Source: Aurantimicrobium sp. MWH-Uga1
GTDB lineage: Bacteria > Actinomycetota > Actinomycetes > Actinomycetales > Microbacteriaceae
Direction of reading: 5' to 3'
Assembly (NCBI RefSeq): GCF_003325955.1
Contig: NZ_CP030929.1
Span: 620,001 to 684,000, forward strand
DNA: 64,000 bases
Below are positions 1-64,000 of this stretch, in pieces. Under the pieces are notes generated by a model. It saw only the letters and a list, made by a program, of their open reading frames with translations, searched no databases and was not told where the DNA came from. How positions within the stretch are numbered: the stretch's first letter is position 1; every line of letters begins with the position of its first letter. The translations under genes and the position numbers were made by a program.

Positions 1-304
1 AACCGCGCGCGTGAAACCAGGTGTCACGTTGGAAAAGTTGTATGCAGCATGGAGTGCAGCGTATGCCAATGAACCATTTGTTCAGGTTCTCCCATTGGGC
101 GAATTTCCTCGTACCGCAGACACCCTGGGCGCCAACACCTGTTTGATGGGTATTGCCCTGGATGAACATGCAGGCCGTGTCGTCGTCATCAGTGCTTTGG
201 ATAATCTCACAAAAGGAACTGCCGGAGCTGCCATCCAGTCAGCGAATATTGCTTTAGGTATTGAAGAAACCACTGGTTTGACCACGAATGGAGTAGCCCC
301 GTGA
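1..304 (+). CDS. argC: N-acetyl-gamma-glutamyl-phosphate reductase, C-terminal part (5' end outside window)
   Basis: Third step of arginine synthesis: NADPH-dependent reduction of N-acetylglutamyl phosphate to the semialdehyde. Only the last ~100 codons are present, read in the frame starting at base 2. The conserved C-terminal block is visible: a [18 protein letters not shown] stretch, then the [18 protein letters not shown] segment typical of ArgC just before its end. The stop TGA (302-304) overlaps the GTG start of argJ by 4 nt, so the two genes are translationally coupled. The catalytic Cys lies upstream and cannot be checked. Confidence 0.93.
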
Positions 305-1470
305 GCGTAACCGCTGCAGCAGGCTTTAGCGCCGCAGGTGTGGTGTGTGGATTGAAGTCCACCGGAAAGAAAGATTTCGCCATGGTGCGCAATCTTGGAC
401 CTCTCAAATCTGCAGCTGCCGTGTTTACCTCTAATCGGTGCAAAGCCAACCCTATTTTGTGGAGCCAGCAGGTCATGGCTGACCCTGTAGTGGAAGCGAT
501 TGTCTTGAACTCTGGCGGGGCAAACTGTTACACCGGTGCGCGCGGATTCCAAACCACCCACGAGACCGCAGAAGCTGTCGCAGAACGTTTAGAGATTTCG
601 GCAGGGGATGTCCTCGTATGCTCCACCGGACTCATCGGAGAGCAGCTTGATCTGGACAAGCTCAAGACCGGGGTCTGGGATGCTGGGCTTGCCGTGCTCT
701 CCGATGCTGGAACTTCCGAGCAGGCAGGAATCGATGCTGCCGAAGCAATCATGACCACTGATTCGGTTCCAAAGCTTTCTGTTTCAACCGGAGCGGGCTA
801 CACCATAGGCGGTATGGCCAAGGGTGCTGGCATGTTGGCCCCAGGACTGGCCACCATGCTGGTCGTTATCACGACAGACGCGGTATTGACGAGCGAACAA
901 CTCGATACGGCGCTGCGTGCGTCAACACGTGTCACCTTTGACCGCCTGGATTCAGACGGTTGCATGTCCACCAATGACCAAGTAACTGTGCTTGCTTCGG
1001 GAGCCTCGGGTGTGGAACCAGACCTCTCGGAATTTACGGCACGACTAACCGAACTTTGTCGTGATTTGGCCCTGCAACTTCAACGCGATGCTGAAGGCGC
1101 CAGTCACAACATTCACATCACGGTTTCTGGTGCCGCTTCGGAAGAGGATGCTGTGAATGTCGCACGTGCAGTCAGTCGTTCCAACCTGTTCAAAGCAGCC
1201 ATTTTCGGTAACGACCCCAATTGGGGCCGAGTTCTTGCTGCCGTGGGAACTACCTCGGCGGTCTTTGACCCTTACAACATCGATGTCAGCTTCAATGGGG
1301 TGCAGGTGTGCACCGCTGGAGAGCCTGATCAGTCACGAGAGCTAGTTGATCTCACACCCCGTGAAGTAGAAATTCGTATTGAACTCCACAGTGGCTCAGC
1401 CACTGCCACAATTTGGACGAATGATCTCACCCACGATTACGTGCACGAAAACAGCGCCTACGCGAGCTAA
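301..1470 (+). CDS. argJ: Glutamate N-acetyltransferase / ornithine acetyltransferase ArgJ
   Basis: Transfers the acetyl group from N-acetylornithine to glutamate, closing the cyclic arginine pathway. 389 aa, normal for the family. The self-cleavage site is intact: [14 protein letters not shown] with the nucleophilic Thr at residue 185, where the precursor splits into alpha and beta chains. The C-terminal GNDPNWGR block is also conserved. Starts with GTG inside the argC stop and ends 19 nt before the argB ATG. Whether it is bifunctional (also acetyl-CoA dependent) cannot be told from the sequence. Confidence 0.95.
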
Positions 1471-1489
1471 AGAATTCAAGGATTTTGTT

Positions 1490-3305
<1,816 letters not shown>

Positions 3306-3306
<1 letters not shown>

Positions 3307-3827
3307 TGTCCGAAACAACAACCACACCTCAAAGATTTAAACTTCCGGTTGTCCCGGGAGTGGCTGTTGCTTGGGTACTTATTGGCGCCTTGGTTCTTGT
3401 CTTTCCTGAATCGGTTGAGCCAGAAGGAATGTTCATAAGTGTCCTTGCGACAACGATAACTATTTTGATTGTTCACTTTCTGGCTGAACTGTTTTTGGGA
3501 CAACATGTGCTCAGTGCGAAAGATCATTCCTTTAGGTATGTGCTTCGCTCAGAGCTCAAAGCGATGATGTGGATGGCGATGTGGGTTGTTCCTGCACTGA
3601 TCCCTTCCCTGATTTACAGCTTCGAGGTCATCACGTATACCCAAGCGGTGGAGTGGACATCGCGTGCAATTCAGATTCTTGCTGGAGTGCTTGGTTATCT
3701 CGTTGCTTGGTCTCGTGGCCGCGTGTGGTGGTGGCGAGTGCTTATTGGTTTAGCTTTTGTCGTGGTTATTTCAATTGCGCTACTAATTGAAGCGCTTACC
3801 CACACTCTTGTCTCTGCAATGCACTAG
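3306..3827 (+). CDS. Unknown multi-pass membrane protein in the arg operon
   Basis: 173 aa when started at ATG 3306, which overlaps the argF stop as TGATG; an in-frame start at 3285 would overlap argF further. Not recognised as a named family. After a short polar N-terminus there are about four to five hydrophobic segments (roughly residues 15-32, 40-60, 85-110, 120-140, 145-170) with little loop sequence between them and one short charged loop (AKDHSFRYVLRSELK). It sits where argD/argR/argG-type genes would be expected, between argF and argH. A role in transport or envelope is only a guess. Confidence 0.7.
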
Positions 3828-5291
<1,464 letters not shown>

Positions 5292-6581
5292 TTGTCGCTC
5301 GAAACTCAAAAAAACGATTCCAGCTTCGATACCCTCTGGGATGAGCTTGTGTGGCGTGGACTGATTCACGTCTCTACCGATGCAGACGAACTGAAGAAAC
5401 TTTTCCAAGGCCCTCCCATTACCTACTATTGCGGTTTTGATCCCACTGCGCCCTCACTGCACTTAGGTAACCTGGTGCAACTGTTGCTGCTTCGTCGCAT
5501 TCAGCTGGCCGGGCATAAGCCTCTGGGCCTTGTTGGCGGTTCAACGGGATTAGTGGGAGATCCCCGCCCCACCGCAGAGCGCACACTCAACACCAAAGAA
5601 ACAGTCAATGAATGGGTTGGTTATCTCACCTCGCAGATTTCTAAGTTCCTGAGTTTTGAGGGAGCTAATGCTGCTCGCATGGTGAACAACCTGGACTGGA
5701 CGGCACCACTTTCTGCCATTGATTTCCTGCGTGATATCGGTAAGTACTACCGCGTGGGAACCATGCTCAAGAAGGATGCTGTATCTGCTCGCCTCAATTC
5801 TGAAGCGGGTATCAGCTACACCGAATTCAGTTACCAAATTTTGCAAGGAATGGACTTCCTTGAGCTTTACCGAAACTATGACTGTGTTCTGCAGACCGGT
5901 GGAAGTGACCAGTGGGGAAACCTCACCAGTGGTACTGACCTGATTCACCGTGCGGAAGGAAAAAGTGTCCACGCAATTGGCACGCCACTGATTACCAACA
6001 GTGATGGAACTAAGTTTGGCAAGAGCGAGGGCAACGCAGTCTGGCTCGACGCGTCGATGACATCGCCCTACGCGTTCTACCAGTTCTGGCTAAACACAGA
6101 TGATGCGGATGTAATTGACCGCATCAAAGTCTTTACTTTTCTCACCCGAGCAGAAATTGAGGAGCTTGCCCAGCAAGTTGAGCAAGAGCCTTTCAAGCGC
6201 GCGGCTCAACGTCGACTTGCGTTAGAAGTAACCAGCCTCGTTCATGGCGAACAAGCTACTCAGGCAGCGATTGCTGCTGCTGCAGCTTTGTTTGGCCAAG
6301 GCGATTTAGCTGAACTTGATGCGCAAACCTTGGAAGCAGCCCTGCGGGAGCTTCCACACACCACCACACCAAAGAACACTCCCGTTGCGCAGTTATTAGT
6401 GGACACAGGTTTGTCGCAGAGCTTGGGTGCTGCTCGGCGCTCCATCGCTGAAGGTGGTGTTTACCTCAACAACAACAAAATCGAGGCAGAGGATGAACTT
6501 CTGCAAGGACACGTTCTTCCCAACGGAATGGCGGTATTGCGACGAGGAAAGAAGACCCTAGCTGGAGTCTTTGCCGAGTAA
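5292..6581 (+). CDS. tyrS: Tyrosyl-tRNA synthetase
   Basis: Class Ic aminoacyl-tRNA synthetase, 429 aa. The HIGH-like motif reads PSLHLGNLV and the KMSKS-like motif reads KFGKS (residues 241-245), both normal for bacterial TyrRS. YCGFDPTAPSLH and GSDQWGN (tyrosine and AMP pocket) are conserved, and the C-terminal S4-like domain (about residues 365-429) binds tRNA. The start is TTG 5292, immediately after the argH stop; it fits the family's N-terminal length (WDELVWRGL at residues 15-23), but it has no clear ribosome site. tyrS downstream of argH is the usual actinobacterial order. Confidence 0.95.
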   Translation: MSLETQKNDSSFDTLWDELVWRGLIHVSTDADELKKLFQGPPITYYCGFDPTAPSLHLGNLVQLLLLRRIQLAGHKPLGLVGGSTGLVGDPRPTAERTLNTKETVNEWVGYLTSQISKFLSFEGANAARMVNNLDWTAPLSAIDFLRDIGKYYRVGTMLKKDAVSARLNSEAGISYTEFSYQILQGMDFLELYRNYDCVLQTGGSDQWGNLTSGTDLIHRAEGKSVHAIGTPLITNSDGTKFGKSEGNAVWLDASMTSPYAFYQFWLNTDDADVIDRIKVFTFLTRAEIEELAQQVEQEPFKRAAQRRLALEVTSLVHGEQATQAAIAAAAALFGQGDLAELDAQTLEAALRELPHTTTPKNTPVAQLLVDTGLSQSLGAARRSIAEGGVYLNNNKIEAEDELLQGHVLPNGMAVLRRGKKTLAGVFAE

Positions 6582-6626
6582 TTTCATTCTCGGTTTGCCT
6601 AACGGTATCTGCCGGCGGTAGCTGGG

Positions 6627-6632
6627 TAGGGT
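6627..6632 (+). promoter_or_regulatory. -10 box for leaderless asnB-like mRNA
   Basis: TAGGGT stands 6 nt before the ATG at 6639 in the 57-nt gap after tyrS, with no Shine-Dalgarno. It suggests that the three-gene D-Asp/D-Asn module has its own promoter. Confidence 0.45.
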
Positions 6633-6638
6633 TGAAGC

Positions 6639-8504
6639 ATGTGTGGATTTAACGGCTTTGTGGTGACAAACACCACACGCGACAACGCGGCTGTAATCCG
6701 TGACATGTCTGATCAGATTGTGCACCGCGGCCCCGATGATGACGGCTACTTTGTCAACGACCGCATTGCACTTGGCTTCCGCCGACTGTCGATTATCGAC
6801 CTTGAAGGCGGTCACCAGCCCATGACCAGGGCACAAGGAGACTACACCGTTGTCTTCAATGGAGAGATTTACAACTACCAAGAATTACGTTCTGAGCTTG
6901 AGGCTAAAGGCTACGTCTTTGCCACTAACTCCGATACCGAGACGTTACTGCACGGATACGTTGAATGGGGTAATGAACTTCCCACACACCTGCGTGGAAT
7001 GTTTGCCTTTGTTATTTTTGACCACCTCACGGGTGAGCTTTTTGGGGCACGGGATATCTTCGGAATCAAACCCTTCTACTACTACAAAGAGGGGGCAACC
7101 TTCCTCTTTGGTAGTGAGATTAAGTCCTTCCTCAAACACCCAGAGTTCACCAAACGTTTCAACTCTGAGCTTCTTCCGGCCTATTTGAGCTTTGAATATA
7201 TCCCTGATCACCGCACATTCTTTGACAACGTGTACAAACTGTTGCCGGGGCACTCATTCCGTTATGCAGACGGAGACCTCACCATACGCAGGTATCACGA
7301 GATCGATTTCAACATTGATCCCAGCATCACCCTCGAACAGGCAACGACGCGTATTCGTGAACAGTTCGTTGAATCAGTTCAGGCGCACATGATTGCTGAC
7401 GTCGAGGTAGGAAGCTTTCTTTCCTCAGGTGTTGACTCCAGCTACGTGGCATATCAGGCCAACCTGTTGACGCCCTTGCGCACCTATTCGGTGGGGTATG
7501 ACAACTCCCAGTGGAGTGAATTGCCCTATTCCACATCCTTCGCTGAGCAAACAGGAATCCAAAACAAAGCCTCCACGATGGGTCCTGAGGACTTCTTCGG
7601 TGCGGCTGCAGATATCCAGTGGTTTATGGATGAGCCTCTGTCGAACCCGAGTGCGGTGCCCCTGTATTTCGTCGCTAAAGAAGCCAGTAAGGATGTCAAG
7701 GTTGTTCTCTCTGGCGAAGGAGCGGATGAACTCTTTGGTGGCTACAACCACTACAACGAACCTGGCTCAATGCGCGCTTATCTCAAGTTGCCATTCTTTG
7801 TTCGCTCAGGCCTGTCAAAGTTCGCAGCAAAGTTCCCCAAGGTCAAAGGACGCCGTTTCCTCGTTCGCGGTGGGCAGCCACTTTATCAACGCTACTTCCG
7901 CATTGACTATGTCTTCAATGAAGTTGAGCGCTCGCAGTTACTACGCGATCCCAGCTTAAACTTTGATACCGCAACGCTGTCAAAGTCGCTTTTTGATCAC
8001 GTCAGTGATCTCGACGAAGTGACCCAGATGCAATACGTGGATATGTACACCTGGTTGATTTACGACATTCTGCTCAAGGCAGACCGCATGTCGATGGCCA
8101 ACTCGCTTGAATTGCGTGTTCCCTTCTTGGACAAAAAGATGCTGGATCTGGCCATGACGTTGCCGGAGAACACTCGAGTTGTTCCTCACCAGGGCAAAAT
8201 TGCTTTGCGCAAAGCAGCAGCCTCTGTTTTGCCACCACAGGTTTCAAACCGTCCCAAGATAGGTTTCCCCTCGCCACTGTTCGAATGGATGCGGCAACCA
8301 GAATATGCGGCGAAGATTTCCGCTGTCTTTGACTCAGAGACGGCTCGTTATTTCTTCAACAATGATTATGTGCAGAAGATGCTTGCCGACCACGTCTCCG
8401 GCAAGGTTTCCAACATGCAAAAGATTTGGTCCATCTACTGCTTCGTGCTCTGGTTTGACCTGTACTTCACTGAAGGTGCACAAGCAGCTCAGAAGGCTGC
8501 CTAA
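6639..8504 (+). CDS. Glutamine-hydrolysing asparagine synthase family protein (AsnB/AsnH type)
   Basis: 621 aa. N-terminal Ntn glutaminase domain starts MCGFNGF, with Cys2 as nucleophile after Met removal, then HRGPDDDG and FNGEIYNYQEL glutamine-site motifs. The C-terminal synthetase domain (about residues 230-600) has the ATP pyrophosphatase loop as SSGVDSS and the LSGEGADELFGGY motif. The family makes L-Asn, but relatives such as AsnH of lactic acid bacteria amidate D-Asp side chains in peptidoglycan. The gene is 3 nt from a D-aspartate-ligase-like gene and upstream of an aspartate racemase, which favours a cell-wall role. Plain L-asparagine synthesis remains possible. Confidence 0.9.
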   Translation: MCGFNGFVVTNTTRDNAAVIRDMSDQIVHRGPDDDGYFVNDRIALGFRRLSIIDLEGGHQPMTRAQGDYTVVFNGEIYNYQELRSELEAKGYVFATNSDTETLLHGYVEWGNELPTHLRGMFAFVIFDHLTGELFGARDIFGIKPFYYYKEGATFLFGSEIKSFLKHPEFTKRFNSELLPAYLSFEYIPDHRTFFDNVYKLLPGHSFRYADGDLTIRRYHEIDFNIDPSITLEQATTRIREQFVESVQAHMIADVEVGSFLSSGVDSSYVAYQANLLTPLRTYSVGYDNSQWSELPYSTSFAEQTGIQNKASTMGPEDFFGAAADIQWFMDEPLSNPSAVPLYFVAKEASKDVKVVLSGEGADELFGGYNHYNEPGSMRAYLKLPFFVRSGLSKFAAKFPKVKGRRFLVRGGQPLYQRYFRIDYVFNEVERSQLLRDPSLNFDTATLSKSLFDHVSDLDEVTQMQYVDMYTWLIYDILLKADRMSMANSLELRVPFLDKKMLDLAMTLPENTRVVPHQGKIALRKAAASVLPPQVSNRPKIGFPSPLFEWMRQPEYAAKISAVFDSETARYFFNNDYVQKMLADHVSGKVSNMQKIWSIYCFVLWFDLYFTEGAQAAQKAA

Positions 8505-8507
8505 CTC

Positions 8508-9758
8508 ATGGAAAAGCACGCCTTTCTGCCTGTTCTCCTCGGCAGCGATATCAATGCATACGGCATGGCTCGCTCTTTCCATGAGGAGTATGGCGTGACT
8601 TCTCTTGCCTTGGCCTCCTTCCCATTGGCGCCGACGCGCTACAGCAAGATTGTCACCGTGCAGGTACATGAATCACTAGTAGATCCAGAAGCCTTTTTAG
8701 CCATCGTGTTAGAGCAAGGAAGAGAACTCTCGGCACGATACGACAAGCTCGTTCTTGTTCCCTGCGGGGATAGTTATGCCGAATTGGTGTCCCGCTTCCA
8801 GAGAGAACTCAGCGAATTCTTTATTGTTGCTTCGCCACCACATGATCTCCTTGAGACACTGGTGAATAAAGCTCGCTTTTATGAGCTGTGCGCCGCACAC
8901 GGCATTGCCCACCCAGCCACGCGCATCATTACTGCCCAGGACGCGCGAGATGTTGATGCCCTTGAGATTCCGTTTAGTTTCCCTGTAGCACTCAAGCCGT
9001 CAGATTCGGTGTCGTACCTTGATGTGAAGTTTGAGGGGCGAAAGAAGGCGTACATTCTCGATAGCGCAGATGAAGTACGTCATATTGTGGGAGAGATCTA
9101 TGCGCACGGATACACAGACACATTAGTTCTCCAGGAATACATTCCCGGCGATGATTCTCAGATGCGCGTTCTCAACGCATATGTGGATGCAACCTCCACA
9201 GTGCGCATGATGTGTTTGGGAAATCCTCTGCTGGAAGATCACGCCCCAGACATGGTGGGCAACTACACCGTTATCCGCAGTAGTTCCAATCAGGAGGTTT
9301 ACGCTCAGATTCAGAAGTTTTTGCAGGGTATCGGGTATGTCGGTTTTGCGAACTTTGACATGAAGTTAGACGCGCGTGATGGAAGCTACAAGCTTTTTGA
9401 GTTGAATCCTCGCCAAGGGCGCAGCAGCTTTTTTGTCACCCTGGCTGGCTATAACCTTGCTCGCTTCCTTGTCGAGGATCGAGTCTTTGGCCGTCAAACA
9501 AAGACTGTCTACGGGGATCATGAGAGTTTGTGGATGCAAATCCCTAAGCGTGTGTTTTTGAGGTACGTGCAATCTGCTAAAGAGAAAGAACGTGCGAAAG
9601 CGTTAATCCGCGCAGGCAAGTGGGGAACTACTCTGCGCTATGCCCAGGATATGAATCTCATGCGCTGGCTAATCCTGTTGCGGATGGACATGCGGTATTT
9701 TCAAAGTTACCGTCGTTACTTCTCGGCGCGCTCAGCTAATTCCGAAGGGGTTTTGTAA
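8508..9758 (+). CDS. ATP-grasp ligase, probable D-aspartate--peptidoglycan precursor ligase (Aslfm-like)
   Basis: 416 aa ATP-grasp enzyme. From memory its N-terminus (GSDINAYGMARSFHEEYG, from about residue 12) and central blocks (FPVALKPSDSVSYLD; LQEYIPGDDSQMRVLNAYVD; FELNPRQGRSSFFVT) closely follow the D-aspartate ligase Aslfm of Enterococcus faecium, which activates D-Asp as beta-aspartyl phosphate and joins it to the L-Lys side chain of UDP-MurNAc-pentapeptide. Mg/ATP ligands are expected in FELNPRQGR. It starts 3 nt after the asnB-like gene and its stop overlaps the racemase ATG (TAATG), so the three are coupled. The acceptor in an actinobacterium with a different wall chemistry is unknown. 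Confidence 0.82.
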   Translation: MEKHAFLPVLLGSDINAYGMARSFHEEYGVTSLALASFPLAPTRYSKIVTVQVHESLVDPEAFLAIVLEQGRELSARYDKLVLVPCGDSYAELVSRFQRELSEFFIVASPPHDLLETLVNKARFYELCAAHGIAHPATRIITAQDARDVDALEIPFSFPVALKPSDSVSYLDVKFEGRKKAYILDSADEVRHIVGEIYAHGYTDTLVLQEYIPGDDSQMRVLNAYVDATSTVRMMCLGNPLLEDHAPDMVGNYTVIRSSSNQEVYAQIQKFLQGIGYVGFANFDMKLDARDGSYKLFELNPRQGRSSFFVTLAGYNLARFLVEDRVFGRQTKTVYGDHESLWMQIPKRVFLRYVQSAKEKERAKALIRAGKWGTTLRYAQDMNLMRWLILLRMDMRYFQSYRRYFSARSANSEGVL

Positions 9759-10468
9759 TGGCCAACCTCATCGGTGTCCTTGGCGGCATGGGACCAGATG
9801 CCACAATTACATATTTATCAATGGTGGTCGAAAACACACAGGCCTCAACTGATCAAGAACACGTTGATCTTGATTGCGTAATGCATTGTTCGATTCCTGA
9901 CCGCACCGCCTACATCCTGGACCGCTCCCAGCCCTCGCCTTTACCTGACCTTATTGAAGACATCCAGACTCTGGGGGAGCGTGGCGTCACAGCAATCGCT
10001 ATTCCTTGCAACACAGCACACTACTTTTTTGAGGAATTACAGGCTGCCTCACCTGTTCCGGTGCTCAACATGCTGGAGTTGGCCGTTGATAGCCTGCGCG
10101 AACGCTATCCTGAGGCGCGAACTGTCTGTGTTCTGGGAACACGAGGAACCGCTCAAACTGGTGTTTATGCCCCCGCTGTCGACAAGGCGGGACTGAAACT
10201 GGTTGATGTAAGCGAGGAAGGCCAGAAGCTCGTGGATACCGTCATCTTTGACCGCGTCAAAGCAGGTATTCCCACTGAGCGCTCACTGTACACAGACATG
10301 CTTGCTGAGGGAATGGCCTCAGGTGCAGATGCCCTTATTTTGGCCTGCACAGAGCTTTCCGTTCCTGAACGGCAGATTCAGCATGACTTTGCCACTTTGG
10401 ACGCTCTTGTTTCTCTTGCTCGTGCCACAGTCGTTGCGGCAGGAAAGCGTCTGAAACCTGCTCTGTAG
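9758..10468 (+). CDS. Aspartate/glutamate racemase family protein, probable aspartate racemase
   Basis: 236 aa, PLP-independent two-cysteine racemase. N-terminal GVLGGMGPDAT motif and both catalytic cysteines are present: Cys84 in AIPCNTAHYF and Cys197 in LACTELSVP. The GGMGP start and absence of MurI hallmarks fit the aspartate racemase branch. Its start codon overlaps the stop of the D-aspartate-ligase-like gene, the same pairing as aslfm-racAsp in enterococci, so it most likely supplies D-Asp for that ligase. No terminator is visible before the rRNA leader. Confidence 0.88.
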   Translation: MANLIGVLGGMGPDATITYLSMVVENTQASTDQEHVDLDCVMHCSIPDRTAYILDRSQPSPLPDLIEDIQTLGERGVTAIAIPCNTAHYFFEELQAASPVPVLNMLELAVDSLRERYPEARTVCVLGTRGTAQTGVYAPAVDKAGLKLVDVSEEGQKLVDTVIFDRVKAGIPTERSLYTDMLAEGMASGADALILACTELSVPERQIQHDFATLDALVSLARATVVAAGKRLKPAL

Positions 10469-10716
10469 CTCACTTGCGTTGCGACACGCCCGGGATGCCA
10501 CAGAGATTTGCTGGGATCGTAATAAACCCGTAATGTTGTCACTTGTCACCCCAAAGGTGCGGAATGCCTCAGAGCTTCCACCCTCAAGCGGGACCATCTC
10601 AGTTACTTTGAGAAAACGCTACGGCGAACACTTGGTAACTATCTGGATGAAAATCCATCATGTATCGCGATGTTGCGAACGGCAGCCCAAGAGTCCATGA
10701 CTCTCCGGTGATGAGT

Positions 10717-10745
10717 TTGACAAGATTGTTTTTGATGGTAAGTTA
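10717..10745 (+). promoter_or_regulatory. Possible rrn promoter
   Basis: A perfect TTGACA (10717-10722) followed after 17 nt by TAAGTT (10740-10745). The -10 is weak. It is the best -35 in the leader and is ~300 nt upstream of 16S, a normal distance for rrn promoters. Confidence 0.4.
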
Positions 10746-10797
10746 GGACAGTTGCCCTAAACCGATTCTGAAAAGTATTGGACTAGGAGCGCCCGAT

Positions 10798-10821
10798 CCT
10801 TGAGAACTCAACAGCGTGCAC
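10798..10821 (+). promoter_or_regulatory. Actinobacterial rrn leader (antitermination/processing) element
   Basis: CCTTGAGAACTCAACAGCGT and the following bases match the TTTGAGAACTCAA-AGCGTG motif found in actinobacterial rRNA leaders, linked to antitermination and precursor processing. A related copy, TTTGAGAACTACACAGTGGA, occurs in the 16S-23S spacer near 12812. Confidence 0.6.
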
Positions 10822-10982
10822 AATGTCAAATGCCAAAACCCGGCATCAACTTTTTGTTGATGTACGGATTCCTTTGGAAAAAAATTAGACAACAAAACAT
10901 GTCAGCAATGACTGTTCTGTTTTGTCAGTTTCAAACTCGTGACATTCGCCCTTATTCCGGGGAATGTCACATAAATAGATTT

Positions 10983-11005
10983 GCCACCAGCTATTAGCCG
11001 GTGGC
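10983..11005 (+). other. Hairpin immediately upstream of mature 16S
   Basis: GCCACC (10983-10988) pairs with GGTGGC (11000-11005), and an inner GCT/AGC extends the stem past an A-C mismatch. It ends ~10 nt before the predicted 16S 5' end, so it may mark precursor processing. Confidence 0.5.
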
Positions 11006-11015
11006 TATCAATCTT

Positions 11016-16080
<5,065 letters not shown>

Positions 16081-16208
16081 ACACATAATCCGTTGTAAGG
16101 CTGGATTGTGTGGCCTGATGTTCGCGTCCACTGAGTGGTTCTCGATGTACGGTCGAGAACTGCGCATACATCGTATGTGCACGTTTCACTTTGATATACA
16201 TCAATAGT

Positions 16209-16328
16209 GTTTCGGCGGCCATAGCGAGAGGGAAACGCCCGGTTACATTCCGAACCCGGAAGCTAAGACTCTCAGCGCCGATGGTACTGCAGGGGGGACC
16301 CTGTGGGAGAGTAGGACACCGCCGGACT
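16209..16328 (+). rRNA. rrf: 5S ribosomal RNA
   Basis: About 120 nt from GTTTCGGCGGCCATAGCG to CACCGCCGGACT; the two ends pair to form the terminal helix (TCGGCGG with CCGCCGGA). Internal CCCGGTTACATTCCGAACCC block is typical. Ends are approximate to a few nt. Confidence 0.94.
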
Positions 16329-16336
16329 TCTTTGTA

Positions 16337-16369
16337 AAAGAGCCACCCGTTTTTACGGGTGGCTCTTTT
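16337..16369 (+). terminator. Intrinsic terminator of the rRNA operon
   Basis: Perfect 15-bp stem (AAAAGAGCCACCCGT / ACGGGTGGCTCTTTT) with a TTTT loop, ending in a T-run, 8 nt after 5S. Symmetrical A/T flanks would let it work in both directions. Confidence 0.95.
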
Positions 16370-16440
16370 GCGTTAAGCTGGAATTCGTAGTTCTCAACGT
16401 TTCTTGCGAACTGCCTTCAAATTACACAGAGGACTCTTTG

Positions 16441-18240
16441 ATGAGCGACGAAGATAAAGAATTCGGCACGCCTGAACGTGCTGATCGACCCCGCCGAGAT
16501 GGCCACGGTCCCCGAAACAACCGCCCAGAGAGTTCTCGTGAGCAGCGACCTAACCGCTACGGTGTTCCACGCGATGGTTCACGTCCACAGCGTGACCGTC
16601 GCACAGGTCAGCCTCGAGGGGAACGACCCACATTTGGCGAACGTGCCTCGCGTCCAGATCGTGAAGATCGTCCCCGCTATGGAGATCGTCCCCAAAGAGG
16701 CGACCGTCCACGTTTTGATGACCGTCCTCAACGCACTGAGCGTCATGCTTATGGAGCACGCCCTGATCGAGGTGATCGTCCCCGGTATGGCGATCGTGAT
16801 GGTGCTCAACGTGGTGACCGACCACAACGTCCTTCGGGGGAGCGTTCTTCCTATAGTGGACGCCCTGACCGTAATGACCGTCCTGAACGCGGCGGTTATA
16901 GCCGCGGTGGTTCACAAGGTGCACCCCGTGGCGAACGCACAGGTAATGATCGTGGTGGCCGCCCCTCTTACAGTGATCGTGGCTACCGGCCCGACCGCAA
17001 AGAGCGTTCTTATGGAGATAAACCACAACGGTCGAATGAGCGCAGCTATGGGGACAGGCCACAACGCAGTGAACGCCCCTACGGTGATCGCCCTCAGCGG
17101 TCTCAAGACCGCTCATATGGAGACCGTCCAGAGCGTCCTCGCTATGGAGACCGCGGTGGTCGCCCAGATCGTGCAGGTGCTCCACGCACTGGAGGGCGTC
17201 ATTTTGGTGATCGTGACGAGCGTCGTCCACGTTTTGAGGAGCCTGAGCTCACTGAAGAACAGAGGATGGCGCGCGAGCTTCGTATGGTTCGCCCCCACCA
17301 CGACGATCCTTGGATTGATGATGATGTCACTGATGACATGCTCGACAAGGCAGCACGCAATGAGCTGAAAACTCTCACCAAAGAGAATGCAGAGCGCGTT
17401 GCCAAGCATTTGGTGATGGCAGTGAGACTGATGGATGAGAATCCTGAGCTGGCGCACCAGCATGTTCTTTCTGCCGCTCGTCGTGCTGGACGTATTGCGA
17501 TTGTTCGAGAAACACTGGGAATTACCGCGTATGCGATTGGGGATTTTGCACTGGCGCTGCGTGAATTGAGAACCTACCGGCGTATTTCGGGATCGAATGA
17601 ACAGATTGCACTGATGGTGGATTCCGAGCGTGGTGTTGGACGCCCAGATAAGGCTTTAGAGTTAGGGCGTTCGGTAGATAAATCAACCCTGTCGGAACCA
17701 ACACAGGTTGCCCTGGCTATTGCAATGTCTGGAGCACGACTTGATTTAGATCAGGTTGATCTGGCCTTAGCGGAATTAGAAATTCCTCAACTAGACCCTT
17801 CTAAAGCGTTCACATACAGCCCAGCATTGTTCCATGCATATGCCGAGGTATTAGAAGAGTTGGGCCGACACCAAGAAGCTGCCGAGTGGATTACGTGCGC
17901 TGAAGTTGCTGAAAAAGCACTCATCGATGCCCAGTTGATTGCATCCACAGATGAAGACGAACAAGATATCGTCGTATTTGAAGAGGAAATAGTAGAAGAC
18001 CAATTTGATCTTGTTAGCGAAGGGCCTCTTGATGTGGAGACTCTCGCATTGGCTGATGTCATCAGTTCTGGTGCCTTTGAGGAGTCAGAAAGCGCTGAAG
18101 TTGAATTATTCGACACTGAATTGAATATTGCAGAGCAGGATGCTCTCATTGCTGAAGGTATTGGTCCAGATGATCTTCTTGAGGATGATGTTCGCCAAAT
18201 CTTGATGGAGACAGCCCATCTGGATGAAGAGGGGAAATAG
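16441..18240 (+). CDS. TPR-like protein with Arg/Gly-rich N-terminus and acidic tail
   Basis: 599 aa from ATG 16441 (AGAGGA lies upstream). Residues ~1-270 are low complexity, rich in Arg, Asp, Gly, Pro, Tyr, with many imperfect copies of YGDRPQR/GDRPR. Residues ~275-490 are helical and TPR-like (AELARELRMV-type start, DKALELGR, ALAELEIPQ, YAEVLEELGRHQEAAEW). Residues ~500-599 are strongly acidic. By position, before the HAD phosphatase gene, it matches the TPR protein of the actinobacterial tyrS-tlyA region (Rv1691-like). The basic disordered head suggests RNA or rRNA binding, which is inference. Its repeat composition also keeps other frames open, and these are not genes. Confidence 0.88.
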   Translation: MSDEDKEFGTPERADRPRRDGHGPRNNRPESSREQRPNRYGVPRDGSRPQRDRRTGQPRGERPTFGERASRPDREDRPRYGDRPQRGDRPRFDDRPQRTERHAYGARPDRGDRPRYGDRDGAQRGDRPQRPSGERSSYSGRPDRNDRPERGGYSRGGSQGAPRGERTGNDRGGRPSYSDRGYRPDRKERSYGDKPQRSNERSYGDRPQRSERPYGDRPQRSQDRSYGDRPERPRYGDRGGRPDRAGAPRTGGRHFGDRDERRPRFEEPELTEEQRMARELRMVRPHHDDPWIDDDVTDDMLDKAARNELKTLTKENAERVAKHLVMAVRLMDENPELAHQHVLSAARRAGRIAIVRETLGITAYAIGDFALALRELRTYRRISGSNEQIALMVDSERGVGRPDKALELGRSVDKSTLSEPTQVALAIAMSGARLDLDQVDLALAELEIPQLDPSKAFTYSPALFHAYAEVLEELGRHQEAAEWITCAEVAEKALIDAQLIASTDEDEQDIVVFEEEIVEDQFDLVSEGPLDVETLALADVISSGAFEESESAEVELFDTELNIAEQDALIAEGIGPDDLLEDDVRQILMETAHLDEEGK

Positions 18241-18242
18241 AC

Positions 18243-19319
18243 GTGAGTCTGTTTTCAAAGAAGCAGCCCATTTTGGGGCCTAGCCCTGTAGAAGGTAAAT
18301 CTGTCGTGCTGGCAGATCTCGATGGCGTCGTATATGCAGGTCCAGGTGCTATCGACTATGCGGTTGAGTCGCTGAATTCTGTCTCAGAACACACTCGGGT
18401 TGGTTACATTACAAACAATGCCTCACGCACAGCAGCAAGTGTCGCCTTTCATCTTCGTGAACTCGGTTTGGAATGTGCTGAAGAGGACGTCGTCACTTCG
18501 CCTCAAGCAGCAATGCACCTGCTGGCTGAGGTCGTGGAGCCAGGGGCGACCATTTTAGTTGTCGGCGGTGAAGGCTTGACTTACGAGCTCGAAAAAAATG
18601 GTTATACCGTCACTTTCTCCGCTGAAGATAACCCAGCTGCTGTCATCCAGGGTTTCTCTCCCGAGCTTGGTTGGAAGCATCTTGCAGAAGCAGCTTTTGC
18701 ATTGAATACTCGACCCAGTGCTGACGCCTTTGGTGGAACTGTGTCGAATGCTCAGGGAGAGGGTATTCCATGGGTTGCCACAAACATGGACTGGACTATC
18801 CCCGTCGCCCGCGGTTTTGCACCAGGAAATGGGACTCTGGTTTCTGCAGTGCACACAGCAGTTGGCCGCCTACCACAGGTTGCAGGTAAGCCTGAACTTC
18901 CCATCTTCGAGGAGGCAGCCCGTCGCTTCGGCACTGCCGAAGCTCCAGAGACTGCGTTGTTTATCGGTGATCGTCTCGACACCGATGTCATGGGTGGTAA
19001 TCGTGCGGGGATGGAAACAGTTCTTGTGCTCACTGGGATTGATCAACCCAAGCAATTACTTGCAGCTCCTGCAGGGTCACGGCCGACCTATATCCTTGGG
19101 GACCTCCGCGAGCTTCAGTTGCCTTATCCCACCCCAGTAACAAACAAAGACGGGTCAGTTACGGTTCGTGGAGCCACGGTGCGTAAAGAGGGCATGGATT
19201 TGGTGATCGTGAGCAGAGGAGAGGACAAGTTGGATCTTCTTCGAGCTGCGTGCCAAGTGATCTGGGATAGCGGACTTGCAATTTTTGGGTTTTCTGTTCC
19301 CGAAGAGTTGTATTGCTAA
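18243..19319 (+). CDS. HAD-superfamily phosphatase (NagD-like; probable glycerol-3-phosphate phosphatase)
   Basis: 358 aa, GTG start 2 nt after the previous stop. HAD class IIA motifs: motif I DLDGVVYAG (Asp25, Asp27), the TNNASR segment (motif II region), and FIGDRLDTDVMGGNRAG near residue 240 (motif IV). A C-terminal extension of ~70 aa after the HAD core is shared with actinobacterial relatives such as Rv1692, reported as a glycerol-3-phosphate phosphatase. Substrate here is inferred from that family and the shared gene neighbourhood. Followed by a strong bidirectional terminator. Confidence 0.88.
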   Translation: MSLFSKKQPILGPSPVEGKSVVLADLDGVVYAGPGAIDYAVESLNSVSEHTRVGYITNNASRTAASVAFHLRELGLECAEEDVVTSPQAAMHLLAEVVEPGATILVVGGEGLTYELEKNGYTVTFSAEDNPAAVIQGFSPELGWKHLAEAAFALNTRPSADAFGGTVSNAQGEGIPWVATNMDWTIPVARGFAPGNGTLVSAVHTAVGRLPQVAGKPELPIFEEAARRFGTAEAPETALFIGDRLDTDVMGGNRAGMETVLVLTGIDQPKQLLAAPAGSRPTYILGDLRELQLPYPTPVTNKDGSVTVRGATVRKEGMDLVIVSRGEDKLDLLRAACQVIWDSGLAIFGFSVPEELYC

Positions 19320-19321
19320 TC

Positions 19322-19363
19322 AATAAACGAACGCCCCTGGATAACCAGGGGCGTTCGTTTATT
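19322..19363. terminator. Bidirectional terminator between HAD gene and actP-like gene
   Basis: Perfect 19-bp stem: AATAAACGAACGCCCCTGG, ATAA loop, then its exact complement, with A/T-rich ends. It lies between convergent genes ending at 19319 (+) and 19373 (-). Confidence 0.95.
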
Positions 19364-19372
19364 GTGGAGTGC

Positions 19373-21028
19373 TTAGTGGTGAACTTCCTTCTCTGCACCG
19401 TGACCGGTGAGTGAACGAACTTCCATCTCTGCTGCAAGCCAGGAGTTTTCCTTACGACCACCTGCATAGGTTCCGAGGATACCGAGCAGGAATGCCAGAG
19501 GAATCGAAACGATACCTGGGTTGTCCAGTGGGAACCAGTGGAAGTCAACACCCTTGATCATGGAAGCGGTGAGCTCTCCAGTCTTGGGGTCAAGCTTTCC
19601 GGAAACCACAGGGGAGAAAGCAATCAGAACTACGGAGGAAATCAGACCACCGTACATCGACCACAGTGCACCACGAGTGTTGAAGCGGCGCCAGTAAAGC
19701 GAGTAGATGATGGTGGGCAGGTTTGCGGAAGCTGCAACTGCGAATGCCAGAGCAACCAAGAACGCAATGTTCTGACCTTGTACACCGATACCACCAAGGA
19801 TTGCGAGAGCACCAATTACCACGATGGTAATGCGAGCAATCTTGACCTCTGCGTTAGGGCGAACCTCACCACGCTTGATGACGTTGGCGTAGATGTCGTG
19901 TGCGAACGAGGTAGCAGCGGTGATGGTCAAACCAGCAACCACGGCCAAAATCGTCGCGAATGCGATAGCTGAAACGATACCAAGCAGAACTGGGCCACCG
20001 AGTGCTGCAGCAAGCAGCGGAGCAGCCGAGTTAGCAGCACCTGGTGCTGCAGCAATCGTTGCGGGTCCAACAAGGACCATAGCGCCGAAGCCGAGAACCA
20101 GAGTGAAGAGGTAGAACGCACCGATGAGCCAAATAGCCCACACAACGGACTTACGAGCTTCTTTCGCGGTAGGAACCGTGTAGAAACGCATGAGTACGTG
20201 TGGCAGACCTGCGGTACCGAGTACGAGAGCCATTGACAATGAGATGAAGTCAATAGGGTTCTTGCCGTACTTCAGACCAGGCTGAAGTGGGTCGAAGGGA
20301 GCCTCAAGTGCCTGAGAAACCTCAACACCCTTTTCCAGCAAGGTTGACAGATTGAAACCATTGAGTGCAAGAACCCAGATGGTCATGATTCCTGCCCCAG
20401 CAATAAGCAAAGCTGCCTTGATGATCTGAACCCAAGTCGTACCCTTCATGCCACCAACGAGTACGTAGATAACCATGAGGATACCCACGACTGCGACCAC
20501 GAGGGCCTGACCGAGCTGGTCGTTGACTCCGAGAAGCAGTGAAACCAGACCACCGGCACCAGCCATCTGTGCGAGAAGGTAGAAGAAGCAAACAACCAAA
20601 GTGGAGATTGCTGCTGCCAGACGCACTGGACGCTGGTGGAGGCGGAATGAAAGTACGTCCGCCATGGTGAACTTACCTGTGTTACGCATAAGTTCTGCAA
20701 CCAGGAGCAGGGCTACGAGCCATGCAACAAGGAAGCCGATGGAGTACAAGAATCCGTCGTATCCAGCAAGTGCGATTGCACCAGTAATTCCGAGGAAGGA
20801 TGCGGCTGAAAGGTAGTCACCTGCGATAGCCATACCGTTTTGGGTACCACTGAAGGAGCGACCACCTGCGTAGAACTCGTTTGCAGACTTGTTGTTCCGT
20901 CCTGCGCGAATAACGATGATCATCGTCACGATAACAAAAGCACCAAAGATGCTCATGTTGAGGATTGGATTGTTATCTGCCGAGGTTGTGGTGACAGCCT
21001 CTGCAGCGTGAATCAGAACGTTGCTCAT
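19373..21028 (-). CDS. actP: Sodium:solute symporter, ActP-like (acetate/propionate uptake)
   Basis: 551 aa, about 13 hydrophobic segments; SSS family. Family motifs include AGDYLSAASFLGITG near residue 70 and the GTAGLPHVLMRFYTVP segment near residue 270. The start ATG (21028-21026) overlaps the stop of the DUF485 gene by 4 nt. ActP-type symporters paired with a DUF485 protein usually import acetate and other short monocarboxylates; here the pair is downstream of prpE, so propionate is a likely substrate. The specificity is inference. Confidence 0.9.
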   Translation of the reverse strand: MSNVLIHAAEAVTTTSADNNPILNMSIFGAFVIVTMIIVIRAGRNNKSANEFYAGGRSFSGTQNGMAIAGDYLSAASFLGITGAIALAGYDGFLYSIGFLVAWLVALLLVAELMRNTGKFTMADVLSFRLHQRPVRLAAAISTLVVCFFYLLAQMAGAGGLVSLLLGVNDQLGQALVVAVVGILMVIYVLVGGMKGTTWVQIIKAALLIAGAGIMTIWVLALNGFNLSTLLEKGVEVSQALEAPFDPLQPGLKYGKNPIDFISLSMALVLGTAGLPHVLMRFYTVPTAKEARKSVVWAIWLIGAFYLFTLVLGFGAMVLVGPATIAAAPGAANSAAPLLAAALGGPVLLGIVSAIAFATILAVVAGLTITAATSFAHDIYANVIKRGEVRPNAEVKIARITIVVIGALAILGGIGVQGQNIAFLVALAFAVAASANLPTIIYSLYWRRFNTRGALWSMYGGLISSVVLIAFSPVVSGKLDPKTGELTASMIKGVDFHWFPLDNPGIVSIPLAFLLGILGTYAGGRKENSWLAAEMEVRSLTGHGAEKEVHH

Positions 21029-21378
21029 GCGACACCTGCCTTCTGCTTAGCTTCGAGCTCTTGACGAAGTTCAGATGCAAGTGGGTCAAGTCGCTTGTTA
21101 GCAAAGTTGACGTACCACATCGTAATTCCGAATGTCGTGACGAACTGAAGGAGTCCAAAAATTAGACCAATGTTGATAACACCAAATACAGGTGTTGCCA
21201 TCCAGTTAGATGCAAAAACGGCGAGTACAACGTATAGGAAGTACCACGCCATTGCTGCGATAAGTACAGGGATTACGAATCCACGCTGACGTTTGCGTAG
21301 CTCCTTGTACTTGGGTGTTTCTTCGAAGGCAGGATAATCAATCCTGTGATGACCCTTCTCTGTCTCTTCGTTACTCAC
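21025..21378 (-). CDS. DUF485 family membrane protein (YjcH-like)
   Basis: 117 aa with two transmembrane segments around residues 36-60 and 65-90. I prefer the GTG start at 21378 because AAGGAGG lies 4 nt before it; an ATG at 21396 in the same frame would place that ribosome site inside the gene. The YPAFEETPKYKELRKRQRGF segment is typical of DUF485. These proteins are encoded next to ActP-type symporters and are thought to be partner subunits. 49 nt downstream of prpE on the same strand. Confidence 0.88.
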   Translation of the reverse strand: MSNEETEKGHHRIDYPAFEETPKYKELRKRQRGFVIPVLIAAMAWYFLYVVLAVFASNWMATPVFGVINIGLIFGLLQFVTTFGITMWYVNFANKRLDPLASELRQELEAKQKAGVA

Positions 21379-21427
21379 GCGGCCTCCTTGCCTCATGTGT
21401 TGGGGTAGTGCAGTGAATCTGCCGGAT

Positions 21428-23356
21428 TTAGGCCGGCTTCATCGGTTCAGGGTTGCCCACGAGGGCAACCGTGAGATCTTCAAGGACACTGATGTCCTCT
21501 ATCGTTGGTGGGACGACGAAATCTTCGCCATCCACTATCTGACGCATTGTTTTGCGCAGAATCTTTCCTGAACGGGTTTTGGGGAGGCGCTCGAGCACGA
21601 GCACGTCACGGAAGGCAGCAACGGGGCCTACCTTCTCGCGGACCAATTTCACCAGTTCGGAACAAATCTCGTCATGGTTACGGTCAACCCCGGCTTTGAG
21701 GGTGACAAAACCACTAGCACGCTGGCCCTTAAGTTCATCTTTCACGCCGATAACAGCACATTCAGCCACGTCGGGGTGGTGGGCCAATGCTTCTTCTAAC
21801 TGACCGGTTGAGAGGCGATGTCCGGCAACATTGATAACGTCATCGGTGCGACCCATGACGAAGACGTAGCCATCTTCATCAATGTAGCCGGAGTCTCCGG
21901 TTGCGTAATATCCATCAAACGCATCAAGGTATGCCTTCTGGTAGCCGTCAGGTCTACCCCATAATCCGGCAAGAGTTCCTGGAGGCATAGGGAGCTTGAT
22001 GACGATGTTTCCTTCTTCGCCGGGAGCAACGTGGTTGCCTTTGCCGTCGACAACTTCAACTTTGTAGCCAGGAACTGGAACAGTCGAGGACCCAGGCTTG
22101 ATGGGTAATGTTTCAATACCGCGAGGGTTTGCTGTAATTGCCCAGCCTGTTTCGGTCTGCCACCAATGATCAACTACAGGAATGCCCAAACCTTCACTTG
22201 CCCATTCCAATGTTTCTGTGTCGAGGCGTTCGCCCGCCATGAAGAGGGTGTGCATGGAGCTCACGTCATAACGTGCCAGTTCCTTAAGCTCAGGATCTAC
22301 GCGGCGGATGGCGCGAAGCGCGGTTGGTGCAGTGAACAGAGCACGAACCTTGTACTCATCCACGATGCGCCAGAATGCTCCCGCATCAGGTGTTCCAACT
22401 GGTTTGCCTTCATAAATGACAGTGGTTGCGCCAGCGAGAAGAGGAGCGTAGACAATATACGAGTGGCCGACCACCCAGCCCACATCGGATGCTGCCCACA
22501 TCACTTCACCGGGCTTGATGTTGTAAATGTTGGCCATGGACCATGTCAGTGCAACAGCGTGACCACCGTTGTCACGCATAATTCCTTTGGGGTTACCAGT
22601 AGTACCAGACGTGTAGAGAACGTACAGCGGGTCGGTTGCGAGAACAGGGACGCAGTCAGCGGGTGTTGCCTTCGCCGCGGCGTCGTCCCAGTCCAACCAT
22701 GTCACGCCGTTGACGCCGTTGTATGTTTTGATAGTGCCTGGAACGTTGCGTCGTTCTTTCACAATTACGGTGTGAATGGAGCCTTGTGAAAGCTTGAGAG
22801 CCTCAGCAGCCATGGGCAGGTATTCGACAGTTCGCCCAGGCTCAAGACCACCTGATGCAGTAACCAGTACTTTAGGCTTCGCATCGTCGATGCGAACAGC
22901 TAACTCATTTGCAGCAAATCCACCAAACACGACTGAGTGGACAGCGCCAATTCGAGCGCAGGCCAGCATCGCAATAATGGCTTGAGGAATCATGGGTAAA
23001 TAAATAATGACCCGATCACCCTTGGTGACTCCCTGGTCAATCAATACTCCAGCAAATGCTTTGATTTCCTCAAGAAGTTCGGAGTAAGTAAAGCGATCTT
23101 TGACCCCAGTCATGGCTGAGTCATAGATGACGGCGGTTTGATCACCACGACCGGCAAGAACGTGTCGATCTATGGCGTTGTAACAGGTGTTGAGCTCAGC
23201 TCCAGGAAACCAGCGGTAGACAGGAGCACCTGAGTCATCAAGAGCTTCGGTGGGGGGAGTAATCCAGTCGATGGCGCTTGCAGCATCTAACCAGAACTGC
23301 TCAGGGTTTTCGGCGCTTGATTCGTACACCGATAGGTAGTTCTGTCCTGCAGTCAT
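21428..23356 (-). CDS. prpE: Propionyl-CoA synthetase
   Basis: Activates propionate to propionyl-CoA through an acyl-adenylate. 642 aa acyl-CoA synthetase with the P-loop YTSGTTGNPKG, DHWWQTETGW (A5), YATGDSGYIDEDGY (A7), GRTDDVINVAGHRLST (A8) and PKTRSGKILR with the catalytic Lys (A10, about residue 600). The TSGTTG-x-PKGI-x-RDNGGH stretch is typical of PrpE rather than Acs. ATG preceded by GGGGAGG. First gene of a leftward operon prpE-DUF485-actP, divergent from the regulator-prpDBC operon; the shared upstream region carries TGTATACA sites. Confidence 0.92.
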   Translation of the reverse strand: MTAGQNYLSVYESSAENPEQFWLDAASAIDWITPPTEALDDSGAPVYRWFPGAELNTCYNAIDRHVLAGRGDQTAVIYDSAMTGVKDRFTYSELLEEIKAFAGVLIDQGVTKGDRVIIYLPMIPQAIIAMLACARIGAVHSVVFGGFAANELAVRIDDAKPKVLVTASGGLEPGRTVEYLPMAAEALKLSQGSIHTVIVKERRNVPGTIKTYNGVNGVTWLDWDDAAAKATPADCVPVLATDPLYVLYTSGTTGNPKGIMRDNGGHAVALTWSMANIYNIKPGEVMWAASDVGWVVGHSYIVYAPLLAGATTVIYEGKPVGTPDAGAFWRIVDEYKVRALFTAPTALRAIRRVDPELKELARYDVSSMHTLFMAGERLDTETLEWASEGLGIPVVDHWWQTETGWAITANPRGIETLPIKPGSSTVPVPGYKVEVVDGKGNHVAPGEEGNIVIKLPMPPGTLAGLWGRPDGYQKAYLDAFDGYYATGDSGYIDEDGYVFVMGRTDDVINVAGHRLSTGQLEEALAHHPDVAECAVIGVKDELKGQRASGFVTLKAGVDRNHDEICSELVKLVREKVGPVAAFRDVLVLERLPKTRSGKILRKTMRQIVDGEDFVVPPTIEDISVLEDLTVALVGNPEPMKPA

Positions 23357-23463
23357 CTCTCGCCTCCCCTTTGAGTCTGGGGTTCTCCTCGTTGAGAACT
23401 CCGTGAGTTGTGCTGCTATTTCTTTGACACGAAAACATCTCAGAAATAAACGCTAGGGATGAC

Positions 23464-23471
23464 TGTATACA
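23464..23471. promoter_or_regulatory. TGTATACA palindrome, site 1 (prpE side)
   Basis: Perfect 8-bp palindrome in the prpE/gntR intergenic region, ~107 bp upstream of prpE. Likely operator of the adjacent GntR/FCD regulator; it may overlap the -35 of a leftward prpE promoter. Confidence 0.6.
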
Positions 23472-23505
23472 CAAAATGACTAATTGTGCAATATTTTCGC
23501 AACTA

Positions 23506-23534
23506 TTGCGTGTTGCAGGCCCTGTGTGTATACA
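23506..23534 (+). promoter_or_regulatory. Predicted promoter of gntR-prpDBC
   Basis: -35 TTGCGT (23506-23511), 17-nt spacer, -10 TATACA (23529-23534). The -10 hexamer is part of palindrome site 2, so a bound regulator would block RNA polymerase. Confidence 0.6.
23527..23534. promoter_or_regulatory. TGTATACA palindrome, site 2 (over the -10 box)
   Basis: Second perfect copy of TGTATACA, covering the predicted -10 box of the rightward promoter. Palindromes with a GTATAC core are known operators for FCD-type GntR regulators. Confidence 0.65.
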
Positions 23535-23549
23535 TAGAGGGAGTAAGTC

Positions 23550-23557
23550 TGTATACA
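23550..23557. promoter_or_regulatory. TGTATACA palindrome, site 3 (5' UTR of gntR)
   Basis: Third perfect copy, 23 bp from site 2 (close to two helical turns) and ahead of the gntR ribosome site. Fits autoregulation with cooperative binding. Confidence 0.6.
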
Positions 23558-23590
23558 ATGAAGCTGTTGGAACAGGTCAAGGGAGACAAC

Positions 23591-24253
23591 ATGAGGGCTA
23601 GCGACAAGGCATATCGCAGGCTTCTCCATGAAATTGTTGACGGGGATTTAGCCCCGGGGACCGTCTTGGCGGAGGTTGAACAATCCACCCGCCTCGGAGT
23701 TTCGCGCACCCCACTTCGCGAAGCACTCTCCAGGCTCATGGCAGATGGATTGGTTGAATCTGCTCCGGGCAGAGGTGTTGTCGTCACAGAAGTTTCACTA
23801 GAAAACATCGCTGAGCTCTACGAAGTTCGAGAAGCGCTTGAGGAACAGGCAGCTCGTCTAGCAGCCCAAAGACGTGACCCCCAAGTCTTTATCAAGATTG
23901 CCCAAGAATTTGCCCGCGCTTCTGAACTGATTGAGTCGGGAGCTGAAGGTGTTCGCCACTACTACGAGCTCAACGAAAAATTTGATGAAGCTGTGGACGA
24001 GGCCGTCCAGAATGCATATTTAGTTTCAGCTTTGCAAAATGCACGAGTTCATCTTTCTCGAATTCGCCGAATGGCAAAAGATAATCCTGCGCGTCTACAT
24101 GAAAGTGTTTCAGAAACAATCTTGATTATCCAAGCCATCATCGACGGCGACGCAGCTTTAGCAGCTCACGCTACTCACGTTCACCTGCACAAGTCTTTGA
24201 CTAACATCCGCGCCTCTGTCAAGGGGCATCTCACTACCGTTGATGCGGCATAA
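23591..24253 (+). CDS. GntR-family regulator with FCD domain (probable prp operon regulator)
   Basis: 220 aa from ATG 23591, preceded by AAGGGAG; earlier in-frame starts lie in the operator/promoter region. N-terminal winged helix-turn-helix (residues ~5-68, SRTPLREALSRLMADGLV is the recognition part), then an all-helical FCD ligand domain (~75-215) with the expected acidic/His metal or ligand residues. It sits between divergent prpE and prpDBC, 27 nt ahead of prpD, with three TGTATACA palindromes upstream. The ligand is probably a propionate or methylcitrate-cycle compound; that is inference. Confidence 0.9.
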   Translation: MRASDKAYRRLLHEIVDGDLAPGTVLAEVEQSTRLGVSRTPLREALSRLMADGLVESAPGRGVVVTEVSLENIAELYEVREALEEQAARLAAQRRDPQVFIKIAQEFARASELIESGAEGVRHYYELNEKFDEAVDEAVQNAYLVSALQNARVHLSRIRRMAKDNPARLHESVSETILIIQAIIDGDAALAAHATHVHLHKSLTNIRASVKGHLTTVDAA

Positions 24254-24280
24254 CCACATCAACATTCCGAAGGGAAGCTC

Positions 24281-25804
24281 ATGAAGCTGCACAAAGTCCG
24301 CGTATATAAGAGTGAAGAAACTCTTGAACGTAAAGACCAACTTGCCTGGAAAATCGCGGAGGTAGCTTCAGATCCTGTAGAAGTTACTGCAGAGGTGACA
24401 GACATGGTCATCAACCGCATTATCGATAACGCCTCTGTAGCAGTCGCTTCTCTTACTCGTAAGCCTGTAGTTTCTGCACGTTCACAAGCACTCGCACATC
24501 CTGTTTCCACTGGGGGTAATGGCGCCAACCTGTTTGGAGAACCACAGGATGTGCGTGTATCTCCTGAGTGGGCTGCCTGGGCAAACGGCGTCGCAGTTCG
24601 CGAACTCGATTACCACGACACCTTCCTCGCAGCTGAATACTCCCACCCTGGCGACAACATTCCACCCATCCTTGCTGTTGCCCAGCACGTTGGTGTTTCT
24701 GGCGCGGATTTAATTCGCGGAATTGCTACCGGTTATGAAATTCAGGTTGACCTAGTAAATGCCATTTGCCTGCACAAGCACAAGATTGATCACGTAGCTC
24801 ACCTCGGCCCCTCTGCTGCTGCCGGTATCGGAACAATGCTTAAGCTACCTACCGAAACCATCTACCAGGCCATCGGTCAAGCACTTCACACAACCACGGC
24901 GACGCGTCAGTCACGTAAGGGAGAAATTTCCTCGTGGAAGGCGCACGCTCCCGCATTCGCCGGGAAGATGGCTGTTGAAGCAGTTGACCGTGCCATGCGT
25001 GGAGAGACCAGCCCCACACCAATCTATGAAGGTGAAGATGGAGTCATTGCTTGGATGCTCGATGGCCCGACTGCAGCATATGAGGTGCCCCTTCCAGAAA
25101 AGGGTGAAGCAAAGCTCGGAATTCTTGACACATACACCAAGGAACACTCGGCGGAATATCAGGCACAGGCCCTGATTGACCTTGCTCGCAAGCTCCACAA
25201 CGAGCACCCCGAGGCAACAAACCCCGAGAATGTGAAGTCTGTGGTCATTCACACCTCCCACCACACGCACTATGTGATCGGCTCGGGAGCGAACGACCCC
25301 CAGAAGTATGACCCCACGGCTAGCCGTGAGACTCTGGATCACTCGATTCCTTACATCTTTACGGTTGCACTGCAGGATGGTGCCTGGCACCACGTTGACA
25401 GCTATGCTCCTGCTCGGGCCTCTCGCGCAGACACCGTCGCACTGTGGAACAAGACCACCACACTCGAAGATGCCGAGTGGACGCGTCGCTACCACTCTGA
25501 AGACCCTGCGGTGAAGGCATTCGGTGGTCGCGTTGAGATCACGCTCAACGATGGAACGGTCATCGTGGATGAACTCGCTGTGGCAGATGCTCACCCCCTC
25601 GGTGCACGTCCTTTCGCTCGTGAGCAGTACATCAACAAGTTCCGCATCCTCGCTGACGGTGTTATCGAAGATTCAGAAGTTGAGCGCTTCCTTGCTCTCG
25701 TTCAGCGCCTGCCAGAACTTACTGCAGAAGAAATCGGCGGCCTGACCGTTACTGCCAAGGCTGGCGTTCTGGCTTCTGTGCCATTGCCCAAGGGTCTGTT
25801 CTAA
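24281..25804 (+). CDS. prpD: 2-Methylcitrate dehydratase
   Basis: MmgE/PrpD family, 507 aa. Dehydrates 2-methylcitrate to 2-methyl-cis-aconitate in propionate breakdown. Conserved segments include [20 protein letters not shown] (about residues 108-127) and [20 protein letters not shown] (~206-225). ATG follows GAAGGGAAGC. Its TAA shares one base with the prpB ATG (TAATG), so the two are coupled. Hydration to 2-methylisocitrate needs an aconitase encoded elsewhere. Confidence 0.93.
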
Positions 25805-26715
25805 TGCTGTATGCCAAGACAACTCCAGCTCAGAAGCGTCGTCATTTACGCGAGCGTTTAGCGTCGGGGGAACTCCTGCAGTTCCCCGGTGCGTTCAACC
25901 CGCTCTCGGCCAAGCTCATTCAGAGCAAGGGCTTTGATGGTGTCTATATCTCTGGAGCTGTCTTGGCAGCAGACCTTGGTCTGCCTGACATCGGTCTGAC
26001 CACCTTGACTGAGGTCGCAGGCCGCGGTCAGCAGATCGCCCGCATGACAGATCTGCCTGCACTGATTGATGCAGACACTGGTTTTGGTGAACCCCTCAAC
26101 CTTGCCCGTACTGTGCAAACACTCGAAGATGCGGGTGTTGCTGGACTTCACATTGAAGATCAGGTCAACCCCAAACGCTGTGGGCACCTGGACGGCAAAG
26201 CAGTCGTGGATAACGACACTGCCATCAAGCGCATCAAGTCTGCAGTAGATGCTCGTCGTGATGAGAACCTTCTCATCATGGCGCGCACAGATATTCGAGC
26301 AGCTGAAGGACTTGACGCGGCAATAGACCGGGCCAAGATGCTCATTGACGCTGGCGCTGATGCCATCTTCCCTGAGGCGATGAAAGACCTTGGCGAATTT
26401 GAAGCTATGCGTGCAGCTATTGACGTGCCGATGCTTGCCAACATGACAGAGTTTGGTAAGAGTGAGCTCTTTACCAAGCAGCAGTTGGCAGATATTGGCA
26501 TCAACATTGTGATTTACCCAGTCTCTCTCTTGCGTCTGGCTATGGGTTCTGCTGTTCGAGGACTTGATTCACTCAACGAAACTGGATCCTTCCAGGCATC
26601 TGTGCCTGAGATGCAGACCCGTGCAGATCTTTACGAAACTCTCGACTACGAGGAATACAACCACTTTGATTCAGGCATCTTCAACTTTGACCTGAGCACA
26701 CACACCAAGCACTAA
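25804..26715 (+). CDS. prpB: 2-Methylisocitrate lyase
   Basis: 303 aa, isocitrate lyase/PEP mutase superfamily. Splits 2-methylisocitrate to pyruvate and succinate. The signature KRCGHLDGK, with catalytic Cys126, is intact, and metal-site residues appear in DADTGFGEP. The short length separates it from isocitrate lyase. Start overlaps the prpD stop; prpC follows after 39 nt. Confidence 0.95.
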   Translation: MLYAKTTPAQKRRHLRERLASGELLQFPGAFNPLSAKLIQSKGFDGVYISGAVLAADLGLPDIGLTTLTEVAGRGQQIARMTDLPALIDADTGFGEPLNLARTVQTLEDAGVAGLHIEDQVNPKRCGHLDGKAVVDNDTAIKRIKSAVDARRDENLLIMARTDIRAAEGLDAAIDRAKMLIDAGADAIFPEAMKDLGEFEAMRAAIDVPMLANMTEFGKSELFTKQQLADIGINIVIYPVSLLRLAMGSAVRGLDSLNETGSFQASVPEMQTRADLYETLDYEEYNHFDSGIFNFDLSTHTKH

Positions 26716-26754
26716 CTCGAACGACACGTTCGTCTCTACCTGTGAGGACAAGCT

Positions 26755-27879
26755 ATGACGGAACAACCACAGATATTTAAGGGCTTAGCTGGCGTTGTGG
26801 TCGATGCCACTGCAATATCTAAAGTCAACCCTGAAACAAACTCACTGCTGTACCGGGGATACCCAGTGCAAGAACTGGCTGCCAGCAAGAGCTTCGAAGA
26901 GGTCGCCTGGCTGCTGTGGCACGGTGAGCTCCCTACCGCAGCTGAGTTGGCAGGCTTCCAGAAGTCTGAGCGGGCACAGCGCGAACTGGATGCCAACGTC
27001 AAGCGCGTCATTGACGAACTCCCCTTGAGCGCACACCCCATGGATGTTGTCCGCACAGCCGTTAGTGTCATTGGTGCCTCAGATCCCAACACTGACGACT
27101 CTTCTCCAGAAGGTAACTTGGCAAAAAGCATCACCCTCTTTGCCAAGCTTCCCGCGATCGTTTCGTATGACCAGCGTCGCCGCCGTGGAGAGGGTGTCAT
27201 TGAACCTCGCGAGGACCTGGACTACTCGGCGAACTTCCTCTGGATGAGCTTTGGCGAAATTCCTGATGATGTGGTCGTAGATGCTTTCCGCGTCTCCTTG
27301 ATTTTGTATGCGGAGCACTCCTTCAACGCCTCCACATTCACCGCCCGGGTGATTACTTCGACCTTGTCGGACCTATACTCGGCAGTGACTGGTGCTATTG
27401 GTGCACTTAAGGGACCCCTTCACGGTGGTGCAAATGAAGCTGTTTTGCACATCTTCAATGAAATTGGTTTCGGTCCTGACGCAGCTGCTCGTTCAGAGGC
27501 GTGGCTGGAACAAGCATTGTCTGAAAAGCGCAAAATCATGGGCTTTGGTCACCGTGTCTACAAACAAGGTGATTCTCGCGTTCCCACCATGCGCAAATCA
27601 ATGGTTGAACTTATTGAGTACTACAACCGTCCAGACGTGTTGGACCTTTATGAAGGTCTTGAAGCAGCAATGACCGATCGCAAGGGTATTCTCCCCAACC
27701 TGGATTACCCATCCGGTCCTGCCTATCACTTAATGGGCTTTGACACCCTGACCTTCACCCCGATTTTCGTGGCAGCACGAATCACCGGTTGGACGGCTCA
27801 CATCATGGAGCAGCTCCAAGCAAACGCACTCATTCGCCCGTTGTCGGCCTACAACGGTGTGGATGAGCGTCACCTCTGA
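26755..27879 (+). CDS. prpC: 2-Methylcitrate synthase
   Basis: 374 aa, citrate synthase family of the short type. Condenses propionyl-CoA with oxaloacetate. Catalytic blocks: LKGPLHGGANEAVL (His), GFGHRVYKQGD (His) and NLDYPSGPAYHLMGF (Asp). ATG preceded by GAGGACAAGC. The operon position after prpD and prpB supports methylcitrate rather than citrate synthesis, though such enzymes often accept acetyl-CoA too. A strong terminator follows. Confidence 0.92.
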   Translation: MTEQPQIFKGLAGVVVDATAISKVNPETNSLLYRGYPVQELAASKSFEEVAWLLWHGELPTAAELAGFQKSERAQRELDANVKRVIDELPLSAHPMDVVRTAVSVIGASDPNTDDSSPEGNLAKSITLFAKLPAIVSYDQRRRRGEGVIEPREDLDYSANFLWMSFGEIPDDVVVDAFRVSLILYAEHSFNASTFTARVITSTLSDLYSAVTGAIGALKGPLHGGANEAVLHIFNEIGFGPDAAARSEAWLEQALSEKRKIMGFGHRVYKQGDSRVPTMRKSMVELIEYYNRPDVLDLYEGLEAAMTDRKGILPNLDYPSGPAYHLMGFDTLTFTPIFVAARITGWTAHIMEQLQANALIRPLSAYNGVDERHL

Positions 27880-27897
27880 ACACATAGGGGATATGAG

Positions 27898-27934
27898 CAA
27901 AGCCTTGCGGGATCGTCTCTCCCGCAAGGCTTTG
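27898..27934 (+). terminator. Terminator after prpC
   Basis: Perfect 15-bp stem CAAAGCCTTGCGGGA / TCCCGCAAGGCTTTG with a 7-nt loop and a T-rich tail (TTTGTTCTT), 18 nt after the prpC stop. Closes the propionate cassette. Confidence 0.93.
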
Positions 27935-27952
27935 TTCTTGGTTTCCTTCCGA

Positions 27953-27958
27953 TAACCT
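27953..27958 (+). promoter_or_regulatory. -10 box for the small ORF-tlyA-nadK-recN unit
   Basis: TAACCT 6 nt before the ATG at 27965, without a Shine-Dalgarno; fits a leaderless start just after the prpC terminator. Confidence 0.45.
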
Positions 27959-27964
27959 TGAATC

Positions 27965-28126
27965 ATGAGCACCTCAGAAAACATCACTCAGTCAGACGGC
28001 GAACTCGTCTCTGCGCTGTCCGTCGTTGAGGACCAACCGCTCGAAAACCGTGCAGAAGGCTATGCAAAGCTCTACGACGACCTCCGAGCACAGCTCGAAG
28101 GTGGCGACATTCCTTCTCGTGACTAG
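27965..28126 (+). CDS. Small conserved actinobacterial protein (53 aa), upstream of tlyA
   Basis: MSTSENITQSDG... to GGDIPSRD, 53 codons, acidic, mainly one predicted helix ending in AEGYAKLYDDLRAQLEGGD. It corresponds in size and place to the short protein between the HAD phosphatase and tlyA in mycobacteria (Rv1693). The tlyA GTG start lies inside its last codons (8-nt overlap), so it is the first gene of the unit and its translation probably feeds tlyA. Function unknown. Confidence 0.8.
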   Translation: MSTSENITQSDGELVSALSVVEDQPLENRAEGYAKLYDDLRAQLEGGDIPSRD

Positions 28127-28919
28127 TCAACGCCTCGATGCCGCCCTCGCAGCCAGATCTCTGGCTCGTTCACGCAGTCATGCCGCCACGCTGATCGCAG
28201 ATGGCTTTGTTCGAGTTGGAGGCAAGGTGGTCAACAAACCTGCCTTCAAAGTTGAGGACAGTGACGACATCAGCGTGGATGGAGCAGATCACTACGTTTC
28301 TCGTGCTGCACATAAGTTGATAGCCGGTCTTGACGGCTTTGGTATCGATGTCTCTGGCCGCGCTTCCTTTGATGTGGGAGCAAGTACAGGCGGTTTTACT
28401 CAAGTGTTGCTCGAGCGCGGTGCGCAATCGGTTGTTGCTCTAGACGTCGGTCACAGTCAGCTCTCTCCCCGAATTCGCTCTGATGAGCGTGTCTTAGTTG
28501 TTGAGGGTGTGAACGCTAAAGGCCTTGATCGAGACAAGCTCTCTGCCTTGGTCAAGCAGGATTTTGTGGCAGATGTCGTTGTTGCGGATGTGTCCTTTAT
28601 TTCTCTCACTCACATCATGTCGGCGCTGAAAGCCTGCGCAACCGAGACCGCTGACTTTGTTTTGCTCGTCAAACCACAGTTTGAGGTTGGTCGAACCGGA
28701 GTCAAAGAAGGCATCGTAACCAACCCCGCCCTGCGCGAAGACGCAGTTATGACGGTGTTGTGGTCTGCCTTTGATCACGGCCTGGGAGTGTGTGGGATCC
28801 TGTCCTCCCCAATCCTGGGCGGGGCTGGTAATCAAGAGTTTGTCCTCTGGCTCCGTGCGGACAGCGGGTCTAATCCATCAGAATGGACTCAACAGGTTCA
28901 CAAACTGGCAGGAGCATAG
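28119..28919 (+). CDS. tlyA: rRNA 2'-O-methyltransferase TlyA
   Basis: 266 aa from GTG 28119, overlapping the small ORF; this start gives the family's usual N-terminus (TSQRLDAALAARSLARSRS). N-terminal S4 RNA-binding domain (residues ~3-62), then FtsJ-like methyltransferase with the SAM motif FDVGASTGGFTQVLLERGA (~89-107) and a KPQFEVGR block. Mycobacterial TlyA methylates 16S C1409 and 23S C1920, which makes ribosomes capreomycin-sensitive. Three nt upstream of nadK. Confidence 0.93.
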   Translation: MTSQRLDAALAARSLARSRSHAATLIADGFVRVGGKVVNKPAFKVEDSDDISVDGADHYVSRAAHKLIAGLDGFGIDVSGRASFDVGASTGGFTQVLLERGAQSVVALDVGHSQLSPRIRSDERVLVVEGVNAKGLDRDKLSALVKQDFVADVVVADVSFISLTHIMSALKACATETADFVLLVKPQFEVGRTGVKEGIVTNPALREDAVMTVLWSAFDHGLGVCGILSSPILGGAGNQEFVLWLRADSGSNPSEWTQQVHKLAGA

Positions 28920-28921
28920 GC

Positions 28922-29829
28922 ATGAGCGCACTAGAACGCTATATCCTCGTGGTCTCCCATGCCACCCAGCAGGCCACCTTGGAAGCCGCAGTGGAGGTCT
29001 GCCAACAGATACAGGCGCAGGGGGCTGTTCCTGTTATTCGCGAACTAGAACTTTCTGCTGTTCTAGAACTTGCTCCCGAGCTCACCTCACTCCAAGTCCT
29101 AGAAAAACAAGTTCCTGTCTCTGACATTGAGTGCGCCATAGTTGTTGGGGGAGATGGGACCATCCTCCGAGCAGCTGAGTTATTGCGGGGAACAAGTGTT
29201 CCCATGTTGGGTGTGAACACGGGACACGTGGGATTCCTTGCCGAAACTGAACGAGACTCCATCACCGATACTGTTTCTCGCGTTTTAGCACAAGATTTTG
29301 TCGTGGAAGAGCGCTCAACGCTCTCCGTTCGCGTCAAAGTAGGAAACGAAGTAGTTTTTGAAACCTGGGCACTCAACGAGGCCACTGTTGAGAAGGCAAG
29401 CAGGGAACGCATGCTCGAGGTGGTTATTGAGGTGGATCGTCGACCTCTGTCTTCCTTTGGCTGTGATGGGGTCGTGATGAGCACCCCGACAGGATCAACT
29501 GCCTACTCCTTCTCAGCAGGTGGACCTATTGTGTGGCCTAGCGTTGATGCCATGATTTTGGTTCCGCTTTCAGCCCATGCCCTGTTTGCTCGTCCCCTTG
29601 TTGTTGGCCCAGAATCTGTCCTCGCTGTTGAAATTCTTGAACGCCGCAGTGGTCATGGTGTGCTGTGGTGTGATGGCCGCAGAACACGCAACCTCCCACC
29701 CGGAGCGCGCGTTGTCGTCAAAAAGTCACCCGTGCCTGTGCTGCTTGCCCGAATGCACGACGAAACCTTCACCGATCGCCTCGTCGAGAAGTTTGATTTA
29801 CCCGTCACCGGCTGGCGAGGTCCTGGCGC

Positions 29830-29833
<4 letters not shown>
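28922..29833 (+). CDS. nadK: NAD kinase
   Basis: Phosphorylates NAD to NADP. 303 aa from ATG 28922, which has AGGAG 7 nt upstream within the end of tlyA. Conserved VVGGDGTIL (GGDG at residues 76-79) and STPTGSTAYSFSAGGPI motifs for ATP and NAD. The TGA overlaps the recN GTG by 4 nt. tlyA-nadK-recN is a standard actinobacterial order. Confidence 0.95.
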
Positions 29834-33209
<3,376 letters not shown>

Positions 33210-33217
33210 TCCTTCTC

Positions 33218-33883
33218 ATGTCCAATTCATCGCAGGAAGTTTTTCGCGATCTTCCTGTTGACGTATCGATTACAGGTCGGGACACGGTCTTTACCGGCCG
33301 TGTGTGGAATGTAGAACACGAACGTTTTCTCTACAACGATCACGTCATCGCCAGAGACTATATCGACCACACCGGCGCTGTAGCGGTTTTGGCCCTGGAC
33401 GACAACGACCGTTTGCTGGCTATCCAGCAGTACCGTCACCCCATTCGCATGCGCGAATGGGAGATTCCGGCAGGACTGCTGGATATTCCCGGAGAAAGTG
33501 CACTTCTCGCAGCACAACGAGAGCTTGCCGAAGAAGTGGATCTGCAAGCAGATTCGTGGACTGTGCTGACTGACTACTGGACGTCACCCGGCGGATCCAA
33601 CGAATTTGTTCGGATCTTTCTAGCTCGAGACCTTCACAACACTCCTGTTCCTTTTGAGCGCAGTGAAGAAGAAGCAGATATGGAATTGCTTTGGGTAAGT
33701 CTGGATGATGCCCACGATGCGGTCTTGGAAGGCCGGGTCTCTAACTCCATCTTCCAAATCGCCATCTTGCAAGCACATGCCTCCAGGGCGAGAGGCTGGG
33801 ACACCTTGCAACCGGGGGATGCCCCCTTCGTGATGCGGGAGCGCCGTGACCGACTCGGCAGTGGCGCACCCTGGCAGGGGTAA
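33218..33883 (+). CDS. Nudix hydrolase, ADP-ribose pyrophosphatase type
   Basis: 221 aa. The Nudix box runs from GLLDIPGES to AAQRELAEEVDL (about residues 87-110) with the REL-EE core intact, and the N-terminal half has the strand-rich domain of ADP-ribose pyrophosphatases (RDYIDHTGAVAVLALDD). Position between pyrG and xerD matches Rv1700, an ADP-ribose pyrophosphatase. Stop is 2 nt before the xerD start. Confidence 0.9.
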   Translation: MSNSSQEVFRDLPVDVSITGRDTVFTGRVWNVEHERFLYNDHVIARDYIDHTGAVAVLALDDNDRLLAIQQYRHPIRMREWEIPAGLLDIPGESALLAAQRELAEEVDLQADSWTVLTDYWTSPGGSNEFVRIFLARDLHNTPVPFERSEEEADMELLWVSLDDAHDAVLEGRVSNSIFQIAILQAHASRARGWDTLQPGDAPFVMRERRDRLGSGAPWQG

Positions 33884-33885
33884 CA

Positions 33886-34815
33886 GTGAACCTGCAGCAA
33901 GCCAGAGATATCTATCTGCGCTATGTCCAGATAGAACGCGGGCTTTCCGTCAACACCGTTGCGGCCTACACCCGAGATATTGATGCATACCTGCTGTGGC
34001 TCTGTGAACGCGATATCACCGAAGCGCAACAGATCACGTTGCAACTGGTCAGTGATTATGTTCAATGGCTCGCAACGAGGACAGAACGCCCGTTGACGGC
34101 TTCGAGCCAGTCAAGAACTCTCAGCTCGATCAAAGGCTTCCACAAGTTCTTGGTCGAAGAAGGACTCCTCGAACACAACGTCACGGCAGATCTCAATCCG
34201 CCCAAGCTTCCCAAGCGCTTGCCCAAAGCAATCAGCGTTGAACAAATGTCAGCACTGTTGGCCGCTACAGATGGTGAGGACGAGATTCGCGTTCGCGATA
34301 AAGCACTCCTGGAGCTTCTTTATGCCACCGGGGCACGCATTTCTGAAGCAGTCAACCTCAATGTTGACGATGTCACTATGAACGAGGGCATGATTCGTCT
34401 CCGCGGTAAGGGGGGCAAACAGCGGATTGTTCCCGTTGGTTCCTATGCGCAAGCGGCATTAGATGCCTATTTAGTGCGAGTTCGACCCGTATTCTCGGCC
34501 AGGGGAAAGTCCACTCCGGCGCTGTTTCTGGGTCCTCGGGGTGCTCGTGTGAGCCGGCAGATGGCCTGGCTCATCATTCGTGAAGCAGGTGAGCGTGCTC
34601 AGCTAGACATCGAACTCTCACCACACACCTTTAGGCACTCTTTTGCAACACATCTGCTGTCAGGCGGAGCAGATGTGCGCGTAGTCCAAGAGCTACTTGG
34701 ACATGCTTCTGTCTCCACAACACAGATTTATACTCTGGTGACCGCAGATACGCTACGTGAGACATACATCACGGCGCACCCACGGGCACGCTCAACAGGC
34801 TCATCTTCGGCCTAA
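33886..34815 (+). CDS. xerD: Tyrosine recombinase XerD
   Basis: Resolves chromosome dimers at dif with XerC. 309 aa. N-terminal SAM-like core-binding domain (~1-95), then the catalytic domain with Arg151 (GARISEAV), His247 and Arg250 (HTFRHSFATH), His273 (LGHASV) and Tyr282 (TQIYTLV). GTG start. The housekeeping neighbourhood (pyrG-Nudix-xerD-parA-scpAB) shows it is the host Xer protein, not a phage integrase. Confidence 0.94.
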   Translation: MNLQQARDIYLRYVQIERGLSVNTVAAYTRDIDAYLLWLCERDITEAQQITLQLVSDYVQWLATRTERPLTASSQSRTLSSIKGFHKFLVEEGLLEHNVTADLNPPKLPKRLPKAISVEQMSALLAATDGEDEIRVRDKALLELLYATGARISEAVNLNVDDVTMNEGMIRLRGKGGKQRIVPVGSYAQAALDAYLVRVRPVFSARGKSTPALFLGPRGARVSRQMAWLIIREAGERAQLDIELSPHTFRHSFATHLLSGGADVRVVQELLGHASVSTTQIYTLVTADTLRETYITAHPRARSTGSSSA

Positions 34816-34904
34816 TATCTCGTTAGACTAAACAGCACGAGACAACGTGAGAAAACTCACTCTGTTTCGTGATTTTTGCTCAATCTCACAGTGGGGACAC
34901 TCGA

Positions 34905-35765
34905 GTGGTTACGTACAAGAACGGCGTGAAGGTCGGCCCAACTGGACGTCCGTTGAAAGACTTCCCCGTTCCGGCGCCACTCACATCTCACGGTCCTGCT
35001 CGCATCATTTCGATGTCAAACCAAAAAGGTGGGGTTGGCAAGACCACCACGAGCATCAATTTAGCTGCTGCACTCGCCGAGTACGGCCGTAAAGTCCTGG
35101 CAGTTGATTTTGACCCTCAGGGTGCACTATCTGCTGGTTTGGCCATACAAACCCACGATGTGCCCACTATTTATGACCTCATGCGTGGATCTATTAAAGA
35201 CACGAAGTCGGCAATTCAACACTCGAAGGTTCCTAATCTCGATGTTATTCCTGCCAACATTGATCTTTCTGCTGCAGAAGTCCATCTCATCAACGAGGTT
35301 GCCCGCGAGCAGATTCTTGCCGGTGTGCTTCGTCAAGTGAAGAACGACTACGACGTGATCTTCATTGACTGCCAGCCTTCATTGGGTCTTCTCACAGTCA
35401 ATGCACTCACTGCGGCACACGGTGTGATTATTCCTTTGGCTACCGAGTTCTTCGCCTTGCGAGGGGTTGCGTTGCTGATTGAGACCATTGACAAAGTTAA
35501 AGAGCGGCTCAACCCCGCTATTGAGCTCGATGCCATCATTCCGACCATGTATGACCCTCGCACCTTGCACTCGCAAGAGGTCATGGAGCGCGTGGTGGAG
35601 ACCTTCGGTGACAAAGTCACTGACACCGTTATTGGTCGTACCGTGAAGTTCCCTGATGCATCCGTTGCGGGGGTTCCCATTACTGAGTTTGCGCCTGAGC
35701 ATGCCTCAGCTAAGGCCTACCGTCAACTTGCTCGTGAATTGATCGAACGCGGTGTCGTCGCTTAG
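34905..35765 (+). CDS. parA: ParA-family ATPase (Soj-like), scpAB-linked
   Basis: 286 aa when started at GTG 34905, which has GGGGA 7 nt upstream; GTG 34869 in the same frame would add 12 residues. Deviant Walker A SNQKGGVGKTTTSINL, then VLAVDFDPQGALSAGL and FIDCQPSLGLLT. ParA ATPases sort chromosomes or place large complexes. This copy, upstream of condensin genes scpA and scpB, is a conserved actinobacterial second ParA separate from the oriC parAB pair; its cargo is not known. The scpA start overlaps its 3' end by 14 nt. Confidence 0.92.
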   Translation: MVTYKNGVKVGPTGRPLKDFPVPAPLTSHGPARIISMSNQKGGVGKTTTSINLAAALAEYGRKVLAVDFDPQGALSAGLAIQTHDVPTIYDLMRGSIKDTKSAIQHSKVPNLDVIPANIDLSAAEVHLINEVAREQILAGVLRQVKNDYDVIFIDCQPSLGLLTVNALTAAHGVIIPLATEFFALRGVALLIETIDKVKERLNPAIELDAIIPTMYDPRTLHSQEVMERVVETFGDKVTDTVIGRTVKFPDASVAGVPITEFAPEHASAKAYRQLARELIERGVVA

Positions 35766-36591
35766 CGAGCCCACCACTGACGCTGTTGACACTCATGTTG
35801 AGGGTGCCGACGGCGGTTTCCGTGTTGCTGTAGGGGAGTTTGAAGGTCCATTTGACCTGTTATTGAACCTCATCTCTAAGCACGAACTTGATATCACTGA
35901 GATTTCTCTCAGTGTCGTCACAGATGAGTTCATCCAGTACCTCAACACCCTTGATTTGGAAAAAGAACTCGACGCCGCAACAGAATTCCTCGTTATCGCT
36001 GCGACACTACTTGATCTCAAAGTTGCTGGTTTGCTCCCACAGGGCGAGGTTGTTGATGCTGAAGATGCGGCACTGTTTGAAGCTCGTGATCTGCTGTTTG
36101 CGCGACTGCTGCAATACCGTGCTTTCAAAGATGTGGCTCAGTGGTTTTCAGAACGGTTGGACACTGAGTCAACACGTCATGTGCGCACAGTTCGCCTTGA
36201 AGATCGATTCCGTAAGCAGGTTCCTGAACTTATTTGGAACACCAGTAAGGAGGATTTTGCGGCGTTGGCCATGTTGGCCATGGCGCCGCGGGAGATTCCC
36301 GTGGTTGGTCTTGACCACCTCCACGCACCATTAGTGAGTATCCGTGAACAGGCTGCCACCGTCGTGACCAAACTGCGCTCAGGCAAACCCATGACGTTCC
36401 GTGAGTTAGTCGCAGATGCAGTCGTTGCTGGTGTGATCGTAGCCAGGTTTCTTGCCGTGCTCGAGCTCTACCGCCACGCAGCTATTTCTTTTGCCCAGGA
36501 TGAGCCCCTGGGTGATCTCACCATTGAATGGACCGCCACCAACTGGTCCGATGACAACCTCGCCAATTTGGGGGCAGATTATGACCGATAA
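35752..36591 (+). CDS. scpA: Segregation and condensation protein A (kleisin)
   Basis: 279 aa, GTG start inside parA. Kleisin subunit bridging SMC heads. N-terminal GEFEGPFDLLLNLI and LISKHELDITEISLSVVTDEFIQYL are the ScpA signature; the C-terminal winged helix binds the SMC cap. Its end overlaps the scpB ATG by 11 nt. Confidence 0.94.
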   Translation: MSSLSEPTTDAVDTHVEGADGGFRVAVGEFEGPFDLLLNLISKHELDITEISLSVVTDEFIQYLNTLDLEKELDAATEFLVIAATLLDLKVAGLLPQGEVVDAEDAALFEARDLLFARLLQYRAFKDVAQWFSERLDTESTRHVRTVRLEDRFRKQVPELIWNTSKEDFAALAMLAMAPREIPVVGLDHLHAPLVSIREQAATVVTKLRSGKPMTFRELVADAVVAGVIVARFLAVLELYRHAAISFAQDEPLGDLTIEWTATNWSDDNLANLGADYDR

Positions 36592-37210
36592 CGCAGAAAC
36601 TGCCGCCGAGGTCACCGTAGATGACGTAGTGGATGCAACTGTGGCAGAACATGCCCCTGTTGATGTTGAGCGCGCTATAGAAGCCATCTTGATGGTTGCC
36701 GACGAGCCCCAATCAGTCGTCGCCATTGCCTCTGCTATGAGTGTGCCCGTTAAAGCAGTGAAGCAAGCCATTGAGAACTTGGTGAACGATTACAACGGCA
36801 CCAATGGCACTATTGAACGCGGTTTTGAATTGCGCGAAGTTGGCGGAGGATGGCGCATCTACGTTCGCGAAACCTACGACCACGTTGTAGCGGACTTTGT
36901 TCTCACCCAAAACCCCACCAAGCTCTCCCAAGCAGCCTTGGAAACACTGGCAGTAATTGCTTACAAGCAACCCATCAGCCGTGGACAGATCGCTCAGATT
37001 CGTGCTGTAAACGTAGATTCTGTCGTTCGCACACTGCTGAGTCGAGGCCTCATCAGTGAGGTTTCCAGTGACGCAGAGACTGGCGCCATCCTTTATGGCA
37101 CCAGTGACCTATTGCTGCAACAGTTGGGAATCAACTCTTTAGATGAACTCCCGCTCATTTCTCCACTGCTGCCAGATGGCCAGGAAGGCTTCGATGTCGA
37201 CGCTTCGTAG
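36581..37210 (+). CDS. scpB: Segregation and condensation protein B
   Basis: 209 aa from ATG 36581 (a GGGGGCAG ribosome site lies upstream inside scpA); the frame is open further upstream but without homology. ScpB binds ScpA as a dimer. Two winged helices, with VERAIEAILMVADEPQSV at the start of the first and LSQAALETLAVIAYKQPISR in the second. About 25 acidic residues precede the fold. Overlaps rluB by 17 nt. Confidence 0.93.
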   Translation: MTDNAETAAEVTVDDVVDATVAEHAPVDVERAIEAILMVADEPQSVVAIASAMSVPVKAVKQAIENLVNDYNGTNGTIERGFELREVGGGWRIYVRETYDHVVADFVLTQNPTKLSQAALETLAVIAYKQPISRGQIAQIRAVNVDSVVRTLLSRGLISEVSSDAETGAILYGTSDLLLQQLGINSLDELPLISPLLPDGQEGFDVDAS

Positions 37211-38081
37211 TGGTGATCCTTTGCCCGAGGGGTTCAAAAATGCTGACCGTCCACCTATTGAAGACTGGAATGCTGAAGCAACACCACAAGGGGTGAGAAT
37301 TCAGAAGGTCATGGCTGCAGCAGGCGTAGCTTCTCGCCGGGTTGCCGAGAACATGATTGCCCAAGGCCGCGTAGCGGTCAACGGCAAGCTCGTAACTGAA
37401 CCCGGATTACGAGTTGACCCTGAAGTTGATGAAGTGACCGTGGACGGTATTCCTGTCCAAGTAGACACCTCCAAGCGTTACCTCATCTTGAACAAACCCG
37501 TCGGTGTCGTCAGCTCTATGGCAGATGACAGGGGAAGACCAGACCTGTCAGATTTCACCAAGCACTACGAAGAACGACTCTTTTATGTCGGGCGCTTAGA
37601 TCAAGACACCAGCGGTCTACTCATCCTCACCAATGACGGAGATCTCGCACATGTGCTGGCACACCCCTCCTTCGGAGTGCACAAGACCTATATCGCCAAA
37701 GTTAGAGGGAAAGTCACGGCACAAACACTTTCCAAGCTCACAACAGGTTTCGAACTTAGCGATGGATTCATCCAAGCCGATAAGGCACGATTACTCTCTG
37801 TTTCGAATAACGCCGACACCTCACTGGTTGAAATCACCCTTCACTCAGGTCGTAATCGAATAGTTCGGCGCATGCTCAAAGAGGTAGGCCACCCCGTACT
37901 CGAGTTGGTTCGCCGTGCATTTGGCCCTCTTCATCTGGGCACGCTGCCGGTAGGACAAATGAGAGACCTCACTAAAGTTGAATTAGGGGCAGTACTTGCG
38001 CTTTCACGCTCCAACACGGAAGAACTGCCCGAGTACACCGAAATCGACAACGACGATTTGAGCGAAGGAGAAGACAACTAA
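37194..38081 (+). CDS. rluB: Pseudouridine synthase, RluB/RsuA family
   Basis: 295 aa from ATG 37194, with GGAAGG upstream within scpB. N-terminal S4 domain (VRIQKVMAAAGVASRR, ~35-90) then the synthase domain with the GRLDQDTSGLLILTNDGD motif, catalytic Asp136. Most likely modifies 23S rRNA (position 2605 type) like RluB; a 16S target as in RsuA cannot be excluded. Shares a base with the tyrA start (TAATG). Confidence 0.92.
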   Translation: MSTLRSGDPLPEGFKNADRPPIEDWNAEATPQGVRIQKVMAAAGVASRRVAENMIAQGRVAVNGKLVTEPGLRVDPEVDEVTVDGIPVQVDTSKRYLILNKPVGVVSSMADDRGRPDLSDFTKHYEERLFYVGRLDQDTSGLLILTNDGDLAHVLAHPSFGVHKTYIAKVRGKVTAQTLSKLTTGFELSDGFIQADKARLLSVSNNADTSLVEITLHSGRNRIVRRMLKEVGHPVLELVRRAFGPLHLGTLPVGQMRDLTKVELGAVLALSRSNTEELPEYTEIDNDDLSEGEDN

Positions 38082-39169
38082 TGTCGGATACCAACGCTGT
38101 ACGTCTCAATGCCCAAGTCCGTATCGTCGGAACAGGCCTACTTGGAGCCAGTATCGGTCTTGCGCTGCGCTCGCAAGGCATTGATGTCGCGCTCGCCGAC
38201 GCCTCACCCAGTTCAGTGCACCTCGCCACAGACTTAGGAGCTGGGCGCCCAGCGCACGCAGAAGACCAGCCGAAAATAATCGTGGTGTGCGTTCCCCCGG
38301 ATGTCACTGCCGATGTCATTGAGGCAGAACTCAAGGCCTTCCCTGACGCGGTAGTCACTGATGTGGCCAGTGTGAAGCTGGCTCCACTACACCAGCTTCA
38401 GGCCAGGGGAGTGGACATCACCCACTACGTAGGTGGACACCCGCTTGCCGGCCGAGAACGCGGCGGAGCCATATCTGCCCGTGGTGATCTCTTCTTAGGG
38501 CGCCCTTGGGTGGTCTGCCGTGATGAGGACACTCCTGCGTGGGCTCTCTCCCTTGTTGAAGACTTAGTTTTAGACCTAGGTGCTGTGCCCATCGAAATGA
38601 CCCCAGATGCCCATGACGAAGCTGTGGGCTTGGTTTCCCATGTTCCTCAGATTGTCTCGAGTCTGATGGCGAAGCAACTTGAAGGCGCGTCAGACGAAGC
38701 AGTTCGTTTGGCCGGGCAGGGCGTGCGTGATGTGACGCGCATCGCGGCCAGCTCACCTGAGCTGTGGATTCAAATCTTAGGAGCAAATAAGGATTCCATA
38801 GTCGGTGTGCTAGAAAACCTGCAAAAAGACCTTCAGATCGTAACTAACGCACTCAAAGACATTGATGCACCGGGAGCACGCAAGGTCATTGCCGAAGAAA
38901 TGGCTGCCGGTAATACCGGAGTCGCACGGCTTCCCGGTAAGCACGGACAAAACCGTCGCTTTACCCAGATTGTGGTTCTTATTGATGACCGCCCTGGTCA
39001 GTTGGCACAGTTGCTCACAGAACTGGGAGAGCTCAACATCAACGTGGAAGATCTCCGTCTTGAGCATGCTGAAGGTGCACTGATGGGCATGGTCGAATTT
39101 TCTGTTGTTCCCGAGGTGAGGGAGACCCTCATCATGGAATTGACCAAACGTGACTGGAGAGTGGCCTAA
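38081..39169 (+). CDS. tyrA: Prephenate dehydrogenase with C-terminal ACT domain
   Basis: Tyrosine synthesis: oxidative decarboxylation of prephenate (or arogenate). 362 aa. Rossmann loop [10 protein letters not shown] at residues 17-26, the [12 protein letters not shown] catalytic segment with the expected His, and the SHVPQ motif. Residues ~288-362 form an ACT domain ([20 protein letters not shown]), a likely tyrosine feedback site. It lies in the ribosome/segregation cluster between rluB and cmk with 1-nt overlaps on both sides. Confidence 0.92.
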
Positions 39170-39837
39170 TGAGCACACCTATCGTTGTTGCTATAGATGG
39201 TCCTGCCGGTAGTGGTAAATCCTCTGTTTCGAAAGCAGCGGCGCGCACACTGGGCTTTGCCTATCTCGACACCGGTGCTGCCTATCGTGCTGTGGCATGG
39301 CATGTCCTCAACGAAACAGTCGATCCAGCGGATGAAGCTGCTGTAATTGAATCTTTGAACGATTTCGGTTACGTCATCAGCACAAACCCTGATGAATACT
39401 TCGTTCGCGTCAATGAAGAAGACATCACAGAAGCTATTCGAGAGCCCCGCATCACAGATGTGGTGAGCAAAGTGGCCAAGATTCCTGTGGTTCGCCAATA
39501 CCTTGGTGATCTTTTTCGTCACCTCATGGCAATTACCGATAAGCCCGGAATTATTGCCGAAGGTCGGGACATCACCACAGTGGTTGCCCCGGATGCGCCC
39601 GTACGAATCCTGTTGACAGCCAGTGAAGAAGCTAGAATGGCTAGGCGCTCTGCGGAACTTCCGCAGCAATCGCAAGATCAAACGGCGTCTGCACTGCGTG
39701 CCAGAGATGCAGCCGACTCGCGAGTATCTGACTTCATGACCGCCGCTGATGGCGTTGTGACTGTTGATTCAACCGACTTCTCGTATGAGCAGACGATTGA
39801 TGCGGTCGTTGAAGTTATTCGCTCGCGTACGGCGTAG
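39169..39837 (+). CDS. cmk: Cytidylate kinase
   Basis: Phosphorylates CMP/dCMP. 222 aa. P-loop GPAGSGKS at residues 11-18, [12 protein letters not shown] for the CMP site, and EGRDITTVV plus SEEARMARR for the lid. cmk upstream of der is a widespread order. Confidence 0.95.
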
Positions 39838-39858
39838 GCGCAGGCGAAGGAGAAAACC

Positions 39859-41388
39859 ATGGCTGAGAACCTCACCCCCGGCGACGAGGATGTGTTCGAC
39901 GAAGAAAACGAACTTGAGCAGCTTACCGAGCGCCTAGATGATCTCGACGAAGAACTTGCCATTGCCCGCGCAGCTTCACTGCGCGCTGGTCTCGACGAGT
40001 ATGACCTCGACGAGGAGGACTTCGAGCTACTCGATGCAGCAACCGAAGATCCTGACCAGATTACATATCTGCCCGCGCTTCCGGTGCTGGCAGTAGTGGG
40101 TCGCCCTAATGTGGGAAAGTCTGCCTTAGTCAACAGAATCATTGGACGCCGTGAAGCAGTTGTTGAAGACACTCCTGGTGTAACACGTGACCGTGTCTCC
40201 TACAAAGCCGAGTGGATGGATCGCCAGTTCACACTGGTGGACACCGGCGGTTGGGAACCAGATGCCAAGGGCATCAATGCGTCTGTTGCTGCACAGGCAG
40301 AAGTCGCCATTGACCTCTCTGATGCAGTCTTGTTTGTTGTTGACGGAAATGTTGGTGCAACAGCTACTGACGAGCAAGTCGTGAAGCTCCTTCGGAAGAC
40401 CAAGAAGCCTGTTTACCTGTTGGCCAACAAGGTTGATGACGCACGTCAAGAGCCCAACATTGCCAACCTGTGGTCTCTCGGCTTGGGGGAGCCGCACCCT
40501 GTTTCTGCGCTACACGGAAGAGGTGTTGCCGACCTACTCGATCTGGTCATCCCCAAGCTTCCCGAAGTTTCTGCGGTTGCTAAGCAGGAGGTCGGTGGTC
40601 CGCGTCGCGTTGCCATTTTAGGCCGTCCCAACGTGGGGAAGTCGTCACTCCTGAACAAAGCAGCTGGCGAAGAGCGTGTGGTCGTCAATGACCTCGCGGG
40701 AACCACACGCGATCCAGTTGACGAGCAGGTAGAAATTGCCGGGAAGGTGTGGCGTTTCGTCGACACCGCTGGTATTCGTCGCCGCGTCCACCTTCAACAG
40801 GGTGCTGATTTCTATGCAACCTTGCGCACCAGCGCAGCTTTGGAAAAAGCCGAAGTTGCCGTTGTCATGATTGACGTTACTGAGCCCATTTCGGAGCAGG
40901 ACGTGCGCATCATTGACTTGGTGCTCGAGTCAGGTCGTGCACTGGTTCTCGCTTTCAACAAGTGGGACATGCTCGATGATGACCGTCGCCGCTATCTCGA
41001 GCGTGAAATTGAACAGGACCTGGCGCACGTTGCCTGGGCGCCTCGGGTCAACATCTCTGCACGCACCGGTCGCCATATGGAAAAACTTGTTCCCGCATTA
41101 GAACGCGCGCTTGAGTCATGGGATACCCGCATTCCTACAGGTAAATTCAACGCCTTCCTGGCAGAGCTCACCGCGGCGCATCCACACCCGCTACGTGGTG
41201 GAAAGCAACCACGAATTCTTTTCGGAACGCAGTCCTCGACTCGTCCGCCCACCTTCGTGCTCTTCACCACTGGCTTCTTGGACCCCGGCTATCGCCGCTA
41301 CATTCAGCGCCGTCTGCGTGAGATTTACGGCTTTGAAGGTTCCCCCATCAACATCAACATGCGTGTGCGCGAAAAGCGGAAACGATAG
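39859..41388 (+). CDS. der: Ribosome-assembly GTPase Der (EngA)
   Basis: 509 aa with two tandem GTPase domains, unique to Der: P-loops GRPNVGKS at residues 81-88 and 255-262, DTGGW and DTAGI G3 motifs, NKVD and NKWD G4 motifs, then the C-terminal KH-like domain. A ~70-aa strongly acidic N-terminal extension is typical of actinobacterial Der. AAGGAG ribosome site 8 nt before ATG. Needed for 50S subunit assembly. Confidence 0.96.
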
Positions 41389-41391
41389 CCT
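41386..41391 (+). promoter_or_regulatory. -10 box for leaderless Nudix mRNA
   Basis: TAGCCT, whose first three bases are the der stop codon, 6 nt before the ATG at 41398. No Shine-Dalgarno. Confidence 0.45.
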
Positions 41392-41397
41392 TCACAC

Positions 41398-41898
41398 ATG
41401 GGCAAAATACCGCCACACCTCCCACCGCCGCATTTACGCGATCCTGGTGATGCGTGGGCGGTGGGACCAGATGGCACCAAGTATTGGGGCGCATTTGGGG
41501 CAGCAGGCCTACTGGTCTTTCATCCGGAAGCAGGAGTCCTCTTACAACACCGTGCGGAATGGTCTCACCACGGGGGTACGTGGGGAATTCCAGGCGGAGC
41601 AATACGCCAGGGCGAAGAGGCCGTCGCGGGCGCGTTGCGCGAAGCTGATGAAGAAGCTGGAGTCCCTGCGGATAAAGTTGTCGTCATCTTCACCCACATC
41701 AAAGATCTAGGTTTCTGGAGCTACACCACCGTTGTCGTCGAGGCCTCTGAAGTCTTTGAACCGGTGATGGGGGATTCCGAAAGTGAAGCTCTGGCGTGGG
41801 TAGGACTTGACCTTGTCGATTCTTTTGACTTACACCCTGGATTTGCCGCATCGTGGCCGACGTTGAGAGAACGCATCGACGCCCATTTGGAAAGCTAA
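41398..41898 (+). CDS. Nudix hydrolase
   Basis: 166 aa. Nudix box GGAIRQGEEAVAGALREADEEAGV (in two parts: GGAIRQGE and READEEAGV) is complete. The N-terminus LPPPHLRDPGDAWAVGPDG and the HGGTWGIPGG lead-in are typical of a small actinobacterial Nudix group next to der. Substrate unknown: an 8-oxo-dGTP-like or nucleotide-sugar substrate is possible. Short, own promoter. Confidence 0.85.
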   Translation: MGKIPPHLPPPHLRDPGDAWAVGPDGTKYWGAFGAAGLLVFHPEAGVLLQHRAEWSHHGGTWGIPGGAIRQGEEAVAGALREADEEAGVPADKVVVIFTHIKDLGFWSYTTVVVEASEVFEPVMGDSESEALAWVGLDLVDSFDLHPGFAASWPTLRERIDAHLES

Positions 41899-41901
41899 AG
41901 T
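41896..41901 (+). promoter_or_regulatory. -10 box for leaderless TMEM175-like mRNA
   Basis: TAAAGT, overlapping the Nudix stop codon, 6 nt before ATG 41908; no Shine-Dalgarno. Confidence 0.45.
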
Positions 41902-41907
41902 ACCTGT

Positions 41908-42513
41908 ATGGCAACATCTCGTGGTTTTGATAGAGTCGTCAACTTCTCTGACGCTGTAGTAGCCATTGCCATCACCATTTTGGTGTTGCCACTAGTGGAT
42001 GAGGCAAGCAGTATCGGCCACGGAGATGTGAATCAATTCCTCTCCGGAATTGGTGCACAGGTCTACGTCTTTGTCCTTAGTTTTGCAATCATTGCTTACT
42101 ACTGGTTTTTACATCACACCTTTTTTGAACAGCTTCAGCAAGTTGACCGTCGCATCATGCTGTTGAATACCTTGTGGCTTTTTGGAATTGTGTTTATTCC
42201 TTTTCCTACAGCATTGATTGTGGATTCAAACGGGCCAGCGGGCTGGGCGACAACCATCTACATCGGAACGATGCTCTATCTGGCAATAATTCAATTAGCA
42301 ATGAAAATTTATGTTCACAAACATAAAGAACTCTTGGTTCCAGGGACTGAATACATCCGAGGGTTTATTGGTTCCCAAATCATTGTGGTGCTGTTGATTG
42401 TCGTACTCGTCATCGCCACGATCTTTCGTGACATTGGGCTTTGGGCCCTGATGTTGCTGTGGACAACACCACTGTGGGTCAAGCCGGTTCAGAAGTTGCA
42501 ACGTTCTCAATAG
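41908..42513 (+). CDS. TMEM175-family (DUF1211) potassium channel-like membrane protein
   Basis: 201 aa, six hydrophobic segments. The first helix carries the family signature: DRVVNFSDAVVAIAITILVL, with the FSD filter-region motif. Bacterial TMEM175 proteins form tetrameric K+-permeable channels. The remaining helices (around residues 45-65, 80-100, 105-125, 148-168, 172-188) fit a single six-TM repeat. Own promoter; a tRNA-Pro gene follows 70 nt downstream. Confidence 0.83.
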   Translation: MATSRGFDRVVNFSDAVVAIAITILVLPLVDEASSIGHGDVNQFLSGIGAQVYVFVLSFAIIAYYWFLHHTFFEQLQQVDRRIMLLNTLWLFGIVFIPFPTALIVDSNGPAGWATTIYIGTMLYLAIIQLAMKIYVHKHKELLVPGTEYIRGFIGSQIIVVLLIVVLVIATIFRDIGLWALMLLWTTPLWVKPVQKLQRSQ

Positions 42514-42583
42514 ACCGTGCACATCCACCTCACTAGAACCGGTAGGATTATCAAGTTGTCTTCGAGAGAAATCAAAAAGACTG

Positions 42584-42660
<77 letters not shown>

Positions 42661-42669
42661 CGCAACAAT

Positions 42670-42696
42670 AGGGTCGCTCAATAGAGCGGCCCTTTT
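42670..42696 (+). terminator. Terminator after tRNA-Pro
   Basis: AGGGTCGCTC, AATA loop, GAGCGGCCCT and a TTTT tail; 10-bp stem with one G-T pair, 9 nt after the tRNA. Confidence 0.88.
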
Positions 42697-42955
42697 GATG
42701 CTTCTTCGGTGTTGACTTTGAATTGTGGTGATTTATTTATTCCTTAATTTGAGTACAAAACATATTTGGAATACTGAGTGAGTTCGAAGTGGACATTGGT
42801 TCAAGAGCGGCGAGATATATTGAAATCGATGGGAATTTTCAGTTGTATGTTTTTTTATTGGGTTCTAAATCCATAGCTCAAATCTGGTTTTCAGCTTTCA
42901 GTATTAGTCTTGTCTTTATAACTTTTGTTTAAATTTAACGATGAGGAATTTCACG

Positions 42956-45064
42956 ATGAAAAACGGGCGTTTAGCATTATTCGCTTTTTTCATGAGTGTT
43001 TTTGTTGTCGTTCCTCTTGCAGCAACTTCTGCCTCAGCAAGTACTGATGTTTCTTTCAACTTTGACACGGCCGGTCAATTGACAAGTGAGTTCAATAGTT
43101 ATGTTGCTTCTGGTTCTGTTTCCCAGACACTAACTGGCGGAATTTCAAACAGTGGCGCAATCAATGCACCAAGTAGTGCAAATGCTGTGTACACGACAAA
43201 GTCCAGTTATAGTATCGGCCCAGTAGGAAGTTCTTATACTTTCACCTCTTTCATCCAAAGTGTAGGAAATAACGGCTATAGCGGCATGGGATTTACCTCT
43301 TTGGCGCCAGGGGCTTTATCCGCTTCTGGTGTGCCATATCGCCCCAACGATGCACTTGGTATTTCGGTCCATGGGGGTGGCTTTGTCTTCCATAATGGCG
43401 TGACAAATTACAATGGAGCCTGGCAGTCTGGAGGAAGCGGAATAACTTCAGTACGTACCGCCACAATAAGTGACTTACTCAATAGTGGTTCTGTTGATAT
43501 GTGGTACAAAATTGTTCTAAAGATTGAAAGAGCAACACAATCAACCTTCAATATGCATGTTGAAGTTTGGCCAAGTAGTTCAGCTGGTGTTCTCTATAAC
43601 GCCCAAGCCTCTGCCATCTTCGAACTCAACGGCGTCACAAATTCCACTTTGATGAACTCACCAGTAATTTACAGTTACATCAACTTCTCTGGTGACCGTG
43701 TCCGTTACTTTGACGGTTTCAGCGTTAGTCTTGCGGGTGGAGCTTCAGTTGTAACTGCTGGCAATCCGGTTGTCCTCACATCAAGCACTTCTCAATTAAA
43801 TAACATTATTTCAGCTTCAGGAAATGTTACTTCCGAGAATGGAAGCACTGTAACTGACCGCGGTTTTGTCTACGGAACTACAGCCTCGCCAACGGTAAAC
43901 GATGGCAAAATAAGCGTCGGCAACGGCCTGGGAGCTTTTTCAGGAACAACCGGAACTTTACCCGGAGGAACCTACTATGTCAGGGCATTCGCAACCAACT
44001 CGAACGGCACTACATACGGTTCAGAAAACACTGTCATTTTGCCAGTTGTTGCTTCAAGCCAAACTGTGACATGGAACCCCTCAAACACAACTGCAACCAC
44101 TAACTCCAGCTATTTGATTCCCAACACTTCCGCAAGTTCCACTGGCACTGGAACAATTAGTTATTCCGTTGTAAACGCTGGAACGACCGGCTGTTCAATC
44201 AATAACCAATTACCACCAGTTATTTCCTTCATAGGTGAAGGTAATTGTGTAGTCAGAGCTAATGCGGCAAGCAATGCTTCTTTCACCGCTGCTTTTCAAG
44301 ATGTAACTTTTACTATCACTGCTCCTGCCACCCAAACAGTAACTTGGGCACCGAGCAACAATGAAGCTTTAGAAACTGCAGCCACCATCACACCAAACGT
44401 TCTAGCTACTTCTTCAGGATCTGGAGCGATTTCGTACAGTATTCACTCTGCTGGGACAACCGGCTGCGCAGTGAACTCCTCTACAGGAGTTCTGACGTTT
44501 AGTTCCCAAGGAATATGTGTTGTAAGAGCAACTGCCTCATCAAATACTCAATTTTCCTCAGCAACAAAGGATGTTTCTTTCATAATTGGAAGCACTACAA
44601 CCTCACTGACACTTGAACTTGATGCGCAAATAGGTAGTTCTGTTGCCAACGCGCCAGTTGAATATTCATCAAGTGGTTTGCAACCGGGAACTAGCTGGGA
44701 GTTGGTAATCCGTTCAACACCACAAACTCTTGCATCTGGATTAATTTCACAGAGTGGGTTGGCAAGTGGAAACGCCATAATCCCTTCCAATCTTGAAGCA
44801 GGTTGGCACTCCATCACGTTGACAGGGACGAAACTAGGTGGGGGAATTATTTCCAAAACTATTTGGTTCAAAGTAGATGGATTAACAACCTTGTTGTGGT
44901 CTCAAGCAACTCAACCTGCCGACCTTGCACAGCAAACAAGCCTTGCGAACACAGGTTTCGCCGTTACCAATATTTTCCTTATCGGTTTGGGGCTACTCAT
45001 TCTTGGGCTATTGGTGGTTGCCAGCAGTTACCGTTTGAAGTACAAGACATATCCCTTGCCCTAG
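42956..45064 (+). CDS. Secreted, probably sortase-anchored surface protein with Ig-like repeats (LANTG)
   Basis: 702 aa from ATG 42956 (AGGA lies 8 nt upstream; ATG 42941 is in frame but would contain that site). Signal peptide residues 1-28 (ends ATSASA). Residues ~30-260 look like a LamG/jelly-roll lectin domain (GFVFHNGVTNYNGAW, FSGDRVRYFDGF). ~260-360 is a fibronectin-like module (TDRGFVYGTTASP, GGTYYVRAFATNSNG). Two tandem ~90-aa repeats follow (from ~367 and ~459), each starting QTVTW-PSN and carrying a Cys pair (GTTGC, C-VVRA). LANTG at 663-667 precedes one membrane helix and an RLKYK tail, matching class E sortase substrates (LAXTG). The gene and its upstream region look AT-richer than their neighbours, suggesting transfer. 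Ligand unknown. Confidence 0.85.
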   Translation: MKNGRLALFAFFMSVFVVVPLAATSASASTDVSFNFDTAGQLTSEFNSYVASGSVSQTLTGGISNSGAINAPSSANAVYTTKSSYSIGPVGSSYTFTSFIQSVGNNGYSGMGFTSLAPGALSASGVPYRPNDALGISVHGGGFVFHNGVTNYNGAWQSGGSGITSVRTATISDLLNSGSVDMWYKIVLKIERATQSTFNMHVEVWPSSSAGVLYNAQASAIFELNGVTNSTLMNSPVIYSYINFSGDRVRYFDGFSVSLAGGASVVTAGNPVVLTSSTSQLNNIISASGNVTSENGSTVTDRGFVYGTTASPTVNDGKISVGNGLGAFSGTTGTLPGGTYYVRAFATNSNGTTYGSENTVILPVVASSQTVTWNPSNTTATTNSSYLIPNTSASSTGTGTISYSVVNAGTTGCSINNQLPPVISFIGEGNCVVRANAASNASFTAAFQDVTFTITAPATQTVTWAPSNNEALETAATITPNVLATSSGSGAISYSIHSAGTTGCAVNSSTGVLTFSSQGICVVRATASSNTQFSSATKDVSFIIGSTTTSLTLELDAQIGSSVANAPVEYSSSGLQPGTSWELVIRSTPQTLASGLISQSGLASGNAIIPSNLEAGWHSITLTGTKLGGGIISKTIWFKVDGLTTLLWSQATQPADLAQQTSLANTGFAVTNIFLIGLGLLILGLLVVASSYRLKYKTYPLP

Positions 45065-45156
45065 AGATTGTTTTGCACTCAAGTTTTCAACCTTGTTATA
45101 TTAATGGATCTATCTTGGCTTCTTAGTTTGAGCAGATGACTCCTCAGGCTGAGGGC

Positions 45157-45162
45157 TAGAGT
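45157..45162 (+). promoter_or_regulatory. -10 box for leaderless UbiA mRNA
   Basis: TAGAGT 6 nt before GTG 45169, no clear Shine-Dalgarno (GGGAAA could serve weakly). Confidence 0.4.
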
Positions 45163-45168
45163 GGGAAA

Positions 45169-46014
45169 GTGCTCTCACGCCTATTGACAATCTCCCGTCC
45201 CGTGTTGTGGGTCAACACGATAGGAACGACTGTTGTCGCCTTGTGGCTCACGGGACAGCTCTGGACGTGGGACATCATTTGGCTTCTTCTGTGGGTCACG
45301 CTTCCGTTTAATCTCTTGATTTACGGAATTAACGACATCTTTGATCAAGAGACCGACAACATCAATATCCGTAAAGGAGGATACGGGGGAGCAAAGATAT
45401 ACCCCAAGGAAGTTCCTTGGATTTTTTGGGGAGTTATCCTCACGAATGTTCCGTTCCTCATTTTCTTTGGGTTGAATTATTCATGGCAAGCCAATGCTTG
45501 GATCTGGGCATACACACTGTTTTTCTATTTCTATTCTTCGCCACCTCTACGGTTTAAGGGGCGCCCGTTTCTCGATTCGATTAGTAACGCCGACTACGCA
45601 TTCCCGCTTGCGTTTGTGCCTCTTGCTCTCGGGTTTGAGCCAATCTGGATGGCTGTTTTTGGCTTAATGGCATGGTCATTGGCCAAGCACACCTACGACG
45701 CAATTCAAGACATTGAAGAAGATAGCTACGTGGGAATTCAAACCACGGCAGTGTTCTTGGGGGCTCGAGGCTCACTGTGGTGGGTTTCGTTCTGGTGGGC
45801 CATGTCGACAATTTTCTTTGTTTTTATCAATATTCCTGTGGCTGTTGCCAACGCGGTTTACGCGACGTGGCTGGTGTGGCTTATTTCGCAGAATGATTCA
45901 CCTGAAAACGCTAAGCGGGTGTACAAATACTCTGTTGCCTACCCCTACATTGTCGGAGCCGTAGCCGGAGTGCAGCTTGTCCTGTTCAACTTTTTCACTC
46001 TCTATCTCTCATGA
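45169..46014 (+). CDS. UbiA-family prenyltransferase (lycopene elongase-like)
   Basis: 281 aa, about eight to nine membrane helices. Both Asp-rich motifs of UbiA enzymes are present: NDIFDQETDN (~residues 57-66) and DAIQDIEED (~178-186), which bind the prenyl diphosphate through Mg2+. The sequence resembles lycopene elongases (CrtEb/Lye) that add C5 units in C50 carotenoid synthesis. Its stop overlaps the ATG of a CrtI-like gene, which supports a carotenoid role. Other acceptors such as quinone precursors remain possible. Confidence 0.82.
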   Translation: MLSRLLTISRPVLWVNTIGTTVVALWLTGQLWTWDIIWLLLWVTLPFNLLIYGINDIFDQETDNINIRKGGYGGAKIYPKEVPWIFWGVILTNVPFLIFFGLNYSWQANAWIWAYTLFFYFYSSPPLRFKGRPFLDSISNADYAFPLAFVPLALGFEPIWMAVFGLMAWSLAKHTYDAIQDIEEDSYVGIQTTAVFLGARGSLWWVSFWWAMSTIFFVFINIPVAVANAVYATWLVWLISQNDSPENAKRVYKYSVAYPYIVGAVAGVQLVLFNFFTLYLS

Positions 46015-47432
46015 GTAACTTTGTGCCGAAGAATATTGTCATTGTGGGCGCAGGCCTTGGTGGACTTAGTGCTGCAGCGCTGTTGGCTAAAGCGGGACAT
46101 CAGGTCACTGTTCTGGAGAGAAACTCTTGGATTGGTGGCAAATCCCGTCGTATAGAGGTAGCTGGTCAGCGTATCGATACTGGGCCTTCGTTAGTCACCT
46201 TCCCTGCTGTACTAGATGAGCTCTTCTCTCGTTATGACGCCCTTGGTCCTGGCAGACCAGCAGCAGAGATTGCACACCTCGAATTAGAGCGATTGCCCGA
46301 ACTGGGAAAATACTTCTTCAAAGACCATGTTGTTGATTTACCTGTTCAACAGGGTCATTCTTGGTTTTCTGCATGGGAAAAGTTTGATGAGATTCACGGC
46401 GGGCTGAGCCCAGAGATGGTCAAACTTCTTGTCTCTGACCCATTCGATCTCAGCACACTTCCGGCAGTAAACACGATGCTTAAACACTATGGTGGGCGAA
46501 TCTCTACACGTTCGTATCTCAACAGCTTGACGTGGATGCCCGATGACCTCAAAGAGGTCATCGCCATCCACACACTCAATGCAGGGATTTCCCCCGAAAG
46601 AACGTTGGCTCTGTATGCAACGATGCCTGCGGTCATGGCTCGAGAAGGTATTTTCGTGCCGCGCGGTGGAGTATATGAAATTGCTTTAGCTCTCTCACGA
46701 ATGGTTACAGAAGCAGGAGCAAAAATACTTACAGATGTGCCTGTGACGGCAATTTCTCGAGGACGCGTTACTACTGAGCACGGTTTATATAACGCGGATG
46801 TCATTATTGGCGCTGCTGATGCCCAAGTCATCGATTCATTGCTGGGAAAAAAGATTCCTGCAAACCAGAGAGTTTCCTGCTCGGGAATTGCTGTATTTGC
46901 CGTGTTAGATCTGCCGCTACCTGAGTCAACCGTGACTCATTCTGTGATCATGCCCAGTAACCCAGCACAACTACATGGGGCATTAGACAGGCGTGAGTTG
47001 CCAGAAGAAACAATGGCCTTTGTGAACTATTACAAACCTGGCCATATCTATCCCAATACCAAGGCAACTGCTGCTCTCTTGCTCACAGCTCCCTCCGATG
47101 GAAAAGAATATGACCTCTCGAGTGGGTTCGTTCAACGTGAGCTCAGTCGCATTTCACAATTGATGGGGCTTCCACGCAATTTAGCTGAATGTATTGAGGA
47201 CTACACCGTCCTCCATCCCAACTACTTCTCCAGTTTTGGTGCTGACGGGGGAGCACTTTACGGTGCCACCAGAAAACTGTGGCAGGGCGGTCCCTTTCAC
47301 CGGCCGGCATATTCCTCCCCCAGACGTCCATGGCTGTGGAGAGTTGGAGCATCCGTCCACCCAGGGGGAGGAATACCTGCTGTTCTTGGTGGTTCCATGA
47401 ATTCTGTTGCACGCTTGCTCAAGAAAATCTGA
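46011..47432 (+). CDS. FAD-dependent desaturase, phytoene desaturase/CrtD-like
   Basis: 473 aa. N-terminal FAD-binding loop IVGAGLGGLSAAALLAKAGH (~residues 11-30), ERNSWIGGKSRR next to it, and a C-terminal block (SSPRRPWLWRVGASVHPGGG) that matches CrtI-type desaturases (...GASTHPGGGIP). Overlaps the UbiA gene by 4 nt. It may be a carotenoid 3,4-desaturase (CrtD) acting with the elongase, as in bacterioruberin-type routes, rather than the main phytoene desaturase, since crtE/crtB are not nearby. That assignment is inference. Confidence 0.82.
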   Translation: MSNFVPKNIVIVGAGLGGLSAAALLAKAGHQVTVLERNSWIGGKSRRIEVAGQRIDTGPSLVTFPAVLDELFSRYDALGPGRPAAEIAHLELERLPELGKYFFKDHVVDLPVQQGHSWFSAWEKFDEIHGGLSPEMVKLLVSDPFDLSTLPAVNTMLKHYGGRISTRSYLNSLTWMPDDLKEVIAIHTLNAGISPERTLALYATMPAVMAREGIFVPRGGVYEIALALSRMVTEAGAKILTDVPVTAISRGRVTTEHGLYNADVIIGAADAQVIDSLLGKKIPANQRVSCSGIAVFAVLDLPLPESTVTHSVIMPSNPAQLHGALDRRELPEETMAFVNYYKPGHIYPNTKATAALLLTAPSDGKEYDLSSGFVQRELSRISQLMGLPRNLAECIEDYTVLHPNYFSSFGADGGALYGATRKLWQGGPFHRPAYSSPRRPWLWRVGASVHPGGGIPAVLGGSMNSVARLLKKI

Positions 47433-47497
47433 CCCATTTGGGTGGGTGGGGCCATATCCATCACTATCTCCAGCCTGTGAGTGCTGTGAGCCATAGC

Positions 47498-47503
47498 TAG
47501 ACT
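47498..47503 (+). promoter_or_regulatory. -10 box for leaderless MFS mRNA
   Basis: TAGACT 7 nt before GTG 47511; no Shine-Dalgarno. Confidence 0.45.
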
Positions 47504-47510
47504 CTCCTTC

Positions 47511-48839
47511 GTGACCGAAACCAAACGCCGCTTTGTCGATCTGACGCCGCTCAAGGTTTCACCCGCTTTTGCCAGATTGTGGATTGGTGCCGGACTGTCC
47601 GGCATCGGTGCGCAAATGACGATTATGGCCGTGGGTCTCCAGATTTTTGAGATCACCCAGAACACTTTCATGGTCGGCCTTGTCGGAGGAATAGCACTCA
47701 TTCCAATGCTGTTTGCTGGACCGTGGGGAGGAATGCTTGCTGATAGCCAAGATCGCAGGACAGTCATTCTGGGAGCAATTACGGTCTCCTTTATTTCAAC
47801 CATTGGTCTTGTTGTTCTCTCTATTGCAGATGCAAACCTCGAAGCCAACGGTGACAGTGTTGCGGTGTGGCCGTTCTATGTCTTCACCACTATCAGCGCC
47901 ATGGCATATATCATTTCCGGCGCTGCACGTATGGCGGTCTATCCCCGAATCCTCAGGCTTGAAGATGTTCCTAAAGCAAATGCGCTCAGTGGCATCTCTA
48001 TGGGAATTCAATACACGGTTGGACCAGCACTTGCCGGTGTCCTTGTCGCGACATCGGGCTTCACTGTCACCTTTTTAGTCGACATGGTGCTCATGCTGGC
48101 TGGTTTTTTTGGCGTATTTACCCTTCCAAAGATTCCACCTTTACATGATGCAGTTGTGAAGGGATGGGAAGGCATTAAGCAAGGTTTGTCGTTCTTGCGT
48201 TCAGCGCCGAATATCCGAACAAGTTTCCTCTTCGACATTATTGCTATGGGACTGGGGCGCCCCTATGCAGTGCTTCCCGCTGTTGCGGCTACGGTCATTG
48301 GGGGAGGACCGACAACAGTAGGTATTCTCACGGCAGCAGCTGCTGTGGGCACATTCTCGACTAGTTTGCTCAGTGGCCCTGTGGCTCGAATTAATCGTTT
48401 TGGGCTTGCAATTGGCCGCGCCATCATGCTTTATGGCGCATTTATTGCTCTATTTGGTGTTGTGGTTCTTCTCGGGATGCTTGGAGCATTCGGCACGGTG
48501 AGCAACACGTGGTCTGGGGTCAGTGTCGTGGGGCTGGTGCTTGCGGCTCTGTGTTTTGTGGGAATGGGGGCCTCTGACGAAGTTTCCGCAATATTCCGTT
48601 CCACCATTTTGATGACAGCTGCACCTGATGACATGCGTGGTCGGCTTCAAGGTGTGTTCTACTCTGTTGTAGCAGGTGGACCCCGTCTGGGAGATTTGTT
48701 TACAGGTGTGATGGCGGTTTCGATAGCGTTGTGGGCTCCGGGAATCATCGGTGGTCTGGGCATCGTTGTGATCATCAGTATTCTGCTCAGCACGAACTCA
48801 CGATTTAGGGAATACGACAATCGGAATCCTGAACTGTAG
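47511..48839 (+). CDS. MFS transporter, EntS/DHA3-like exporter
   Basis: 442 aa with about 12 membrane segments. The N-terminal FARLWIGAGLSGIGAQMTIM and the loop GMLADSQDRRTV between helices 2 and 3 (MFS motif A variant) fit the drug/siderophore exporter branch (enterobactin exporter S-like). No siderophore or antibiotic genes sit beside it, so the substrate is open. Confidence 0.85.
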   Translation: MTETKRRFVDLTPLKVSPAFARLWIGAGLSGIGAQMTIMAVGLQIFEITQNTFMVGLVGGIALIPMLFAGPWGGMLADSQDRRTVILGAITVSFISTIGLVVLSIADANLEANGDSVAVWPFYVFTTISAMAYIISGAARMAVYPRILRLEDVPKANALSGISMGIQYTVGPALAGVLVATSGFTVTFLVDMVLMLAGFFGVFTLPKIPPLHDAVVKGWEGIKQGLSFLRSAPNIRTSFLFDIIAMGLGRPYAVLPAVAATVIGGGPTTVGILTAAAAVGTFSTSLLSGPVARINRFGLAIGRAIMLYGAFIALFGVVVLLGMLGAFGTVSNTWSGVSVVGLVLAALCFVGMGASDEVSAIFRSTILMTAAPDDMRGRLQGVFYSVVAGGPRLGDLFTGVMAVSIALWAPGIIGGLGIVVIISILLSTNSRFREYDNRNPEL

Positions 48840-48870
48840 AAAAGGTTCTTCGACGACGGATTCATCTGTT

Positions 48871-48876
48871 TAGACT
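48871..48876 (+). promoter_or_regulatory. -10 box for leaderless Ntn hydrolase mRNA
   Basis: TAGACT 6 nt before ATG 48883; no Shine-Dalgarno. Confidence 0.45.
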
Positions 48877-48882
48877 GGCCAT

Positions 48883-49896
48883 ATGTGTACAAACTTTAGG
48901 CTTACTGCTCAAGATGGCAGCGTCGTCGTAGCTCGTTCTATGGAATTCCCCGACATGTTGGGTGCTCAGGTAACTGCAATTCCTCGCGGGGTGACATACA
49001 CCTCAGCTTCTCCCGAGGGTGAGGGCGCCAGCTGGACCACTATTCACGGCGTGGTGGGGATGGACGCTATTGGAGATACTCAATATCTCACTGACGGAAT
49101 GAATGAAGCGGGCCTTTACGCCGGAGTGCTGTACATGCCTGGTTTTGCTGATTATGAGGACCCAACCGGCATTGAACCATCTCGTGTGATCTCGAATATG
49201 GATATTTGCAACTATGTGTTAACGATGTGTTCTTCCGTTAGTGAAGCATTTGAAGTACTTGGAAAGCTAACAATTTGGGCTCAGCCTCAACCTGCAATTG
49301 GTGGAGTGCCTCCCATTCACCTGGTATTACATGACAAATCAGGTGCCTCAGGAGTCGTTGAGTTCAATAATGGAAAACAACAACACATTGATAACCCCGT
49401 AGGTGTTGCAACTAATGCCCCCTATCTTGACTGGCATTACAACAACTTGCGGGTTCACCTACCTACGTTGCATGCTCTCAACCCTGCCCCTGCAGAAGTT
49501 AACGGAGTGACATTTGCTCCTGTTTCTCAAGGCCAAGGGTTTATGGGAATACCGGGGGATGGCGGTTCGCCTTCACGATTCCTTCGTGCAACAGGCTACG
49601 TCTGGACGATGACCGCCCAAAAGGATGCTGCAACACAAGAAATGGCTGCCTTCCACGCTCTCAACAATTTCGATATTCCCGATGGTGTCATGGCAGGAAC
49701 AGGCGCGACGGGTCTTCCCCAAAATGACCGCACCACATGGTCTTCGATTTCCTCCCTCAGCGCAGGGCGTTACATTATTCGTGTTGAAAATAATCCTTCG
49801 CCCTATGTTGTCGATTTAGCATCCACTGACTTTTCTGGCGGTTCACCCAGGCAAGTTTCGGTGCCTTCAGGAACCTTCATTGAGCTAAAGGTCTAA
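48883..49896 (+). CDS. Ntn hydrolase of the choloylglycine hydrolase / penicillin V acylase family
   Basis: 337 aa starting MCTNF, so Cys2 becomes the N-terminal nucleophile after Met removal; no signal peptide. Other expected active-site residues are visible: Arg in VVARSMEF, Asn in VATNAPYLDWHYNN, and Arg in GGSPSRFLRA. The family cleaves linear amides: bile salts, penicillin V, or acyl-homoserine lactones. In the bile-salt hydrolases the residue after RSM is often Asp; here it is Glu. An aquatic actinobacterium would more plausibly act on acylated signals or amides than on bile salts; this is inference. Confidence 0.88.
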   Translation: MCTNFRLTAQDGSVVVARSMEFPDMLGAQVTAIPRGVTYTSASPEGEGASWTTIHGVVGMDAIGDTQYLTDGMNEAGLYAGVLYMPGFADYEDPTGIEPSRVISNMDICNYVLTMCSSVSEAFEVLGKLTIWAQPQPAIGGVPPIHLVLHDKSGASGVVEFNNGKQQHIDNPVGVATNAPYLDWHYNNLRVHLPTLHALNPAPAEVNGVTFAPVSQGQGFMGIPGDGGSPSRFLRATGYVWTMTAQKDAATQEMAAFHALNNFDIPDGVMAGTGATGLPQNDRTTWSSISSLSAGRYIIRVENNPSPYVVDLASTDFSGGSPRQVSVPSGTFIELKV

Positions 49897-49910
49897 TCGA
49901 TAGTTTTGCC

Positions 49911-50300
49911 ATGAAAACAGAAAACATGACCGAAAGACAGCAAGCAAATATGCAGCGAGTTTTTGACATGCCGTTTTCAGATCTTTACCCCCTCTATGTG
50001 ACCAAGGTAGTGAAGAAGAACCGTTCAGAGGCGGAGTTGAGAGAAGTTATTTCTTGGCTGACCGGGTTCTCGAAAAATGAACTCCACGATTCACTCACAT
50101 CAGGACAGAGCCTGAGTTCATTCTTTGCATCTGCACGAATGAACTCAGCGGCAGAGCTGATAACCGGCACTGTGTGTGGTGTGAAAGTGCAGGAGATTGA
50201 GAATCCTTTGATGCGGAAAATTCGTTACATGGACAAGCTTGTAGATGAATTAGCACAGGGGAAATCTCTAGAGAAAATTATGCGCAAACCACTTTCTTAA
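49911..50300 (+). CDS. DUF2200 family protein
   Basis: 129 aa. Recognised by FDMPFSDLYPLYVTKVVKKN, WLTGFSKNEL, CGVKVQEIENPLMRKIRYMD and ELAQGKSLEKIMRK, all typical of DUF2200. Soluble, mostly helical; function unknown. The ATG at 49911 has no good ribosome site; ATG 49926 or 49950 would match the family's shorter N-terminus better. Confidence 0.85.
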   Translation: MKTENMTERQQANMQRVFDMPFSDLYPLYVTKVVKKNRSEAELREVISWLTGFSKNELHDSLTSGQSLSSFFASARMNSAAELITGTVCGVKVQEIENPLMRKIRYMDKLVDELAQGKSLEKIMRKPLS

Positions 50301-50439
50301 TTGAACTCTCTTTATTGGGGACACTTTTCTTGGTTTTTTCATTCAGATCTAGGGCTTTGAAGATAAGTGGCATAGTCTGAGATAACTGCGTTTAGACACT
50401 TAGTCCAAAATCTTCTGCAGAAATCAAAGGAGTTCCCCC

Positions 50440-52170
50440 GTGGCTGTTGACCTCATCATTCATGCGTCGTCCATCATCACGATGGATCCAAACAATCCAC
50501 GTGCTCAAGCGGTAGCTGTGGACAGCTCTGAAGGCACAATTGCGGCTGTGGGAACACTTGCAGATGTCCAAGCAGCTCACCCAGGTGTCAGTGTCACTGA
50601 CCTCGGTGACACTGTTTTATTGCCTGGTTTGATTGACCCGCACAACCACCCTGCGCTCAGTGGTCTATCAACTCAATTGCCTGCACACTGGATTGCTCCC
50701 TACGTTGGTTTCCCTACCTACGCTGATGTGACCGCCCAGTTCCAGAAACTCAATGAGGAGACTCCTGCTGGAGTGCCACTGTTATTCAACGGTTTAGACA
50801 GGATTTTGCATGGCGCTCCCGAACTCACCAATGCTGACCTTGATGTCTTTTTTCCTGACCGTCCCGTCGTTGTTCTCGATAACTCTGGCCACGAAGCATA
50901 CTTCAACACGGCAAACATCAAAGCTTTGGGGTGGGTCGATAACAAGCCACCTGCTGATCCTGTTGGATCAAGTTTCGGTCGCAACGAGGACGGCACCTCC
51001 AATGGTCGCGCTTACGAGATTGGCGCCCAGCTGATTGCCGGCGCTCCTGTGCTCTCCGCATTGGCACAACACCCTCTCAAACCAGTCGCTGAGTGGTACA
51101 AACTCATGGCCTCGAATGGAATCACAGCAACCTCTGAACACACCTATCAAAGCAATCAACTCAAGGCCTATATTGCGATGGCAATGGCAGCAGATAATCC
51201 ACTGCGTATTTCTCTGTACCACATGAGTTTTGAAGCGGATTGCGACCAGCCGATTCATACTCCTATCCCTGAAAATAAACTTAAGAAACAGGGCATCAAG
51301 TTATGGGCTGATGGTTCTCCCTGGGTTGGAACAATCGCAGCATCGTTCCCTTATCTCGACAATGAGACAACACGCGCTGCAAACATCAAAATTGGTCCAG
51401 GTGGCGAAGGCGAGATGAATTACACTCGCGCACAACTAGACCAAATCCTCGACAAGCTCACTCCCGGTGGATACCAGATGGCGTTCCACTGCAACGGCGA
51501 CGTAGGAATGGATGTCGTTCTTGACGCCTATGAGCATGCCTTAAGTAAGCACAACCTCATGGGCACTGATCATCGTTGGCGTATAGAGCACATGGGTGCT
51601 TGCCGTGCTGACCAGTTTGAGCGTGCTGCACGTATGGGCGTCGGCTTATCGATGAGTCCATTCCAATTTATTTACTGGGGCGATAAGCTCGACGGCGAAA
51701 TGTTCCCCTCAGAAATCGGATCACAATGGCAAGCCGTAGGCGACGCTTTCCGTTCAGGCGCTGTGGTTTCTTTCCACAATGACGGGGCTGTCAGCCCTCC
51801 CATTCCATTGCTTAACTGGCAGGCAACAACAACTCGTCAGGTTCCTTCGGGAAATGTTCACGGTGCTAACCAGGCCATCAGCTTAGATGATGCGATTAAG
51901 GCTCATACAGTGAACGCGGCGCATATGCTGGGGCGGGACAACGAAATTGGTTCGATCGAAGTGGGCAAACTTGCTGACTTCGCGGAGCTTTCTTCTGATC
52001 CCTACAAAGCAGATCTTCACAAACTCACCGAACAGGTCAAAGTTTTAGGCACTTGGGTTGGGGGAAAGAAGATTGATCTGGATGCCTTCATGGCGCAGGT
52101 TGAAGCTATGGATCCCACTGAGCACAAGGACCTCCCTCAACAGGTTCATTCAAGCAAGAAATGCTGCTAG
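50440..52170 (+). CDS. YtcJ-like metal-dependent amidohydrolase
   Basis: 576 aa, amidohydrolase 3 family. GTG 50440 with AAAGGAG 7 nt upstream. Metal-site motifs: LIDPHNHPAL near residue 66 (HxH), FHCNGDVGMD (~350), RIEHMGACRADQ (~390) and SFHNDGAVSPP (~445). Family members cut exocyclic amides or formamides (for example N-substituted formamide deformylase). The C-terminus ends KKCC, an unusual basic double-cysteine tail. No pathway genes adjoin it, so no substrate can be named. A small terminator-like hairpin follows. Confidence 0.85.
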   Translation: MAVDLIIHASSIITMDPNNPRAQAVAVDSSEGTIAAVGTLADVQAAHPGVSVTDLGDTVLLPGLIDPHNHPALSGLSTQLPAHWIAPYVGFPTYADVTAQFQKLNEETPAGVPLLFNGLDRILHGAPELTNADLDVFFPDRPVVVLDNSGHEAYFNTANIKALGWVDNKPPADPVGSSFGRNEDGTSNGRAYEIGAQLIAGAPVLSALAQHPLKPVAEWYKLMASNGITATSEHTYQSNQLKAYIAMAMAADNPLRISLYHMSFEADCDQPIHTPIPENKLKKQGIKLWADGSPWVGTIAASFPYLDNETTRAANIKIGPGGEGEMNYTRAQLDQILDKLTPGGYQMAFHCNGDVGMDVVLDAYEHALSKHNLMGTDHRWRIEHMGACRADQFERAARMGVGLSMSPFQFIYWGDKLDGEMFPSEIGSQWQAVGDAFRSGAVVSFHNDGAVSPPIPLLNWQATTTRQVPSGNVHGANQAISLDDAIKAHTVNAAHMLGRDNEIGSIEVGKLADFAELSSDPYKADLHKLTEQVKVLGTWVGGKKIDLDAFMAQVEAMDPTEHKDLPQQVHSSKKCC

Positions 52171-52272
52171 TGCCTGTAGTTTGTTGAGCTTTAGATCTCC
52201 TTTTCTGACTTATTTCGTCAAATTTCGACACAAAGCGACGTAACAATTCATTAATCAATACCTTAGAAATAC

Positions 52273-52292
52273 CGGAAGAAAACTTCCGTTTT
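52273..52292 (+). terminator. Short terminator-like hairpin after the amidohydrolase gene
   Basis: CGGAAG-AAAA-CTTCCG followed by TTTT. Only a 6-bp stem and ~100 nt after the gene, so it could also act in the leader of the downstream carbonic anhydrase gene. Confidence 0.5.
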
Positions 52293-52317
52293 CCCCTCTT
52301 TCAAAAGGTAAAGATTA

Positions 52318-52896
52318 ATGTCTGTACTCAACGAAGTTCTTGCTGCAAACGAGGCTTATGTCGCCGATTTCGGTGTCAAAGGTGAACTCGCTCTTCCTCC
52401 TGCACGTGGAATTGCCATCCTTACCTGCATGGATGCACGTCTTGACCCTGCAAAGTATGCCGGGTTAAGTGAAGGTGATGCGCACGTCATTCGCAATGCC
52501 GGTGGGCGCGCCTCCGACGACGCCATCCGTTCACTTGTGATTTCCTACAAACTATTGGGAACCAAGGAATGGTTTGTCATTCACCACAGCGACTGCGGTA
52601 TGGAGTTCTTTACCGACGAGGTCATGCGCGGCCTGTTGGCAAACAGTCTCGAAACTGCTGCCCTCGGCGCTGAAGGTTTCTACGACGTAGGAACTGGTCC
52701 GGGATCTGCTGAGGCAAAATACATCGACTGGCTTACCATTTCTGACAATGCTCAGAGCGTGGTGGATGATGTTCAACGCATCAAGTCCCACCCACTCGTT
52801 CCTGCAGGAATTCCTGTTTACGGTTACATCTATGACGTCAAGACCGGTCGTTTAGTCGAAGTTCCTGCAGCCACCGCTGCTGGCGCAGCAAAGTAA
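52318..52896 (+). CDS. Beta-carbonic anhydrase
   Basis: 192 aa. Interconverts CO2 and bicarbonate. Zinc-site residues are all present: Cys37, Asp39 and Arg41 in TCMDARLDP, and His90/Cys93 in VIHHSDCGM. Closest in layout to the small Rv1284-type beta-CA. ATG with AAAAGGTAAAG upstream. A terminator follows directly. Confidence 0.92.
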
Positions 52897-52907
52897 CAAT
52901 TCATCTG

Positions 52908-52943
52908 AACTTCCCCTGTGCTTACAAGCGCAGGGGAAGTTTT
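52908..52943 (+). terminator. Terminator after carbonic anhydrase gene
   Basis: AACTTCCCCTGTGC, TTACAA loop region, GCGCAGGGGAAGTT with one T-G pair, then TT. 14-bp stem, 11 nt after the stop. Confidence 0.92.
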
Positions 52944-52951
52944 CTTGCAGG

Positions 52952-52957
52952 TATCGT
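52952..52957 (+). promoter_or_regulatory. -10 box for leaderless RidA mRNA
   Basis: TATCGT 6 nt before ATG 52964, directly after the terminator, without a Shine-Dalgarno. Confidence 0.45.
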
Positions 52958-52963
52958 TGAGCC

Positions 52964-53368
52964 ATGACTTATAAAAGAACCTTGATTTCTTCCGGATCTG
53001 TCTATGAACCTGTTGTGGGATACTCCCGTGCGGTTCGCGCAGGAGACTTTGTCTTTATTGCCGGCACAACCGCTGGTACACCTGAAGGTGCTATTGGCGG
53101 TAATGATCCTGCCGCTCAAACACGAGAAATTTTCAAACGCTTGGCTGTAGCTCTCGAACAGGCGGGAGCAACTTTTGGTGATGTTGTCCGCACGAGGATT
53201 TATCTGACCAACATCGCTGATTTTGATGCCGTAGGTAAAGTTCACGGTGAATTCTTTGGTGAAATTCGACCCGCAGCAACAGCTGTTGAAGTCAGCGCCT
53301 TAGCTGCTCCAGACATGCTCGTTGAAATCGATGTAGACGCAATTATTGGATCAGCAACCGTTCGATAG
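52964..53368 (+). CDS. RidA/YjgF family protein
   Basis: 134 aa, normal length. RidA proteins hydrolyse reactive enamine/imine intermediates from PLP enzymes. The binding-site Arg is kept in VVRTRIYLTN and the Glu in LVEIDVDAI. N-terminal GYSRAVRAGDFVFIAGTT is typical. Single-gene unit with its own promoter. Confidence 0.9.
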   Translation: MTYKRTLISSGSVYEPVVGYSRAVRAGDFVFIAGTTAGTPEGAIGGNDPAAQTREIFKRLAVALEQAGATFGDVVRTRIYLTNIADFDAVGKVHGEFFGEIRPAATAVEVSALAAPDMLVEIDVDAIIGSATVR

Positions 53369-53383
53369 TTCCTCCTTATTCAA

Positions 53384-53389
53384 TAAGCT
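53384..53389 (+). promoter_or_regulatory. -10 box for leaderless UPF0303 mRNA
   Basis: TAAGCT 6 nt before ATG 53396; no Shine-Dalgarno. Overlaps nothing coding. Confidence 0.45.
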
Positions 53390-53395
53390 GAACTC

Positions 53396-53872
53396 ATGGT
53401 TGAACAGCCCGCACTCATTGCCGATGTCGCTGAATTGGAAGAACAATTTGCACAATTGCAATTCACTTCGTTGAGCCACGAAGATGCACTTGCTCTCGGA
53501 ATGGATTTGGCGGCTAGGGCAGAAGAAAGAAACTGGCCCATGGCAGTTTCGGTTTATCTAGGTGATCAACACGTATTTCGATATGCCTGCCCCGGAACCT
53601 CTGCAGAAAATGATGAGTGGCTGGAAAGGAAACGGCGTACTGTATACAAGTTTCACGAACCAACGTTTTTGATTGGCCAAAGATTTGCCGCAGCGGGACA
53701 AGATTTCTACGTGGAAACTGGTTTACCCAACCCCGACTTTGTTCCCTATGGGGGAGGCTTCCCATTGATTGTCAACGGAGAATTTGTGGGAGCAATTCTT
53801 TCCAGTGGTGTTCCTCACCAAGATGATCACGCCATTATTGTTGAAACGTTGCGTGCTGCACTAGAAAACTAA
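53396..53872 (+). CDS. UPF0303 family protein (YBR137W-like, heme-degrading domain fold)
   Basis: 158 aa. Recognised by NWPMAVSVYLGDQHVFRYACPG (read from residue ~43), ERKRRTV and PYGGGFPLIVNGEFVGAIL. The family shares the fold of GlcG/HbpS heme-binding proteins, but its own role is unclear. Three nt upstream of the LysE-type gene, so co-expressed with it. Confidence 0.83.
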   Translation: MVEQPALIADVAELEEQFAQLQFTSLSHEDALALGMDLAARAEERNWPMAVSVYLGDQHVFRYACPGTSAENDEWLERKRRTVYKFHEPTFLIGQRFAAAGQDFYVETGLPNPDFVPYGGGFPLIVNGEFVGAILSSGVPHQDDHAIIVETLRAALEN

Positions 53873-53875
53873 TTC

Positions 53876-54541
53876 ATGATTCTTGACCTGTCGGTTTTAC
53901 CGACATTCCTTGTTTCCGCCCTGGTGATAATTCTCTCTCCGGGGGCAGATACCTTCTTGTTGTTGCGCTCAACAGTGCGTGGGGGGAAGAAAGATGGTTT
54001 CCTCACCATGCTGGGAATATATGCCGGCATTACAACACTTTCACTGCTGTTGATTTCAGGAGTGGGCTTAGTCGTTGCCAAAGCACCTGGAGCTTTGTTC
54101 TGGCTGAAAATACTGGGTGCACTGTATTTGCTTTTTCTTGCCATTCAGAGCATGCGTGCGGGAATAAACCTCATCAAGCGCAACTCTGCTGGTGAATCCA
54201 TAACGGTCGATCAGGACCAGACTGTCAGGCGTCCAAAAGCAGGCCCATTTGCAATGGGTTTCTTGACTAATGTCACAAACCCCAAAGTTCTCATATTCTT
54301 CCTTGCTTTCTTCCCACAGTTTCTCGGTGACAGCTCACATGCTGCGGTTCAGCTAGTCATGCTCTGCCTTATTTTTGTAGTGGTCTCAGCGGTGTGGCTG
54401 GTTACGTTAGTTATTGCTGCATCCGCAATGAGAAAAGTGATGACCACCCCGGGCTTCACCATTGCCATGGAATTTGTGGTTGCAACAGTGTTCGCCGTGC
54501 TGGCCATCACATTGTTGTTTTCAGGATTGAGCCTGCACTAA
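53876..54541 (+). CDS. LysE/RhtB-family amino acid exporter
   Basis: 221 aa with five to six membrane helices. The LSPGADTFLLLRSTVRGGKKDG segment (residues ~20-41) is the family signature (PGP/PGAD before TxxxGxxxG). FLTNVTNPKVLIFFLAFFPQF (~142-162) is the second conserved block. Exports an amino acid or derivative; substrate unknown. Confidence 0.88.
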   Translation: MILDLSVLPTFLVSALVIILSPGADTFLLLRSTVRGGKKDGFLTMLGIYAGITTLSLLLISGVGLVVAKAPGALFWLKILGALYLLFLAIQSMRAGINLIKRNSAGESITVDQDQTVRRPKAGPFAMGFLTNVTNPKVLIFFLAFFPQFLGDSSHAAVQLVMLCLIFVVVSAVWLVTLVIAASAMRKVMTTPGFTIAMEFVVATVFAVLAITLLFSGLSLH

Positions 54542-54631
54542 CCCCACTTTGCAATAGGCCGCTTTGTTATTGGTCTGTGCACTTGCTTCGTCATATTGTT
54601 CTGCGTGCACACAGATCGCGCCGAAGACACC

Positions 54632-54637
54632 TAGTCT
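54632..54637 (+). promoter_or_regulatory. -10 box for leaderless EamA mRNA
   Basis: TAGTCT 6 nt before ATG 54644; no Shine-Dalgarno. Confidence 0.45.
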
Positions 54638-54643
54638 GAATAA

Positions 54644-55555
54644 ATGAACTTCCTCGCCCGCAATAAAGCAGACATCTTGCTCTTAGGTGTTGCAGCGGTC
54701 TGGGGAAGTAGCTATCTGGCGACCAAAGTACTGACAGAACGAGGCAGCGTTTTTGCCATCTTGTCCGCACGCTTCCTGATTGCTGCGGTGATCATGCTTG
54801 CCGTGTGGTCTCTGTCAACTAACCGCCGACTTGATCGACGAGGTTTCCTTATCGGTGTGGTGTTTGGCTTCACCCAGGCAGGTATTTTGAGCCTGGAAAC
54901 CTGGGGTGTGAAGCTCACCAGTGCAACAAATGCTGGGTTGATTATCAGCATGACTATTGTTTTTACTCCAATTCTTGAATCCCTGTGGATGAAGAAATGG
55001 TTGCCAAGAGCGTATTTCATTGCCGCTACCGTAGCAATTGTAGGAGTTTTGCTCTTAGTCTCAGGCAATGGTTTTCACACTCCCAACTGGGGGGATGCAC
55101 TCATGCTAGGTGCGGCAATCGTTCGCAGTATTCACGTCACAGCACTCGGCAGACTTACATCGGGATATAGCTATAGCTCAGTCAGCGTGACATTTGTTCA
55201 GACAGTTGTATGTGCTGTGGTCTTTACATTCGCAGATGTCCCAGGTGTCATCGCGAGTTATTCAAGTTTTACGCTGATGGACTGGCTCGATCTGTTCTAT
55301 CTGGCAGCTGCCTGCACCGTATTTGCCTTCTTGGTGCAATTGTGGGCTGTGCGCCAAACATCTGCTGCTCGAGTGAGTTTGCTTCTCGGGACTGAGCCCA
55401 TTTGGGCTGTTTTGATAGGGGTGAGCTTAGGTTCTGACGTTCTCGGCTGGTTGGGAGTTCTCGGTGCGCTACTGATTATCGGTGGAAGCTATCGAGCCCA
55501 AGCCATTGAGCTTGAACATCGGAGTGTTCCGGTACTTCCTCTTGGTCCTGGGTAA
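54644..55555 (+). CDS. EamA-domain drug/metabolite transporter
   Basis: 303 aa, ten predicted helices as two EamA halves. AAVWGSSYLATKVL near the start and the second-half LLLGTEPIWAVLIGVSLGSDVLGWLG are typical. Substrate unknown. It converges on the lacI gene with only 2 nt between the stop codons and no terminator in between. Confidence 0.87.
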   Translation: MNFLARNKADILLLGVAAVWGSSYLATKVLTERGSVFAILSARFLIAAVIMLAVWSLSTNRRLDRRGFLIGVVFGFTQAGILSLETWGVKLTSATNAGLIISMTIVFTPILESLWMKKWLPRAYFIAATVAIVGVLLLVSGNGFHTPNWGDALMLGAAIVRSIHVTALGRLTSGYSYSSVSVTFVQTVVCAVVFTFADVPGVIASYSSFTLMDWLDLFYLAAACTVFAFLVQLWAVRQTSAARVSLLLGTEPIWAVLIGVSLGSDVLGWLGVLGALLIIGGSYRAQAIELEHRSVPVLPLGPG

Positions 55556-55557
55556 TC

Positions 55558-56565
55558 TCAGTTAGCTCGTGCGGAAGAATTCTGTTCAACCAATTCCCAC
55601 GGTAACTGAACTGTGAGTGGAGCTAAGTCAGGGTTTTTCGACAATTCGATGATGGAGTTGAATGCTGCGCTGGCAGTATGTTCGGGGTGAAAAACTGTCG
55701 ACGAGACTCCGATTGAGGAATTTTCACGCGGGTCTGTTGCCGCTGCAATAAGCAAGACGTCTTGTGGAACCCGGATTCCTTGCGATGTGAGATATTCGAG
55801 GATTTGTGGCCCTTCTTCATAGAAGGAGTAAATGCCATCACACCCAGTGGAGAGCAAATCAGCGAGTCTTTCATTTAGATCAGTGCGACCGTAATTGCCT
55901 CTGACAACTCTAGGCGTCAAACCCTTCTCACTGCACCAAGAACGATATATGTGTTCTGCGACCTCGTCGGAGGCAATGCCTTGTAGTTCAGTAAATAAAG
56001 CTGGTTGAGTCGATCCATTTCTGAGGAGTAGATCAAACGCAGCTCTAGTCATTGCTTCAAATTGTGTATCGATGTTGATAGAGATGCGCGGATCATCAAA
56101 ACGATCGTTGGAGAGTACCGGGATACCCAGTCGTACAGCTTCATCAATGAGTACTTCATCATCGAATGGGTCAAGGTAATACAGCAGGTCAATTCGTGAA
56201 GAGATGAGTTGTTCTGGCCTATCTGCAGCAATGATGCTGACGGAATAGCCGTGACGTGTGGCTTCTGCAACAAGGGTGTAGAGCAAGTGGGCGCTGTAGC
56301 CGGCCCAGCGTTGTTCCGAAGCGGGATCGGGGTCGGAGTAAATGACAAAGCCAATATTTTTGGTCAAACCTGTGCGCAAAGACGCTGCAGTCGGATTGGG
56401 CTTGTATCCGAGTTGTTTTGCTAACTCAACGATGCGTTGACGTGTTTCATCGGACAATCTTCCCTTGCCACTCAGAGCATTCGACGCCGCCGCCGTCGAT
56501 ACACCTGCTACGGATGCGAACTCTTTGAGGGTGATTGAGGTTGATATGTTTCGCCTGGGATTCAT
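55558..56565 (-). CDS. LacI-family transcriptional regulator
   Basis: 335 aa. N-terminal helix-turn-helix TLKEFASVAGVSTAAASNAL (residues 11-30) with hinge ...NPTAASLRTGLT, then a periplasmic-binding-protein-like effector domain. ATG preceded by AAAGGT and, 14 nt upstream, the perfect palindrome GCTTAACCGTTAAGC, a likely operator for itself. No sugar-use genes are next to it; the neighbours are an EamA exporter (convergent) and GAPDH (divergent), so its ligand is open and control of gap is possible. Confidence 0.88.
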   Translation of the reverse strand: MNPRRNISTSITLKEFASVAGVSTAAASNALSGKGRLSDETRQRIVELAKQLGYKPNPTAASLRTGLTKNIGFVIYSDPDPASEQRWAGYSAHLLYTLVAEATRHGYSVSIIAADRPEQLISSRIDLLYYLDPFDDEVLIDEAVRLGIPVLSNDRFDDPRISINIDTQFEAMTRAAFDLLLRNGSTQPALFTELQGIASDEVAEHIYRSWCSEKGLTPRVVRGNYGRTDLNERLADLLSTGCDGIYSFYEEGPQILEYLTSQGIRVPQDVLLIAAATDPRENSSIGVSSTVFHPEHTASAAFNSIIELSKNPDLAPLTVQLPWELVEQNSSARAN

Positions 56566-56578
56566 AAATACCTTTATT

Positions 56579-56593
56579 GCTTAACCGTTAAGC
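56579..56593. promoter_or_regulatory. Probable LacI-family operator
   Basis: GCTTAACCGTTAAGC: two 7-bp perfect half-sites around one central C, next to the lacI ribosome site in the lacI-gap divergent region. The TTAAC-GTTAA core is in keeping with LacI-family operators. Confidence 0.6.
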
Positions 56594-56699
56594 ATGAAAC
56601 TCCACTCTATTGCTTCTAAACATGAGTGGATATGCACGGAGGGATTTACCTCTGTCTCCTACAGGGTGGAAATGAACCCTTTTCCTCTACACCAAGTAG

Positions 56700-56727
56700 T
56701 TGAAACCACTATTGAGCAGGTTAGGCT
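56700..56727 (+). promoter_or_regulatory. Possible gap promoter
   Basis: TTGAAA (56700-56705), 16 nt, TAGGCT (56722-56727), about 110 nt before the gap start. The rest of the 274-nt lacI-gap region shows nothing else clear. Confidence 0.35.
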
Positions 56728-56839
56728 TGTTTTACTCCCTCCCCGCAACGAAGTCTTTCATGCGGTACAAATAGAACAGTTCACAGCCACACGCCCGAGA
56801 CGGCAACTGGTTACATGTTTCAAGGGAGAACCATAGGTT

Positions 56840-58270
56840 ATGGCACCACACGACGCCACCTGGACCGACCGTCAAGCAGTTGCTGAAGAGCTCATTCCAC
56901 TTATCGGCGGGCTCTATCGAGACAACGGAGTTGTTACATCGATTCATGGTCGCCGACTTATTAACTCATCACCGCTTCAAATCGTTAAAGCACATCGTTA
57001 TGCCCGTCATGTTGACGGTCAAGAACTTGACATTAATCGCACTCTCGAATTGGTCAGGGCCATCGTTGCCCTCAACCCTGGTCCTGCATCGATCAACGTC
57101 GCAGGAATTTTGGCCGAGCAAGCTGCCTCGGGTAAGTCCATCTCTGAGTATGCAGCTGAAGTGCTCGCTCCCGTTGCTGGTCAGGGGCGTCCCGCTACCG
57201 TAGAGGACTCAAAAGATGTTGTCCTGTATGGTTTTGGCCGAATCGGCCGTCTTGTGGCTCGTATTCTGCTCGGAAATGCTGAGAACGGTCGCGGACCGGT
57301 TCTCAAAGCCATTGTCGTGCGCAAAGGTGGGGACCAAGATCTGGTCAAACGTGCAAGCCTGCTTCGTCGCGATTCTGTTCACGGACCCTTTAACGGAACC
57401 ATCACCATCGATGAAGAAAAGAACCTCATCATTGCAAATGGCAAGCCAATTCAGGTCATTTACTCGAACGATCCAACCGCTGTGGACTACACAGCCTTTG
57501 GAATCAAAGATGCGATCCTGGTGGATAACACTGGCCGTTGGCGCGATGAGCCAGGCCTGTCTCAACACTTAGAGGCCAAGGGCATTTCGCGGGTTGTGCT
57601 CACAGCACCTGGTAAGAGCCCACTTAAGAATGTTGTCTACGGAATCAACCACGACACCATTACTGATTCGGACAAGATCATCACTGCTGCATCCTGTACA
57701 ACCAATGCCATCACGCCCGTCTTGAAAGTCATCAATGACGCATACGGCGTTGAATATGGTCACGTCGAAACAGTGCACTCTTACACCAATGACCAAAACC
57801 TTATTGATAACTTCCACAAGGGAGATCGCCGAGGACGCTCTGCGGCAATGAATATGGTCATTACTGAGACGGGTGCTGCCAAGGCTGTTGCCAAAGCCCT
57901 ACCTGAGTTAGAAGGCAAGCTGTCGGGTAATGCTATTCGCGTCCCCACCCCAGATGTCTCGATGGCAATCTTGAACCTGACTCTCCACACAGCTGTCGAT
58001 CGTGACACCCTTAACAAAATGCTGCGCGAGGCGTCATTGAAGTCAGGTTTACGAAACCAGATTGATTACATCGAGTCTCCAGAGGTTGTCTCAACTGACT
58101 TTGTCGGGTCAAACCGTGCAGGAATTGTGGACGGCCTGGCCACCATTGCCAATGGCAAGAACATCATTCTCTACGTTTGGTACGACAACGAGTATGGCTA
58201 CAGCCACCAAGTTGTTCGGGTGATTCAAGAACTTGCCGGATTACACCCACCCAAGTTCCCAGCTCTGTAG
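56840..58270 (+). CDS. gap: Glyceraldehyde-3-phosphate dehydrogenase, long form
   Basis: 476 aa, ~140 longer than classical GAPDH. Residues ~1-120 are an N-terminal helical extension seen in long actinobacterial enzymes such as GapB of Corynebacterium. The NAD domain starts at VVLYGFGRIGRLVARILL (~129). Catalytic Cys286 lies in TAASCTTNAITPVL, and the C-terminal WYDNEYGYSHQVVR block is intact. In related species the long form has been linked to gluconeogenic or NADP-preferring use; that is not shown here. AAGGGAG is 11 nt before ATG. Confidence 0.92.
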   Translation: MAPHDATWTDRQAVAEELIPLIGGLYRDNGVVTSIHGRRLINSSPLQIVKAHRYARHVDGQELDINRTLELVRAIVALNPGPASINVAGILAEQAASGKSISEYAAEVLAPVAGQGRPATVEDSKDVVLYGFGRIGRLVARILLGNAENGRGPVLKAIVVRKGGDQDLVKRASLLRRDSVHGPFNGTITIDEEKNLIIANGKPIQVIYSNDPTAVDYTAFGIKDAILVDNTGRWRDEPGLSQHLEAKGISRVVLTAPGKSPLKNVVYGINHDTITDSDKIITAASCTTNAITPVLKVINDAYGVEYGHVETVHSYTNDQNLIDNFHKGDRRGRSAAMNMVITETGAAKAVAKALPELEGKLSGNAIRVPTPDVSMAILNLTLHTAVDRDTLNKMLREASLKSGLRNQIDYIESPEVVSTDFVGSNRAGIVDGLATIANGKNIILYVWYDNEYGYSHQVVRVIQELAGLHPPKFPAL

Positions 58271-58273
58271 TCT
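58268..58273 (+). promoter_or_regulatory. -10 box for leaderless second EamA mRNA
   Basis: TAGTCT, overlapping the gap stop codon, 7 nt before ATG 58281; no Shine-Dalgarno. Confidence 0.45.
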
Positions 58274-58280
58274 GAAGACT

Positions 58281-59225
58281 ATGAAAACAACACCCCACGC
58301 CAGTTATGGCGGGGGTGTTGTTGCTTTACTACTGGCGTGCACCTTCTGGGGAACCACTGGAATGGCCGCGAGCTTCATTCCAGAAATCAATCCCGTCATC
58401 ATTGGTGCCAGCACCATGGGCATTGGTGGTCTGATTCTGGGACTAACTGCCCTTCCCGGGGTCTGGATGGTGTGGCACAACATTGGCGCAAAATCTTTGG
58501 TTATTGCTGGTGCTTGTGGACTCGCGCTGTACAGCACGGTCTTCTATATCGGAATGAGTTGGGCTGGAGTTGCACTAGGGAATGTGATTGCTCTGGGGTC
58601 TGCTCCATTATTTGCTGGACTCATCGAATGGGTGGTGGACAAGCAGCGCCCCACAGCGATGTGGTTAGGTGCAACGGCAATCACTGTTGTTGGCGGTGTG
58701 CTTTTGGTTTCCGGCCGAAACTTTGGCGAGGACAGTAGGGGAGTAGTTCGCGATTCAGCAATGGTAGTTGCAGGAATTGTATTGGCCTTGCTTGCTGGTT
58801 TTGCTTACGCGCTTTACACCTACATGGCGAACAAGCTCATGAAGCCTCATGCAGATAGGCCTCAAGGATTAGGTAATCGGCCTGTGATCTCGACGATTCA
58901 GCTTGTTTCAGCGCTTCCACTTATTGTTCTGTTGGTAGCTCTCATCATTGTGAATCCGGGACAGTTTTCGAATGTTCCTTTAGCTATTCCAGTTATGGCA
59001 TATCTAGCTATATTCCCCACTGCAGTGGGCCATCTGCTTCTTGCCGTTGGCTTGGGAGCTATGCCTGCATCGCGCGCTGCGGTTTACACCCTGTTTGAGC
59101 CAGTGGTCGCCGTCATTCTGGCTGTCATTGTTGTGGGAGAAGTGATTACTCCACTGGGTTGGATTGGGCTTCTCATAGTTCTTGCCGGTCTTGCACTTTT
59201 ATCTCAGGAAAAGCGGTCACGATGA
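58281..59225 (+). CDS. EamA-domain drug/metabolite transporter
   Basis: 314 aa from ATG 58281; earlier in-frame starts would lie inside gap. Ten hydrophobic helices in two EamA halves, with LLLACTFWGTTGMAASFIPE in helix 1 and ALFEPVVAVILAV-like VYTLFEPVVAVILAVIVVGE in the second half. A 15-bp hairpin begins 2 nt after the start codon. Stop overlaps the photolyase ATG (ATGA). Substrate unknown. Confidence 0.86.
   Translation: MKTTPHASYGGGVVALLLACTFWGTTGMAASFIPEINPVIIGASTMGIGGLILGLTALPGVWMVWHNIGAKSLVIAGACGLALYSTVFYIGMSWAGVALGNVIALGSAPLFAGLIEWVVDKQRPTAMWLGATAITVVGGVLLVSGRNFGEDSRGVVRDSAMVVAGIVLALLAGFAYALYTYMANKLMKPHADRPQGLGNRPVISTIQLVSALPLIVLLVALIIVNPGQFSNVPLAIPVMAYLAIFPTAVGHLLLAVGLGAMPASRAAVYTLFEPVVAVILAVIVVGEVITPLGWIGLLIVLAGLALLSQEKRSR
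58286..58322 (+). other. Strong hairpin at the 5' end of the EamA coding sequence
   Basis: AACAACACCCC (58286-58296) pairs with GGGGTGTTGTT (58312-58322); an inner CGCC/GGCG extends it to 15 bp with one bulged A and a 6-nt loop. It lacks a T-run. It may be the gap terminator embedded in the next gene, or a control on translation. Confidence 0.7.
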
Positions 59226-60691
59226 GATGGCTCATGGCCGATCAACTTGGTCCGCATTTTGATGATGGCGAAGATGTCTTACTCATTGAGGCGCAAGCAG
59301 TACTTGCCCGCAGGCCATATCACTGGGCAAAAGCTCATCTGATTCTCAGTGCTTTACGTCATCGCGCAGCTGAATTAGGTGATCGTGCTCGATATGTCAC
59401 TGCAGAGCACTATCGAGATGTCTTAATTCCTTTGCGGGATTCTGGGGAATCACTGAGCGTAGTGAACCCGACAAGCTGGGGAAGTAGGGCGCTTGTCCAA
59501 GAGCTGGGTCTCAAGATTCTCCCCAGTAGAGGGTTTGTTAGCTCTGAAGAATTCTTCTCTTCCTGGGTTCAGGGGAAAAAGCCGGGATCTCTCAAACTGG
59601 AAAACTACTACCGGCACTGGCGAGACGCCTCAGGTGTTCTGATGGAGGGTCCTCAGCCTGCAGGTGGTCAATATAACTTCGACCACGACAACAGACAACC
59701 ACCACCTAAAGGTGCCGCCAATTTGGGCCTGCCTGTGCCGTGGAAACCTGTTGAAGACGAGATTGATGCTCAGGTTCGGGAGGATCTCAGAACATGGTCA
59801 CGTGAAGGAAAGATCACACTCTTGGGTCGTGAAGGACCACGCAGATTTGCTGCAACACGTCAGGAAGCATTAGCTGCATTGGCTGACTTTGTTGAGACCA
59901 GATTGATGGATTTTGGCCCTTTCGAGGACGCCAGCCTCATGGGCGATGATGTTATGGCTCATTCCATGCTGAGTGTCCCGCTGAACCTTGGTCTTCTCCA
60001 CCCTCAAGAAGTTATTGATGCTTGTGTGAATGCCTATGACCAAAGGAAAGCTCCACTAGGAAGTGTGGAGGCCATAGTTCGACAAATTGCGGGCTGGCGT
60101 GACTGGGTATGGCACTTGTATTGGCATCTCGGTGAGGACTATGTCCAAAAGAGTAACTACTTAGATGCTCACGTTGATTTGCCTCAACAGTTCTGGGATC
60201 TCGACGGCGAGAATGTTTCAGCAAAGTGTATGAGCCATGTCTTGAAGTCCGTTGGGGATACAGGCTACGCACACCACATTCAACGTTTGATGATTTTAGG
60301 TAACTGGTCTTTGCAGCGAGGATATAACCCTGCACAACTTAATGATTGGTTCATTGACGCATTCGTCGATGGAACTCCCTGGGTCATGCCTGCGAACGTG
60401 ATAGGAATGAGCCAACACGCAGATGGCGGCCTTGTGGCCACCAAGCCGTATTCTTCCGGTGGCGCCTACATCAACTCCATGTCTGATTTTTGTAGTGGCT
60501 GCCCGTTCAACCCCAAGGTGAGATTGGGCGAAAATACTTGTCCGTTTACCGCAGGATATTGGGCATTTTTACACCGAGTCGAACCACGTATCCGTGGAAA
60601 CCACAGGATGGCTCAACCACTAGCAGGCATGCGAAAGCTCGAAGATATCGATGCCATTATTGAGCAGGAAGCTCAACGAACGAGCTGGTAG
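59222..60691 (+). CDS. Fe-S cryptochrome/photolyase (PhrB-type, (6-4) photolyase-like)
   Basis: 489 aa from ATG 59222, overlapping the EamA stop. Begins MRWLMADQLGPHF, the opening of the FeS-BCP group of prokaryotic cryptochrome/photolyases. Four cysteines at 336, 424, 427 and 440 have the spacing (88, 3, 13) of the 4Fe-4S ligands in Agrobacterium PhrB. YNFDHDNR and the C-terminal SDFCSGCPFNP are further signatures. Members repair (6-4) photoproducts using light and FAD. Ends 9 nt from the convergent helicase gene. Confidence 0.92.
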   Translation: MRWLMADQLGPHFDDGEDVLLIEAQAVLARRPYHWAKAHLILSALRHRAAELGDRARYVTAEHYRDVLIPLRDSGESLSVVNPTSWGSRALVQELGLKILPSRGFVSSEEFFSSWVQGKKPGSLKLENYYRHWRDASGVLMEGPQPAGGQYNFDHDNRQPPPKGAANLGLPVPWKPVEDEIDAQVREDLRTWSREGKITLLGREGPRRFAATRQEALAALADFVETRLMDFGPFEDASLMGDDVMAHSMLSVPLNLGLLHPQEVIDACVNAYDQRKAPLGSVEAIVRQIAGWRDWVWHLYWHLGEDYVQKSNYLDAHVDLPQQFWDLDGENVSAKCMSHVLKSVGDTGYAHHIQRLMILGNWSLQRGYNPAQLNDWFIDAFVDGTPWVMPANVIGMSQHADGGLVATKPYSSGGAYINSMSDFCSGCPFNPKVRLGENTCPFTAGYWAFLHRVEPRIRGNHRMAQPLAGMRKLEDIDAIIEQEAQRTSW

Positions 60692-60700
60692 GAGACCTGA

Positions 60701-62179
60701 CTAACGGCTGTTCTGTCGAGCAGGACGTTGACGTTGGCCGCCTCCAGCAGCAGTTCCGTAGTTACGAGAACCTGAGCCATTGCTAGGTTTGTGCGAATCT
60801 GAGCGACGTTGGCCGTTCTCATTTGCTGGTGGACGTACAGAACGATCTCGTGCTGGTTTGCCATCTTTGGTCACACGAGTGGGGCGACCTGCAGGGTTCG
60901 CGCCGCGCGATTCGCGCTGTGCGCGCTTGCGTTGAGCATTCGCCCCCATTGACTTTCCGCTTCCACCCTGAGGTTTGGCTTCCCGCGGAGCAGGCTTCAC
61001 ATAAGGTGCAATCTCTCCTACGAGTTCGAGAACTTCGGGGGAGTTTGCCGTCACCTTCTGGGGTTGGACCTGAATATCTGCTTTCTTGAGAAGCGAAGCT
61101 AGATCTTTTTGTTGTGTGGGAAGACAGATTGTCACGACATCACCCTCAGCGCCGGCACGGGCGGTTCGCCCAGAACGGTGCAAGTATGCTTTGTGTTCCA
61201 TCGGCGGGTCAACGTGAATCACGAGTTCCACGTTGTCTACGTGTACTCCTCGAGCTGCAACATCGGTTGCAACGAGTACGTTGACGTCTCCGTCGCCGAA
61301 TGCAGCAAGGTTTCGATCGCGCTGAGGTTGGGATAGATTGCCGTGGAGATCTACTGCAGGGATTCCTGCGTCGGTCAGGGCCTTAGCCAGTTTCTTGGCA
61401 TGGTGCTTGGTGCGCATGAACAAGATGCGACGACCGGTACCTGAAGCAAGCTTGTACACAAGCTCCTTTTTGGCATCGTTGCCGCTAGTTTCGAAAACAT
61501 GGTGGGTCATTGCCGCTACGGGGGAATTCGCTTCATCAACGGAGTGGAGAACTTCATTGTGGAGGAATTGGTTCACTAACTTGTCAACACCGTTATCCAG
61601 TGTTGCCGAGAACAGGAGTCTCTGGCCACCGGTAGGCGTAGCTTTCAAGATTTTGGTCACGATGGGCAGAAAGCCCAAATCAGCCATGTGGTCTGCTTCA
61701 TCTAGCACCGTAATTTCGACGGCATCCAAATGCAAAAAACCTTGTTTCATGAGGTCTTCTAGACGGCCGGGTGTGGCAACTACGATGTCGATGCCTTCTT
61801 TGAGTGCGGTGACCTGGCGACCTTGAGAGACCCCGCCAAAGATGGTTGTTACCCGCAAGTCATACGCTTCGGCTAGCGGTGACATCGTGTTCGTAATCTG
61901 TGTTGCAAGCTCGCGTGTCGGGGCCAGCACAAGGCCCAGCGGTCGGCCAGCACGACGGCGGCCACCGGCAAGTTTGCCGCCAAGACGAGCAGCCATCGGA
62001 ATGCAAAAAGCCAGTGTTTTGCCCGATCCGGTTTTGCCTCTGCCGAGTACATCACGGCCGGCAAGAGTATCCGGAAGTGTATCTACTTGGATGGGGAAGG
62101 GAGAGTCAATACCAGTTGCGGTCAGCGCTGTGACGAGAGGGGCGGGCACGCCCAGTTGGGAAAAAGTCTTTTCAGACAT
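60701..62179 (-). CDS. DEAD-box ATP-dependent RNA helicase
   Basis: 492 aa from the ATG at 62179, which has AAAGG upstream; the frame is open 19 codons further but without homology. Q motif with Gln31 (FPIQ), Walker A GKTGSGKT (48-55), TPGRLEDL, VLDEADHM (DEAD), SAT, ATDVAARG and HRSGRTARAG in order. C-terminal ~110 residues are basic and Gly/Arg/Asn-rich, a low-complexity RNA-binding tail. Likely ribosome assembly or mRNA unwinding, often cold-induced in this family. Confidence 0.93.
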   Translation of the reverse strand: MSEKTFSQLGVPAPLVTALTATGIDSPFPIQVDTLPDTLAGRDVLGRGKTGSGKTLAFCIPMAARLGGKLAGGRRRAGRPLGLVLAPTRELATQITNTMSPLAEAYDLRVTTIFGGVSQGRQVTALKEGIDIVVATPGRLEDLMKQGFLHLDAVEITVLDEADHMADLGFLPIVTKILKATPTGGQRLLFSATLDNGVDKLVNQFLHNEVLHSVDEANSPVAAMTHHVFETSGNDAKKELVYKLASGTGRRILFMRTKHHAKKLAKALTDAGIPAVDLHGNLSQPQRDRNLAAFGDGDVNVLVATDVAARGVHVDNVELVIHVDPPMEHKAYLHRSGRTARAGAEGDVVTICLPTQQKDLASLLKKADIQVQPQKVTANSPEVLELVGEIAPYVKPAPREAKPQGGSGKSMGANAQRKRAQRESRGANPAGRPTRVTKDGKPARDRSVRPPANENGQRRSDSHKPSNGSGSRNYGTAAGGGQRQRPARQNSR

Positions 62180-62557
62180 GAGTTTTACCTTTGAATAAAT
62201 CTCCCGGTCATTCACTATGTGTTTCAAACACAACATTGAACGTTAGTGAACGTCAAACGAGGTGGGGTAAATAACTGGGAATATATGGCGAAGGCGTCTG
62301 GTGACGCATCCGTTCGCCGAAGAAAAATGTCAACCAGTGTGGTGAGGGAAGCGTTCTATCGACGCAGGGAACGAAATAAATCGTTCACAAGATTTCTCTA
62401 GCCTATCGGGGAAAGCTGTGAAAGCCTCTCTCCATGCTCGAAGGATGCTTGAGACCGCAGAAATACTGGTGGGGGTTTCCGGTGAAAGGTCATAATTTGT
62501 CTCATATTTTGTTAATGAGAAAAGTCCACTAATGTGAACAAGTACGAAAGGGGAAAA
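62180..62557. other. Divergent intergenic region, helicase / garA
   Basis: About 380 nt with no convincing gene. It has a direct repeat GAACGTTAGTGAACGT (~62236-62251) close to the helicase start, which may be a regulator site. A 24-codon frame near 62328 has no support. The promoters of both genes must be here but I cannot place them surely. Confidence 0.6.
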
Positions 62558-63037
62558 GTGAACGATTCACTCGCTGGCGATGACGCCACACAGGTCCCCG
62601 GTTCGACCCCAGCTCCAGACGTGACTGCTACATTTACTCAGTCTTTCCTTGAGCAAGTTAAAGCACTTGAAGCAGTCGATGTCACTGCTGAAGAACAGGA
62701 AGCTATCGCTTCTCTTCCCAGCGGGAATGCTCTTTTGATTGTTCGTCGAGGGCCAAGCCAGGGTTCGCGTTTCCTTCTCGACGTTGATGTCACAACCTGC
62801 GGTCGTCACCCTAACTCGGACATTTTTCTCGATGACGTGACTGTCTCACGTCGTCACGCTGAATTCCGTCGCAACGGAACAGAATTTGAAGTGAGAGATC
62901 TTGCCTCACTGAACGGCACCTATTACGAGGGTGAACGTGTTGAACGTCATGCTCTCAAAGATGGCGATGAAGTTCAGGTTGGGAAGTTTCACCTCACCTT
63001 CTTTGCTTCACGTGTAGACCTAGCTCGAGGTGCATAA
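62558..63037 (+). CDS. garA: FHA-domain regulator GarA/OdhI
   Basis: 159 aa from GTG 62558 (AGGGG 4-5 nt upstream; GTG 62534 is an alternative). C-terminal FHA domain (~65-145): GRHPNSDIFLDDVTVSRRHAEF and LASLNGTY hold the phosphothreonine-binding Arg, Ser and Asn. GarA/OdhI inhibits 2-oxoglutarate dehydrogenase and adjusts glutamate metabolism until Ser/Thr kinases phosphorylate its N-terminal ETTS motif. Here that motif is altered to DVTA (residues 21-24): the second Thr is kept, the first is Val. Five nt upstream of ftsR. Confidence 0.92.
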   Translation: MNDSLAGDDATQVPGSTPAPDVTATFTQSFLEQVKALEAVDVTAEEQEAIASLPSGNALLIVRRGPSQGSRFLLDVDVTTCGRHPNSDIFLDDVTVSRRHAEFRRNGTEFEVRDLASLNGTYYEGERVERHALKDGDEVQVGKFHLTFFASRVDLARGA

Positions 63038-63042
63038 GGAAC

Positions 63043-63738
63043 ATGGCAACAACGGTAAGAAAAAGCACCCCCGCGCGTGGACTTCTCAGCATTGGGCAAG
63101 TTCTAGCCAAGGTTTCACCAGACTTCCCTGATCTGACCCCCTCTAAACTCCGTTTCCTTGAAGAGCAGGGCCTGATCACTCCCGAGCGGACCCCCTCCGG
63201 ATACCGTAAGTTCTCCGTTGAGCACGTTGATCGCTTGCGTTTGATTCTGACCATGCAGCGCGATCACTACCTTCCACTGAAGGTCATTCGTGCACATTTG
63301 GAAGAAATTGATGCAGGAAACAACCCTGCACTTCCGAACGCAGCAAGCCTGTCCGCAGATTCACTTTTGGCAACACCCTCTCGCTACACGCGTGAAGAGT
63401 TTGTTCGTGCATGTGGTGCGAGCATGAACCTGCTACAAGATGCTGTTTCTGCCGGAATGCTTGAGCCTGCCGATTCCTATACGGATGAGCACATTGTTGT
63501 GTTGACCGCGCTTGTGGAACTTCAACGCTCAGGCATTGAGCCACGTCACTTGCGCACCATGCGTGCAGCAGCTGAGCGGGAATACTCGTTGATCGAACGT
63601 GCTCTGGTACCTGTCTCTCACCGCCAGGATGCAGCCAGCCAAGCTCGTTCCATTGAGCGTGCTCATGAGATTTCTCGCCACATTGAGATTGTTCGTTCTC
63701 AGATGTTGCGTCAAGTTATTACCCAACAATCTCGATAA
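63043..63738 (+). CDS. ftsR: MerR-type transcription regulator FtsR
   Basis: 231 aa. N-terminal MerR winged helix (LLSIGQVLAKV, FLEEQGLITPERTPSGYRKF, residues ~14-62), followed by a second helical domain (~110-200). Matches Rv1828/Cg1631; the latter, FtsR, activates ftsZ in Corynebacterium. Gene order garA-ftsR is conserved. ATG with AAGGA upstream. Confidence 0.91.
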   Translation: MATTVRKSTPARGLLSIGQVLAKVSPDFPDLTPSKLRFLEEQGLITPERTPSGYRKFSVEHVDRLRLILTMQRDHYLPLKVIRAHLEEIDAGNNPALPNAASLSADSLLATPSRYTREEFVRACGASMNLLQDAVSAGMLEPADSYTDEHIVVLTALVELQRSGIEPRHLRTMRAAAEREYSLIERALVPVSHRQDAASQARSIERAHEISRHIEIVRSQMLRQVITQQSR

Positions 63739-63752
63739 CTTCGAGTATTGCG

Positions 63753-63859
63753 ACACGCCGAAAGGGCGTGTGAAGCTTTAAATCCCAGACACGATTAAAA
63801 ACTGTCTGTAAGTTTGAGGATACAAACTCTCAACAACAACTTGAACCTTAAAGTTGTTG
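63753..63859 (+). promoter_or_regulatory. Inverted repeats upstream of the second MerR gene
   Basis: Three inverted repeats in the 141-nt ftsR-merR gap: ACACGCC/GGCGTGT (63753-63771), AGTTTG/CAAACT (63811-63828) and CAACAACTT/AAGTTGTTG (63834-63859). The first could be an ftsR terminator although it has no T-run; the others may be operators for a MerR-type regulator. Confidence 0.45.
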
Positions 63860-63879
63860 ACGTCAGGTAAGGGCCGGAA

Positions 63880-64000
63880 ATGAACGAAGTGAACCGCAGC
63901 GACGAAGCTCGCTACGAGCTCGACGTCCTGTTCAGCGATGGCATGCCTGAACGAGATGAGAATGCGGGCTACCGTGGTGCCGAAGCTGCAAAGGCAGCTG
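63880..64000 (+). CDS. Second MerR-type regulator (Rv1830-like), N-terminal part, cut by window end
   Basis: First 40 codons from ATG 63880. The NAGYRGAEAAKAA segment matches the start of the MerR-like helix-turn-helix in Rv1830 relatives, which lie just downstream of garA-ftsR in actinobacteria. In mycobacteria a bifunctional nuclease gene (Rv1829) stands between; it is absent from this gap. The rest is outside the window. Confidence 0.75.
   Translation, partial: MNEVNRSDEARYELDVLFSDGMPERDENAGYRGAEAAKAA

Follow-up and report, generated by a model that had tools for sequence, protein, structure and literature searches.

Known modules for D-Asp in peptidoglycan

A close counterpart of the locus reported here is the asnH-aslA-racD group of Lactococcus. 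For L. lactis, the roles of its products have been established by experiment, with RacD making D-Asp, AslA adding it and AsnH amidating it (PMC4155827). The loci of L. cremoris (L073) and L. taiwanensis (L084) hold the same three families as the present locus, in the same order and on the same strand, with an Asl protein 50% identical to the one described below, and the AsnB ORF of L073 is presumably AsnH. A second arrangement, asnB-murE-asl-rac, in which these families are joined by a partner MurE, was found in Vagococcus, Pediococcus, Apilactobacillus, Secundilactobacillus and Ligilactobacillus. A preliminary description of this DNA remarked that lactic acid bacteria usually keep such genes in partial clusters; this does not hold, as asnB, asl and rac are contiguous in Lactococcus and the four-gene cluster recurs in the genera listed. 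Asl loci also occur in Actinomycetota, namely in Bifidobacteriaceae (L066, L079, L101, L115, L128, L131, and L136), where a racemase lies near asl in all cases except L115; AsnB was present in the flanks of 0/7 of these loci and elsewhere in both genomes searched. Across 80 asl loci, AsnB was found in the flanks of at least 46, a racemase in at least 49, both in at least 29 and murE in at least 26, these counts being lower bounds since flanks extended ≤6 kb (less in several loci) and, at a few loci, simple ORF calling failed to detect even the ligase.

A comparable trio was identified in the very small freshwater actinobacterium Aurantimicrobium sp. MWH-Uga1 (Microbacteriaceae), within a 64,000 bp stretch of contig NZ_CP030929.1 (positions 620,001–684,000), hereafter the window. 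The existence of the Lactococcus locus and others speaks against this being a rare or unprecedented combination. It is an already known kind of module, and what is new is its setting, a clean insertion in a Microbacteriaceae host accompanied by a replaced murE.

Gene content and conservation of the trio

ORF and profile analysis bore out the preliminary description in identifying an AsnB-type amidotransferase, an Asl-family ATP-grasp ligase and an Asp-type racemase (Table 1). The tight junctions noted there were also recovered, with a 3-nt gap (8505–8507) between asnB and asl and a 1-nt overlap of asl and rac at 9758.

Table 1. Features of the trio locus and its surroundings (window coordinates).
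Feature	Position	Strand	Length or remark
asnB (AsnB/AsnH-type glutamine-dependent amidotransferase)	6639..8504	+	621 aa
asl (Asl/AslA/Aslfm-family ATP-grasp ligase, D-aspartate ligase candidate)	8508..9758	+	416 aa
rac (Asp-type racemase, C84 + C197)	9758..10468	+	236 aa
tyrS, left neighbour of insertion site	5292..6581	+	
16S-23S-5S rRNA operon, right neighbour of insertion site	11015..16327	+	
Segment missing from trio-less congeners	6582..10479	.	homology breaks

The AsnB protein matched Asn_synthase (1.5e-86) and GATase_7/6 in the profile search and, at 497.6 bits, exceeded the TIGR01536 cut-off of 267.1 bits. It begins with MCGFNG and, as a member of the AsnB family with an N-terminal Cys glutaminase that is linked to asl, it has the features of the AsnH type. 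The ligase passed no curated cut-off and matched ATP-grasp models (NF009406, 2.2e-13), its size and ATP-grasp motifs fitting a D-aspartate ligase (~410 aa at full length). Residues G12, K163, Q209, E298, N300, R302, and G304–S307 are invariant among 22 aligned ligase sequences. The racemase was assigned to Asp_Glu_race (8.3e-40) and scored above the cut-off of TIGR00035 (176.4 vs 93.1) and, narrowly, above that of the cysteate racemase CuyB (194 vs 190). Both cysteines reported earlier are present, in the motifs IPCNTAH (C84) and LACTEL (C197), and are taken here to be the catalytic pair.

The trio occurs in identical order and with 93–96% amino acid identity in two other congeners, and its dN/dS among these genomes (0.04–0.10) indicates purifying selection; it is therefore not a chance association. 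A promoter scan of 6400–11020 returned a single match, on the minus strand, which was fewer than in shuffled sequences.

Relatives of the ligase

Across the greater part of the protein, the ligase shares 44–53% identity with its homologues at the 80 kept loci, which are mostly from Lactobacillales. A tree was built from chosen rows covering 27 of these loci, with Enterococcus represented by species other than E. faecium, whose Aslfm itself is absent. In this tree the window ligase forms a clade with two Pseudoclavibacter-type sequences (Pseudoclavibacter/G233; support 92/88), sister to Lactobacillales plus Bifidobacteriaceae (100/97), and the group holding both is supported at 93/84. The window ligase is thus sister to, and not nested in, the set containing the Lactococcus and Enterococcus sequences. 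Homologues from other Micrococcales either form a separate clade (100/99) or sit on two long branches that diverge closer to the base. The Asl-like ligases of other Micrococcales and Microbacteriaceae (G133, G070, G065, G536, G518, G646, and G423) belong to the same superfamily at 29–36% identity but differ from the window ligase in forming that separate clade; G536 and G518 each carry a tandem pair. The likeness to D-Asp ligases pointed out in the preliminary description was upheld by both identity search and tree, which place the protein with the Asl family and not with a non-wall family. It is very probably an Asl-family D-aspartate ligase, with a predicted specificity for D-Asp.

Distribution and insertion site

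Three of the six Aurantimicrobium genomes sampled carry asl, and the same three carry AsnB; the trio is absent from most of the relatives sampled. In trio-less congeners, homology stops at 6580–6581, at the end of tyrS, and resumes at 10480–10481, with 27–40 bp between. As tyrS abuts pre-rRNA DNA in all three of these congeners, leaving a clean empty site, the trio represents a clean insertion of 3.9 kb. The insert holds the trio only, with no transporter or further biosynthetic gene, and the trio appears to have been acquired horizontally.

Replacement of murE

The dcw cluster of the three trio-bearing genomes has no murE and a different murE is found elsewhere, ~88 kb from murF, whereas murE adjoins murF in the three trio-less congeners. 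Unlike the partner gene of the asnB-murE-asl-rac clusters, the new murE lies 456 kb from the trio. Its site is cleanly empty in two of the three trio-less congeners and occupied by 2.4 kb of other DNA in the third. Relocation of the congeners' native gene was rejected (AU p=1.6e-5). A position of the new MurE beside the Microbacteriaceae MurE was not rejected (p 0.26 and 0.20), and the stem of the new MurE is long. No donor was found for murE, the best matches being 41% (an Aeromonas record) and 34–40% (other actinobacteria).

The Arg of the DNPR motif has a role in the specificity of MurE. In the new MurE this motif reads DDVH in 3/3 trio genomes, the Arg having been lost as expected of an enzyme adding L-Lys or L-Orn; any assignment of the added amino acid from this one motif is tentative. 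The new MurE also differs from the partner enzymes of the four-gene clusters in lying outside the 11-row Lys-type clade of Lactobacillales and Bifidobacteriaceae. Overall it resembles DAP-type MurE, with 8f5d and E. coli 1e8c ranking ahead of the Lys enzyme of S. aureus. A genome with asl need not have a non-DNPR MurE, nor the reverse: Vaginisenegalia and Paenibacillus nanensis combine asl with a DNPR MurE, and a family member without asl (G005) has the motif DEPH.

Predicted role in the cell wall

Microbacteriaceae are known for B-type peptidoglycan. The preliminary description had suggested that a D-Asp/D-Asn bridge enzyme in this family would mean either an unrecognised wall type or a new acceptor. 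Because murE has been replaced in the same three genomes, an A-type D-Asp/D-Asn wall is favoured, the role of the trio in the wall being predicted from its gene families. The preferred reading, with a rough probability of 0.7, takes the trio to be a D-Asp/D-Asn cross-bridge module gained by horizontal transfer which, together with a second-import MurE, gives an A4-type wall. The racemase would supply D-Asp, the β-carboxyl of which would be activated with ATP by the Asl ligase and joined to the side-chain amine of the position-3 diamino acid of the peptidoglycan precursor. AsnB would then amidate the free carboxyl to give D-Asn, and the amine of D-Asp/D-Asn would serve as acceptor for transpeptidases. 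The residue at position 3 would be L-Lys or another diamino acid lacking a second carboxyl (e.g., L-Orn), added by the newly imported MurE (DDVH) in place of the native dcw enzyme. For the wider history, the odds are put at about even that the A. minutum branch, in a genus of a B-type family, turned to an A4 wall through three changes, in which murE was lost from the dcw cluster, an unrelated murE was inserted cleanly elsewhere and asnB-asl-rac was inserted just as cleanly, and that the non-DAP specificity of its MurE arose separately from the known Lys-type clade. A literature search, conducted partly by title or the start of abstracts, found no Microbacteriaceae with Asp in the wall.

It is also conceivable, if unlikely, that the wall remains B-type, with its bridge at D-Glu2, and that the module attaches D-Asp/D-Asn as a side branch that tunes charge, and not as the cross-bridge, either to the free side-chain amine of residue 3 or to some other amine. 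Rhodoluna, of the same family, has a B2-β wall with Dab (PMC4156110). Asl relatives are present in Pseudoclavibacter-type genomes that retain a Microbacteriaceae-type MurE, and the two asl-bearing genomes with a DNPR MurE would fit in the same way. MurC is 91% identical to that of a trio-less congener, so residue 1 of the stem peptide is probably unchanged. However, a side decoration would not require the loss and replacement of the native dcw murE, which has occurred in exactly the three trio genomes.

Subclade and role of AsnB

In the AsnB tree, the window protein groups with AsnB of Pediococcus and Levilactobacillus (97/95, with a long-branch warning at the join), whereas that of Lactococcus lies in another subclade; L. 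plantarum AsnB1, the mDAP amidase, is not part of this tree. Identities follow the same pattern, at 42% to the lactococcal protein and 51–53% to the Pediococcus/Levilactobacillus proteins and a Bacillota MAG protein.

AsnB is the sole protein above the general TIGR01536 cut-off in its own genome, as would be the case if it were an ordinary L-asparagine synthetase carried along with asl and rac, the bridge then being plain D-Asp. This is somewhat less likely than the side branch considered above. No protein passed that cut-off in the three trio-less congeners, and a search for AsnRS gave nothing over the cut-off in any of seven genomes (0/7). The genus therefore does not depend on AsnB for its Asn, nor on free Asn for tRNA charging, and a role as its asparagine synthetase is improbable. 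The frequency with which AsnB occurs ≤6 kb from asl (46/80 loci) also argues against a mere passenger. A non-wall module making a small D-Asp peptide, solute or secondary metabolite, like the AsnB/ATP-grasp pairs of N-acetylglutaminylglutamine amide synthesis, is very improbable: AsnB matches the NAGGN and PEP-CTERM amidotransferase models (both below cut-off) and the racemase just passes the cysteate racemase cut-off, but in the tree the ligase falls among Asl proteins of wall synthesis, murE flanks asl in at least 26/80 loci and the insert consists of the trio alone.

Significance of a possible wall switch

Peptidoglycan type is a taxonomic marker in actinobacteria and, to our knowledge, how wall types change is hardly understood. 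If the wall did change to A4 type, as the preferred reading has it, near relatives that carry or lack the module, together with readable empty sites, provide a natural before/after pair. We know of no identified enzymes for the B-type bridge, and genes lost alongside the native murE could point to them. The switch is testable, as genome editing has been reported in related Aurantimicrobium (PMC11577799).

Other wall genes and phage sequences

FtsI is 66% identical between the window genome and trio-less G128, compared with 85% between trio-less G128 and G270. Co-adaptation of MurF and FtsI is not supported, as a relative-rate test against two outgroups gave no excess evolution in the trio lineage, and loss or gain of MurT was rejected, the gene being present in 10/10 genomes. 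A phage-borne trio was also considered and found no support; a viral-contig scan with the ligase, sensitive to close relatives only, gave five pattern matches and no relatives. One match in a phage collection (LT985590) coincides with L. cremoris in the tree and is more likely to be lactococcal host DNA.

Gene content and setting of the trio

The preliminary description had proposed a three-gene module of amidotransferase, ligase and racemase, and this stands on ORF calls, Pfam and NCBIfam families and motif residues. There is a 3-nt gap between asnB and asl, and a 1-nt overlap between asl and rac. On inspection, the N-terminus of AsnB was found to read MCGFNG and both motif cysteines of the racemase were present. 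The ligase protein scored above no curated cut-off in Pfam or NCBIfam but matched ATP-grasp models.

Window coordinates of the trio genes
Gene	Product	Position	Strand	Basis
asnB	AsnB-type amidotransferase	6639-8504	+	ORF call; Pfam and NCBIfam
asl	ATP-grasp ligase	8508-9758	+	ORF call; matches ATP-grasp models
rac	Asp/Glu racemase	9758-10468	+	ORF call; Pfam and NCBIfam

The genome is a single contig of 1,609,479 bp, in which the trio is followed by an rRNA operon and preceded by two genes which we take to be argF and argH (read directly from the sequence, without a family search) and then, next to the trio, by tyrS. Elsewhere in the window, G+C content falls to 0.445-0.465 (42001-46000) around and after the single tRNA gene detected there, a tRNA-Pro gene at 42584-42660; the pattern resembles an island at a tRNA.

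Relationships of the ligase

Scanning of the species-genome collection with ligase alignment A1 yielded at least 574 relatives among 595 stretches, the best 80 of which are 44-53% identical to the window's ligase and belong mostly to Enterococcus, Vagococcus, Lactobacillaceae and Lactococcus, with some Bifidobacteriaceae. Among plasmid records the best matches were from Lactobacillus crispatus (47%, asnB adjoining), Latilactobacillus curvatus (45%, racemase gene adjoining) and Limosilactobacillus fermentum (40%). A 47-row tree was built from the window's ligase, 27 of the best 80 loci, 14 genome loci and 5 plasmid or phage loci. In it, the sequences of Pseudoclavibacter sp. CFCC 11306 and of the sampled Microbacteriaceae genome G233 fall together with the three from Aurantimicrobium (92/88). 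These five are united at 93/84 with a Lactobacillales/Bifidobacteriaceae clade of 26 rows (100/97), a sister position which places the ATP-grasp protein with the Asl family. The one long-branch warning concerns the join of G518b with G423, remote from the window. For L. lactis, PMC4155827 describes D-Asp as made by RacD, joined to L-Lys3 by AslA and amidated by AsnH.

In G233, whose MurE is of the Microbacteriaceae type, a FemAB-family gene (locus L054, 9061-10221; Pfam 2.9e-16) adjoins asl and the gene of a racemase, which may mean a bridge of mixed L- and D-amino acids. Tandem Asl-like gene pairs occur in other Micrococcales (G536, loci L171/L175; G518, L173/L176), perhaps for two-residue D-amino-acid bridges. 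Four short records labelled "Listeria phage" (OR847535, OR848680, OR847621, OR849036) hold Asl gene pieces about 38-51% identical to the window's.

Arrangement in other bacteria

Among the best 80 of at least 574 ligase relatives, an AsnB ORF was found near asl at 46 loci, a racemase at 49 and both at 29, with murE in the flanks at 26. The window's racemase shares 33-42% identity with the racemases of these loci and 52% with the G233 enzyme. The order asnB-asl-rac is identical in Lactococcus (L073, L084) and Vaginisenegalia (L132), and asnB-murE-asl-rac is found in Vagococcus, Pediococcus and Apilactobacillus; the grouping is therefore not new, and the clusters of Lactococcus, Vagococcus, Pediococcus and Apilactobacillus do not support the earlier statement that in lactic acid bacteria the genes are usually only partly clustered.

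The "unidentified phage" record LT985590 (L014) also carries asnB-asl-rac, likely as host DNA; its ligase is identical to that of Lactococcus cremoris across the aligned part. A Subdoligranulum (clostridial) record (OY725879.1, 135109-138974) clusters asl, racemase and asnB genes in a different order.

Distribution and insertion site

A survey of Microbacteriaceae, as proposed earlier for the trio, gave ligase matches at 1e-8 in 8 of 299 sampled genomes (the window's own included), three of them Aurantimicrobium; at 1e-40, 7 of 394 class-sample genomes matched, again including the window's own. No ligase match was found in the congeners G128, G181 and G270, where the homologies to tyrS (window 5205-6581) and pre-rRNA (window 10480-11200) lie only 27-40 bp apart. 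By sequence comparison, the trio alone was either cleanly inserted here or cleanly lost. As Rhodoluna and genome G006 also gave no ligase match, gain is the more parsimonious interpretation. The wall of Rhodoluna lacicola is given as B2-beta with Dab in PMC4156110.

Role of AsnB

AsnB exceeded its cut-off in 3 of 10 genomes searched, exactly the three bearing the trio, and AsnRS in none of seven, its weaker matches presumably being AspRS and LysRS. Asn-tRNA is thus presumably made in these genomes by amidation of Asp-tRNA, and both results point to AsnB as an accessory component of the module. In a tree with a long-branch warning, the proteins nearest to it are a Bacillota MAG protein and the AsnB of Pediococcus and Levilactobacillus, whose genes adjoin asl-rac (with murE too in Pediococcus); lactococcal AsnB, in contrast, is not among them. 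L. plantarum AsnB1, which according to PMC4155827 amidates mDAP and whose gene also lies beside murE, could fall in the same subclade.

Replacement of murE and predicted wall type

A single MurE exceeded the TIGR01085 cut-off in each of the 16 genomes checked. In the trio-less G128 and G181 its gene lies between ftsI and murF, and in trio-less G270 it adjoins murF. The genomes of the window and of A. minutum have murF directly after ftsI with no murE between, and their MurE gene follows an epimerase-like gene ~88 kb away; in trio-bearing INA4, murE is likewise ~88 kb from murF. Where murE would be at this second site, G181 has 30 bp, G128 19 bp and G270 2.4 kb of other DNA (locus L261, ~5685-8096), the last of which may mark a hot spot for insertions.

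The new MurE shares 34-40% identity with actinobacterial MurE and at 1e-70 reaches 57 of 394 class genomes, its own included, with no Microbacteriaceae among the other 56. In a 36-row tree it forms a long branch that falls neither within the actinobacterial group (97/97) nor within the one formed at 100/100 by 12 of the 13 other Microbacteriaceae rows. Topology tests rejected a tree joining it only to the native MurE of the congeners (p=1.6e-5) and did not reject one joining it to all Microbacteriaceae rows (p=0.26 with genome G005, 0.20 without).

The Arg of the MurE motif DNPR binds the DAP carboxylate. The new MurE has DDVH at this position, where other Microbacteriaceae have DHHPR, DYHPR, DQHPR or DINPR, with the exception of G005 (DEPH). 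MurE of Lactobacillales and Bifidobacteriaceae also has no motif Arg (e.g., DDPG, DDSN, EDTE); DNPR is present in Vaginisenegalia and Paenibacillus nanensis, which both carry asl.

A conversion to an A4-type wall with a partner MurE is predicted from gene content as probable in the trio-bearing Aurantimicrobium, with the acceptor residue at position 3 predicted from the MurE motif. The murE swap strengthens and sharpens the wall role first suggested for the trio. Modules of this kind are known and only the host is new; it is the coordinated swap within one genus that is of interest.

Comparison of the window's genes with those of A. minutum gave dN/dS values of 0.046 for asnB, 0.088 for asl, 0.059 for rac and 0.071 for murE (0.016 for tyrS, as a reference), which indicates that all four genes are maintained.
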